Origin: Natranaeroarchaeum aerophilus
GTDB taxonomy: Archaea > Halobacteriota > Halobacteria > Halobacteriales > Natronoarchaeaceae
Assembly (NCBI RefSeq): GCF_023638055.1
Contig: NZ_JAKRVY010000008.1
Coordinates: 1-42,844, forward strand
Length of the DNA stretch: 42,844 nt
Reading direction: 5' to 3'
Positions 1-42,844 of the stretch are shown here, piece after piece. How positions within the stretch are numbered: the stretch's first letter is position 1; each line of letters starts with the position of its first letter. The notes beneath the pieces are model-generated. The model made no database searches, had not been told where the DNA came from, and saw nothing but the letters and a program-made list of their open reading frames with translations. Both the position numbers and the translations under genes were made by a program.

Positions 1-212
1 CACAATCCCGGACGGACGAAGCTCAAGACCCTGTGATTGATTCTATGACACGCTCAGACTGTTCTATGCTGCTATTGATGTGGATGGAAAATCATACTCA
101 CACGACATCCTCAAAATACGATGGGCAGAGACATTGTCCACCATCTCAAAAAAGTATCTGATCTCAACCATCAACTCTTTTCAAGGATTGACTCACGCCG
201 AGAACTACACTC
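1..212. other. Left-edge stretch with no assigned gene
   Basis: This stretch is visibly poorer in GC than the rest of the window. A plus-strand frame stays open from about base 41 to 286 but runs over the end of the lipoprotein gene on the other strand, has no promoter that I can see and gives a protein that I do not recognise. It could be the tail of a decayed or horizontally acquired gene. I assign nothing to it. Confidence 0.4.
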
Positions 213-791
213 TTAATCGTAATGGCGTTCTTCTTGTATTGCCCAGACTTCGTGTGAACACTCGTACCCGTTTTCTTCGTCATTAACATTGAGTGTGACG
301 TTCACTCTACTGGGCAACGCTTCAATGGCAGACTCGAACTCGAATTGCTCAGGTGGACAATATAAATAGGATCCATCGTCCCCACCGCTATTTGCTGCGA
401 TAATGTGGATCTCGATTCTGTATCCGTCGGCGGTTTGTCGGAGTACTGAACTGATCCAGTACGAGTCCGGATCTGAGAGGTCCACGTCGAGGCTGTCGTC
501 CAGGTGATCGATAGCGGCGTCAGCAGCGGCGCTAGCGCATTCTTTTTCGATGTCATCCACATCGTCTACTGTCACCGCCGTTTCGATTGGTTCTGACCGG
601 CCCTGTCCGGATCGAGGTGTGAGATCACATTCGTCGGAGTCATTATGATTGGTACTATTCGTATCTGAGTCGTCGCGCTCATCCCTGTTTTCACCAGTCT
701 GATCATCATCGTCATCATCACTAAGACAGCCAGCGGTCAGAGCGATACCAACACTTCCGAGGAGCTTCCGACGAGTTGGAGGGAAAGACAC
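213..791 (-). CDS. Tat-exported lipoprotein, function unknown
   Basis: A 192-residue protein that starts with GTG at 791. The N terminus carries a twin arginine (residues 7-8), a hydrophobic stretch and the lipobox TAGC with Cys22, so it is probably exported folded by Tat and anchored by lipid to the outer face of the membrane. An Asp-rich linker (about residues 24-55) follows, a typical surface spacer in haloarchaea. The remainder (about 60-192) has mixed alpha/beta character and a few cysteines, and I do not recognise a family. The GTG start is supported by an AT-rich TATA-like box at 812-820, about 27 nt upstream, which fits a leaderless transcript. Export and anchoring are inferred from the signal; the function is unknown. 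Confidence 0.75.
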   Translation of the reverse strand: MSFPPTRRKLLGSVGIALTAGCLSDDDDDDQTGENRDERDDSDTNSTNHNDSDECDLTPRSGQGRSEPIETAVTVDDVDDIEKECASAAADAAIDHLDDSLDVDLSDPDSYWISSVLRQTADGYRIEIHIIAANSGGDDGSYLYCPPEQFEFESAIEALPSRVNVTLNVNDEENGYECSHEVWAIQEERHYD

Positions 792-809
792 GCCTAATAT
801 GTATGAGCT

Positions 810-822
810 AGAAAATAATAAA
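810..822 (-). promoter_or_regulatory. TATA-like box of the 213-791 lipoprotein
   Basis: On the minus strand a run of T and A (TTTATTATTTTC) is centred about 27 nt before the GTG at 791. This is the archaeal TATA distance and would put the transcription start at the first codon. Confidence 0.5.
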
Positions 823-949
823 ATTTATCCTTTTTACCGTCGGCGAGAGTTACTCGAACTCGATCGAGCACACTCGCCAGCGCGCGCCACCGCAGTCGCC
901 AGCGGAGCGGTGAGACTCGTTGCCCACGACCCGATGCTTGCTGCGATGT

Positions 950-991
950 TACAATGTTACATTGTATACAATGTGACTACCACAACAATGT
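950..991. repeat. Iteron-like cluster of TACAATGT with overlapping palindromes
   Basis: TACAATGT occurs in direct orientation at 950-957 and 967-974, and as AACAATGT at 984-991. The start-to-start spacing is exactly 17 bp each time. An inverted copy (ACATTGTA) at 959-966 creates a 16-bp perfect palindrome, ACATTGTATACAATGT, at 959-974, and a second one at 950-966 with a one-base spacer. The cluster lies between the 3' end of the gene at 1051-1341 and the 5' side of the lipoprotein gene at 213-791, about 160 bp before the latter's start. A regulator-binding array is the simplest reading; an origin-type iteron is the alternative. Confidence 0.7.
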
Positions 992-1050
992 GACGCCCCA
1001 CGGCACGCCCACTCGGCTGGCGCGGTGGTGCTGAGAAGAGCGCCCGGTTC

Positions 1051-1341
1051 CTACTCCTCGATTGTGCCGTAGCGTTCCTCGACCAGAGCGCTGTACCACG
1101 AGAGGAACTCCGCCTGACTGTGGCTCCCGGCGTCGATCTCCACGAGCAGGCCTTCGAGTTCGTCACGCGGCTGGTGACAGAGATCGTGGTCACAGGCTTT
1201 ACAGAGGTGTTCGAACTCCTTTCCCGCGCGCTCCCACCGATCGCCGTACTTGTCGTATTCGCGCGCCTCCGACCGCGGCAGCGAACAGCCACAGGCGATG
1301 CAGGTGACTGACTCCTGTTTTGTCTTCCGGGAACCCCACAT
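1051..1341 (-). CDS. Small zinc-ribbon protein (DUF7562-like)
   Basis: A 96-residue protein with two Cys pairs, CIAC at about residues 15-18 and CKAC at about 47-50, followed by an HDLC stretch. Together they look like one treble-clef or ribbon-type zinc site. The rest is helical and charged. It resembles a small haloarchaeal family that I recall as DUF7562; that number is from memory. A TATA-like AAGTAT centred near 1366 stands about 27 nt before the ATG at 1341 and supports this start. The molecular role is unknown; proteins of this size and type often bind nucleic acid or a protein partner. Confidence 0.75.
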   Translation of the reverse strand: MWGSRKTKQESVTCIACGCSLPRSEAREYDKYGDRWERAGKEFEHLCKACDHDLCHQPRDELEGLLVEIDAGSHSQAEFLSWYSALVEERYGTIEE

Positions 1342-1430
1342 GGCTCTACGTTAGCGCGACGCATACTTAGCGTTTGCCGGATCCATCAGCATCCGGGGCG
1401 TTTATGCGCGCTCCGGCGTTGGTGTGGAGT

Positions 1431-1910
1431 ATGGAAATCAACTCCCGGCATCACCTGCGTAGCGACGGGGTGTCAGAACTGGAACGCGCCGTCGCCGAGG
1501 GACTGGGCGTGGAGATCGATGGCGATACGTACGAGCTCGTCGAACTGGCCGACTCGAAGTTCGATCTCGTGCTGGTCGACGGCGAACCCTCGGTGCTGTA
1601 CGTTGACGACGAGCCATTCCTCACGGTCCGGGGTGCAAACCGCTTCGAGCCCGAGACACACGTCGTCACGGTCGACAGCGGTGCGATCTCTTTCGTCAGC
1701 GACGGCGCGGACGTGATGCGGCCCGGGATCGTCGAGGCCGACGACGACATCGAAACCGACGATCTGGTCGCGATCGCCGAGGAAAACCACGGCAAGGTGC
1801 TCGCTATTGGTCGCGCCCTGGTCGAAGGGTCGGAGATGGCCGGCGATCAGGGGAAAGTCGTCGAGTCGGTCCACCACGTTGGCGACGATCTCTACGAGTT
1901 CGTCGTCTGA
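1431..1910 (+). CDS. PUA-domain RNA-binding protein, MCT-1/Tma20-like
   Basis: A 159-residue protein. The N-terminal half (about 1-75) matches the archaeal pre-PUA domain (DUF1947 type) and the C-terminal half (about 76-155) is a PUA fold, with the typical sequence VMRPGIVEADDDI and a closing GKVLAIGRALV strand. This is the archaeal counterpart of eukaryotic MCT-1/Tma20, which act on small ribosomal subunits and tRNA during re-initiation and recycling, so an RNA- or ribosome-binding role in the cytoplasm is likely. The start at 1431 is preferred over an upstream ATG at 1374 because GTTTATG centred at about 1403 gives the 27-nt TATA distance and because the family begins near this residue. Confidence 0.85.
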   Translation: MEINSRHHLRSDGVSELERAVAEGLGVEIDGDTYELVELADSKFDLVLVDGEPSVLYVDDEPFLTVRGANRFEPETHVVTVDSGAISFVSDGADVMRPGIVEADDDIETDDLVAIAEENHGKVLAIGRALVEGSEMAGDQGKVVESVHHVGDDLYEFVV

Positions 1911-1933
1911 ATCGAGCGGCCGCCGGATACCCA

Positions 1934-2329
1934 CTACTGTCTCGGGTTGTGGACGACGAGATCCGGGACGTGTTCGAACCCGGTGTCAGCCGTCACCAGC
2001 GCAACATCGTCCGACCGGGCGACACCTGCGATCAGCGTATCGAACGAACCGATCTTCTGGCCGTTGTCCGCGAGCTCTCGTTCGATCGCCGCCGCTTCAA
2101 TTGTCGCCTCCTCTGTTAGCGGCACCGTTGTCGTCCACGAGAGCGCATCGATCGCGTCCGAGATCGCGTCGATGCCGCGCTGGCGTGCGACGCCGACGTA
2201 GAGTTCGTACAGTGCTGGCGCTGGAACGCCCGCGGTTCGAGCCATGGTCGGGTTCCGATCGAGATGTTCGAGTGCGTACTGCGCTTCTTGCAGATAGTCG
2301 ATCAGAAAACTCGTGTCAAAATAGCTCAT
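1934..2329 (-). CDS. PIN-domain toxin, VapC-like
   Basis: A 131-residue protein with a PIN-domain layout: an acidic start motif (YFDTSFLIDYL, Asp5 and Asp11), a central Glu (ALYELYVG), and C-terminal acidic residues in GSFDTLIAGVA and LVTADTGFEHV. These are the metal ligands of VapC ribonucleases, which cut structured RNA such as tRNA. The start at 2329 is 14 nt inside the end of the upstream winged-helix gene, the tight overlap usual for a toxin-antitoxin pair. A longer reading from 2509 would swallow much of the partner gene and adds no PIN sequence. The activity is inferred from the family; the target RNA is unknown. Confidence 0.85.
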   Translation of the reverse strand: MSYFDTSFLIDYLQEAQYALEHLDRNPTMARTAGVPAPALYELYVGVARQRGIDAISDAIDALSWTTTVPLTEEATIEAAAIERELADNGQKIGSFDTLIAGVARSDDVALVTADTGFEHVPDLVVHNPRQ

Positions 2330-2681
2330 CCTGATCTGCCTCGAACTCCGCGTCGACTTCCCGTTCGAGCGCCTCGATTTCACCGTCGAGGTCGCTATCG
2401 GCAAAGGCACCGAACCCGTCACGCCACGGCGCGTCGGAGCCAGCGGTCGCCAGCCGCCACCATACGATCGTCCGCGCACCGACTTCTTTTCCCGCCACGT
2501 ATCCATCATCTCGGAGCCCTTTCAGCCGCTCCCGGACCGCCCGCGATCCGATCGGCAGGTCGGCTGCGATCTCGCTGGCAGTCAGTACAGGGTCGTCCGT
2601 CCGCTCGAACGCCCGCAAGAGCTCCTCGTCCGACGTATGGCGGGTGAACCGTCCTCCATCGTCATGACCCGGATCGCTCAT
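2316..2681 (-). CDS. Winged-helix antitoxin paired with VapC-like toxin
   Basis: A 121-residue protein whose residues 18-75 form a winged helix-turn-helix: helices around LLRAFERTDDPVLTASEIA and SRAVRERLKGLRDDGYV, then a wing with an aromatic strand. The acidic C-terminal tail (about 90-121, rich in Asp and Glu) is where toxin binding would be expected. The start at 2681 is preferred to 2750 because TTATATAC on the minus strand is centred at about 2706, roughly 26 nt upstream, which suits a leaderless mRNA. This class of haloarchaeal antitoxin replaces the usual ribbon-helix-helix VapB. It probably represses its own operon; I infer this from the fold. Confidence 0.75.
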   Translation of the reverse strand: MSDPGHDDGGRFTRHTSDEELLRAFERTDDPVLTASEIAADLPIGSRAVRERLKGLRDDGYVAGKEVGARTIVWWRLATAGSDAPWRDGFGAFADSDLDGEIEALEREVDAEFEADQDELF

Positions 2682-2700
2682 GGGTGGATTTCTGTCCGTA

Positions 2701-2711
2701 TCGTATATAAA
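2701..2711 (-). promoter_or_regulatory. TATA box of the first toxin-antitoxin operon
   Basis: The minus strand reads GTTTATATACGA, centred about 26 nt before the antitoxin ATG at 2681. It is one of the clearest TATA boxes in the window. Confidence 0.6.
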
Positions 2712-2774
2712 CACTCGCACGTCAGCGGTTCTGGAAACATGAACATCCAACGTCGGAAACGGTGGCGGGAGTGC

Positions 2775-2815
2775 GACCCCGTGGCTATCGGGGTCTGATC
2801 GGTAGACTGTAAAAA
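2775..2815 (-). terminator. Probable terminator of the dap operon
   Basis: Just after the dapD stop on the minus strand there is a T5 run (2811-2815), followed by a hairpin with a 7-bp perfect stem (GACCCCG / CGGGGTC) at 2775-2781 and 2789-2795. Archaeal termination depends mainly on the T-run. The hairpin may stabilise the 3' end or separate this operon from the toxin-antitoxin promoter downstream. Confidence 0.4.
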
Positions 2816-2824
2816 TGGGGCCCG

Positions 2825-3655
2825 TTACTCCCGCAGCGCGTCCTCGCGCTCGGTCGCTTCGAGCGTCTCCTCCTCGATGTGGGTCGCGACGACCGCGGGC
2901 TTGAACGCGCCGCCGTCTATCATCTCGTGCTCGCTCACCGAGGATTCGACGAAGCGCTGGAACGCACGACGGTTCGCAGGGAGTTCACCGTAGAGCACCT
3001 CCTCCTCGACGAGATCGTAGACCGGAATGCGTGGCGTCAGGAGTGTGTTCTCGCCGACGACGCTGTTCTCGCCGACGACAAAGCCGCTGGTGACGCGACA
3101 GCCAGCGCCGAGCGAAACGCCGTCCTCAACAATCACCGGGGCGTCCTCGACGGGTTCGAGCACGCCGCCGATTAGCGTGTTCGCACCGAGTTTGACGTTC
3201 TCGCCGATCTGGGCACAGGAGCCGACGGTGTCGGCGGAGTCGATCAGCGTCCCGTCGCCGACGTGCGCGCCGATGTTGACGAAACTCGGCGACATCATGA
3301 TGCAGTCCTCGCCGAGATATGCGCCGCGGCGGATCGTCGTTCCGTCAGGCGTGTTCCGCGTGCCGCGATCGTTTAGGTCGTCAGTCTTGCGCAGCGGCAG
3401 GACGTCGTGATAGGTGACGCCGCCGTACTCCCGTTCGGCGGTGTGGCGAAGGCCGAAATTGAGCAGGATGCCCTGCTTGACCCACTCGTTGGCAATCCAC
3501 TCCTCACCCTGCTTCTCAGCGGCCCGAACGTCGCCCGCTTCTAGCGCGGCGAGGAACTCGTCGAGTACGGTCAGGTCTTCCGCGCTCGCGTCGTCAGCCG
3601 TCAGTCCGTCCTGTTTTCGCTGCCAGAGGTCTTCGACGTCTGTCTGCAGACTCAT
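2825..3655 (-). CDS. dapD: Tetrahydrodipicolinate N-succinyltransferase
   Basis: A 276-residue protein. It transfers a succinyl group from succinyl-CoA to tetrahydrodipicolinate, the step after DapB in the succinylase branch of diaminopimelate/lysine synthesis. The N-terminal 90 residues are helical. The centre (about 105-215) is a left-handed beta-helix with hexapeptide repeats, seen in IGAHVGDGTLIDSADTVG and CAQIGENVKLGANTLIGG, with GVLEP just after. The length matches the bacterial DapD family, which acts as a trimer. The start overlaps the dapB stop by 4 nt (ATGA), so translation is probably coupled. It is the last gene of a dapA-dapB-dapD operon. Confidence 0.93.
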   Translation of the reverse strand: MSLQTDVEDLWQRKQDGLTADDASAEDLTVLDEFLAALEAGDVRAAEKQGEEWIANEWVKQGILLNFGLRHTAEREYGGVTYHDVLPLRKTDDLNDRGTRNTPDGTTIRRGAYLGEDCIMMSPSFVNIGAHVGDGTLIDSADTVGSCAQIGENVKLGANTLIGGVLEPVEDAPVIVEDGVSLGAGCRVTSGFVVGENSVVGENTLLTPRIPVYDLVEEEVLYGELPANRRAFQRFVESSVSEHEMIDGGAFKPAVVATHIEEETLEATEREDALRE

Positions 3656-4434
3656 GACTCGTCGATTACCGCTCCGAAGGTATACCAGTCAGGATTTCGA
3701 CCGGCGACCCACGCCGCGGCGTCGAGCGCCCCTGCCGCGAAGACGCCCCGATCCTCGGCGCGATGGGAGAGCGAGAGCACCTCGTCGTTGCCCGCCAGCA
3801 CGAGTTCGTGCTCGCCGCGGATGTCGCCCGCACGTCGAACGAGGACGCCGATTTCGTCATCCTCGCGGGGGGCGTGGCCCTCGCGCCCGTAGACCGGTTC
3901 GACGTCCCGTTCTTCCTGAACGGTGTCGAGGATCGTCTTCGCGGTGCCAGAGGGCGCGTCTATCTTCTGGTTGTGATGGGTCTCCATCAGTTCGAGGTCG
4001 TAGCCCTCCAGCGCGTCGACGGCCTCGCTGACGGTTCTGAGGAGCACCTGAATCCCCCGCGAGAAGTTCGTTGCTTTGAGCACGGGGACCGACTCGCTGG
4101 TCGCTCGCAGGTCGGCCAGCCCGTCCTCGTCAAAGCCGGTTGTCCCGACGACGAGTGCGACGCCGTGCTCGACGCAGGAGTCGACGATGCCCAGTGTCGC
4201 ATCGGGGACGGTAAAGTCGATTATCGCGTCCGGTTCGTACTCCGCGAACGCCGTGGCGGCGTCATCCGGATCGACAACCGGTACGCCGTCGATTTCTGCC
4301 GCGTCGGCGACATCGATCCCCACGACGACCTCCAGATCGTCTCGGGCCGCTGCCGTCTCGATGACCGTCTGGCCCATCCGACCGGCAGCGCCGTTGACCG
4401 CGATTGGCGTCGGTTCGCCGGTTCCCTCGCTCAT
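3652..4434 (-). CDS. dapB: 4-Hydroxy-tetrahydrodipicolinate reductase
   Basis: A 260-residue cytoplasmic protein that reduces the DapA product with NAD(P)H. The Rossmann motif GAAGRMG lies at residues 14-20, followed by a strand ending in GID, which binds the nucleotide. The family's substrate-binding signature HHNQKIDAPSGTA is at about 155-167 with its catalytic His and Lys. The C-terminal domain keeps the pattern for the tetramer interface. Length and domain order are normal for DapB. The gene overlaps dapA by 4 nt upstream and dapD by 4 nt downstream, so the three are almost certainly one transcript. Confidence 0.95.
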   Translation of the reverse strand: MSEGTGEPTPIAVNGAAGRMGQTVIETAAARDDLEVVVGIDVADAAEIDGVPVVDPDDAATAFAEYEPDAIIDFTVPDATLGIVDSCVEHGVALVVGTTGFDEDGLADLRATSESVPVLKATNFSRGIQVLLRTVSEAVDALEGYDLELMETHHNQKIDAPSGTAKTILDTVQEERDVEPVYGREGHAPREDDEIGVLVRRAGDIRGEHELVLAGNDEVLSLSHRAEDRGVFAAGALDAAAWVAGRNPDWYTFGAVIDES

Positions 4435-5348
4435 CGGTCGGCCTCCGCGAGGTCGGCTGCTGCTTCGCCGTCCAGCTCCGTCAGGATCGCGGCGAGTTCA
4501 TCGCGGTGCTCTTCCGAAAGCCGTGTCAGCGGCGAGCGAACGATCGGCTTCGCGTGTCCGCGAATGTGCATCGCCTCGGCGACCGGGATCGGGTTCGTTT
4601 CGGTAAAGAGTGCGCGTGTCAGCGGTGCGAGTTCGTGATGGAGCGCCCGCGCTCGTTCGTAGTCACCGGAAAGGGCTGCACCGACCATCGCGCAGGTGCG
4701 CTCGGGTTCGACGTTCGCGACGACGCTGACCGCCCCGCTGGCCCCGATCGAGAGCATCGGAAGGGTCAGGCCGTCGTCGCCAGAGACGACGGTGAACTCC
4801 TCCTCGCGCGTGCGCTCGATAATCTCCGAGATCTGGTTGAGGTCGCCGCTTGCCGCCTTCAGGCCCGCGATATTCTCATGGGCTGCGAGTTCGACGACCG
4901 TGTCAGCCTCGACGTTCTGGCCCGTCCGAGAGGGGACGTTGTACAGGAGCTGTGGCAGGTCGACCGCGTCGGCGACCGCCCGATAGTGCTCGATGAGGCC
5001 CTGCTGTTCCGGCCTGTTGTAGTACGGCGAAATAAGGAGGAGACCGTCAGCGCCAGCATCCGCGGCGCGTTCGGACAGCTCCAGCGCCTCGCGGGTGTTG
5101 TTGCTCCCGGTGCCCGCGATGACCGGTACGTCCTCGACGGCGTCGACGACCGTCTCGACGACCTCGACGTGCTCGTCGTGGCTCAGGGTCGCACTTTCGC
5201 CCGTGGAGCCGACGGGGACCAGCCCGTCGACGCCAGCGGTTTCAAGTCGCTGGGCGTCCGCTCGCAGTTGGTCGTGATCGATGCTCTCGTCGTCGTTGAA
5301 CGGCGTCACCATCGCTGGCAGAACGCCGTGGAAAGGGTTCGGTGTCAT
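4431..5348 (-). CDS. dapA: 4-Hydroxy-tetrahydrodipicolinate synthase
   Basis: A 305-residue TIM-barrel aldolase. It condenses pyruvate with aspartate semialdehyde, the first committed step toward lysine. The family motifs are present: the G-S-T-G-E loop that binds the pyruvate carboxylate (VPVGSTGESATL), the Tyr in LLYNVPSRTG, and the Schiff-base Lys in AGLKAASGDL. I start it at 5348 (MTPNPFHGVLPAM), where the family begins, rather than at 5387; the extra 13 residues have no counterpart. It is the first gene of the operon, with a weak TATA-like TTGATA near 5375. No riboswitch or leader peptide is visible ahead of it. Confidence 0.94.
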   Translation of the reverse strand: MTPNPFHGVLPAMVTPFNDDESIDHDQLRADAQRLETAGVDGLVPVGSTGESATLSHDEHVEVVETVVDAVEDVPVIAGTGSNNTREALELSERAADAGADGLLLISPYYNRPEQQGLIEHYRAVADAVDLPQLLYNVPSRTGQNVEADTVVELAAHENIAGLKAASGDLNQISEIIERTREEEFTVVSGDDGLTLPMLSIGASGAVSVVANVEPERTCAMVGAALSGDYERARALHHELAPLTRALFTETNPIPVAEAMHIRGHAKPIVRSPLTRLSEEHRDELAAILTELDGEAAADLAEADR

Positions 5349-5391
5349 GTCTGGTATATTGTGATCGGTCGGTATCAATCGATCCATCCGC

Positions 5392-5456
5392 GGTCGAGGA
5401 CCGGCCCGCGACGAGCTTGCTACGCTCGCCGGGAGCCGCTATCGACCGTGTTTTTT
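5392..5456. other. Imperfect hairpin followed by a T-run
   Basis: GGTCGA at 5392-5397 pairs with TCGACC at 5442-5447, with an inner CGAGC/GCTCG stem and a partial CCCG/CGGG pairing between them. On the plus strand it is followed by a T6 run. It sits in the divergent gap between dapA and htpX, upstream of both promoters, where no transcript that needs terminating is known. It may be a relic element or may insulate the two promoters. Confidence 0.3.
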
Positions 5457-5615
5457 CAGAAAGGCGACGGCGTACTCGCTCGATGTCCGCGCGGACGAGC
5501 CGAGTCGTCGAACGAGTCCGTACACAGTAGAGAGTGTCCGAGTGCCGAAACTTATTCGTTGTGTTTGCGGCCCGGATAGTATGTCGGATGTTGTCACAGT
5601 GCGTCGCTGCCATAC

Positions 5616-5624
5616 GACTTATAG
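5616..5624 (+). promoter_or_regulatory. TATA box of htpX
   Basis: ACTTATAGG is centred about 27 nt before the ATG at 5648. This fits a leaderless htpX mRNA and supports the start chosen. Confidence 0.55.
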
Positions 5625-5647
5625 GTCGTCGACAGCTATCCGCAGGT

Positions 5648-6469
5648 ATGCGACACATAGGTCTCAAGATCCGGATGGCGATCGTCAGCACCATCCTGTT
5701 TGCGTTCTTCTCGCTGGCTGCACTCGTCGCAGTCGTCGCGTTCGGCTTGCCGCTCTGGCTAGTCGGAATTCTGACGGTCGCGTTCATCGGGGTCCAGTAC
5801 CTGCTGGGAACGAAAATGGCGTTGCGAAGTGTCGGAGCCGAAGATATGTCCGAAGAGGAGTATCCCCAGATTCACCAGACGGTGGAGTCGCTCTCGCGCG
5901 ATATGGGGATCAAAAAGCCCCGGCTGATGGTCGCGAGTATGGGCACACCCAACGCCTTCGCGACCGGCCGCAAGGGGAAGGGAACGGTCGTGATCTCGAC
6001 CGAACTGATGCAGGTACTCGACCGCGAGGAGCTCAATGGCGTGATCGCCCACGAGCTGGCACACATCCGCAACCGCGACGTCGTAACGATGACTATCGGG
6101 CAGTCGATCGCCGCGATCGTCGGGATCGCCGCCCAGTGGGTCGTCCTCTTCACCGGCGAGCGATCCATTGCGAACTACGTGCTCGCCTTCGTCGTGGGGA
6201 TGATCACACAGATGCTCGTGATGGTCTTCGTCATGGCCATCTCGCGGTACCGCGAGTACGTCGCCGACGCCGACGCCGCGGACGCGATCGGTAACGGTGA
6301 ACCGCTCGCGCGAGCGCTCGAAAAGATCCAGCGGAGCGCAGAACGCACCGACGCCGAAATGGACGATTCCGTCGCCGCACTCTGTATCTCGGGTGGCGCC
6401 GCAAAGAAGCTGCTCTCGACGCATCCCTCGACCGAAGAGCGGATCTCGCGGCTGCGAAACCGCCGGTAG
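5648..6469 (+). CDS. htpX: HtpX-family membrane zinc metalloprotease
   Basis: A 273-residue membrane M48 protease. Two membrane helices lie at about residues 11-33 and 36-54. The active site HELAH (His135, Glu136, His139) follows, then another pair of hydrophobic helices (about 150-195), and the Glu ligand in REYVADADAAD. The C-terminal part ends with the conserved STHPSTEERI segment. HtpX degrades damaged membrane proteins on the cytoplasmic side. The start at 5648 is favoured over upstream ATGs because the TATA box is at the right distance and membrane helix 1 begins soon after it. The length is typical for the family. Confidence 0.93.
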   Translation: MRHIGLKIRMAIVSTILFAFFSLAALVAVVAFGLPLWLVGILTVAFIGVQYLLGTKMALRSVGAEDMSEEEYPQIHQTVESLSRDMGIKKPRLMVASMGTPNAFATGRKGKGTVVISTELMQVLDREELNGVIAHELAHIRNRDVVTMTIGQSIAAIVGIAAQWVVLFTGERSIANYVLAFVVGMITQMLVMVFVMAISRYREYVADADAADAIGNGEPLARALEKIQRSAERTDAEMDDSVAALCISGGAAKKLLSTHPSTEERISRLRNRR

Positions 6470-6518
6470 ACGCCAACCGACTCCCGTTCTTTATGTACTG
6501 GCCCGCACAAGAACCGGC

Positions 6519-7016
6519 ATGAGCGAGATCCATCCGGGTCAGCGCGTCGCCGTTCTCGTCGACGCGCAGAACCTCTATCATAGCGCACAGAGCCTCTACA
6601 GTAACAATATCGATTACTCCTCGCTGCTCGAAAAGAGCGTCCAGGACCGCGAGCTAACACGCGCCATCGCGTACGTCATTCGCGCCGACTCGCCCGAGGA
6701 AGAGAGCTTCTTCGACGCACTCACTGACATTGGCTTCGAGACGAAGATCAAAGACATCAAAACGTTCAGTGACGGCTCGAAGAAGGCCGACTGGGACGTC
6801 GGGATGAGCCTCGACGCGGTGACACTCGCCGAGCACGTCGATACGATCGTGCTCTGTACTGGCGACGGCGACTTCTCGCGACTCTGCTCGCACATGCGTC
6901 ACGAGGGCGTTCGCGTCGAAGTGATGGGATTCGAGTCCTCGACTGCCGAGGAGCTAAAAGAGGCTGCTGACTCCTTTGTCAATCTGAGCGAGCGGACAGA
7001 GACGTTTCTGCTCTAG
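6519..7016 (+). CDS. NYN-domain protein, LabA/DUF88-type RNase-like
   Basis: A 165-residue protein with the PIN-like NYN fold. The first acidic residue is in VAVLVDAQNLYHS, the second pair in KKADWDVGMSLDA, and the third in VLCTGDGDFSRL. These Asp residues form the metal site in NYN nucleases. The C-terminal helix KEAADSFVNL is also typical of the LabA/DUF88 group. It probably acts on RNA in the cytoplasm; no substrate can be read from the sequence. The start at 6519 has CTTTATGTA about 27 nt upstream. It lies 49 nt after htpX on the same strand but has its own promoter. Confidence 0.85.
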   Translation: MSEIHPGQRVAVLVDAQNLYHSAQSLYSNNIDYSSLLEKSVQDRELTRAIAYVIRADSPEEESFFDALTDIGFETKIKDIKTFSDGSKKADWDVGMSLDAVTLAEHVDTIVLCTGDGDFSRLCSHMRHEGVRVEVMGFESSTAEELKEAADSFVNLSERTETFLL

Positions 7017-7045
7017 TCAGCGAACGTGGAGAACTGTCCGGCCGT

Positions 7046-7222
7046 CTAGACCGCTCGTCCTTCGCCGGACGTCCCGACGAGCAGGGACCCAGCCGCCATC
7101 GCGATCGCGGCCACACCTGCGAGGATCGCGGGAACTCCGGAGTCGAGCGATCCGGTTGCGAGAAGAATAATGCTGCTGATCGCAATGAGAACCGCACCTG
7201 CCGCAACTTTCGTAGTATCCAT
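7046..7222 (-). CDS. Small two-helix membrane protein
   Basis: A 58-residue ORF with the start MDTTKVAAGAVLI and the stop TAG at 7046-7048. Two hydrophobic segments, about residues 6-23 and 31-50, are joined by the short hydrophilic turn GSLDSGV, so it is probably a helical hairpin in the membrane. A strong TATA-like box (CCTATAAAC on the minus strand, 7250-7258) sits 28-36 nt before the ATG. Small proteins of this form are common in haloarchaea and mostly uncharacterised. It is convergent with the NYN gene. Confidence 0.65.
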   Translation of the reverse strand: MDTTKVAAGAVLIAISSIILLATGSLDSGVPAILAGVAAIAMAAGSLLVGTSGEGRAV

Positions 7223-7249
7223 TTGTATACCAGCCAGTGTGGGCTTCTA

Positions 7250-7258
7250 GTTTATAGG
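7250..7258 (-). promoter_or_regulatory. TATA box of the small membrane protein gene
   Basis: The minus strand reads CCTATAAAC, about 31 nt before the ATG at 7222, which gives an mRNA leader of a few bases at most. Confidence 0.5.
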
Positions 7259-7377
7259 TTTCCCCTTTTGGCCGACAGTTTGTGTATTGGTAACTACCCA
7301 CATAATCTGCGGATGGCAGTTCCGTCCCGCTGTGGAATGTCGAAGCGCTTTCACGCGCCGACGCCCTTGACTCGACA

Positions 7378-7869
7378 ATGAGCGACGACGCGGATACCGG
7401 ACTCGGCGAGGACGGCGAGCATCTCCGGACTGTCGCCGGCTACCAGTTCGGTGGCGGGGCAGGGCCAGCACTGTTTCCCGAAGACGGACGGTTCACGATC
7501 AAACGCAGCAGCTCGGGCAGGCCACAGCAGGTGATCGGCGAGTCGGATCGGATCGTCTCGTTGAACGTCGACGGGCGGTACACGCTCGGTATCGAGGGGG
7601 GGAAACGGCTCCTCGCGCTAGCCGACCCACGGAATCGCGTGGTCGTCGGCGACGAGAGCGAACCGTTCGTGCGTGACGGCAAGAACGTCTTCGCGAAATT
7701 CGTCGACCGGGTGGACGGCGACCTCCGCCCGGGCGACGAGGCGCTGGTCGTCCACGAGAACGGTGACCTGCTCGCTGTCGGTCGCGCCGAGCTATCGGCC
7801 GACGCCATGTGTGATTTCGAGACCGGGATGGCGGTAAAGGTCCGTGAGGGAGCCACCGAGGAGTCGTAG
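7378..7869 (+). CDS. PUA-domain protein of the archaeal pseudouridine-synthase-like group
   Basis: A 163-residue protein. The N-terminal part (about 17-85) has the pattern YQFGGGAGPALFPEDG and SSSGRPQQV, known from a conserved archaeal family often labelled pseudouridine synthase or archaeosine-transglycosylase-like. The C-terminal 75 residues are a PUA domain with VVVGDESEPFVRDGKNVFAK and the closing GDLLAVGRAELS. There is no catalytic domain of TruB or TGT type here, so the annotation as an enzyme is doubtful; an RNA-binding role is safer. Its promoter is weak. It may share a transcript with the next gene, 46 nt downstream. Confidence 0.8.
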   Translation: MSDDADTGLGEDGEHLRTVAGYQFGGGAGPALFPEDGRFTIKRSSSGRPQQVIGESDRIVSLNVDGRYTLGIEGGKRLLALADPRNRVVVGDESEPFVRDGKNVFAKFVDRVDGDLRPGDEALVVHENGDLLAVGRAELSADAMCDFETGMAVKVREGATEES

Positions 7870-7915
7870 CGAGCGGACGGAACGGTTTTGACGGTCGGCG
7901 CGCGTTCGTTTGATC

Positions 7916-8980
7916 GTGAGCGAGCGCATCCAGTACGACTCCGAGTTCGCCTTCGAGCTTCGGGTCTGTTACTGGGCGGAACGCGAGTGGCCGCCGATCG
8001 GGACGCTTGAGGACGACACGATCGCACTGGTCGCGCGGCAGTTGGGGACGAAACGGCGACGCTGGGACACCATTGTTGTCGAGACGACCGCCGCGGCGCT
8101 CGAACAGCGTGCGACCTTCGGGACCGAACGGCTGGACGACGACCTGCGCTACGTCCTCCGCTCCGCGCCCGAGGAGTGGACCTTCTACCGTGATGCGCTT
8201 CCGGAGCCCGACTACCCGTGGCGGTACGTCCGCGAGACGATCCACGAGGCCGACGACCGGGGGATTCTGGACGTCCGAAAGTCGGGCAACCGGATCGAGA
8301 TCAGGCGACAGTATCGCTATCCGGAGTGGGTCGACCGAATCGTCGCCATCGAGAACAAGCCGGATCTGGACGCGAGCGCGGCGAGCGCGTTACAGCCCCA
8401 ACTCGAACGGGATGTCGCGCTGGGGCTGGCCGACGAGGCGTGGGTGGCGACCCGTGCAACCGACGCCGCAGTCTCACCTGTCCTGTTTGAGGACCTCCCA
8501 GTGGAGGCGGGCGTACTGGAAGTCGATCCCACAGCGCTCTCGGCGTCGGTCGCCTGGCACGCTCAGGCGCTCGAACCGGCGGCACCGGGAACGCGGATCA
8601 CGGACCGTGGCGGTGGGCACTCCTCATTCGACCAGTCGGCGGCGACGTTCGAGTACGTCTCGCCCGATCGAAAAGCGACGCTCCGGTATCGGATCGCAGA
8701 ACGAGCCTACGAACGCGGCTGGCGGGCGTTCATCGACACAATGCGATCGGACTGTCGGTGGTTTGGCCCGCGTGAACGCGACGGGCAGGTGCTCCCCTGG
8801 TGTGGCTCGCACTGTCGCGTCCAGACCGCAAGCGAGTGTTCCGGATCCTGTCCAGCCTTCGAGCCGGAACCGCCAGCATGGCGGCAGCACAGTTGGCCGA
8901 TCGACGGAGGGCCGGGGAAGACGGTGGAGCGGTTGCTCGCCGCTCGGCGTGCTCGGCTTCGTGGGACCAAAAAATCGTGA
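7916..8980 (+). CDS. Haloarchaeal protein (DUF5787-like) with possible PD-(D/E)XK core
   Basis: A 354-residue protein. I start it at the GTG at 7916 because GGTTTTGA, centred near 7888, stands 27 nt upstream; a TTG at 7910 is the alternative. Residues about 128-185 contain the sequence DRIVAIENKPDL, where Asp140 and the E-x-K at 146-148 fall on a hydrophobic strand, followed by a helix with LQPQLERD. This is the pattern of a PD-(D/E)XK nuclease core. The C-terminal third has a dense Cys/His cluster (about 280-312, with CRWFG, WCGSHC and SECSGSC) that should bind zinc. I recall the family as DUF5787. Nuclease activity is my inference; no known restriction or repair partner is next to it. Confidence 0.7.
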   Translation: MSERIQYDSEFAFELRVCYWAEREWPPIGTLEDDTIALVARQLGTKRRRWDTIVVETTAAALEQRATFGTERLDDDLRYVLRSAPEEWTFYRDALPEPDYPWRYVRETIHEADDRGILDVRKSGNRIEIRRQYRYPEWVDRIVAIENKPDLDASAASALQPQLERDVALGLADEAWVATRATDAAVSPVLFEDLPVEAGVLEVDPTALSASVAWHAQALEPAAPGTRITDRGGGHSSFDQSAATFEYVSPDRKATLRYRIAERAYERGWRAFIDTMRSDCRWFGPRERDGQVLPWCGSHCRVQTASECSGSCPAFEPEPPAWRQHSWPIDGGPGKTVERLLAARRARLRGTKKS

Positions 8981-9056
8981 TGCGCTCAGCGCGAGGGGCC
9001 AGTGATTGCCGTTTACTGGCGGCAAACGTCGGTAAGCGTTGTATTCACACTTCGTT

Positions 9057-9977
9057 TCATTCACCGTTCTCCTCTTCGCCGTTCATCTCGTCGTCTTCCT
9101 CACCGTTCTCCTCTTCGCCGTTCATCTCGTCGTCTTCCTCACCGTTCATCTCGTCGTCCATGTCCTCGTTGTCGACAGTGAGAAGGAGATCGAACTCCTC
9201 GTCGACCGGTGCCGCTTCCGGTTCGAGGTAGCCCACTGCAAACGCGGAGTAGACCAACCCGGACTCGGTTTCGACCGGGAACTCCGCGACAGCCTCCTCT
9301 TCGCCTGCCGCCCGGATTTCGAGCGTGTACTCGCCTGCGGGTACTTCGACGGCTCCGGCTTCACCGAAGTCGACGTCTTCGAGCAGGACATCGCCGTTGG
9401 CTGCGATGTCGACTGCCGGAGCATCGGGTGACGCGTGGACTGCCCGGACACGGGCGTCCTCTCCCGGATCTTCGAGGTCGTCCTCGTAGGTCTCGACCGC
9501 GAACTCCTGGGTTCCCTCCTCGTCGAGTTCGCCGATGGCTGCTGCGGTGAACGCTCCTGCAGGCAGCTCGACGTCCTCGTTGAACACTTCGGTCTCCTCG
9601 TCACCGGCCGCCGTGATCCGGATGTTGTACGTATCGGGCTCCAGTTCGAGGTAGTCGCTGACCGCCCGGAACGGGACGTCTTCGAGCGTCGGTTCGTCGT
9701 CGACGTAGACATCGACGTTCGGGGCGTCGGGCGAGAGGTGGGCCACGCGAAGCATAGCCATCTCGTCTTCTTCTTCTTCCTCTTCCTCCTCTTCCTCTTC
9801 CTCCTCTTCCTCTTCTTCCTCCTCTTCTTCCTCTGGGTCCTCTTCTTCTTCGGGATCCGCTTCGGGATCTTCCTCTTCCGGATCGTCCGCCGCGTCGGTA
9901 CAGCCTGCAAGGGTTCCGAACACTATCGCACCACCCGTCGCTTTCAGAATCGTCCGCCTCTGTCTGTCTGGTTTCAT
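9057..9977 (-). CDS. Surface lipoprotein with two DUF4397 domains and a poly-Glu linker
   Basis: A 306-residue protein. A twin-arginine signal (Arg7-Arg8) ends in the lipobox LAGC with Cys26. Next comes a linker of Asp/Glu/Pro that closes with 22 consecutive Glu residues. Two DUF4397 domains follow, each opening with the motif (V)RVAHLSPDAPNVDV or VRAVHASPDAPAVDI. The C-terminal tail is a tandem of DDEMNGEE-type units. DUF4397 occurs on bacterial and archaeal surfaces and its function is not established. The tail is encoded by 39-bp DNA repeats and so is likely to vary in length. The start at 9977 places the twin arginine at the normal depth; the 10013 start would add 12 residues without function. 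Confidence 0.85.
   Translation of the reverse strand: MKPDRQRRTILKATGGAIVFGTLAGCTDAADDPEEEDPEADPEEEEDPEEEEEEEEEEEEEEEEEEEEEEDEMAMLRVAHLSPDAPNVDVYVDDEPTLEDVPFRAVSDYLELEPDTYNIRITAAGDEETEVFNEDVELPAGAFTAAAIGELDEEGTQEFAVETYEDDLEDPGEDARVRAVHASPDAPAVDIAANGDVLLEDVDFGEAGAVEVPAGEYTLEIRAAGEEEAVAEFPVETESGLVYSAFAVGYLEPEAAPVDEEFDLLLTVDNEDMDDEMNGEEDDEMNGEEENGEEDDEMNGEEENGE
9061..9170 (-). repeat. 39-bp tandem repeats in the DUF4397 gene
   Basis: A 39-bp unit occurs twice in a row (9061-9099 and 9100-9138) and a shortened copy follows. It encodes the acidic C-terminal repeats (EDDEMNGEE followed by ENGE). Long identical direct repeats in a reading frame can expand or contract by recombination or slippage without frameshift because the unit is a multiple of three. 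Confidence 0.75.
9768..9833 (-). repeat. GAA/GAG tract encoding 22 glutamates
   Basis: A 66-bp run of GAA and GAG codons (CTT/CTC-rich on the plus strand) encodes an unbroken poly-Glu segment in the linker of the DUF4397 lipoprotein. The mix of two codons limits simple slippage but the tract is still low in complexity. Confidence 0.85.
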
Positions 9978-10130
9978 AACGACGTATACAGGTAGGGAAA
10001 TCACACGGATCAACGATTTCCGAACTCTGGCCCTGATCTCTCCAAATTCTCTCCGGTATGGCCTCCTTGTGTATACAAATCCGTGCTTACGAGTACAGCG
10101 GCCAGACGCCCGAGCAAGTACCTGGTGTGT

Positions 10131-10140
10131 ACTTATATCG
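10131..10140 (+). promoter_or_regulatory. TATA box of the winged-helix gene at 10165
   Basis: ACTTATATCG is centred about 28 nt before the ATG at 10165, as expected for a leaderless transcript. Confidence 0.55.
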
Positions 10141-10164
10141 CCTCCATCAGTACGTTGGAGCCAG

Positions 10165-10464
10165 ATGAACGCCGATCTCTGGTACGTCTTCGGCAGGAGT
10201 CGCGGGGGGCCGAACCGCCTTCGGCTCGTCCGAGCTCTCGACCACAGGCCGAGAAACGCGAACCAGCTCGCGAAGGCGCTCGACCTCGATTACACGACGG
10301 TCAGACACCACCTGGACGTGCTCATGCAACACGGTGTCGTCTCGAAGACCGACGACGAGTACGGGGCAGTTTACGAGCCGAGCGAGTCCGCCAGAGAGCA
10401 CTGGGGGACAATCGAGGAGATCGAGAGACAGCGAAGCGAAGTGGAGACACCCGACACGGTGTAG
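10165..10464 (+). CDS. Winged-helix transcriptional regulator, ArsR-like
   Basis: A 99-residue protein that is almost entirely one winged helix-turn-helix: RLRLVRALDHRPRNANQLAK, then the recognition helix DYTTVRHHLDVLMQHGVV and a wing with EYGAVYEPS. There are no Cys or His pairs that would mark a metal sensor. A single-domain protein of this kind usually binds as a dimer. It starts at 10165, 27 nt after a good TATA box. The target genes are unknown. It meets the next gene tail to tail with a one-base gap. Confidence 0.82.
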   Translation: MNADLWYVFGRSRGGPNRLRLVRALDHRPRNANQLAKALDLDYTTVRHHLDVLMQHGVVSKTDDEYGAVYEPSESAREHWGTIEEIERQRSEVETPDTV

Positions 10465-10465
10465 C

Positions 10466-10963
10466 TCAGTCCGACCGTTCGACGTCCAGCTCGTCCCGAT
10501 CGACGCTCAGGCGGAACGTCGGCACGCTACGGTACACGACCTCGACGACACCTTTGCGACGCAGACTCTGGAGTGCCGAGCGAACGTCCTCCGTGTCGGG
10601 ATCGATATCGTGGGCATCCCGTAGCGCGTGGAGCACGGAAACGACGCTCTGTGAGCGCTCATCCGGCCCGGCGAGCACGCCGAGAACCTGTGCCTGCAGT
10701 TCGGGGACGCGAACCAGACTCGGCACGTCGTCTTCGTCCGACTCGATCCCCGGTTCGACGTCGACGAGGTCGTTTGCCTCACTCGTCGCGCGGATCAGGC
10801 TGTTGTCGTCCCGATAATAGTAGTCGCCAAGCTCCGACTCGAGGTAGCTATGGACCTCGCTCCCGCTCTCTACCCCCCACCGCTCCTGTAGCTCGCTGTT
10901 TTTCGTCGGCTGTAACTCTACGACATCTGCGAGGCGGTCGCGAGCCTCCTCCGAAAGCGTCAT
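10466..10963 (-). CDS. Haloarchaeal conserved protein (DUF5797-like)
   Basis: A 165-residue protein. The N terminus (about 1-60) looks like a helix-turn-helix (RLADVVELQPTKNSELQERW, then SEVHSYLESEL with an aromatic wing DYYYRDD). The C-terminal half (about 88-150) looks like a second winged helix with VRSALQSLRRKGVVEVVY. It is acidic in the linker. I recall the family as DUF5797, found across haloarchaea with no assigned function. A role as transcription factor or adaptor is plausible from the two DNA-binding-like folds. Confidence 0.72.
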   Translation of the reverse strand: MTLSEEARDRLADVVELQPTKNSELQERWGVESGSEVHSYLESELGDYYYRDDNSLIRATSEANDLVDVEPGIESDEDDVPSLVRVPELQAQVLGVLAGPDERSQSVVSVLHALRDAHDIDPDTEDVRSALQSLRRKGVVEVVYRSVPTFRLSVDRDELDVERSD

Positions 10964-11068
10964 TGAGTCGTGCTATCGACACCGTGGTACTTGCCAGTTC
11001 TGGATCCCTGCAGACGTGTCACCGAAGCCACCACATCCACGTATGTCTGTGTCTCACGTACTACCGGT

Positions 11069-11326
11069 ATGGGACGTGAAGTCCGACTCAGTCATCTCGA
11101 TGCACTGTTTGGCGAACTCGACTATCCGATCACACCGGCGGCGGCAGCGGCCGAATTCGACGACGTAACGCTTCGCCTCGCAGATGGCGAAGAAAACCTC
11201 GGCGAGCTCGTTGCTGACCTGCCCGACGAACAGTACCGGTCGTCGGGCGGGTTGATGACGGACATTCACAACACGCTCCCAAGAGGGGCAGTCGGCGAGC
11301 CGTTTCAGTCCGAGGGCGACGGCTAA
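11069..11326 (+). CDS. Small conserved haloarchaeal protein (DUF5789-like)
   Basis: An 85-residue protein with the family pattern VRLSHLDALFGELDYPIT, FDDVTLRLADGEENLGEL and, at the C terminus, NTLPRGAVGEPFQSEGDG. I recall this as DUF5789. Function unknown; it has no membrane segment or cysteines. The ATG at 11069 gives the start expected for the family, and an upstream extension to 10970 has no such support. Its 3' end overlaps the permease gene on the other strand by 4 nt. Confidence 0.75.
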   Translation: MGREVRLSHLDALFGELDYPITPAAAAAEFDDVTLRLADGEENLGELVADLPDEQYRSSGGLMTDIHNTLPRGAVGEPFQSEGDG

Positions 11327-12447
11327 TCCCGCAGGGCGTCGACCGGTCGCTCGCTCGCCGCCTTCCAGGCCGGATAGAGCCCGCTCAGTAAGCTGACCCC
11401 GATCCCGAAGGCAAAGGCCAGTGCGAGATAGAAGAAATTCGCCGGGTCGAGCAGGATCCACAGCTCAACGGGCGTCGTTAGATACAGCCCCGCGGCAAGC
11501 AGCACCGACACGACGACGCCACCGAACGCGCCGAACAGGCCCAGCAGTCCCGCCTCGATCAACATCATCCGGAGTACCTCGTCTTTTTTGACGCCGACCG
11601 CGCGCATGACTCCGATTTCCTCGCGGCGCTCGACAGTGCTCATCAACATCACGTTCAGGATGCTCACGCCCGCGATCACCAGCGAGATCGAGCCGATTCC
11701 GAGCAGGAAGCTCTGCAGCAGGGAGAAGAACTCGTCGATCTCGTCGGTGATCTCCGATAGCTCGAAGACATCGATTCGCTCCTCGCGGGCGTTGAGTTCA
11801 GCCCTCACGGCGTCGGCCGCCGCAGCCGTCGCTCCGGTCTCCTCGCCGCGCAGGATCACCTGCTCGTAACCGCTGCCCCCAATCGCGTTTTCGGGCAACA
11901 GGACGGCGTCGTCCGCCGAGAGTGGACCGAAAGACTCGACCGGTTCGAGTACCGCGATCACCCGGTAGGTCGTGTCGTCGATGGTAACGACGTTGCCCTC
12001 GCCCGCGTCCAGCTGCTCGGCGACGCTACTGCCGAGGATCGCCCCCTGTGTGTGCCGGTCCGGCAACCGCCCTTCGTCGGCCTCGTAGATCGCGGCGGGG
12101 TCGTCGATCCCGTACAGCGTCGACGCTGTCGATTCCGTCCCCCGGGTGACCAGCCCCGTCTCCGTTCTGATCGGGGCGACGGTCACGTCGTCGGTGACGC
12201 GTTCGATCGACTGGACCTGTCGCTCGGTGAGTTCGTCGAACCCCTCGTCGGCGTTCGGTGTGATGACGACCTCGTTACCGATATCGCCCAGCGCGTCCGC
12301 AGCGCCGAGCGAGAGCACGTTTCCGAAGATGCCCAGCGCGGCGATGGCGACGACTGCGATGAGGATCCCGAGCCCCGCGAGAATCGATCGGAACCGGTTG
12401 CGCGAGAGATTCCGACGTGCGACGAAGACGGCCGGGAACTTCACCAC
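11323..12447 (-). CDS. MacB/FtsX-type ABC transporter permease
   Basis: A 374-residue membrane protein that starts with GTG. The first helix (about 22-45) follows a basic N terminus, RRNLSRNRFRS. An extracellular MacB periplasmic-core-like domain (about 50-235) contains the pattern GAILGSSVAEQL. Three C-terminal helices (about 255-280, 305-330, 335-360) form the FtsX domain with MLMSTVERREEIGVMRAVG, the conserved coupling segment. It ends with AWKAASERPVDALR, the typical C terminus. Such permeases do not import substrates; with the ATPase they drive movement of an extracytoplasmic domain, for example to extract lipoproteins or export small molecules. It is the third gene of a three-gene operon. 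Confidence 0.9.
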   Translation of the reverse strand: MVKFPAVFVARRNLSRNRFRSILAGLGILIAVVAIAALGIFGNVLSLGAADALGDIGNEVVITPNADEGFDELTERQVQSIERVTDDVTVAPIRTETGLVTRGTESTASTLYGIDDPAAIYEADEGRLPDRHTQGAILGSSVAEQLDAGEGNVVTIDDTTYRVIAVLEPVESFGPLSADDAVLLPENAIGGSGYEQVILRGEETGATAAAADAVRAELNAREERIDVFELSEITDEIDEFFSLLQSFLLGIGSISLVIAGVSILNVMLMSTVERREEIGVMRAVGVKKDEVLRMMLIEAGLLGLFGAFGGVVVSVLLAAGLYLTTPVELWILLDPANFFYLALAFAFGIGVSLLSGLYPAWKAASERPVDALRD

Positions 12448-12484
12448 AGCAGGTCACCTCGCTGTAGCCGCCAGCACGTCCCAG

Positions 12485-13192
12485 TCATCGGATTCGCCCG
12501 TCGAACAACTCGACGGTTCGATCGGTGTACTCGGTCACCAGTTCGTCGTGGGTCACGGCGATCACGCTGACGCCCTGTTCGGTGATCCCGGACAGCTCGT
12601 CCAGCACCTGCTCGCTCGTGTCCCGGTCGAGGTTGCCGGTCGGCTCGTCGGCCAGCAGAATCCGCGGTTCGTTGATCAGCGCTCGTGCGATTGCAACGCG
12701 CTGTTGCTGGCCCCCGCTGAGCTCCGTCGGGGTGTGATCGAGCCGCCCGCCCAGACCGACCCGTTCGAGCAGGTCGACCGCGCGCTCGCGCCGCGGGGGG
12801 CCGTCCCCGAAAATAGTCGGTAGCGTGACGTTCTCGACAGCGGTCAGCGTCGGTAACAGGTAAAAGTCCTGGAAGACGAAGCCGAGCAGCTCCTTTCGCA
12901 TCGTCGTCCGACGGTCATCCGAGAGATCGCCGGTGAGCCTGCCGTCGATTCGGACCGTCCCGGACGTCGGCTCGTCGAGCAACCCGAGCACGTTGAGCAT
13001 GGTCGATTTCCCGCTCCCGCTTGGTCCCATGATGGTGACGAACTCGCCGCGCTCGACGCGGAGATCGACGTCGTCAAGCGCCACAACAGTTTCCGCGCCG
13101 CTCTCGTAGACCTTCCGGACGGTATCGAGTTCCAGCGCCGGATCGGACGCCGGCGGATCGGACGCCGTGGTCGCCCTCTCAGTCGCGTCCAT
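12485..13192 (-). CDS. ABC transporter ATPase, LolD/MacB type
   Basis: A 235-residue cytoplasmic ATPase: Walker A GPSGSGKST, Q-loop in FVFQDFYLLPTLTA, signature LSGGQQQR, Walker B ILLADEPTGNLD, and the switch His in VTHD. The sequence fits the LolD/MacB/FtsE branch that partners FtsX-like permeases. I start it at 13192 (MDATERATTAS), 14 nt inside the 3' end of the upstream gene; the longer reading to 13342 would run antisense-like through the coding sequence of the upstream gene and has no family match. Confidence 0.93.
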   Translation of the reverse strand: MDATERATTASDPPASDPALELDTVRKVYESGAETVVALDDVDLRVERGEFVTIMGPSGSGKSTMLNVLGLLDEPTSGTVRIDGRLTGDLSDDRRTTMRKELLGFVFQDFYLLPTLTAVENVTLPTIFGDGPPRRERAVDLLERVGLGGRLDHTPTELSGGQQQRVAIARALINEPRILLADEPTGNLDRDTSEQVLDELSGITEQGVSVIAVTHDELVTEYTDRTVELFDGRIR

Positions 13193-14507
13193 TGCGCTTC
13201 CTCCAGACCAGCCCACCGCCGCCCAGTGCCAGCAGGCTGATGCCCCCAGCGAGTGCGAAGGGCCAGACCGTCCTGCCGTCATCGCCACCCGACTGCTCGC
13301 GCGGCGTGTAGTCGAGCTCGACGGTGTGTTCTTGCTCGACACCGTCGTCCAGATACGTCACCGTGATCGGCACCTCGGTCACGTCCTCGTCGACGGTCGC
13401 GGTCAGATCGAACCCGACGAAGTCACTTTCCGGCACGGCCCCGACAAAATAGTTTCGCTGTGGGTAGGTCGGCTCGACGCCGTCCGCAGGCTCGACGGCG
13501 ACGACAGCGCCGTTCGCGTCGGCCGTGCCGACGTTTGCGACGTTCCCCGAAATCGCTACATCCTCGCCATCGGCGACGATATCGAGGTCAGTGAAATCAA
13601 GCGTCGCTGTGGGGGTGCGCTCGGGCGTGTACTCGTAGGCAGTCGCGCTCGCGAGTCGGTCGGTTCCGAGCGTGTACCGCGCCGTCACGTCGATCGTTCC
13701 CGCCTGCTCGACCCGGTCGAGATCGAGGAAGACGGTCTCCTGTTCGCCGGGGGCGAGATCGGACGCCGGGATTCGCGGAAGGGACGTCTCGTTGGCCGCG
13801 GGTTCGACGACGACTGACCGAGCAGTCGCCGTGCCGAAGTTCGTCACCTCGATCCGGAGCAGCCGATCGCTACTTCGATTGGCTGCTTGGTCCTCGTCGT
13901 CCGCCGCTGCGTCGCCATCCTCGATCCCTGCATCGCCGAACGCGCCACCGAGGTCGCCGACGTTCAGATCGACACCTGCTGCGGCGTCCTCGTCGTCCTC
14001 GGTTTCGATGTCACTCGCATCGACTGCCTGCGCGTCGACCTGTACGTCGTCCTCGATGCCGCCCGCGTCGACCCCACCGACCACGACGGTGACCGGGTAC
14101 GTGATCGTTACCGACTCCTCGATCTCGTCGCCGTCCTCGTCGGTCGTCGTGTAGGTCCCGTTTACGGTCGCCGTCAGCTCGTGGACGCCAGCCTCGTCGA
14201 ACGCGGTATCGAGGGGTATCGTGACCGTATCGCCGGGCGACAGTGCACTGACGTTCTCGGCGGTCGCGTACGTTCGCTCGTCGTCGTGGAGGCGGGCCTC
14301 GTCGACAGTGACGGGCTCACCGCTCCCGGCGGAGTTCGAGACGGTCAGATCGACCGTGGTCGTCTCGTCCGGCGCGGGGGTCTCGGGAGATACCTCGACG
14401 TCGTCGACGATCAGGCGTGCATCGGGGACTGCAGCCGCAAGGCCCAGACTCCCGACGATCAGCACGAGAAGGGTAAAAACTGCAAGCGCTGTTCGGGGAC
14501 GCGTCAT
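13179..14507 (-). CDS. Exported membrane-anchored CARDB/COG1361-type protein
   Basis: A 442-residue protein with an N-terminal signal (about 6-26), several beta-sandwich repeats of CARDB/NEW3 type (about 30-115, 195-265, 285-400), an acidic linker rich in Asp and Glu (about 145-190), and a C-terminal membrane helix (about 413-432) followed by the basic WRKRNGRD. It therefore sits outside the cell with one anchor. COG1361-like proteins are common next to MacB-type ABC systems in haloarchaea. It is the first gene of the operon and overlaps the ATPase by 14 nt, so it probably is the extracellular partner of the exporter. A TATA-like box (CATTTACTTG) stands 27 nt before the ATG. Confidence 0.82.
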   Translation of the reverse strand: MTRPRTALAVFTLLVLIVGSLGLAAAVPDARLIVDDVEVSPETPAPDETTTVDLTVSNSAGSGEPVTVDEARLHDDERTYATAENVSALSPGDTVTIPLDTAFDEAGVHELTATVNGTYTTTDEDGDEIEESVTITYPVTVVVGGVDAGGIEDDVQVDAQAVDASDIETEDDEDAAAGVDLNVGDLGGAFGDAGIEDGDAAADDEDQAANRSSDRLLRIEVTNFGTATARSVVVEPAANETSLPRIPASDLAPGEQETVFLDLDRVEQAGTIDVTARYTLGTDRLASATAYEYTPERTPTATLDFTDLDIVADGEDVAISGNVANVGTADANGAVVAVEPADGVEPTYPQRNYFVGAVPESDFVGFDLTATVDEDVTEVPITVTYLDDGVEQEHTVELDYTPREQSGGDDGRTVWPFALAGGISLLALGGGGLVWRKRNGRD

Positions 14508-14619
14508 AATTTCTGCTCAGGAGCCGACAAGTAAATGGGTGTCGGAGGGGAACGGTTTCGCAGGTCAACCGGCCAAACGCCGGGCTTATCACTCCCCACG
14601 GGAGTAGTCGTGTGTACCA

Positions 14620-14931
14620 ATGGAGTTTTGCGACGAGTGCGGCTCGATGATGAAAGCCAACGACGAACTGTGGGTCTGTGGGAGCTGTGGCAACAAACAG
14701 CCGAAAAACCCCGACGCGAACTACGTGCTCACCGACGATCAGGAGGTCAGCGAAGTGATCGAAACCGGCGACGGCGACAGCGGCCTGCCGACCACGTCGG
14801 CGCAGTGTCCCGAATGTGACAACGATCGTGCCCACTGGTACATGCAACAGATCCGCGCGGCCGACGAGTCCGAAACTCGCTTTTTCATCTGTACCGACTG
14901 CGAGCACAAGTGGCGCGAAGACGACCACTAG
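14620..14931 (+). CDS. tfs: Transcription factor S (TFIIS/RPB9-like)
   Basis: A 103-residue protein with two zinc ribbons. The N-terminal one uses CDEC (4-7) and CGSC (20-23). The C-terminal one uses CPEC and CTDC. Between them is the catalytic acidic pair in AADESETRF, which archaeal TFS inserts into RNA polymerase to stimulate cleavage of backtracked RNA. All eight Cys and the DE pair are present, so it should be active in rescue of stalled polymerase. The start is fixed by the first ribbon. A TTATC stands about 30 nt upstream. Confidence 0.93.
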   Translation: MEFCDECGSMMKANDELWVCGSCGNKQPKNPDANYVLTDDQEVSEVIETGDGDSGLPTTSAQCPECDNDRAHWYMQQIRAADESETRFFICTDCEHKWREDDH

Positions 14932-15001
14932 CTGGAGTCGGTTCTCTCACGCGGTTCGGAAGCCGTAGTTGATCGTCCCCCGCTAGCTTCACATCTATCC
15001 C

Positions 15002-15103
15002 CGAAAGCCCCCTCCCGCTCGACGGCGCTGCCTCGCTGCGATCCTCGGACTCCGTCCTGCGAGTCTTGCGTCGGCGGAGCCGCCGAGCGGTCGGCCCCTT
15101 TCG
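15002..15103. repeat. 102-bp element bounded by 20-bp inverted repeats
   Basis: The left end (15002-15021) is CGAAAGCCCCCTCCCGCTCG. The reverse complement of the right end (15084-15103) is CGAAAGGGGCCGACCGCTCG. The outer 6 bp and inner 7 bp of the arms are identical and the middle 7 bp are not. The inside has another hairpin, CGGCGG-AG-CCGCCG at 15072-15085. No reading frame is open across it in a believable way. It lies between the tfs and 15181 genes. It looks like a miniature repeat or structured-RNA element; sequences of this style occur in other haloarchaeal intergenic regions as I recall. Confidence 0.55.
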
Positions 15104-15180
15104 ATGCCCCGGCCGGGACGGGGCAAAAGTCGCTCTCGCCCGCGCCAATCCTGAAGTAGCCCGCGAGCGTACTACGCCCG

Positions 15181-15744
15181 ATGGCAGAGCCGCCGCCGCC
15201 CGCCGTCCCGGAGGAGCGTCTTGATGCCGAGGGCTGGGAGCGCATCGAGGACACCACCGAAATGCGGTTTCGGCTGCCGACGCTTACCGTAACTGGCCGG
15301 ACCCTGGTGTACGAGGACGCCGACCTGCGCGAGCGGTTGCGCCCGGCAGTCGGCGACACGACGCTCCGGTTTTTCTTCGCGACGCGGCTCTCCTTTTCGC
15401 CGCCCCTGGGTCCGGGGATGGGACCGATGATCCGGTCGACCGTCGTCAGGGAGGCAAAGCAGGCCTTCGCGGAGGATCTCGAAGCCAGAGGGATCGGGGA
15501 TGTCGAGCAGACGACCCGCCAGCGCATGCGCGTCGAGACCGGCGACCGGGCGACGCTGCTGGGCTATCGCGGACGGTTCGACGCCGAGGGCGAGTCGATG
15601 AGGATCGAGGGGTGGCTCGCCGTCTGGCTTGGGGAGGGGTTTCGGATCTCGGGCGGTGCACACCCCAGATCGGTCGAGGACGTCGACGCGACTCCCGGCG
15701 AGTGGCGCGAGGAGGTGCTCGATCTGATTCGGGATGTAGGATGA
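15181..15744 (+). CDS. Conserved haloarchaeal protein of unknown function
   Basis: A 187-residue soluble protein with no signal, membrane segment or metal motif. The order of elements is a beta strand region (about 25-50), LRFFFATRLSFSPPLGPG (about 61-78), a long helix (about 85-105, VVREAKQAFAEDLEARG) and a beta-rich C-terminal half ending in a helix. The hydrophobic strands alternating with charged turns suggest a compact alpha+beta fold. I do not recognise the family. The start at 15181 is the first ATG after the inverted-repeat element. Confidence 0.6.
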   Translation: MAEPPPPAVPEERLDAEGWERIEDTTEMRFRLPTLTVTGRTLVYEDADLRERLRPAVGDTTLRFFFATRLSFSPPLGPGMGPMIRSTVVREAKQAFAEDLEARGIGDVEQTTRQRMRVETGDRATLLGYRGRFDAEGESMRIEGWLAVWLGEGFRISGGAHPRSVEDVDATPGEWREEVLDLIRDVG

Positions 15745-15787
15745 TCGTGGTGTCGGTCCAGAACGAACCCAGTGTCCCGGCGAAAGT

Positions 15788-15797
15788 ACTTAAATAA
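15788..15797 (+). promoter_or_regulatory. BRE/TATA promoter of vapBC
   Basis: CTTAAATAA is preceded by CGAAAGTA, which matches the archaeal BRE-TATA order. The box is centred about 26 nt before the ATG at 15818, so the mRNA should be leaderless. Confidence 0.6.
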
Positions 15798-15806
15798 TGT
15801 ATGCGC

Positions 15807-15818
15807 TATGTATACATA
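15807..15818. promoter_or_regulatory. 12-bp palindrome over the vapB start
   Basis: TATGTATACATA is a perfect palindrome that ends on the first base of the vapB ATG. ATGTAT also occurs as a direct repeat 10 bp upstream (15798-15803). Its place at the transcription start fits an operator for repression by the VapB-VapC complex. Confidence 0.45.
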
Positions 15819-16015
15819 TGAGCACCTCGATCCGTGTTTCCGACGAGACAAAAGAGAAACTCACCCGCCTGAAACGTGAAAACGAGAGCTTCGACGAACT
15901 ACTGGCCAGACTGGCAGGTGAAGAAGAACCGGTCGATATAGGATCGTGGGATGCTGAAACTGCAGATCACGCGCGGCGTGCAATCGATCGCTCCCGGGAG
16001 AGTTTCCGTCGATGA
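15818..16015 (+). CDS. vapB: VapB-family antitoxin
   Basis: A 65-residue protein. The N terminus (STSIRVSDETKEKLTRLK) is a beta strand and helix of ribbon-helix-helix type and ESFDELLARL is the second helix. This is the haloarchaeal VapB antitoxin form. The C-terminal 30 residues, with DAETADHARRAIDRSR, should wrap the toxin. The start at 15818 rather than 15797 is supported by the promoter distance. It overlaps vapC by 4 nt (ATGA). Confidence 0.85.
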   Translation: MSTSIRVSDETKEKLTRLKRENESFDELLARLAGEEEPVDIGSWDAETADHARRAIDRSRESFRR

Positions 16016-16410
16016 CGTTTCTCGATTCGTCAGTCATCATCGACATGCTTGAAGGGCGCGAGGAAACGGTCGAGTTCGTCGAAGAGCAGCCGGGACCGTA
16101 TCTCACGTCTACACTCTGTGTCTACGAAGTCCTTGATGGATCGCTGGGAAGCGGACGAACCGATGTTGACGCGGAGCGACAGCGATTCGACGGTATTCGG
16201 TCGATCGACGTGAGTGAGACAGTCGCTATCGAAGCGGCGAAACTACAGGACGAGTTGCTCGATGACGGGCAGCGAATGGGGGTGCGAGACCTACTTATCG
16301 CCGCTACTGCACGATCCACTAGCGACCATCTGATCGTTGCAGACGCCGATTTTCAGGTGGAGGCTCTGGAATCCAAACTGGATGTGACGAATCTGCGAAA
16401 ACGAGACTAG
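16012..16410 (+). CDS. vapC: VapC PIN-domain toxin
   Basis: A 132-residue PIN protein: FLDSSVIIDML (Asp4, Asp10) at the N terminus, CVYEVLDG with the central Glu, RDLLIAATA with its Asp, and LIVADADFQ near the C terminus. All acidic ligands for Mg/Mn are present. It is a ribonuclease toxin by family; the target is not evident. It converges with trmI with a 4-nt overlap of the coding ends. Confidence 0.88.
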   Translation: MTFLDSSVIIDMLEGREETVEFVEEQPGPYLTSTLCVYEVLDGSLGSGRTDVDAERQRFDGIRSIDVSETVAIEAAKLQDELLDDGQRMGVRDLLIAATARSTSDHLIVADADFQVEALESKLDVTNLRKRD

Positions 16411-17132
16411 ACGTTCCGCGCGAACGTCAGATAGCCAGTGTGGCCGACGCCCGCAGTCGATGGGCGGGAACCACGGTCGTCGAAGTCCATCTCGCGCTGG
16501 ATCGTCTCCTGTGTGACGACATCCGAGAGACCGACCTCCCGTGCGGCGCGACAGGCCTCACGGGTGTTCTCGACGAACGGCGAGTAGACGGCGAGGTAGC
16601 CACCCTGTGCGAGCAGGTCGGGAGCCTCCTCGACGACCGTGGCGGCATCCTCCGTATCGAGCGTGATGACGTCGAAGCGCTCCTCGCAGTCCGCGACGTA
16701 GTCGGTCACGTCGCCAGCCCGGACGTCGACTGACTCGCTCACGTCGGCCAGTTCCATATTCCCGCGGGCAACCTCCGCGAACTCGGGGTCGCGCTCGAAC
16801 GTCAGCACGTCCGCGCCCGCACGAGCGAGATACGAGGCGAGGACACCAGTTCCGGTTCCGGCATCGAGGACGCGGTCGCCTCGACCCACACCGACGTGGC
16901 CGATGATCAGCCCGATATCGCGGGGCATCATCGGCGCGCCGGTGCGCTCCATGTGGTTGAACAGGTCGGGACCGCGCAGTCGCCGGACCTGAAACTCCTC
17001 GTCGAGATGCGTCGTCAGGGTGTCTCCCGGCTCGACGTCCTCGGGGACTTCCAGTACGCCGAGGTCGGTGCCCTGTTCCTCGCCCGGTTCCACGAGGAAC
17101 TGTCTGCTGCCGCGAACGACGAGAACTGTCAC
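16407..17132 (-). CDS. trmI: tRNA (adenine-N1)-methyltransferase
   Basis: A 241-residue SAM-dependent methyltransferase. The N-terminal 60 residues are a small beta domain of the TrmI family. The Rossmann part begins with the GLIIGHVG helix and motif [17 protein letters not shown] (about 92-107); the acidic SAM contact follows in FERDPE, and the catalytic region is [11 protein letters not shown]. Archaeal TrmI makes m1A at positions 57/58 in the T-loop of tRNA. It overlaps the nac stop by 4 nt, so nac and trmI are one transcript. Confidence 0.9.
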
Positions 17133-17515
17133 TCTAGCTGGTCGACTGCGGCGGCGAGATCGCCGTCGTTGGCTTCGAGGGCCTCTCGGGCGTCATCCTC
17201 GCTTGCGCCGGTTCGCATCGCGACAATTTCGACGTCCTCGTCGGGGACGCCACCTGCATCACCGCCGCTCTCGACCGCGGGGGCCGAGCCGCCAGCACTG
17301 CCGGGTGCCTGTTCGTCGGGCGAGCCGACGATCTGGTAGGTTTCCTGCCCGCGCGCGTCGATCTTGTTCACCTCGGCGTCGGTGAAGACGAGATCGGCAT
17401 CCGGCGTCTGAATAATCACTTTTTCGGCGTCGAGATCCTCCATGTTGACGCCCATCTGTTCCATCATCTGCTTCATTTTGCGGGGGTCCATGCCACCGCC
17501 ACCTCCTCCGAACAT
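17129..17515 (-). CDS. nac: Nascent polypeptide-associated complex protein
   Basis: A 128-residue protein. A Gly/Met-rich N terminus with [14 protein letters not shown] is followed by the NAC beta-barrel (about 30-70, with [18 protein letters not shown] and YQIVG), an Ala/Gly/Pro linker, and a C-terminal UBA domain (about 93-128, [20 protein letters not shown]). The archaeal protein is a homodimer that binds nascent chains near the ribosomal tunnel exit. A TATA-like TCAATTATTT is centred about 30 nt upstream. Confidence 0.95.
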
Positions 17516-17588
17516 ACTCCGAGGGTGGCCCTACGCGGGGAAATAATTGACGGGATCGGACGTGAGGGCGATACAACAGAGCGAGCTG

Positions 17589-17786
17589 TCAGGCCCCACT
17601 CGCGCGGTACTCGCCGAACTTGACGCCGATCGCGAGCGTGATCGCGCCGAAGACGAGCATCGAGGGCAGTACCATCGTCAGGATCGTGCTCTCGGTCATT
17701 CCCATCGGTGCGCTCATTAGCGCGCCGACGCCAAGCAGGTTGACCGCGAGGAATGCCACAAGGGTCTTGGTCAGGTCGAACTCCAT
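17589..17786 (-). CDS. Small membrane protein (DUF7333-like)
   Basis: A 65-residue protein with two hydrophobic segments, about 7-25 and 34-54, separated by MSAPMGMTEST. It should form a helical hairpin in the cytoplasmic membrane, with the last residues GEYRASGA free. It seems to be a conserved haloarchaeal small protein that I recall as DUF7333. A TATA-like GTTTAGG is centred 27 nt upstream of the ATG at 17786, so it is not simply part of the nac operon. Function unknown. Confidence 0.7.
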   Translation of the reverse strand: MEFDLTKTLVAFLAVNLLGVGALMSAPMGMTESTILTMVLPSMLVFGAITLAIGVKFGEYRASGA

Positions 17787-17831
17787 ACACGAGGGTCAGG
17801 ACCGGGGGCTCCTAAACGTACCGAGAGCCAG

Positions 17832-18572
17832 TCAGGTCGGCCGGACGAGCCCGGCCAGCGTCACCAGCGAGCCGATCAGCCAGCCCAGCGGGACGGCGAT
17901 GCCGAACCACATTCCGAGATACGCCGCACCGGCGAGGGTGTACTGTTCGGAGAGCCACTCGCTGAGTCCGCCCACCGTCAAAACGGTGTCGAGCAGCCAG
18001 ATCGCCAGCGAGTCGCTCCCGGAGAGGATTATCTCGCCCAGCGTCGGCGAGACCAGCGCGGCGACCACGGGCGGGAGGAAAAGCGCGGTCATCGCGGACG
18101 GATACGCGAAGACGACCGAGACGAGGCGGCCGCCGACCTGCGAGAAGACGACTGCGAGCCCGGCAGCTATCGTGGCGACGATGGCGGCCGCAAGCACCGC
18201 CAGAAAGCCGTCGAAACTGAACACCTGATGGGCGGCAACCGTCAGGACGCCCCAGACCAGCGCCGCGAGGACGACGACTCCGGCGACGCCGAGACCCGCC
18301 GCGACCCGGTCGACGCGGGTCGCGTAAAACCGGAACATGAGGCCAAAGAGCGCAAGCGGGTACAGGACGGCGACGACCGGGATGCCGACTGCCGACCAGA
18401 GCCGGTAGGCGATCCAGCCGCTCGTGGTGTTCGGCGTCCACTTCCCCATGACGGAGTGACCACTCCCCCGCTGGCGGGGGAAAACGAGTTCCATCCAGCT
18501 TTCGTGGAGGCGTCGAAGATCGACCCTGATTCCGTCGACGACCCCGCCGCTCCCGGACGACCGCGTACTCAT
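17832..18572 (-). CDS. Polytopic membrane protein of unknown function
   Basis: A 246-residue protein. The first 55 residues are hydrophilic and contain basic patches. Five or six hydrophobic helices follow (about 57-78, 85-113, 120-142, 150-170, 183-203, 215-240). No transport or enzymatic motif is visible. The ATG at 18572 is the first in the frame; GAAAAC on the minus strand is 27 nt upstream. I do not recognise the family. It could be a haloarchaeal YIP1-like or general membrane protein, but I have no firm support for that. Confidence 0.6.
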   Translation of the reverse strand: MSTRSSGSGGVVDGIRVDLRRLHESWMELVFPRQRGSGHSVMGKWTPNTTSGWIAYRLWSAVGIPVVAVLYPLALFGLMFRFYATRVDRVAAGLGVAGVVVLAALVWGVLTVAAHQVFSFDGFLAVLAAAIVATIAAGLAVVFSQVGGRLVSVVFAYPSAMTALFLPPVVAALVSPTLGEIILSGSDSLAIWLLDTVLTVGGLSEWLSEQYTLAGAAYLGMWFGIAVPLGWLIGSLVTLAGLVRPT

Positions 18573-18648
18573 ACAGTATACAGTGTAAGCGATCCGTTTT
18601 CAACGTTCCGGCGGCCCAACGAATCAGTTTTCGGGTGAGTCCAGAGAA

Positions 18649-19476
18649 TCAGTTCCAGGGGCCGAAATCAGGATCGACCTTCCTGTCGACCGCTTCGATG
18701 GCGTCGATCCGGTCGATCTCCTCGTCGCTCAGCTCCAGCGCGAGCGCGTTCCAGTTGTCCTCGATGTGCTCTCGGCTCGTCGCTTTCGGGATCGGCGTGA
18801 CGCCGTTTTCGAGCAGCCACGCGAGGCTGACCTGTGCCGCGCTGGCGTCGTGAGCGTCAGCGATGTCGGTCAGCACGTCCGAATCAAAGACGGCACCGCG
18901 AGCCAGCGGCGAGTATGCGACGACTTCGATGTCCAGTTCGTCAGCCATCGACCGGACGTCCTCCTGAGGGAGGAACGGGTGACACTCTACCTGGTTGGCG
19001 AGAATCGGCACGTCACAGTGTTCGACAGCTGTCTCCATCCCCTCGGGCTCGAAGTTGCTGATCCCGACGTTCTCGATCAGTCCCCGGTCGTACAGCTCCT
19101 CGAACGCGCGGAACGTCTCCTCGGGGTCGTAACTCTTTGCGGGCCAGTGAATGTACAGCAGGTCGAGATAGTCGACGCCGAGTGTGTCCAGACGCTCTTC
19201 GGCCGATGCGATTGCGTCCTCGTACCCCAGATCGTCGGTCCAGAGCTTCGTGGCGAGAAAGACGTCCTCACGGTCGACATCGGCCTGCCGGATGCCATCG
19301 CCGACAGCCGCCTCGTTCCCATAGAGATCGGCGGTATCGATGTGGCGATACCCAGTCTCCAGCGCGGTCCGGACGCTTTCGGCACACTGGTCCGGATCCT
19401 CGTTTTTCCACGTCCCGAGCCCGAGCATCGGCATCCCGTTCACGCGCGGACAGTCGTCGCTGGTCGGTTTCGTCAT
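18649..19476 (-). CDS. Aldo/keto reductase
   Basis: A 275-residue (alpha/beta)8 oxidoreductase that uses NADPH to reduce aldehydes or ketones. The catalytic tetrad is present: Asp and Tyr in YRHIDTADLYGNE, Lys in FLATKLWTDD, and His in LLYIHWPAK. The C-terminal NADPH-binding part has VTPIPKATSREHIEDN. Substrate cannot be told; the family includes 2,5-diketogluconate and methylglyoxal reductases. The start at 19476 (MTKPTSDDCPRV) is the family start; the frame remains open upstream to 20271 only because it runs antisense to the divergent gene. It is divergent from the GCS2 gene, with a palindrome in between. Confidence 0.92.
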   Translation of the reverse strand: MTKPTSDDCPRVNGMPMLGLGTWKNEDPDQCAESVRTALETGYRHIDTADLYGNEAAVGDGIRQADVDREDVFLATKLWTDDLGYEDAIASAEERLDTLGVDYLDLLYIHWPAKSYDPEETFRAFEELYDRGLIENVGISNFEPEGMETAVEHCDVPILANQVECHPFLPQEDVRSMADELDIEVVAYSPLARGAVFDSDVLTDIADAHDASAAQVSLAWLLENGVTPIPKATSREHIEDNWNALALELSDEEIDRIDAIEAVDRKVDPDFGPWN

Positions 19477-19519
19477 ACCACATCGTTGGTGAACACGACA
19501 AAAATGCGTTTGGAAATCC

Positions 19520-19539
19520 GATCGGGATATTCCGATCGA
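19520..19539. promoter_or_regulatory. 20-bp palindrome between the aldo/keto reductase and GCS2 genes
   Basis: The sequence CGATCGGGATATTCCGATCG is symmetrical apart from one non-complementary pair. The 7-bp arms are perfect. It lies just upstream of the T-rich TATA position (19501-19506) of the aldo/keto reductase and about 118 bp before the divergent GCS2 start, a good place for a shared operator or activator site. Confidence 0.5.
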
Positions 19540-19656
19540 GTCGGAGGATTTGCCCATATACTGCGGGTCTCCGTATGCGCTCCGGAACCGCTCTTGCAGC
19601 CGGAGGCCGAGCGTCGATGCCGAAGTGCTATGGTTCAGGCGTACCACTCGGCGATA

Positions 19657-21174
19657 ATGGCAGACACCACGGACACCGGGACGGAGCTCGTCCGCCGGTC
19701 GCTCTCGGACGAGACCGAGGCGATCTTTGACGAGCGCGTCGAGGAGCAGGCCGAGACGGTCGCGGAGCTGCTGTCGGACGGTGAACTGGACAACCCGAGC
19801 TTTGCGCTCGGTATCGAGATCGAGACCTACGCGGTCGACGATAGCGGTCTCGCCCGGCTCCCCGATCCGGTGTTCGAAGCGCCCTGTGATCGGGAGCTTG
19901 GACTCCACAACGCCGAGCTTCACACGGAACCGACACGCTTCGACGAGGACGGGATCGCCGCGCAAGTCGCACAGCTCAGGGAAAATCTCGACGCCTCTCG
20001 TGCCGCGGCAGACGATGCAGACACCGAGATCGTCCTCGACGCGATGTGGGCGGTCCCGCCGTCGGAGGGGACGCAGTCGTACCTCGGCGATGTCGAGGAC
20101 GACGAGGGGGTGACGATCGCCCAGAATATGACCGCGTCGCCGCGCTACTGGGCGCTCGATAACGAGATTCTGGCACAGGGCAACGGGAGCGTCTCCCTGT
20201 CGGTCCCCGGTGCGGAGGTCACCTTCCCGTCGATCCTCTGTGAGTCGTTGACCAGTTCGATCCAGCCACATCTCCAGATTCCCGACGCCGACGCGCTCCC
20301 TGCCTACTACAACGCCGCGATCCGGACGCTCGGCCCCGTACTGGCGCTTTCGACGAACTCGCCGCTACTGCCTGTCGATCTCTATGATGTCGACGATCCC
20401 GAGCGCCTGCTTGAAGAAACGCATCACGAACTTCGGATCGCGGCGTTCGAGCAGTCGATTAACGCCGTCTGGAACAAGGTGCGCGTCCCCGAAGACATCG
20501 AAACGACCCACGATACAATTTCGTACCTGCTCGACGATCCGACCTGTGCGCCGTTCCTTCGCGAGTGGGTCGCAGACGGTGAGCGGAAGACGATCGACGA
20601 GCGCCTCTGGGAGTTCGATCACAAACGCGGGACCTACTGGCGCTGGGTCCGCTCTGTTGTCGGCGGCCAGCCTGTCGGTGAGGGTGATAGCCGGTCAGTG
20701 CGGATCGAGTATCGGCCACTGCCTGCCCAGCCGACGATCCGCGGCAACGTCGGCCTGCAGGTGCTTGTCGCCGGACTGCTCCGGGGCATCGTCGCCACCG
20801 ATCACCCGCTAATAGAGCTCGATCACGAGGCCGCCGAACGGAGCTTCTACGCCGCGGCCGAGGACGGACTGGAGGGCGATCTGGCGTGGATCACTGCCGA
20901 TGGCGAGTACACCGAGGCGAACGACGATATCTACGAGGAACTGTTCGACCTCGTCCGGACGGGGCTCGACGTGCAGGGCGTCTCGTCAGATATGATCACC
21001 CATTACATCGAACCGTTCGAAGACCGGTGGGCGCACGGAGTCACGCCGAGCACGTGGAAACTAGATCGGGTCCGTTCGGAACTGGACGCGGGCTTCGAGG
21101 ACGCAGTTCGGGCGATGCAGCGAGCCTACCGGGAGCAGAGTCGATCCGAAACACCGGTTGCGGACTGGGAGTAG
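19657..21174 (+). CDS. Glutamate-cysteine ligase-like protein, GCS2 family
   Basis: A 505-residue protein of the GCS2 carboxylate-amine ligase superfamily. ALGIEIETYAVDD (about 49-61) is the N-terminal metal/ATP-binding Glu strand, LHNAELHTEPTRF (about 87-99) follows, and later come the NMTASPRYW (about 157) and VRIEYRPLPAQPTIRGNVG (about 348-366) segments that are usual for this fold. GCS2 enzymes join an amino acid carboxylate to an amine with ATP. The haloarchaeal gamma-glutamylcysteine synthetase that I know is about 360 residues, so this 505-residue form may use other substrates. The start could also be the ATG at 19630; I chose 19657 by the usual first residues. It is divergent from the reductase. 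Confidence 0.75.
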   Translation: MADTTDTGTELVRRSLSDETEAIFDERVEEQAETVAELLSDGELDNPSFALGIEIETYAVDDSGLARLPDPVFEAPCDRELGLHNAELHTEPTRFDEDGIAAQVAQLRENLDASRAAADDADTEIVLDAMWAVPPSEGTQSYLGDVEDDEGVTIAQNMTASPRYWALDNEILAQGNGSVSLSVPGAEVTFPSILCESLTSSIQPHLQIPDADALPAYYNAAIRTLGPVLALSTNSPLLPVDLYDVDDPERLLEETHHELRIAAFEQSINAVWNKVRVPEDIETTHDTISYLLDDPTCAPFLREWVADGERKTIDERLWEFDHKRGTYWRWVRSVVGGQPVGEGDSRSVRIEYRPLPAQPTIRGNVGLQVLVAGLLRGIVATDHPLIELDHEAAERSFYAAAEDGLEGDLAWITADGEYTEANDDIYEELFDLVRTGLDVQGVSSDMITHYIEPFEDRWAHGVTPSTWKLDRVRSELDAGFEDAVRAMQRAYREQSRSETPVADWE

Positions 21175-21243
21175 CCGTATTCTGCGGGATACGTGCGTTT
21201 TGTTGCCGGAAAGGATTTATTTACTGACCGGCTTGTGTCCCTC

Positions 21244-21897
21244 ATGGAACTGGGACGACGCGCCGTACTGGCGGGAGCTGCGGTCGGGATGGCATCGCTT
21301 GCGGGTTGTATGGATCTAATCACCGGGGATACGGTCGAGTTTACGGCCTCGGAGGCGTCGGTCAGCGAGGACGGACTCGACGAAACCGACTTCGAACATA
21401 TCGACACGGAGGAGTTGACGATCGATGAGGAGGTCGAGGCGGGCGGGATCGAACGACGGCTGATCGTCACCAACTGGATCAACACCTACGAGAAGGATCT
21501 GACCGTTCAGAGCGAGACGGAACAGGCTGCAACGTTTGCGGTCGTGTCGACGCCGAACGCCGAAATACTGGGCCAGTCGCTCAACCCGATCGCACAGCTC
21601 TCTCACGACGAGCTCCTCGAGGAGTTCCAGAACGAGCTGGGCGATGACTACGACGGACTGGGCGACGCAGACAAGATCGACGAGCGCGAGGAGGTCGTGC
21701 TCGGTGACGAAGTGACCGTCAGCACGTTCGAGACGACCGCCGAGTTCGAGGGCGAGGAGGTCGATATCTACATCCATGTGGCGACCGTCACCAGCGGCGA
21801 CGATCTGATCATCGCAGTCGGCGCACACCCCGCCGCGCTGGGTCAGGAGCGCACGAACAGTTACACCCTGATGCAGGAGATCGAACACGAAGGGTAG
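21244..21897 (+). CDS. Tat lipoprotein (DUF6517-like)
   Basis: A 217-residue protein with a short twin-arginine signal (RR at 5-6) and the lipobox LAGC with Cys22. The mature part is a mixed alpha/beta domain with the run FAVVSTPNAEILGQSLNPIA in its middle and the motif HPAALGQERTNSY near the C terminus. It matches a haloarchaeal family that I recall as DUF6517, of unknown function, exposed on the outer face of the membrane. GGATTTATTTAC is centred 27 nt before the ATG at 21244 and fixes this start. Confidence 0.8.
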   Translation: MELGRRAVLAGAAVGMASLAGCMDLITGDTVEFTASEASVSEDGLDETDFEHIDTEELTIDEEVEAGGIERRLIVTNWINTYEKDLTVQSETEQAATFAVVSTPNAEILGQSLNPIAQLSHDELLEEFQNELGDDYDGLGDADKIDEREEVVLGDEVTVSTFETTAEFEGEEVDIYIHVATVTSGDDLIIAVGAHPAALGQERTNSYTLMQEIEHEG

Positions 21898-21931
21898 GAA
21901 AGTTCAACAGTGTTCGCTCCCGAACGACGGT

Positions 21932-22453
21932 ATGGAAAAGACGCCCTCGGGAACGTCGGTCGGCGTCGACGACCCCTACGACCACGTCGACGTCTGCGAT
22001 CACGTCACTGACGACGGGCGCTGCCGGTACGCCTTCGAGTATGCCGAGCAAGACCCTGAGTTCGCGCGCGAACGACGGGCCGACGAGTTCGCGTGTCCGG
22101 TCGCTGCGGGCGACAACTGGGACTGGACTGACTGTCCACACTTTCGCTCTCGAAACCACGACCGCGAGTGTCAACGCTGTGGGCTCGAAGAGCGCCGGGT
22201 CGCCCACGAGGATGAGCGGCCGCTCCTGGAAGAACATCATCTCTCCTATGCGGGTGACGGCGAGGAGCTACGTCACGAAATCACCGTCTATCTCTGTCGG
22301 TGGTGTCACGCGAAAGTCCACGACTCGTGGGCGCGGATCACCGACGACGTGTCGCCGGACGCGGAAGCACTCGCCGCGGCGGAAGGTCGGCGGAGCCGCG
22401 AGCAAAATGAACTCTCCTTCGAGTCGGCCGCGAACCGCTACGACGACTCCTGA
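21932..22453 (+). CDS. HNH-like zinc protein (DUF7097-like)
   Basis: A 173-residue protein with several Cys/His sites. An N-terminal CDHVTDDGRCRY and a CP with DCPHF could bind one zinc. Then come CQRCGLEE (about 88-95), LLEEHHLSYAG (about 106-116) and YLCRWCHAKVHDSW (about 127-140). The last three form the order Cys-pair, His-His, Cys-pair-His, as in HNH nucleases. The His pair followed by a WCHAKVH helix is the usual HNH core. DNA cleavage is thus possible but unproven; many such haloarchaeal proteins have no tested activity. Its 3' end overlaps the HalOD1 gene on the other strand by 16 nt. Confidence 0.7.
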   Translation: MEKTPSGTSVGVDDPYDHVDVCDHVTDDGRCRYAFEYAEQDPEFARERRADEFACPVAAGDNWDWTDCPHFRSRNHDRECQRCGLEERRVAHEDERPLLEEHHLSYAGDGEELRHEITVYLCRWCHAKVHDSWARITDDVSPDAEALAAAEGRRSREQNELSFESAANRYDDS

Positions 22454-22914
22454 GTCTCCAGCGCTTCCGGCGGCCGAACGCTGATGTGTCCGTGCCGGTA
22501 GACGTGGATCTCGTACCCCTCAAACGTGAACGTCACTTCGCCGACCGCGAGCGTCCCGTCCGATCGCGGGCTAAACAGCGTATCCAGCAGTTCCGGATCC
22601 AGCGAATCGTACAGCGGCGTCAACTCCATCGGGTCGGTCCCCTCGAGATCGGACACGACCATGACGACGATCATGCTCATCGGCATCGCCGTGCGCCAGT
22701 CGTACTCGATGTGGTACGTGCCGGTCTCGGCGTCAAAACGCGTTCCCGACGCTTCGTCGTCGACCAGTGAGACCAGGGTGTCAGACTCGATCCAGGCGTC
22801 CTCGGCGTCCGGATCGAACAGCGTCCCGGCGTCCGATTCGTCGTCGCTTACCGCGACGTATTCTACGTCCCTGTCCATCCCCATGTCGTTCCTGCCCCCG
22901 GAATCCCCGTTCAT
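22438..22914 (-). CDS. HalOD1 output domain protein
   Basis: A 158-residue protein. The first 60 residues are acidic and poorly ordered. Residues about 65-150 are a HalOD1 domain: MIVVMVVSDLEGTDPMELTPLYDSLDPELLDTLF, then the strands VTFTFEGYEIHVYRHGHISV (both spans are described, not quoted in full as motif limits). HalOD1 is found in haloarchaea alone or after response-regulator receivers and is thought to be a signalling output, with no known biochemical activity. It is the last of three small same-strand genes, 69 nt after the zinc protein gene. Confidence 0.8.
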   Translation of the reverse strand: MNGDSGGRNDMGMDRDVEYVAVSDDESDAGTLFDPDAEDAWIESDTLVSLVDDEASGTRFDAETGTYHIEYDWRTAMPMSMIVVMVVSDLEGTDPMELTPLYDSLDPELLDTLFSPRSDGTLAVGEVTFTFEGYEIHVYRHGHISVRPPEALETQESS

Positions 22915-22983
22915 AGCTGTCTGTACGTCTTCTACCCGAACTCCACTGTACTCAGATAAAGAGGCAGTGGTTTCAGTCGAAGT

Positions 22984-23166
22984 TTATTCCCACTCCTCGC
23001 GACAGGTCTCGTCACAGAACGGATACAGCTGAAACTCGCCGTCTGCGCCGTCGTCGGCGACGACCGGATGCCATTCCGATGTGTCGATACTGGCCCCACA
23101 CTGCGCACACAGTTCGGTAGACTCGGAGTCCCCCTCGGTCGTCGCGGTGTGTTCGTTGTCGGTCAC
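22984..23166 (-). CDS. Small zinc-binding protein (DUF7576-like)
   Basis: A 60-residue protein that begins with GTG at 23166. A Shine-Dalgarno-like GAGGAG stands just ahead of it, useful here because the gene lies only 10 nt after the upstream HalOD1 gene. CAQCGAS (about 20-26) and FCDETCREEW (about 50-59) give four Cys for one zinc, in the style of MYND/TRASH-like ribbons. I recall the family as DUF7576. Its place between two HalOD1 genes suggests that it works with them, but nothing more can be said. Confidence 0.7.
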   Translation of the reverse strand: MTDNEHTATTEGDSESTELCAQCGASIDTSEWHPVVADDGADGEFQLYPFCDETCREEWE

Positions 23167-23176
23167 TGTCTCCTCG

Positions 23177-23476
23177 TCATCGACCGTTCCCCGTGGATCC
23201 CTCCAGCGACCGGACCGTTACGCTACCGTCCCCACTGGCGACGACTCGACAGCCCTGCACGACGAACGAGAGCCGTACTGACGAGTCAGCTGTTCCCGAT
23301 CCGCCTCCGAGAAGATCGTCAACGGCATCGAGATCGATCGTGTCGAACAGTGGATCTACGTCCAGTACGTCTACGCCTTTCTCCTCTGCAAGGGCTGTGA
23401 CGATCCGGTCGCTCGGTCTGTGGCCGTCCGAAAGGCTACCCCCTCCTGGATCAATTGTCACATCTGGGGTACTCAT
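23177..23476 (-). CDS. HalOD1 output domain protein
   Basis: A 99-residue protein that is nearly all HalOD1: SDRIVTALAEEKGVDVLDVDP and PLFDTIDLDAVDDLL are the two helices, and LSFVVQGCRVVASGDGSVTV is the closing strand pair. It starts at 23476, where GTTATCCCG is found about 28 nt upstream; the alternative at 23518 has no support. It leads a possible operon with the small zinc protein and the second HalOD1 protein. Confidence 0.8.
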   Translation of the reverse strand: MSTPDVTIDPGGGSLSDGHRPSDRIVTALAEEKGVDVLDVDPLFDTIDLDAVDDLLGGGSGTADSSVRLSFVVQGCRVVASGDGSVTVRSLEGSTGNGR

Positions 23477-23622
23477 TGCTCGTCTGTATGTTCGCCGAGA
23501 GCGGGATAACGATACCACCTAACCTACGTACGTTACTGCTCCACGATGCCCTACATAAATAGGACATCTGGTGCCAGTCGGACAGGTTTCTCGGGACAAC
23601 AGAACCGAATCGCTGGGCGCGT

Positions 23623-23826
23623 CTACTCCCAGTCCACGATGTCGCCGATCCGGCGCGGCTCGCCCTGCAGGTTCGGGTTGGAGGCGACCATCTGGAGCAC
23701 CTCGTGGTCGGTCACGTCATAGTAGCCTTTCTGTGTCGCGTCTTCGATCAGTTCCTTGTCCAGTCGGAACTCGGTTCCTTCGTAGACGACGTCGACGCCG
23801 TGTTCGTCGAACGCAAGTGTAGTCAT
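23623..23826 (-). CDS. Small conserved haloarchaeal protein (DUF5800-like)
   Basis: A 67-residue acidic protein. The sequence MTTLAFDEHGVDVVYEGTEF, then DVTDHEVLQMV and GEPRRIGDIV, is typical of a haloarchaeal family that I recall as DUF5800. There are no cysteines or membrane segments. The start at 23826 is the family start; the frame is open further only because of antisense overlap with the next gene. Function unknown. Confidence 0.8.
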   Translation of the reverse strand: MTTLAFDEHGVDVVYEGTEFRLDKELIEDATQKGYYDVTDHEVLQMVASNPNLQGEPRRIGDIVDWE

Positions 23827-23940
23827 ATGAACGGCTCGGAGCCGCCGAGTAAAAGGTGCCACGCATAGCGACTGTCGAGGGATGGGCCAACCACCCGGCC
23901 TGGCACAATCGTTATGATGAGCTGGAAAGAAGATCGGATG

Positions 23941-24393
23941 ATGCCCTCCATCGACAGACGATCGCTGCTCGTGGCGGCGGCCGGGTCCGCTACCGGGCTG
24001 CTCGCGGGCTGTACCGACGACCCGGCACCCCCGGAGCCCCAGATCGAGTACCTCGAGCTGGCGAACCACCGACACGAGGGGCAGGAGTTCTCGGCACGGA
24101 TCGAGGACGGGGACGGGACCGCATTCGAGACGACCGAACGGCTCCGCGGGGACGAGCCGGGAGAGGGTGCGATAGTTTTCGAGCAACCAGTGTCCGGTCC
24201 CGGTGCGTACGAAGTGGTCGTCGAGGTCGACGGGTACGAGTCGTCTACGACCGCATCAGACCTGATCACCGAGGAGGAGGACTGTCTGTATCTGGAGTTC
24301 TACCTCGGATCGTCAACGCTACACTCCGAGTATCTGACCTGGCCCTGTGACGAGGAGTCGGTTGCGGAGGACGCTCCGGCGGCGAGCGTCTGA
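23941..24393 (+). CDS. Tat lipoprotein, function unknown
   Basis: A 150-residue protein with RR at 6-7 and the lipobox LAGC with Cys24. After a short Pro-rich spacer it has a beta-rich domain (about 35-110) with the pattern FSARIEDGDGTAFE and YEVVVEVDGYESS, like a small Ig-type fold. One Cys pair (in EEEDCLYLEF and TWPCDEE) may form a disulfide. ATGs at 23914 and 23938 are also in frame. I prefer 23941 because CGTTATGA, centred near 23913, gives the right TATA distance and a normal short signal. Confidence 0.7.
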   Translation: MPSIDRRSLLVAAAGSATGLLAGCTDDPAPPEPQIEYLELANHRHEGQEFSARIEDGDGTAFETTERLRGDEPGEGAIVFEQPVSGPGAYEVVVEVDGYESSTTASDLITEEEDCLYLEFYLGSSTLHSEYLTWPCDEESVAEDAPAASV

Positions 24394-24447
24394 CGCCTGT
24401 CGGACGCCCGCGCGGGGTTTATTATCCGGCGGTGGAAAGGAGGGCGT

Positions 24448-25302
24448 GTGTCGCTGCGATCGAACCCGCTTGACGAGCTGTCGATTCCCGACGGGACGAC
24501 AGTCGAAGAACACGACCTGGTGACCGACGGGGATGTGGTGATCGGCGGGCGGAGCACGATCGAGTTTGGCGTCCGCGGCCGGAACGTCCTCGCCGGTGAA
24601 GGTGTCGAGTTCGGCGGCGATATCGAGGCCGAGGCGGACTGTCGACTCGACATGTGGTGTGACGTCGCCGGAAACGTTCTGGTCGGCCGGGACGCCTATC
24701 TCGGCGAGCGCGTCCACGTCGGCGGCCAGTTGATGGTCAGCGGCGACCTCGACATCGGTGACGACGTGGATATCGAGGAGGGGTTCGAGGCAAACGGCTG
24801 GATCGTCATTCGGAACCCGATGCCGACGATCGTCTTCCTCTTTATTTATCTCTCACAGCTCCTGCGGATCGGCGAGGAGGAGGCGGCTGAAGAGCTGTTC
24901 GGGCAGTTCGCCGAGAGCGAGGATCCCGAACAGGAACCGCTGTTGATCCCGAGGAATGCGACCGTCAGCGACGACGCCTGGCGGGTCTCGACGCCTGCAC
25001 GGATCGGCGACGGCTGTCGGCTCCACGGAAACGTCCGCGCGGAGTCGATTGTTGTCGGTGAGGACAACAATATCTTCGGCAGCCTCAGAGCGCGCGACGA
25101 CATCCTGATCGGCTCGGGAACCCGGATCCACGGCGACGTGACGACGCGCAACGGAACCGTCGCCATCGCCGACGACGCGCGAGTGCTCGGGGACGTCTCC
25201 TGTGGCGATCTCGAACTCGAATCCGGCGCGACCGTCGACGGCTCGATGCGAGCGAGCGGGCAGGTAGAGTTGAAGCAGGACGTCTCCCGCGAGCAGGAGT
25301 GA
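24448..25302 (+). CDS. Bactofilin-like polymer-forming protein
   Basis: A 284-residue protein with GTG start; TTTATTAT centred 27 nt upstream supports it. The chain is a right-handed beta-helix built from short repeats, in two blocks. Block 1 is at about 25-112 (VVIGGRSTIEF, NVLAGEGVEFGGDIEAEADC, VLVGRDAYLGERVHVGG). Block 2 is at about 180-278 (ARIGDGCRLHGNVRAE, ILIGSGTRIHGDVTTRNG, LGDVSCGDLELESGATVDGS). Between them is a hydrophobic helix (about 118-140, PTIVFLFIYLSQLLRI) and an acidic helix. Bactofilins polymerise without nucleotide; haloarchaeal homologues (halofilins) influence cell shape. The hydrophobic insert could attach the filament to the membrane. Confidence 0.75.
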   Translation: MSLRSNPLDELSIPDGTTVEEHDLVTDGDVVIGGRSTIEFGVRGRNVLAGEGVEFGGDIEAEADCRLDMWCDVAGNVLVGRDAYLGERVHVGGQLMVSGDLDIGDDVDIEEGFEANGWIVIRNPMPTIVFLFIYLSQLLRIGEEEAAEELFGQFAESEDPEQEPLLIPRNATVSDDAWRVSTPARIGDGCRLHGNVRAESIVVGEDNNIFGSLRARDDILIGSGTRIHGDVTTRNGTVAIADDARVLGDVSCGDLELESGATVDGSMRASGQVELKQDVSREQE

Positions 25303-25476
25303 TCAGCGCCAGTTCTCGGCGGCCTCATCGAGCGGATCAGCCACGACGCCGTCCTGCCGGGCCAGCACCCGCGCGTGGGCCGAACAGACGACTCTGTTGT
25401 CGGCCCACGGGATGTGAAGCACCACCGCGCCGGGACGCTCACAGTCGTCTTCGGTACACTCGTCGGGAGGGGCCAT
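25303..25476 (-). CDS. Small Cys-containing protein, function unknown
   Basis: A 57-residue protein (60 if started at 25485). Four possible ligands, in CTEDDCERPGAV near the N terminus and CSAHARVLARQDG near the middle, could hold one zinc. ACGTTTGTGC on the minus strand is 27 nt from the ATG at 25476, so I prefer that start. It converges with the bactofilin-like gene without a gap. I do not recognise the family. Confidence 0.55.
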   Translation of the reverse strand: MAPPDECTEDDCERPGAVVLHIPWADNRVVCSAHARVLARQDGVVADPLDEAAENWR

Positions 25477-25590
25477 CGGATCCATTGACGGTCGCTACAT
25501 GCACAAACGTTCGGGTGGATACCCTCCCGGAGCCACCTGTCTATCCTCCGAGGTACATCCACCCGAAATATGGTGGTTTTCTATCTAAGA

Positions 25591-25597
25591 TTTAAGT
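25591..25597 (+). promoter_or_regulatory. TATA box of the ferredoxin/ETF operon
   Basis: TTTAAGT lies about 30 nt before the ferredoxin ATG at 25626 and in an AT-rich stretch. It is the only good promoter ahead of the ferredoxin-etfB-etfA-fixC group. Confidence 0.5.
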
Positions 25598-25619
25598 AAC
25601 CGCCACATCTGCATACTAG

Positions 25620-25961
<342 letters not shown>

Positions 25962-26042
25962 AACGGACAGTGCGTGCGGCCCGACGTCAGTCACAACACG
26001 TCACAGGCCCTGACTACTCACAATACACGTTACAAGATACCA

Positions 26043-26915
26043 ATGTTCACACTAACACTTACCAAAGGAGTACCGGATTTCAGTGAAGGCGCGGTGTCGT
26101 TCGACGAAGACGGACATCTCGAACGCGGAGACACGCCGACGGTGATGAACCCGAACGACGAGTTCGCACTGAAAGCGGCGTTACAGACCAAGATCAGGAA
26201 CGGCGGGACTTCGGCGCTGATGAGTATGGGGCCGCCGGGTTACAAGGACATCCTCAGAGAGGGGATGGAGTCGGTGTACGCCGACGAACTCTACTTGCTC
26301 TCCGATCGGGAGATGGCGGCGGCCGACACCTGGGCGACGGCGATCACAGTGTCCGTGGGGATCGAACAGCTCGACGAGACGCCCGATCTGGTCTTCGCCG
26401 GATTCAAGACCGCTGACGGGGAGACGGGCCACACCGGCCCACAGACCTGCTGGGGACTCGACTGGCCGATGATCACGCACGTCATCTCCCTCGAAGCGTA
26501 TCCCGAGGAGGGTGTCGTGCGGGCAAAACGACTCGTCGAGGGCGATATCGAGGAGATCGAAACGGTCGAAGCGCCGATGCCTGCAGTGATCGTCACCGAT
26601 CCCGAGTTCGAGCCGGTGTATCGGCGGGCGGAACACCGGCTGAAGCACCGGGATCTGCGGGAGGAAACGAAAGCGCGGGCCGAGAACTTCGAGGACCATC
26701 TGACCGTCTGGGATCACGAAGCGCTCAACCTCGACCCGGACTACATCGGGCTCGACGGCTCGCCGACGGTCGTTCAGGGCGTCGATCCGATCCCGAAAGC
26801 GCCATCCGAACGCGAGGCGACGGAGATCGATCCCGCAGACGAGGAGTCGATGGGCGAACTGCTCGACGAACTGGGGCCACACGCTGCGGGCCGTGCGGAG
26901 GCGGGGGGTGACTGA
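26043..26915 (+). CDS. etfB: Electron transfer flavoprotein beta subunit (FixA)
   Basis: A 290-residue protein. The N terminus LTLTKGVPDFSEGAVSFDED and MNPNDEFALKAALQTK are the family's opening, and FAGFKTADGETGHTGPQ gives the nucleotide-binding loop (AMP or FAD depending on type). The protein continues with RLVEGDIEEIETVEAPMPAVIVTD, where the beta subunit normally contacts alpha, and has an acidic C-terminal tail of about 30 residues. It forms a heterodimer with EtfA (2 nt downstream). Whether it binds AMP, or a second FAD as in bifurcating FixA, cannot be settled by eye. Confidence 0.9.
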   Translation: MFTLTLTKGVPDFSEGAVSFDEDGHLERGDTPTVMNPNDEFALKAALQTKIRNGGTSALMSMGPPGYKDILREGMESVYADELYLLSDREMAAADTWATAITVSVGIEQLDETPDLVFAGFKTADGETGHTGPQTCWGLDWPMITHVISLEAYPEEGVVRAKRLVEGDIEEIETVEAPMPAVIVTDPEFEPVYRRAEHRLKHRDLREETKARAENFEDHLTVWDHEALNLDPDYIGLDGSPTVVQGVDPIPKAPSEREATEIDPADEESMGELLDELGPHAAGRAEAGGD

Positions 26916-26917
26916 CC

Positions 26918-28594
26918 ATGGTCGAGATAGATCCAACCGAGTACGATATCTCCGAACTCGGGCCGAAAATCAAGGACGTCGAAGATCTCGAGGAGCTGGA
27001 GGCAATGCTCGACCTCGAAGCCGATGGCGAGGATCGCGTCCCGGTCAAGACGCTCATCGAGAGCCGGATCGAGGCGTTGGGCGAGGACGAGGAGAATGGC
27101 GACGAGGACGCCGACATCACCGAGATGAGCACGGCAGATGCCGCGAATCTGATCCGCGATATCGACGATCCCGACCGGCTCGAAGAGCTGCAGGAGACCG
27201 AGGAGGCAGGCGAAAACCGTGACACGGTCCTTCGGCTGATCGGCCAGCAACTCGACTCGGTACTGGGCAGCGAGGAGACCGATATCGAGATCGAGATCGA
27301 ACCGCCCGAAGAGGCACATCCACACCTCGATCACCCGACCGCGGACAAAGCCCACGTCCGATCGCTCGACGGCGGCGAGTATCGGGATATGTGGGTTTAC
27401 TGTGAGACGCAGGGGGGTGAACTCCTCGACGTCTCGAAGGAACTGCTCGGGAAGGCCCGCGAGCTGATGGACGAGTACAACGAGGAGTACCAGGAAGACG
27501 AGAACGTCGTCGCGGTCGTGATCGGCTCGGACGTCGAGGAGCTTGCCGAGGAGACGATCTCATACGGCGCGGACGTGGCGCTGTACTACGACGATCCCGA
27601 ACTCGATCGGTTCAGGCACAAACCCTATACCGAGATCTACTGCGATATGGCCCGCGGTGCGGGCCATCCCTACGTCCGCGAGGACCGCCACGAGGAGGAG
27701 TGGCGCGACTACGACGAGCCACGCTACGTCGTCTTCCCGGCGACGCACAACGGTCGGGATCTTTCGGCGCTGGTCCAGGCCGAACTCGACTCGGGGCTGG
27801 CCAGTGACTGTTCGGACCTCTACATCGACGATGTGGTCATCAGCAACCCCGCAAAGACCGGCGGCGAGGGCGGGAAGAAACAGTTCGAGCGCGTCCTTCA
27901 CATGCCCCGCCCGGACTTTTCGGGCTTCGAGTACTCGACGATCCTCTGCCTGGACTCGCCCCGGCGGGAGTTCCACCCGCAGGGCGCGTCGGTGATTCCC
28001 GGCAAGTTCGAGCTGCCCGATCCCGATTACGAGCGCGAAGGACAGGTGATCGAACACGACCTCGAACTCGACGAGGACTGGCTGCTCGTCGACATCGAGG
28101 AGTACGATCTGCTCGAAAGCGGCGTCGACCTCACGGACCACCAGGTCGTCGTCTGTGTCGGCCGCGGGATCGACCGTGACCCCACCAAGGGGATCGAACT
28201 CGGCCTCGAGTTGACCGACGCGTTCGAGGACGCCGCCTTTGGCCTGACGCGGGGGATCATCACTTCCTCGTTCCAGTTCGACGGCCACGTCGAGGAGTAC
28301 ACCGGCGAGGACCGGCAGATCGGCGAGAGCGGCCAGGAGGTCCAGCCGGAGCTCTACATCGCTGCGGGCGTCTCCGGCGCGATCCAGCACAAGGTCGGCT
28401 GTGACGAGTCCGATACCATCGTCGCGATCAACACGGATGCGGACGCCGACATCCGGGACTGGTCGGACTACTACATTCAGGGCGACCTCTTCGAGGTACT
28501 CCCGAACCTGATCGAGGCGCTAGAGAGTGGCGACCCGAGCGATGCGATCGTCGAGGCGGCGGTCGCGACCGATGGAGGTGAGACCGATGACTGA
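26918..28594 (+). CDS. etfA: Electron transfer flavoprotein alpha subunit (FixB), N-terminally extended
   Basis: A 558-residue protein, much longer than the usual 310-330. Residues about 158-558 are the ETF-alpha chain: MWVYCETQGGELLDVSKELL at the N-terminal domain, ADVALYYDD, and at the C terminus the FAD-binding part with LTRGIITS, DRQIGESGQEVQPELYIAAG and VSGAIQHKVG. The first 150 residues are an acidic extension. It includes two similar helical units, IKDVEDLEELEAMLDLEADG (about 18-37) and IRDIDDPDRLEELQETEEAG (about 80-99), each followed by a basic helix. Function of the extension is unknown. There are also acidic inserts around 330-400. It overlaps fixC by 8 nt. Confidence 0.9.
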   Translation: MVEIDPTEYDISELGPKIKDVEDLEELEAMLDLEADGEDRVPVKTLIESRIEALGEDEENGDEDADITEMSTADAANLIRDIDDPDRLEELQETEEAGENRDTVLRLIGQQLDSVLGSEETDIEIEIEPPEEAHPHLDHPTADKAHVRSLDGGEYRDMWVYCETQGGELLDVSKELLGKARELMDEYNEEYQEDENVVAVVIGSDVEELAEETISYGADVALYYDDPELDRFRHKPYTEIYCDMARGAGHPYVREDRHEEEWRDYDEPRYVVFPATHNGRDLSALVQAELDSGLASDCSDLYIDDVVISNPAKTGGEGGKKQFERVLHMPRPDFSGFEYSTILCLDSPRREFHPQGASVIPGKFELPDPDYEREGQVIEHDLELDEDWLLVDIEEYDLLESGVDLTDHQVVVCVGRGIDRDPTKGIELGLELTDAFEDAAFGLTRGIITSSFQFDGHVEEYTGEDRQIGESGQEVQPELYIAAGVSGAIQHKVGCDESDTIVAINTDADADIRDWSDYYIQGDLFEVLPNLIEALESGDPSDAIVEAAVATDGGETDD

Positions 28595-30248
28595 CGAGTA
28601 CGAACACTACGAGGCGATCGTCGTCGGCGCGGGACCGGGTGGTGCCGCAGCGGCGGCCGCGCTTGCCCGGCAGGACGTCGAGACGCTCGTATTAGAACGC
28701 GGCGTCGAGGCTGGCTCGAAGAACGTCTCGGGCGGGCTGATCTACGCCGAAGAATCCGCGCCGTACACGATGGATGGCCTGTTTCCCGACTTTCGCGAGG
28801 CAGCGTCCGAACGGCCAGTCGACGAGAACTACATCCACAACATCGCCGGGAACAGGGTCAAGACGTTCGATCTGGCCGACGTCCACGAGCACGACACCGC
28901 GTGGTGCGATTCGGTCCTCAGGCGGAAGATGGATTCGTGGCTCGCCGAGCGCGTCCACGAGCGGACCCGTGAGACCGGTGGCGGCCTCCTGACGGACGTC
29001 CGGGCAAACGGTCTCCTCCGGGAGAACGGCCAGATCGTCGGCGTTACCTTCGACGAACTCGACCCGATCACCGCGGACGTGATCATCGCCGCCGACGGCG
29101 TCAACTCCGAGCTCGCCCGGGATGCGGGGCTGATGGACTGGGACGAGCCCGATGAGTGGTTCCAGGGCGTCAAAGCGGTCGTCGACATGGAGCCCGACGT
29201 CATCAACGAACGCTTCGACATCGAGGAGGACGAGGGAGCGGCCCACCTGTTCTCGGGCGACCTGTTCGACGGTGTCCGCGGCGGTGGCTTCCTCTACACC
29301 AACGAGGACTCGCTGTCGATCGGGACCGTCTTCCATCTGGACTCGCTCGCCGCGAAGGAAGCCGAGCCGCATGAACTACTGAACAGCCTGCTCACCCACC
29401 CTGTCCTCGACCAGTATCTGCAGGGTGAGTACGAGGAACGCGAGTATTCGGCGAAACTCGTGCCCGACTCGAAGAAGGTCGCCCATCCCTCGCCACACCG
29501 CGGGCGGCTCCTGCTGGTCGGCGATGCCGCCGGACAGATGCAGGCACAGGGGCCGATCATCAAGGGGATGAACCACGCCGTCTCCGCCGGTGGACTTGCC
29601 GCAGAAGCCTTCGCCGAGGCGCGGACTCGCGGCGACACCTCGCAGGCGGGAGAACTCTACGAGCAAAAACTCGAAAACGAGGGCGTGATGGACAAGCTCC
29701 GGCCAACTCGCTACGAACTGACCAGCGGGCTGTCCGAAAGCGACTTCGTCACCTCGGTCGGCAACAAGCTACTGAACTCGTCGATCGGGCGGGCGGGTCT
29801 GCGCGCGTTCGATGGCACTGCCGAGCGCCTGTTCAACTCCCCGTTCGTGCTTGGGATGATCCCCGACACCCGCACGTCCTACGTGACGGTGCCGACGATC
29901 CTCGGCGAGGAGCTGGGAACCCCGGTCGACGCCGAGCACGAGGTCGAGCCGCCCGAACTGGACGACCGGATCGGCGATCTGACCTACAACGTCGGCGATC
30001 CTCACATCGAGCTGATCGACAGCACATTCGAGGCCAGCGGGACCGCCGTGACGGCCTGTCCCGTGAGCGCGAAGGACTTTGGCGGTGGCTGCTACCGCGA
30101 GGAGGAGATCAAGACCAACGGCGACACCCAGCGCGTCGTCAGCCTCGACACCCAGCCCTGCGTCGAGTGTGGCACCTGTGCCATCGTCGCCGACACGAAG
30201 TGGGAACACCCCAGCGGCGGCAAGGGCGTCGAGTACAAGGAGGGCTGA
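28587..30248 (+). CDS. fixC: ETF:quinone oxidoreductase-like flavoprotein, FixC-FixX fusion
   Basis: A 553-residue protein. The FAD fold starts with AIVVGAGPGGAAAAAAL (about 9-25). The quinone-oxidoreductase features are GGLIYAEE, the GLLLTDVR-type strand, and LLVGDAAGQMQAQGPIIKGM (about 310-329). The last 75 residues are a ferredoxin domain of FixX type, CPVSAKDFGGGC and then CVECGTC, ending in WEHPSGGKGVEY, with the Cys for one 4Fe-4S cluster. The protein takes electrons from reduced ETF and passes them to the quinone pool at the membrane surface. The start at 28587 (MTDEYEHYEAI) is the family start and overlaps etfA by 8 nt. FixC and FixX are separate genes in nitrogen fixers but fused in eukaryotic ETF-QO, as here. 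Confidence 0.9.
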   Translation: MTDEYEHYEAIVVGAGPGGAAAAAALARQDVETLVLERGVEAGSKNVSGGLIYAEESAPYTMDGLFPDFREAASERPVDENYIHNIAGNRVKTFDLADVHEHDTAWCDSVLRRKMDSWLAERVHERTRETGGGLLTDVRANGLLRENGQIVGVTFDELDPITADVIIAADGVNSELARDAGLMDWDEPDEWFQGVKAVVDMEPDVINERFDIEEDEGAAHLFSGDLFDGVRGGGFLYTNEDSLSIGTVFHLDSLAAKEAEPHELLNSLLTHPVLDQYLQGEYEEREYSAKLVPDSKKVAHPSPHRGRLLLVGDAAGQMQAQGPIIKGMNHAVSAGGLAAEAFAEARTRGDTSQAGELYEQKLENEGVMDKLRPTRYELTSGLSESDFVTSVGNKLLNSSIGRAGLRAFDGTAERLFNSPFVLGMIPDTRTSYVTVPTILGEELGTPVDAEHEVEPPELDDRIGDLTYNVGDPHIELIDSTFEASGTAVTACPVSAKDFGGGCYREEEIKTNGDTQRVVSLDTQPCVECGTCAIVADTKWEHPSGGKGVEYKEG

Positions 30249-30676
30249 TGGCCTCGGAGCATCACGAGCGAATCGAGCGGCTGGCCGAGCGCGCCCGACA
30301 GGAGCGGCAGGGCTTCGACCCGCCCGAGACGACGCCCGCGCCGGAGCGCGCCCAGCAGTTCCTGCAGGAGGGCGTCGGCGAACTCGTCTCCCTGTACATC
30401 GACGGACGGAGCGGCGGGGACTTCGCCCGGTTTTCCGAGCACGAGTGGGATCTGCTCCACCGCGCACTCGATGACTGGCTCCAGCTGTACGCCCGGTGTT
30501 ACGGGCGGCGTCTCGAACGCGGCTTTCAGATCCGGACGCTGGCCGAACTCGTCATCGATACGCACAACCTGCACGACGCCGTCATGATGGCGACGAAGGT
30601 TCCATCGCGGGAGTACGGTGAGACGAACGAGGATCTCGATACGGGCGTCACGCAGCCATCGAACACAGGCGACTGA
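30248..30676 (+). CDS. Conserved partner gene of the ETF operon, unknown
   Basis: A 142-residue protein whose ATG overlaps the fixC stop (ATGA), so it is translated with fixC. It is helical and soluble. The pattern ARFSEHEWDLLHRALDDWLQLYARCYG in the middle, then a stretch FQIRTLAELVIDTHNLHDAVMM, has amphipathic helices and no metal motif (I describe both spans rather than list them as motifs). I do not recognise the family. Tight coupling with the ETF genes suggests an assembly or accessory role for the complex, but that is inference from position only. Confidence 0.65.
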   Translation: MASEHHERIERLAERARQERQGFDPPETTPAPERAQQFLQEGVGELVSLYIDGRSGGDFARFSEHEWDLLHRALDDWLQLYARCYGRRLERGFQIRTLAELVIDTHNLHDAVMMATKVPSREYGETNEDLDTGVTQPSNTGD

Positions 30677-30708
30677 ACGCGACACATGACTTCGATATCA
30701 ATCCACTA

Positions 30709-30794
30709 GGCACTGCAAGGTCGAAGTAGTGTTTCTAGACAGTGCCATCGGCTGGGAGCTCACCGATAGGTAGTAGTACTCAGAGAAGGTAGTA
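30709..30794. promoter_or_regulatory. Hairpins and GGTAGTA direct repeats ahead of the AbrB/PIN module
   Basis: GGCACTG (30709-30715) pairs with CAGTGCC (30740-30746), and ATCGG pairs with CCGAT just after. Then GGTAGTA occurs at 30769-30775 and again at 30788-30794, 19 bp apart, close to two turns of DNA. The first part may end the ETF transcript; the direct repeats sit at the expected promoter region of the antitoxin gene at 30804 and may be its operators. Confidence 0.4.
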
Positions 30795-30803
30795 AAACAT
30801 AGT

Positions 30804-31109
30804 ATGTCGAGTAGTACCCGAGACCCAGAGGTCGTACGTGTCTCGCAGAAGGGACAGGCGACGATCCCGAAGACGCTCCGGGAGAAGTTCGGGATCGACA
30901 CCCCTGGTGAGGTGTTCATTTACGAGGAAGACGAGCGGATCATCGTCGAACCAGTCCCATCACTCGAAGAGTTAGGCGGGATTCACGCTGACACCGACCG
31001 CGAGCGTGGCGACGTGATCGACCGGGTTCGCGAACTGAAACACGAGGAACACCGGCGCGAAGAGGCCCGTACTAACCGATTCCGACCGGCTGACTCGGAA
31101 GATGAATGA
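30804..31109 (+). CDS. AbrB/SpoVT-type antitoxin
   Basis: A 101-residue protein. Residues about 9-55 are a swapped-hairpin AbrB domain, with VRVSQKGQATIPKTLREKFG and the strand ERIIVEPVPSLEEL. The charged C-terminal half (about 60-101, with RVRELKHEEHRREEARTNR) should contact the toxin. It overlaps the PIN gene by 4 nt. AbrB-type antitoxins repress their own promoter through the hairpin domain; GGTAGTA repeats upstream are candidates. Confidence 0.85.
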   Translation: MSSSTRDPEVVRVSQKGQATIPKTLREKFGIDTPGEVFIYEEDERIIVEPVPSLEELGGIHADTDRERGDVIDRVRELKHEEHRREEARTNRFRPADSEDE

Positions 31110-31543
31110 GTAACCGGTACGTCTTTGATACCGAAGCGATCATCGCATACCTCTACGACGAGCCAGGTCGGAGCGTCGTCGAAGAGTATCTTCGAGACGT
31201 TCGTGACGAGACTTTCGAAGGGCTGCTGGCAGAGACCAACGCTGGCGAAGTACTCTATCTCATTGCTCGCTTCGAGGGAATTGACGACAACCCCACGACA
31301 GACTCACTTCGCACTGCCGATCGCGATCTCCGTTCGCTCGAACGGTGGGGGATTCAAATCGAACGAGCTGACTGGCGACTTGCCGCCGAGGTGAAAGCGG
31401 ATGGTCACATTTCGTTTGCGGACGCTCATGGCGTTGCACTCGCCCACGAGAGGAATGCGACACTCATCGCCGGTGCTGATGATGACTTCGAGACCCTTCC
31501 GATCGATGTCGATGTCGTTCGATTTCGCGAGGACGATGTCTAA
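31106..31543 (+). CDS. PIN-domain toxin, VapC-like
   Basis: A 145-residue PIN protein: VFDTEAIIAYLY at the N terminus (Asp8, Glu10), AETNAGEVLY with the central Glu, GHISFADAHGVALA with its Asp, and LIAGADDDFETL at the C-terminal site. All metal ligands are in place. With the AbrB-type antitoxin it makes a complete type II module. It is a different sequence from the two other PIN toxins in the window, so these were probably gained independently. Confidence 0.87.
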   Translation: MSNRYVFDTEAIIAYLYDEPGRSVVEEYLRDVRDETFEGLLAETNAGEVLYLIARFEGIDDNPTTDSLRTADRDLRSLERWGIQIERADWRLAAEVKADGHISFADAHGVALAHERNATLIAGADDDFETLPIDVDVVRFREDDV

Positions 31544-31667
31544 CCCTGGTCCGTCGAGGAGCATATAATTGAGCAGTCGCACCGCGGTTTCTCGTCCGAT
31601 GACCCCCAGCAGTATTATTCAGAAATACGTCGATACACCTAATACATCCGCTGACAAAGAAATACAT

Positions 31668-32027
31668 ATGCCCATCGACATCGAGATGTTCGAATCCTCT
31701 CCTGAAGACCGACTGCAGAACGGTGGGGAGACGAATGCCGACCGCGTGATGCGGTTCCTCGCTGGCCACCCCGACCAGGCGTTTACTCAAAGTGAGATTC
31801 GCGATGCGACCGACGTGAAGGCCGGGAGCATCAGCGTCGTCCTCTCGCGCCTTGAGGAGCGCGGACTCGTTCGCCACAAAGGCAACTACTGGGCCCTCGG
31901 TGAAGCCGACGACGTGGCCGCGTATACGAGTATGGTCGAGAGCACGCGTGCCGCAAATGAGCGCTACGGTGAGGAGGACATGGACGAGTGGCTGGAGCAC
32001 GCTGTCGACGACGAGGACACTGAATGA
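31668..32027 (+). CDS. Winged-helix antitoxin paired with MazF-like toxin
   Basis: A 119-residue protein. Residues about 25-80 form a MarR-like winged helix: ADRVMRFLAGHPDQAFTQSEI, the recognition helix VKAGSISVVLSRLEERGLV and a wing with RHKGNYWALG. The C-terminal tail is acidic (EEDMDEWLEHAVDDEDTE), as expected for toxin binding. The start at 31668 has CTAATACA 27 nt upstream. It overlaps the next gene by 4 nt. A winged helix in place of the usual MazE is a haloarchaeal variation. Confidence 0.78.
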   Translation: MPIDIEMFESSPEDRLQNGGETNADRVMRFLAGHPDQAFTQSEIRDATDVKAGSISVVLSRLEERGLVRHKGNYWALGEADDVAAYTSMVESTRAANERYGEEDMDEWLEHAVDDEDTE

Positions 32028-32368
32028 GTTACCAGCGCGGCGATGTCGTCTGGGGCCCGGATCCGTTCAAGTCGGGTGAAAATCCGCGGCCGTGGCTGAT
32101 CCTGAACAATGACAGCCATCCGTTCGGCGACGAGGAATACATGACGGTCACGCTGACGACGACACCCCACGACGAAGGGATTCCCCTCGAGGACGCCGAC
32201 TGGGTCGAAGGCGGAATGCCTCGGCAGAGCTACGCCTCACCGTGGGCCGTTGCGTCGCCAAAGCACGCCGCGATCGTCCGGCGACAGGGTCGCCTGCATG
32301 AGTCGTTCGTCCGGACCGTTGTCGACGCTCTCGAAACCTACCTCGAACCACCGAACGAAGAATCTTGA
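32024..32368 (+). CDS. MazF/PemK-like toxin
   Basis: A 114-residue protein with the PemK/MazF beta-barrel pattern: RGDVVWGPDPFKSGENPRPW (about 5-24) is the conserved opening with the Arg-Pro-W pattern, WLILNNDSHPFGDEEYMTVTL follows (a span, not a quoted motif), and SYASPWAVASPKHAAIVRRQG is the last core strand. MazF toxins are sequence-specific mRNA interferases. Which triplet or pentamer it cuts is unknown. The ending runs directly into the McrC-like fragment, which suggests that the 3' side of this locus has been rearranged. Confidence 0.82.
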   Translation: MSYQRGDVVWGPDPFKSGENPRPWLILNNDSHPFGDEEYMTVTLTTTPHDEGIPLEDADWVEGGMPRQSYASPWAVASPKHAAIVRRQGRLHESFVRTVVDALETYLEPPNEES

Positions 32369-32495
32369 ATTGCGGCCGGATATGTTTCTGCGGGCCCGCG
32401 GAGAGACAGCTTGGATTGTAGATGCGAAGTGGCGAGAAGATGATTCGCCAAAGCGATCAAACCTGTATCAGGTAACAGGATATCAGCGGAAGATG
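32361..32495 (+). pseudogene. Fragment of McrC (McrBC restriction nuclease)
   Basis: A frame different from the MazF-like gene reads ELRPDMFLRARGETAWIVDA, KWREDD and then SNLYQVTGYQRKM. This is the C-terminal PD-(D/E)XK nuclease part of McrC: the RPD loop and the D-A-K-W strand are the active site, and NLYQ...YQ is the following helix. The N-terminal two thirds of McrC and the McrB GTPase are missing, and the homology begins on the last codons of the toxin gene and ends in an unrelated frame. It is a decayed remnant of a type IV restriction system. Confidence 0.65.
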
Positions 32496-32497
32496 GG

Positions 32498-32662
32498 GTG
32501 CCAGGAAGATCGACGATCGCCGGCTTGCAGCTGTCGGTTCTTGGCGTCGGCATGATACTTATCGCGACCGAAGCGAGGGCACACCTTGGCTACTGGGCAG
32601 CAATCGGCCTGCTGCTCGCAGGGACCGTCGTGGTCACGAAAACGTACGTGAACACGGCCTGA
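32498..32662 (+). CDS. Possible small membrane protein
   Basis: A 54-residue frame that would start with GTG at 32498 and stop at 32660-32662. It has two hydrophobic segments, about 8-21 (LQLSVLGVGMILIA) and 29-46, joined by TEARAHLGYW, so a helical hairpin is likely if it is translated. It may also be the C-terminal scrap of a larger membrane protein, since it directly follows the McrC fragment in a different frame. No promoter or Shine-Dalgarno site is evident. Confidence 0.4.
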   Translation: MPGRSTIAGLQLSVLGVGMILIATEARAHLGYWAAIGLLLAGTVVVTKTYVNTA

Positions 32663-32923
32663 CCAGCGAAATGAACGCAACTAACGTTCCGTATCCGAAA
32701 CGGACGGCGAAGTCGGCCTGCGCGAGTCAGCAGATGATTTTTGCGGATCGAGGAGTGAGCTCACTCGATCAGTTGGACTCCATATAAAATAGAATGTTCA
32801 AACATTGTGGTGCAGTCATACAACATCAAGTATTTTCTTTAGCACAATTTCTACAATGTGTAGAAATTGTGCCGCTCCAGCCGACGCCCACATTGATATG
32901 ATCGGCCCGCCGAGAGGATACCG
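32663..32923. other. AT-rich intergenic region with one strong palindrome
   Basis: No gene is visible. GC content falls sharply between about 32790 and 32870. The only structure that I can support is the 31-bp palindrome at 32842-32872, listed apart. ATTGATATGA at 32891-32900 is a TATA-like box for the gene at 32924. Confidence 0.5.
32842..32872. promoter_or_regulatory. 31-bp palindrome ahead of a secreted metalloprotease gene
   Basis: GCACAATTTCTACA (32842-32855) and TGTAGAAATTGTGC (32859-32872) are perfect inverted copies of 14 bp with the 3-nt spacer ATG. The element ends about 20 bp before the TATA-like box of the gene at 32924, where an archaeal activator or repressor would bind. Its centre contains ACAATGTG, also found in the repeat cluster at 950-991. 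On RNA it would form a strong hairpin, so a terminator for upstream transcription is a second possibility. Confidence 0.65.
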
Positions 32924-33754
32924 ATGACCAGGTCCCCGGTCACATGCCGACGGGCGATACTCGCGGCGGTGGGCACCTCGGCGTCCGCACTCGCCGTCGG
33001 CACCGCGACCGCACCCACTACCGCCACGCTACGCGTTCGCGTGATCCCGGCGGCGACTGGCGACCGCTGGAACGGCTGGGACCGACCGGCGCTGGAGGCG
33101 TACGCGGCAGTCGGCGTCGCGCTGGAGCGGCTCACGGCACACATCGAGCGCGAGTCCCAGACGGTCGACGACGCCGACTGGAGCCTCGATGCCGAACCGG
33201 GGGTCGATCCGCCGACCGGCCTCGACGGCTCCGACCTGCTGACGGCGTTCGGCGACCTGCTCGAAGAGCGCGACGCCCGGAGTGCCAACACGGCCCATCT
33301 GCTGCTCGCCCGCGAACCGTTCAATCCGGATCTGGGCTACGGTACGGCCAGGGCGGATGTCACACGTGGCGGTGACGGGACGGTAACCATCGCCAATCTC
33401 GGCGCGACCGAACGCTGGGACGGGCGGGACGTGACGCGAAATATCGCGATCCACGAGGTGTTGCACACGCTGGTCGACGACGAGGCAGTGAGTGGAGTGG
33501 TCGAAGGATCTTGCGATCACGATCTCGGCAGCGTGACGCAGGTCGACGCGGGAGTGCGGGAAGTGACCCCATTTGCGACTGCCTACGCCGGGGCCGCGGA
33601 ACCGGGCAGCGAGACCACCTGGCACGGTACTGGTTGTGGGGATCATGACCGGTTTTACCGCCACGATGGGATCGCCGAGGAGTGGCGACACACGACCGAA
33701 CTGAGCGAGGGCACGCTCGATGCCGTGCGGGACTTCGCAGAACGCCGACTCTGA
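32924..33754 (+). CDS. Secreted zincin-type metalloprotease-like protein
   Basis: A 276-residue protein. The N terminus has CRRAILAAVGTSASALAVG, a Tat-style signal without a lipobox, so it should be released. The mature part contains NIAIHEVLHTLVDDE, the HExxH zinc motif with His177, Glu178 and His181. A CDHDLGS stretch about 20 residues on may give the third ligand, and WHGTGCGDHDRFYRHDG adds further His and Cys. I find no known family name; the HExxH on a helix is strong evidence for a zinc protease or a related hydrolase. ATTGATATGA is centred about 27 nt before the ATG. Confidence 0.75.
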   Translation: MTRSPVTCRRAILAAVGTSASALAVGTATAPTTATLRVRVIPAATGDRWNGWDRPALEAYAAVGVALERLTAHIERESQTVDDADWSLDAEPGVDPPTGLDGSDLLTAFGDLLEERDARSANTAHLLLAREPFNPDLGYGTARADVTRGGDGTVTIANLGATERWDGRDVTRNIAIHEVLHTLVDDEAVSGVVEGSCDHDLGSVTQVDAGVREVTPFATAYAGAAEPGSETTWHGTGCGDHDRFYRHDGIAEEWRHTTELSEGTLDAVRDFAERRL

Positions 33755-33821
33755 GCTGGCCCACCGAACAGCATAGACCCGGATCGTCCCGTTTTTTAGC
33801 CTGCCCGGTCCAGTGCTACCC

Positions 33822-34622
33822 GTGCGAGAGTTCTCCGAGTCGTACCTGCGGGACACCCGCGCAGGGATGTGGGACGACTCACGGCAGGCGCTTGCGGCCC
33901 TTGACCTGCAGGACTGTGACTCGATCCTCGACGTCGGCTGTGGAACGGGCGAACTCTCCCGCGTGCTCGCCGAGGAAAGCGGCGTCGAGGTGCTAGCCGT
34001 GGACGCCGACACGGACCTGCTCGATGCCGCCCGCGAGCACGTCACTCCGGTCGCCGGGGACGCGACTCGCCTGCCCATCCCCGATGATGCGGTCGATCTG
34101 GTCATCTGTCAGGCGCTGCTGATCAACCTCCCCGACCCCGCCGCCGCGATCGAGGAGTTCGCGCGCGTAGCGAGCAAGCGCGTCGCGGCGGTCGAACCGG
34201 ACAACGCCGCGGTAACGGTCGAGTCGAGCGTCGAGGCCGAGGCGGAACTCGCCGCCCGTGCGAGAGCGGCCTACCTCGACGGCGTCGGGACCGATGTCAC
34301 GCTCGGTGGGAGCCCGACTGCCGCGCTGTTCGAGCAAGCGGGACTGGACGACGTCACGACAGACCGTTACGATCACGAACGGATCGTCGCCGCGCCGTAC
34401 TCCCAGCGCGATCTCGACGCCGCAAAGCGCAAAGCGACCGGTGACGGACTGGCGGCCGACCGCACCGAGATGCAGGTCGGGGGACTGACCGACGAGGGCT
34501 ACGACCGCCTCCGGAGTGCGTGGCGCGAGATGGGGCGGGCGGTAATCGAGCAGATGCAGACCGGCGAGTACAGACGCCGCGAGGTCGTTCCTTTTTTCGT
34601 CACGACCGGTGTCGTCGAGTAG
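33822..34622 (+). CDS. SAM-dependent methyltransferase, class I
   Basis: A 266-residue protein with GTG start; CGTTTTTTAGC is centred 27 nt upstream, which supports 33822 over the GTG at 33813. Motif I is ILDVGCGTGELSRVLAE (about 35-51), followed by an acidic strand end (VLAVDADTDL), and DAVDLVICQALLINLPDPA is motif IV/V. The C-terminal part (about 130-266) is helical and may recognise the substrate. The substrate is not evident from the sequence; small molecules, ubiquinone-like quinones and proteins are all possible. Haloarchaea have several such paralogues. Confidence 0.85.
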   Translation: MREFSESYLRDTRAGMWDDSRQALAALDLQDCDSILDVGCGTGELSRVLAEESGVEVLAVDADTDLLDAAREHVTPVAGDATRLPIPDDAVDLVICQALLINLPDPAAAIEEFARVASKRVAAVEPDNAAVTVESSVEAEAELAARARAAYLDGVGTDVTLGGSPTAALFEQAGLDDVTTDRYDHERIVAAPYSQRDLDAAKRKATGDGLAADRTEMQVGGLTDEGYDRLRSAWREMGRAVIEQMQTGEYRRREVVPFFVTTGVVE

Positions 34623-34660
34623 CCCCGGAAGTTCACGGAGTCTTGTAACGTCCCTGCATT

Positions 34661-34669
34661 CATATACGA
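34661..34669 (+). promoter_or_regulatory. TATA-like box ahead of the MinD-like gene
   Basis: TTCATATAC is the best TATA candidate between the methyltransferase and the MinD-like gene. It would put the transcript start near 34692, giving a leader of about 50 nt, unlike the mostly leaderless genes nearby. Confidence 0.4.
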
Positions 34670-34742
34670 AGCCGCGGCGTGATTCATGTGGGGCTCCCGA
34701 GCGGGGTAACATTCACGGTGGATGCTTCCGATAGTCATGTCA

Positions 34743-36863
34743 ATGACAGGGACAGTGTTCGCGTTTCTGGGGGGGCGCGACCGAATCGGAACGACGACGG
34801 CCGCAGTATCGGTAGGGGTTTCGATGGCCGAGACGGCGACACGCGTCGCAGTCGTCGATGCGGCGTTCGATAGCGACGGCATCGAAGAGATCATCGACGT
34901 GCAGAGCGACGACGGCGTCCGATCGGTGCTCAGGGGGGATGCCACGATCGACGAGGCGATGGTGACGGGACCGCACGGCGTTGACTACCTCCCTTCGGGA
35001 AGCGAGGCTCCCGCACCGACTGACGTCCGGACCCACCGACTCGTCCGTGCGGCGACAACGCTACGCGAGCGCTACGAATTGGTCCTGCTCGATCTCGGCC
35101 ACGGCGGCGGTGTCGACATCGCGATGGGGCTCGAACTGGCCGACGAGGCGATCCTCGTCTCGGGATCGGCCGAAGACGATCTGTCCGAGACGGCGGAGGC
35201 GGCGACCGTAGTGCGGTATCACGGCTGTCGGATCCGCGGGACCGTCCTCTCGCGAGTTCCCTCGGTGCAGGCAGTCGATATCGTCGACGTGACCGAACGG
35301 CTCAGGACCGACGTACTTGCCGTGGTTCCCGAGGACGATGCGGTACGGGCAGCCGCGGGGGCTGGCCAGTCGCTACTCCGCTATGATCCGGATAGTGATG
35401 CCGCAATGGTGTACTGGCAGCTGGCGTCGAGTCTCAGCGGTGCTGGTGGACTGACCGGGCCGGTCCTGCCAGCGAGCGCGGACGGACCGGAGTCCGATTC
35501 GAGTGGAGCGGCGACCGAGACAGCAGCGGAGGGAGACGGCGAGTCCGGGGATAGAGAGACCGACCACGCGTCAAAATCGGCGTCCGAAACCACCCCCGGA
35601 GGTGCGACTGCCGATGCATCCGGGGAGCCGGATGTCGAGGAGACACGTGCCGATCAGTCATCCGTGTCCGACGCCGCAGATCCGGCGCAATCCGGTGTCT
35701 CAGCTGCTCCGGCCGAGAGCGATCCACCGGACGGCGAACCAACCGATCACGTGCCAGCTGATCCCACAGCCGATGAGGACGCTGGTGAGTCCGCGGAACA
35801 GACTGAGCCATCGGAACTGGAAGACGAACGCGTCGAGGAGGGCGAACGCGTCGACGATGACGAGACAAAAAAGCTCGAATCGTCTCCCGAAACTGCGGAG
35901 AGCGAGGAGACCCTCTCGGACGGGGCATCGGCAGATACGGTAGCGGAGGAGCCGGCTGCGGAACGCGACCACGGCAAGAATGCCGATGATAGCGAATCGG
36001 CGACCGAACCAGCGGCGACCTCGATATCTACTGCCGATGGCGATGGAGAGTCGGACGGCGACGAGCAGACGCGTGATACGGAGCCAGCGGCTGCCGAGTT
36101 CGAATTCGAGGACACGGGCGAGGATGCCGAGAGCAAACAGGCCGACGACCAGGGAGCAGGAAACCAGCAGGCCGGAAACGACGAGGCCGACACTGGATCA
36201 GTGGCCGATCAGGGGTCGGAAATCGGATCGCCCGACGAGGAGGCGGTCGACGCCGATGACGTGGACGACGGCTTCGAGCTACCAACCGAAAACGGCGAAA
36301 GCGACCGGACTACCGCAGACAGCGACGAGGACGGCGGCTTCGAGTTACCCGGTTTCGGCGAGGACGAGAGCGGTGCTGACGATGGAACGAGTGGCGGTGG
36401 AGCTGGAACCGGTGACGGAGCCAGCGAGCAGCCACCAGTAGCTGGCTCCGGCATGGGTGACGACAGTGCCGAGGTGGCGGAGGGATCGACTGACTCTGAT
36501 GGCCGGAGGGATGAATCCCCGATAGACGAAGCGGTGCGTGAGCTCCAGGACGACCTCAACGACGACGAACTCTCCGACAGCTCGGCTCCTGACCCCGACC
36601 AGCAGAGAGACGACGGTTCAGGTGAGCCCTCGACGGGTCCGGCCGAGCGGGCGGAGCCAGCAACGAACGACCATCCCCCGGAGGATGCACTGGACGATGC
36701 TGCGGGTGATGCTGAAGAGGGTGACGACGAGGAGGTGTTCGAGGGCGTCTCTCCCGACCCCGAGAGTCTCCTTGACGAGGAACAAAAGGAAGACGACGAG
36801 ATCAACGCGCTGTTCAAGGAGACGATGGACAAAGTGACCGGCAAAGAGGACGACGAGGAGTAG
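34743..36863 (+). CDS. MinD/ParA-like protein with degenerate P-loop and long acidic tail
   Basis: A 706-residue protein. Residues 1-235 have the MinD/ParA fold, with TVFAFLGG as the first strand, VAVVDAAFDSDG as the switch region, YELVLLDLGHGGGVDIAMGL at the Walker B position, and DEAILVSGSAEDDLSETAEA. The P-loop should read KGGVGKTT but here is RDRIGTTT: signature Lys and P-loop Lys are both lost. The rest (about 240-706) is disordered and rich in Asp, Glu, Ser and Thr, with GFELP at 510-514 and again at 532-536, and a helical end (EEVFEGVSPDPESLLDEEQK and NALFKETMDKV). Start codons at 34722 and 34737 are also in frame. A non-hydrolysing positioning or scaffold protein is the best guess. 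Confidence 0.8.
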   Translation: MTGTVFAFLGGRDRIGTTTAAVSVGVSMAETATRVAVVDAAFDSDGIEEIIDVQSDDGVRSVLRGDATIDEAMVTGPHGVDYLPSGSEAPAPTDVRTHRLVRAATTLRERYELVLLDLGHGGGVDIAMGLELADEAILVSGSAEDDLSETAEAATVVRYHGCRIRGTVLSRVPSVQAVDIVDVTERLRTDVLAVVPEDDAVRAAAGAGQSLLRYDPDSDAAMVYWQLASSLSGAGGLTGPVLPASADGPESDSSGAATETAAEGDGESGDRETDHASKSASETTPGGATADASGEPDVEETRADQSSVSDAADPAQSGVSAAPAESDPPDGEPTDHVPADPTADEDAGESAEQTEPSELEDERVEEGERVDDDETKKLESSPETAESEETLSDGASADTVAEEPAAERDHGKNADDSESATEPAATSISTADGDGESDGDEQTRDTEPAAAEFEFEDTGEDAESKQADDQGAGNQQAGNDEADTGSVADQGSEIGSPDEEAVDADDVDDGFELPTENGESDRTTADSDEDGGFELPGFGEDESGADDGTSGGGAGTGDGASEQPPVAGSGMGDDSAEVAEGSTDSDGRRDESPIDEAVRELQDDLNDDELSDSSAPDPDQQRDDGSGEPSTGPAERAEPATNDHPPEDALDDAAGDAEEGDDEEVFEGVSPDPESLLDEEQKEDDEINALFKETMDKVTGKEDDEE

Positions 36864-37523
36864 CTATACGACGTCGCCGCGAACCGTCGTGCCCTCCTGT
36901 TCGGTTCGCCAGGCCTGGACGGCTTCAGCGGCTTCTTCGGCCTCGTCGTCGTCCAGCCCGATCATCGTCAGCGCCTCGGGCAGCGTGGGGAACGGGAGTT
37001 CGCCGTCTCTGAGTTTCGCCAGGGCGTCCTTGCTTCGCCGCCCCTTCCCCGCACCGTCGCCGACCCAGAGACAGGCACCTCGGGGGTCGAGGAGCTGTTC
37101 CCACGCGCCACGAGCCTTCGCGCCCTGCAGGCGCTGGGTGACGTTATCCTCGAAGCTCGCGTTGCAGACTTCGAGATGGATCGGCTCGTCGTCGTCGAGC
37201 AGATGGGCGGCGAGACACTGCTCCGGCGCGGCGTGGCCGTTCGTGTTCGCTCGCAGGTACTCGGGATGCCTGTCGGCCCAGTCAGCCCGGACCGTTCGGC
37301 CGACACCCTCGATACCGTGGGAGTCGGCAAACTCGGCGGCCCTGTCCGGTTCGTCCTCCAGCAGGATGTCCTTGGTGACGTAGACGTCGAGACGGTCGAT
37401 CGGGTCGAGGCCGAGCGCGACATCACCGTACACCCAGACCTCACGAACCGGGACCGGCATCCGCTCTTGCTCGACGGTGTCGATGATCTCCTCGGCACGG
37501 TCGAGGGCAACGCTGCGCTCCAT
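36864..37523 (-). CDS. Nucleotidyltransferase-like protein (DUF7095-like)
   Basis: A 219-residue protein. Near the N terminus VREVWVYGDVALGLDPIDRL then DVYVTKD resembles the GS-x-A-x-G and D-x-D pattern of the nucleotidyltransferase fold, though the Ser is replaced by Asp and the second acidic pair is only partly kept. The rest is helical, with HLEVCNASFEDNVTQRLQGA and a C-terminal acidic helix. I recall the haloarchaeal family as DUF7095. It meets the MinD-like gene tail to tail with no gap. The substrate is unknown. Confidence 0.7.
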   Translation of the reverse strand: MERSVALDRAEEIIDTVEQERMPVPVREVWVYGDVALGLDPIDRLDVYVTKDILLEDEPDRAAEFADSHGIEGVGRTVRADWADRHPEYLRANTNGHAAPEQCLAAHLLDDDEPIHLEVCNASFEDNVTQRLQGAKARGAWEQLLDPRGACLWVGDGAGKGRRSKDALAKLRDGELPFPTLPEALTMIGLDDDEAEEAAEAVQAWRTEQEGTTVRGDVV

Positions 37524-37595
37524 TTGCTCGACGTAACAGCCCCGGGCGCAAAACGGATTCGGTGGGGCCTCGCCGACGTGACCGGATGGCTGCCC

Positions 37596-39209
37596 CTACT
37601 GGACGTATCTGTCCGGGATCTCCTGTGCGTACTCGGAAATCGTTGGCGCGGCTTCGTCGAGCGCCGTCTTGGCGTCGTTGATATCTCGAACGACGCTGTT
37701 CATCGCTACCGCTGCCTCGGTCATGATCGGCATGTTCTGTGGGGTGTCAACCGGGATCGCAGGCGGGTCTGTCGGGACGTTGTTCATCCCCTCGATGTGT
37801 GCATCGAGGAAGCTCCGGGTGATGCCGGGATGGCTCTCGTCGATGCCGACCACTTCGTCGAGGTAGTTCAGCCGTGCAGTGCCGGCACGTGGGCCGTGGC
37901 CCTCCCACTGGCGGGCGGAGAGCATGTAATTGCCGAGACGGGAGTTTGCCCACTGGATGAACAGCCACGCTGCCTCCGGATTGTCCGAGTACTGGCTAAT
38001 TCCGGTCGCCCAGACCCAGGTGGCAACTTCGGGATCGCTACCGTCGGGTGCCGGAAGCGGCGGGATCCAGTGTGTGCGCTCGATCTGCTCTTCGGTGATC
38101 GCACCGGACGTCGAGGGGGTCGTGTAGATCATCGCCGTCTCGCCCGCGGCGAGTGCGTTGTTCGCGCGGTACCAGTTCTTCTGGCCCGGATCCTCGGGAC
38201 CGTAATCCCGCATCAGGCGGCCAAAGAGTTCCAGCGACTCGACGCCGCCGCCGGGATCGGCAAGGGCCGCTTCCCGTCGGTCGCGATCGATCCAGTTGCC
38301 ACCGTGGGTTTTGAACATCGTTGCCCAGTTGGCACTGGAAAGCGTCGTCGTGCTAGTTCGAGAAGTGATCCCCGCACGGGGAGCGTCGTCGTACTGTGTC
38401 ACCACGTCCGAGTCGTGAATGATCTCGGCTGTGCGTTCGAGATCCTCGAACGTCGAGATCTCCTCGCCCGGATCGTCGGCGATGTCGTCGATCGCCTCGA
38501 AGGTGGGGACGTCACAGCCGACCGCGCCGTAGGCCTCGATTCCGTTTGGAAAGCCGGTGAGCTGGGCCTCGCCGTCGGGGCCGGGGAACGACATGAGCTC
38601 GATCGTATCGTCGAGGAAATCGTCCATCGCGAGCCAGTCACGGTCGGTCAGGTCGTCGTCCTCGATGAACTCGTTGAGGTCGCGCACCCAGCCGTTCGCG
38701 TGGAACTCCCCGGCCTGCCAGAGGCCGGTCATCATCCCGTCGTACTCGCGTCTGTTCTGTAGGTCGTCCCGGGCTTCGAGCCAGTACTGGTCTTCCGGGA
38801 AGATCTCGTACTCGACCTCAATCCCCGTCAGCTCCTCGAAAGCCGGAATCACCGGTTGCGTGACCGTCGAGTACGGGTGAAGGCCCATACCGAAGGTCAG
38901 CGTGATGTCGTCGTCCGCGAACTGCTGCCAGTCGATATCCGCTCCGTCGCCGGTGTCGGGAACAGTATCCGGGTCGAAAAGGACGTCGCCGTCGACATCC
39001 GGGTCGTATCGATCCCGGCCGTCGGCGTGGTCGTTGAGGATCTTCCCCCAGACTTTCGCCCCGTCGTCGGCCGCGGGGTACCCGCTCGCGGCCGTCTCCT
39101 CGTCCGATCCGTTCCCGAAGCCATCCAGACAGCCGGCGAGACCGGCGACACTGGAGGCACCGATCAGTTTCAGCGCGTTTCGTCGTGAGATGGATTGTTC
39201 GTGTCTCAT
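37596..39209 (-). CDS. Extracellular solute-binding lipoprotein, family 1
   Basis: A 537-residue protein. The Tat signal has RR at 9-10 and the lipobox LAGC with Cys27. The mature chain is a MalE-like two-lobe binding protein: ITLTFGMGLHPYSTVTQPVI, FEELTGIEVEYEIFPEDQYW, YDGMMTGLWQAGEFHANGWV as the first lobe, and GNWIDRDRREAALADPGGG, ATWVWATGISQYSDNPEAAW further on. The ligand is probably a sugar or related polyol. The usual ABC permease and ATPase genes are absent. Instead its start lies 6 nt after the stop of a chemotaxis transducer gene, so its partner is likely to be the transducer. Only the C-terminal segment (about 480-537) is poorly conserved by eye. Confidence 0.88.
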   Translation of the reverse strand: MRHEQSISRRNALKLIGASSVAGLAGCLDGFGNGSDEETAASGYPAADDGAKVWGKILNDHADGRDRYDPDVDGDVLFDPDTVPDTGDGADIDWQQFADDDITLTFGMGLHPYSTVTQPVIPAFEELTGIEVEYEIFPEDQYWLEARDDLQNRREYDGMMTGLWQAGEFHANGWVRDLNEFIEDDDLTDRDWLAMDDFLDDTIELMSFPGPDGEAQLTGFPNGIEAYGAVGCDVPTFEAIDDIADDPGEEISTFEDLERTAEIIHDSDVVTQYDDAPRAGITSRTSTTTLSSANWATMFKTHGGNWIDRDRREAALADPGGGVESLELFGRLMRDYGPEDPGQKNWYRANNALAAGETAMIYTTPSTSGAITEEQIERTHWIPPLPAPDGSDPEVATWVWATGISQYSDNPEAAWLFIQWANSRLGNYMLSARQWEGHGPRAGTARLNYLDEVVGIDESHPGITRSFLDAHIEGMNNVPTDPPAIPVDTPQNMPIMTEAAVAMNSVVRDINDAKTALDEAAPTISEYAQEIPDRYVQ

Positions 39210-39215
39210 AAACTA

Positions 39216-41741
39216 TCAGTCCTCGCTCTGTGCGGCGTCCTCGACGAACGCGAACATGTCTTCGTCCGTGTCGTCGGTCGGGTCGGGTCGCTGCTCTCCG
39301 GTCGCCCGGTCGTCTTCGGTCAGTCCCATCTCTGGGTCGTCATCTATCCTGGCGTCCGGTGTGTCGGTCGTCGGCTCACCATCCGTGAGGGCCCGCTCGG
39401 TGTCCGTCTCCAGTTCGTTCGTCTCGACGTCCTCGCCAGTGACGAACCGGTCGAGCGCGGTGGAAAGCTGTGATGCGCGCATCGAGAGATCGCCAGCCGA
39501 GCGGGACATCTCGGTGAGTGCGGTCGTTTGCTGTTCGGCGGCAGCCGCGACGTTCTCGGACTCCGCGCTGGTCTCTTCGCTGATCGTGGCCGTCTCGTCG
39601 ATGACGGCGACGACCTCCTGGGTCGCGCTCGCCTGCTCTCTGGTTGCGCTGTCGATCGTCTGGACGCCCTCGTTCGTTTCGGTCGCGTACTCGGCGATCT
39701 CTTCGAGCGCGTCCGCAGCCTCCTTGACCGAATCGGTCTGGTGTGAGATCTGTTCACGTGTCGTCTGGACCTCCTCGGCAGTTCGATCGGTCTCGGCTTT
39801 GACGCGGTCGAGACGTTCTTCGATGTCCTCGGCGGCGTCTTTGGTCTCGGACGCCAGCTCTTTGACCTCCTCGGCGACGACGCCGAAGCCATCAGTGCTG
39901 CCCTCGCCCGCCGAGCGGGACGCCTCGATGTTGGCGTTGAGCGCGAGCATGTTGGTCTGGTTGGCAATCTCGGTGATGAACTCCAGCAGCTCGTCGATCT
40001 GTGCGATCTCGTCTTGCAGCCGCTCCATCGCGTCGACGGTATCCTCGCTCTCGGCCTCGATCCGGCTCATGCCCTCGATCGCCGTCTGTGCGGCCGACTG
40101 CCCCGCACGGCCGGTTTCGGCGGTCCGTTGTGCGATCTCGGCGACTTCAGTCGATGTCGTCGAGATGTCCTCGACAGCAGTCGAGAGGTCGTTCAGCTGG
40201 ACGTTCGCCCGCTGCAGGGCGTCGTTCTGTCGATCCGCACCGTCGGAAATCTCCTGGATCGATTCGGTTACCTGCTCGCTTGCACTGCGAACCTCCTCGC
40301 TGGATGCCGTGACCTCCTCGCTGGCGGTCGCGACCTCCATCGCGAACTGTTTGAGCCCGGCGACCGTGGCCTCTATCTCGTCGAGCATGGCGTTGAAGTC
40401 CTCGCCGATACCGCGCATCTGTGCGTTGTCGGTCTCGACGTCGGCCCGAACGGAGAGATCGCCGTCCGCGGCAGTGCCCATGACGGCACAGTACTCCTCG
40501 GCCGCTTTCTCCAGATCGTCGTTGATCTGCTCGACGCGCTCGCGTTCGGCTTCTGCCGTCTCGCGAGCCCCCTGTGCCTCGCGGATCTGTTCGCGCAAGG
40601 CATCGCGCATGCTGCCAAAGGCCCGGAACAGATCGCCGATCTCGTCGGCTCGGCTCACTTCGAACTCCTCGTCGAGGTTCCCCTGTTTTAGCGCCTCGGC
40701 TTTCGTGCTCAACTGATTGATCGAGCGAACTGTCCCCCGTCCGAAGGTGACGGCGATCGCGGCGAGTCCGACGAACATCGTTCCCATCAGCAAGAGCAGG
40801 CTCGACAGGATGTCGGACTGAAGAGCAAACGCCTGATCGCTCGGGACGTGAACGGCCACGACGAGGTCGACGTCCTCGTCGCCGACCGGGGCGAACGCCG
40901 TCACGTAGTCACGATCGAGACCCTCCTTTTCGGTACGGTCGAGGAAGCCGGTCTCACCGTCGAAACCACGGTCGACGATCGCCGAGTCCGCACCAAGTGG
41001 CGAGTATGCGGGGAACTCGCCGAGGTTCGCTTCGAGCTGGGTCTGTTCTTGCTCTCCGGCGACGATGTTACCGTCACGGTTGACGACCTGTGTGAAGCCG
41101 TCGTCATCATCGCTGTCGAACCCTTCTGTCACCGTCCCGAGGTTCGTCGTAATCACCAGTACCTCGTTGGTGTCGTCGTTCGGGACTGGACTCACGTACG
41201 AGACGGTCGGTGCACCCTGAATCTCCTCGACGTCGGAGACGTAGACCTCGTCGTCTTCGAGCTCGCGGTCCTCCCACGCCCACGGCGCTTCGACGATGTT
41301 CACCTGGGTGCCTTCACGGGCGTTTTCGCTGCTGTTGATGATCTCACGCTCGTCGAGGTCGACGAAGTGCATCGCCCTGATATCCTCGGGGAGCCGATCG
41401 ACCTCACTGGTCAGAAACTGGGAAACGTCCTCGCTCCCACCCGTCTGGAACTGGTTCAACTCGGCGGTGCTCCTGACGTTTGCGGAGCGCTCGGACTGCC
41501 AGTCTTCGAGGCTTTCGGCGTGCCGATCGGCGACGCCAGTGTACTCGGATTCGACATCGTCGGATAGCTGAGCTGATGTCTGTGCGTACGCCACGACGCT
41601 GACGCCACCGACGACCAGCAGGACGATCAACAGCGTTGCGACGAACTTCCGGACGAAGCTTCGACGGATGAACCCCGGGACGAGTCGCCTCCCGAGACCG
41701 GGGTTCTGTTTGTTTACTGATTTATCATCAGGTTCTCCCAT
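39216..41741 (-). CDS. Methyl-accepting chemotaxis transducer
   Basis: An 841-residue membrane receptor. Membrane helix 1 lies at about 32-52 and helix 2 at about 312-333. Between them is a 260-residue extracellular sensor of dCache type, with IRAMHFVDLDEREIINSSE and GAPTVSYVSPVPNDDTNEVL. A HAMP domain (about 334-387) and a second HAMP-like segment (about 425-480) lead to the long coiled signalling domain. Its hairpin tip is ITEIANQTNMLALNANIEAS (about 585-605), the CheA/CheW contact. Possible methylation Gln/Glu pairs flank it. The tail is acidic and long. I start at 41741 since TATAAT at 41765-41770 gives 27 nt to this ATG; the ATG at 41753 is too near. It is transcribed with the binding lipoprotein. 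Confidence 0.92.
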   Translation of the reverse strand: MGEPDDKSVNKQNPGLGRRLVPGFIRRSFVRKFVATLLIVLLVVGGVSVVAYAQTSAQLSDDVESEYTGVADRHAESLEDWQSERSANVRSTAELNQFQTGGSEDVSQFLTSEVDRLPEDIRAMHFVDLDEREIINSSENAREGTQVNIVEAPWAWEDRELEDDEVYVSDVEEIQGAPTVSYVSPVPNDDTNEVLVITTNLGTVTEGFDSDDDDGFTQVVNRDGNIVAGEQEQTQLEANLGEFPAYSPLGADSAIVDRGFDGETGFLDRTEKEGLDRDYVTAFAPVGDEDVDLVVAVHVPSDQAFALQSDILSSLLLLMGTMFVGLAAIAVTFGRGTVRSINQLSTKAEALKQGNLDEEFEVSRADEIGDLFRAFGSMRDALREQIREAQGARETAEAERERVEQINDDLEKAAEEYCAVMGTAADGDLSVRADVETDNAQMRGIGEDFNAMLDEIEATVAGLKQFAMEVATASEEVTASSEEVRSASEQVTESIQEISDGADRQNDALQRANVQLNDLSTAVEDISTTSTEVAEIAQRTAETGRAGQSAAQTAIEGMSRIEAESEDTVDAMERLQDEIAQIDELLEFITEIANQTNMLALNANIEASRSAGEGSTDGFGVVAEEVKELASETKDAAEDIEERLDRVKAETDRTAEEVQTTREQISHQTDSVKEAADALEEIAEYATETNEGVQTIDSATREQASATQEVVAVIDETATISEETSAESENVAAAAEQQTTALTEMSRSAGDLSMRASQLSTALDRFVTGEDVETNELETDTERALTDGEPTTDTPDARIDDDPEMGLTEDDRATGEQRPDPTDDTDEDMFAFVEDAAQSED

Positions 41742-41763
41742 AGCCGTGGACATATCCGTTTAC

Positions 41764-41772
41764 TATTATACT
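41764..41772 (-). promoter_or_regulatory. TATA box of the transducer/binding-protein operon
   Basis: The minus strand reads AGTATAATAGT, centred 27 nt before the ATG at 41741, in line with a leaderless transducer mRNA. Confidence 0.6.
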
Positions 41773-42072
41773 TTTTGACTTCATCTGGTGTGCTAATTCG
41801 ATAGTGACGGTAAAAATAATGATTGTTTATGAAACTACTTTTTGAGTAAATTTCCAAATGTAGCAGGTGCTCGCTCCGTCAGTTTGAGTGCGCTACTGCA
41901 GAATATCCGACCACTGTACTGCGATTTACTGGAACGTTCTCACGGGAATGACAGGTAGTTCTGCATCCAGAAAATAGGTACTCTAGATCGTAATAGTAAC
42001 ACTACGAACAGTTTCCAGATAAACTGGTTAGCAGCAGTAAATATCATTAACGATAATTATATATTCTATTTA
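41773..42072. other. AT-rich intergenic region without a recognised gene
   Basis: This is the longest low-GC stretch in the window. I see no gene. TAAATATCATTAA at 42038-42050 and AATTATATATTC at 42055-42066 are TATA-like and could serve plus-strand transcription of the small frame at 42073 or of the amidohydrolase. The region has no clear repeat or hairpin. Confidence 0.5.
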
Positions 42073-42246
42073 ATGAAGAGTCCGTCACGCTCGTATCGGC
42101 AGCTCCAGAATGCTGAGAGTGTGCGCCAGTCTTCTGGGAAACACCTCGCTTCGAAGGGTCGGTGGGAGTTGACTGAAAATCACGAAGGCTGGATTTTCCG
42201 CACAGACGGACTGATCGCGGAGACTGGCAACGATCAGATTCATTAG
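42073..42246 (+). CDS. Possible small protein, unknown
   Basis: A 57-residue frame (start MKSPSRSYRQLQNAES, end DQIH) that fits exactly between the AT-rich region and the amidohydrolase start. TAAATATC is about 27-30 nt upstream, so a leaderless start is possible. The segment HLASKGRWELTENHEGWIF looks protein-like, with W-aromatic spacing typical of a small beta fold. I do not recognise it and cannot exclude a chance frame. Confidence 0.4.
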   Translation: MKSPSRSYRQLQNAESVRQSSGKHLASKGRWELTENHEGWIFRTDGLIAETGNDQIH

Positions 42247-42269
42247 GGTCCACACCCCACCCTTCGAGC

Positions 42270-42844
42270 ATGATTCTTCGGGGTGCCCGCGTCGTCGACG
42301 GTGACGGCGGCGTCTTCGACGGACCGGTCCAGTTCAACGATGGGCGGATCACCGCCACCAGCGACGTTTCGACTGCGCGGGCGGACGAGGAGGTGGTCGA
42401 CCTCGACGAGTACACGCTCGTTCCCGGTATCGTCGATAGCCACGTTCACTTTTCTCTGTCGGGCGAAGCGAGCATCGAGGACGTCACCGACAAAACCGAT
42501 GCCGAACTGCTGTTCACGGAGATTGCGAACGCGCGGCGAACGCTCGAAAGTGGCGTTACGGGCGTGCGCTCGATGGGTGCGCGCGGCCTGGACATCGCCC
42601 TCGCCCGTGCCATCGAGGGCGGCGACGTGCCGGGTCCACGAACCATCGCAAACTGCGCGTCGATCACGATCACCGGAGGCCACGGCCACCACCTCGGCCA
42701 GGAGGTCGACGGCCCCGAAGAATGTCGCCGCGCCGTGCGCGAGCAGCGCAAGCAGGGCGCGCAGTTCATCAAGTTCATGGCAACCGGCGGCGTCACGACG
42801 CCCGGCACTGATCCCGGAACGCTCGCCTTTACCCGCGAGGAGAT
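42270..42844 (+). CDS. Amidohydrolase, 5' part (runs off the window)
   Basis: At least 191 residues. The start MILRGARVVDGDGGVFDGPV is the family's N-terminal beta-sandwich strand. VPGIVDSHVHF gives the HxH metal motif, and GVTGVRSMGARGLDIAL followed by SITITGGHGHHLGQE gives later metal/active-site His residues. QFIKFMATGGVTTPG gives the carbamylated-Lys strand (Lys in FIKFMATGG). This order suits an imidazolonepropionase/prolidase-type metal-dependent amidohydrolase (PF01979). The substrate is not told by the sequence. The C-terminal part lies beyond 42844. Confidence 0.85.
   Translation, partial: MILRGARVVDGDGGVFDGPVQFNDGRITATSDVSTARADEEVVDLDEYTLVPGIVDSHVHFSLSGEASIEDVTDKTDAELLFTEIANARRTLESGVTGVRSMGARGLDIALARAIEGGDVPGPRTIANCASITITGGHGHHLGQEVDGPEECRRAVREQRKQGAQFIKFMATGGVTTPGTDPGTLAFTREE

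Follow-up and report, generated by a model that had tools for sequence, protein, structure and literature searches.

In Haloferax volcanii, oscillation of the positioning protein MinD4 is independent of its Walker A and Walker B motifs, and cells with a truncated MinD4 C-terminal tail are impaired in motility (PMC11621097). The motility function of Hfx. volcanii MinD2 is largely independent of the P-loop lysine; substitution K16A had no effect when expressed from a plasmid (PMC11588486) and a mild effect in the chromosome (PMC11621097), and the effect of D117A was severe (PMC11588486; PMC11621097). In bacteria, Eubacterium rectale TadZ is reported to be ATPase-active with both P-loop lysines naturally lost, and lysine mutants of the mycobacterial MinD MSMEG_3743 retain ATPase activity (PMC10482377). 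TadZ localises to a cell pole, according to the title of a paper cited in PMC6328274. McdA from Synechococcus elongatus has a serine in place of the deviant signature lysine and is a fast, hyperactive ATPase (PMC6328274). A literature search that covered few subscription journals found no paper describing a degenerate Walker A motif in a haloarchaeal MinD.

The window analysed here (42,844 nucleotides from Natranaeroarchaeum aerophilus) encodes such a protein (Table 1). Its start codon was placed at the ATG at 34743, and not at a further in-frame ATG at 34722, because the orthologues all begin at the equivalent of 34743. The initial annotation assigned the N-terminal domain to the ParA/MinD fold, and this is supported by a match to the minD_arch family TIGR01969 (E 7.3e-29), by the AF2 model, and by the best PDB match of the predicted core, Archaeoglobus fulgidus MinD (1hyq; TM 0.91 by target length, 26% identity), which is the closest solved fold. 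A. fulgidus MinD is tail-less and has a canonical P-loop. The TIGR01969 score of the core (100.7 bits) is under the cut-off of 201.75; in the same genome the MinD4-type core passes it (217.8 bits), and the canonical MinD2-type protein also falls short (190.6 bits). An orthologue from the Halostella genus is likewise predicted as a MinD fold (pLDDT 84-98), with archaeal MinD as its nearest PDB structure. The MinD-type Rossmann fold and sequence similarity together place the protein in the ParA/MinD superfamily.

Table 1. Features of the degenerate minD locus, with positions in the window and residues of the 706-aa protein.
Feature	Position	Strand	Basis or remark
MazE-like antitoxin gene then PIN-domain gene, likely toxin-antitoxin pair	30804..31540	+	present in sister species too
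SAM methyltransferase, upstream syntenic flank	33813..34622	+	synteny
Degenerate MinD paralogue gene	34743..36863	+	706 aa, TIGR01969 match
MinD-fold core, residues 1-234	34743..35444	+	AF2, pLDDT mostly 75-95
P-loop, degenerate (GGRDRIGTTT, residues 10-19), with R for K12 and T for K17	34770..34799	+	alignment
Residues 39-46 (switch I), with D39 retained, A in place of D41 and G in place of N46	34857..34880	+	alignment
Walker B region VLLDLGHGG, residues 114-122; D117 and G119 kept	35082..35108	+	alignment
Residues 149-152, site of lost canonical D149 and K152	35187..35198	+	alignment
W225, tryptophan particular to the degenerate clade	35415..35417	+	W in 9/9; R, T or K in 19 canonical paralogues
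Acidic disordered tail, residues 235-706 (about 470 aa)	35445..36860	+	composition, AF2
GFELP copy 1, residues 510-514, lineage-specific	36270..36284	+	sequence comparison
GFELP copy 2, residues 532-536; sister species has one GFELP in all	36336..36350	+	sequence comparison
C-terminal helix motif INALFKETMDKVTGK, residues 687-701	36801..36845	+	gapless block in 9 tails
DUF7095 (PF23378) gene, convergent syntenic flank	36864..37523	-	synteny
Solute-binding protein and dCache/HAMP/MCP transducer pair	37599..41753	-	

Orthologues were sought among 59 relatives, in 391 genomes of the class (seven candidates per genome fully scored), and in both families concerned. Nine haloarchaeal orthologues were found, from two families and all at one syntenic spot: two in the window's genus, two in a second genus of its family, three in the five genomes of the Halostella genus, and two in Salinarchaeum. 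The gene is present in seven of nine genomes of the window's family, missing from two in the Halostella genus, and missing from one of three Salinarchaeum-family genomes (G017). Nearly all of the class is without it, as scored from seven candidates in each of the 391 genomes, and the class search shows a step in score between 246 and 201 bits, the latter marking the first canonical proteins. In a tree of 55 cores, the nine degenerate proteins form one clade (support 100/99), separate from the MinD2 clade (100/100) and from the MinD4-type proteins encoded at the aRF1-argS locus. The clade has a long stem and weak neighbouring forks, with no resolved sister paralogue in this tree. The MinD at the aRF1-minD-argS locus probably corresponds to MinD4 (HVO_0322 type), and the short KGGTGKTT paralogue to MinD2 (HVO_0595 type). 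Judged from the sequences, this MinD paralogue has been retained by vertical descent, is narrowly distributed, and carries an eroded ATP site.

The ParA/MinD deviant Walker A motif, KGGxGK[ST], is absent from the protein; canonical relatives have SGKGGVGKTT at residues 10-19. Nine degenerate orthologues were compared with 19 canonical paralogues, residue by residue. The initial annotation described both P-loop lysines as lost, and the orthologue alignment it called for agrees: K17 is gone in all nine (T in six, A in three), which is more than chance, and the deviant lysine K12 is gone in eight, with both kept in 19/19 canonical paralogues. Sequencing error, isolated mutation, and pseudogene are excluded by the eight further orthologues. 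The P-loop differs from genus to genus within the clade (GGRDRIGTTT in two genomes, and GGRGDVGATTT, GGKDDVGATAT, GGTDDVGTTTT, GGSSGAGATTT, GGSDGVGTTTA, AGTIAGAGTTT, and VGTIAGAGTTT). Erosion extends beyond it. N46 is absent from all nine orthologues and invariant in the 19 canonical proteins, D41 is gone in five of nine, and D149 and K152, found in 19/19 canonical paralogues, occur in none of the degenerate ones. Going by E. coli MinD, we take the lost residues to belong to the P-loop, switch I, and a helix at the dimer and partner face. Retained across the orthologues are G16 and T18 of the P-loop, D39, G119, and the Walker B aspartate D117 (invariant in 9/9). The Walker B region had been read as LLDLGHGG (residues 115-122), which is correct, and as abnormal, which is overstated because D117 is kept and the stretch is close to the canonical LLDVGAGI.

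Since G16, T18, D39, and D117 are invariant, binding of Mg-nucleotide may persist. A variant ATPase would bind, and perhaps hydrolyse, ATP by an altered site, as in TadZ. We consider this rather unlikely for the degenerate clade, although the four invariant residues and the activities of E. rectale TadZ, the MSMEG_3743 lysine mutants, and McdA are in its favour, because erosion has gone beyond the lysines (N46, D149, and K152 in 9/9, D41 in 5/9) and the P-loop itself varies between genera. That ATP hydrolysis needs both lysines, as first proposed, does not stand as a firm rule, and their loss is no proof of lost ATPase activity because a TadZ without them is reported active (PMC10482377). McdA resembles the degenerate clade in its replaced signature lysine but lacks that lysine only, whereas the clade has mostly lost both. 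TadZ shares the natural loss of both lysines in one member, but TadZ/CpaE proteins are bacterial and encoded in tad loci, many carrying an extra N-terminal domain, whereas the degenerate protein carries an acidic tail at its C-terminus, and the neighbours identified in the nine genomes include no tad genes.

The core evolves under purifying selection. Pairwise Nei-Gojobori dN/dS of the core, with some pairs near saturation and values compared raw, was 0.18, 0.26, and 0.19 in the three archaellin-bearing genera and 0.32-0.48 in the Halostella genus; for the same pairs, MinD2, MinD4, DUF7095, and the methyltransferase gave 0.05-0.28. Against the sister species (G001), dN/dS was 0.58 for the tail and 0.18 for the core. 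A slowly decaying duplicate without a current role would account for this fast tail evolution and for the absence of the gene from two of nine family genomes and nearly all of the class, but it is very improbable given the core dN/dS (0.18-0.48), nine open frames, and a conserved helix at the extreme C-terminus.

The tail is highly acidic and predicted to be disordered, in line with the initial annotation (33% D+E, 4% K+R; AF2 pLDDT mostly 35-50, with a weaker helix at residues 594-603). It was not gained by this protein in particular, since canonical MinD4 proteins bear comparable acidic tails; that of the MinD4 in the same genome has 39% D+E over 185 aa. GFELP does occur twice, but it is not conserved among the orthologues: there are two copies here, one in the sister species, and none in the other seven orthologues, and a DNA pattern encoding it occurs at three other places in the genome. 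Limited to one genus and not repeated in the sister species, GFELP was rejected as a tandem docking motif. Conservation in the tail lies in the C-terminal helix, with consensus [VIM]-x-A-x-F-K-x-T-M-x-x-V. It forms a gapless 15-residue block in all nine tails, scoring 52.3 bits versus 27.1 +/- 0.7 (maximum 28.9) in 60 shuffles, a difference that kinship inflates, and the rest of the tail is barely alignable between genera. AF2 predicts a helix at residues 675-700 (pLDDT about 80), and a strict DNA pattern for the motif has a single match in the genome.

Among known systems, MinD4 resembles the degenerate protein in having a MinD fold and, in many lineages, a long acidic C-terminal tail. MinD4-type proteins, however, keep KGGVGKTT, N46, D149, and K152, often end in a GLFGRIGSLF-like tip with no F-K-x-T-M helix noted there, and group apart in the tree, and a canonical paralogue occupies the aRF1-argS locus. 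Members from the Halostella genus have GLLGRLFD-like tips resembling a MinD membrane-targeting end, and the window protein is without such a tip. MinD2 shares the MinD fold and a function largely independent of the P-loop lysine (PMC11588486; PMC11621097), but it is a 257-aa, tail-less protein with an intact P-loop from a different clade. Canonical MinD2 and MinD4 co-occur with the degenerate protein in gene-bearing genomes. In the Salinarchaeum genomes the acidic tail is carried by the degenerate paralogue and is missing from the MinD of the aRF1-argS locus, which is about 250 aa long. A heterodimer, in which the degenerate protein tunes a canonical MinD or supplies it with an acidic tail in trans, would draw on both observations; we regard it as quite improbable, as D149 and K152 are lost from a helix expected at the dimer face.

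Conserved gene neighbourhoods gave no direct pointer to a client. In 9/9 genomes the gene adjoins convergent DUF7095 and has the methyltransferase upstream; in the Halostella genus a single glycosyltransferase gene separates methyltransferase and degenerate minD. In several other haloarchaea the methyltransferase and DUF7095 are 7-50 bp apart, so the gene appears to be inserted between them; elsewhere the gap holds an M29 peptidase, Usp, Cdc6, or glycosyltransferase gene, and not a MinD gene. Among 80 named haloarchaeal DUF7095 loci, a set that perhaps leaves out the window's genome and near kin, the gene was found only in H. pelagica and S. laminariae; the S. laminariae R26 locus is 100% identical to that of one of the two Salinarchaeum carriers. 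No conserved operon partner pointing to a client was found, both flanks also pairing in genomes without the gene. The solute-binding protein and transducer pair nearby is missing at the matching place in the sister species, save for a 91-bp match to the solute-binding protein gene, indicating lineage-specific gain or loss. The transducer link drawn in the initial annotation is therefore not supported, and the operon was rejected as context.

Motility is a further possible connection. In Salinarchaeum, where the arl genes were named by Pfam hits and gene order, the series arlF, arlG, arlH, arlI, and arlJ is followed directly, in the same orientation, by DUF7095, a placement that could hint at a connection of the DUF7095 family with motility; the degenerate minD is one gene away from arlFGHIJ. 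The distance from the gene to arlJ is about 14-22 kb in the window's genus; the second genus, with its arl operon on a different contig, shows no arl linkage. Archaellin genes (PF01917) were found in the window's genus, the second genus, and the Salinarchaeum family, including all six gene carriers outside the Halostella genus, and in none of the five Halostella-genus genomes. CheW is present in 12/12 genomes examined; all five Halostella-genus genomes thus have chemosensory genes without archaellins.

The initial annotation proposed a scaffold devoted to placing archaella or chemoreceptor arrays. The proximity to arl genes in Salinarchaeum and the window's genus, the archaellins of 6/6 carriers outside the Halostella genus, and CheW throughout are consistent with it, as are the weakest constraint (0.32-0.48) and most frequent loss in the archaellin-free Halostella genus. 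Weaker constraint and commoner loss where archaella are missing are suggestive, in few genomes. We nonetheless judge this role to be unlikely, given that three Halostella-genus genomes keep the gene without archaellins, G017 has archaellins and no gene, arl linkage is missing in the second genus, and the sister species lacks the neighbouring transducer. Because archaellin-free Halostella genomes retain the gene, positioning of archaella cannot be the whole role, and an archaellum-only role was rejected on this basis. The more general part of the proposal, a non-hydrolysing scaffold, fares better: with the ATP site eroded in every orthologue and the core under purifying selection, a non-cycling scaffold or adaptor can fairly be drawn from the data.

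We therefore regard the protein as a distinct haloarchaeal MinD paralogue that is probably, at about even confidence, a pseudo-ATPase adaptor in a MinD-based positioning network. Such a role is plausible because haloarchaeal MinD4 and MinD2 act partly without their ATP site (PMC11621097; PMC11588486). The MinD fold would serve as a rigid docking module that no longer goes through ATP-driven cycles of sandwich dimerisation, the fast-evolving acidic tail as a disordered tether, and the C-terminal helix (F-K-x-T-M-x-x-V) as the part that docks to a partner. Most likely the protein serves the cell's MinD positioning network, in which canonical MinD2 and MinD4 are both present, as a passive partner or adaptor.

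A more specific proposal, which we put forward tentatively as a possibility, is that the clade is an archaeal MinD pseudo-ATPase family of adaptors uncoupled from ATP, which ride on or cap the canonical MinD system via the C-terminal helix. If true, this would be a natural counterpart of the Walker-independent oscillation of Haloferax MinD4. The alignment gives residues worth testing, and the C-terminal helix could serve as bait for the partner. Beside the reported oscillation of Haloferax MinD4 without its ATP site, a MinD lineage that lacks the site and is kept by selection offers a natural test of ATP-free MinD function.
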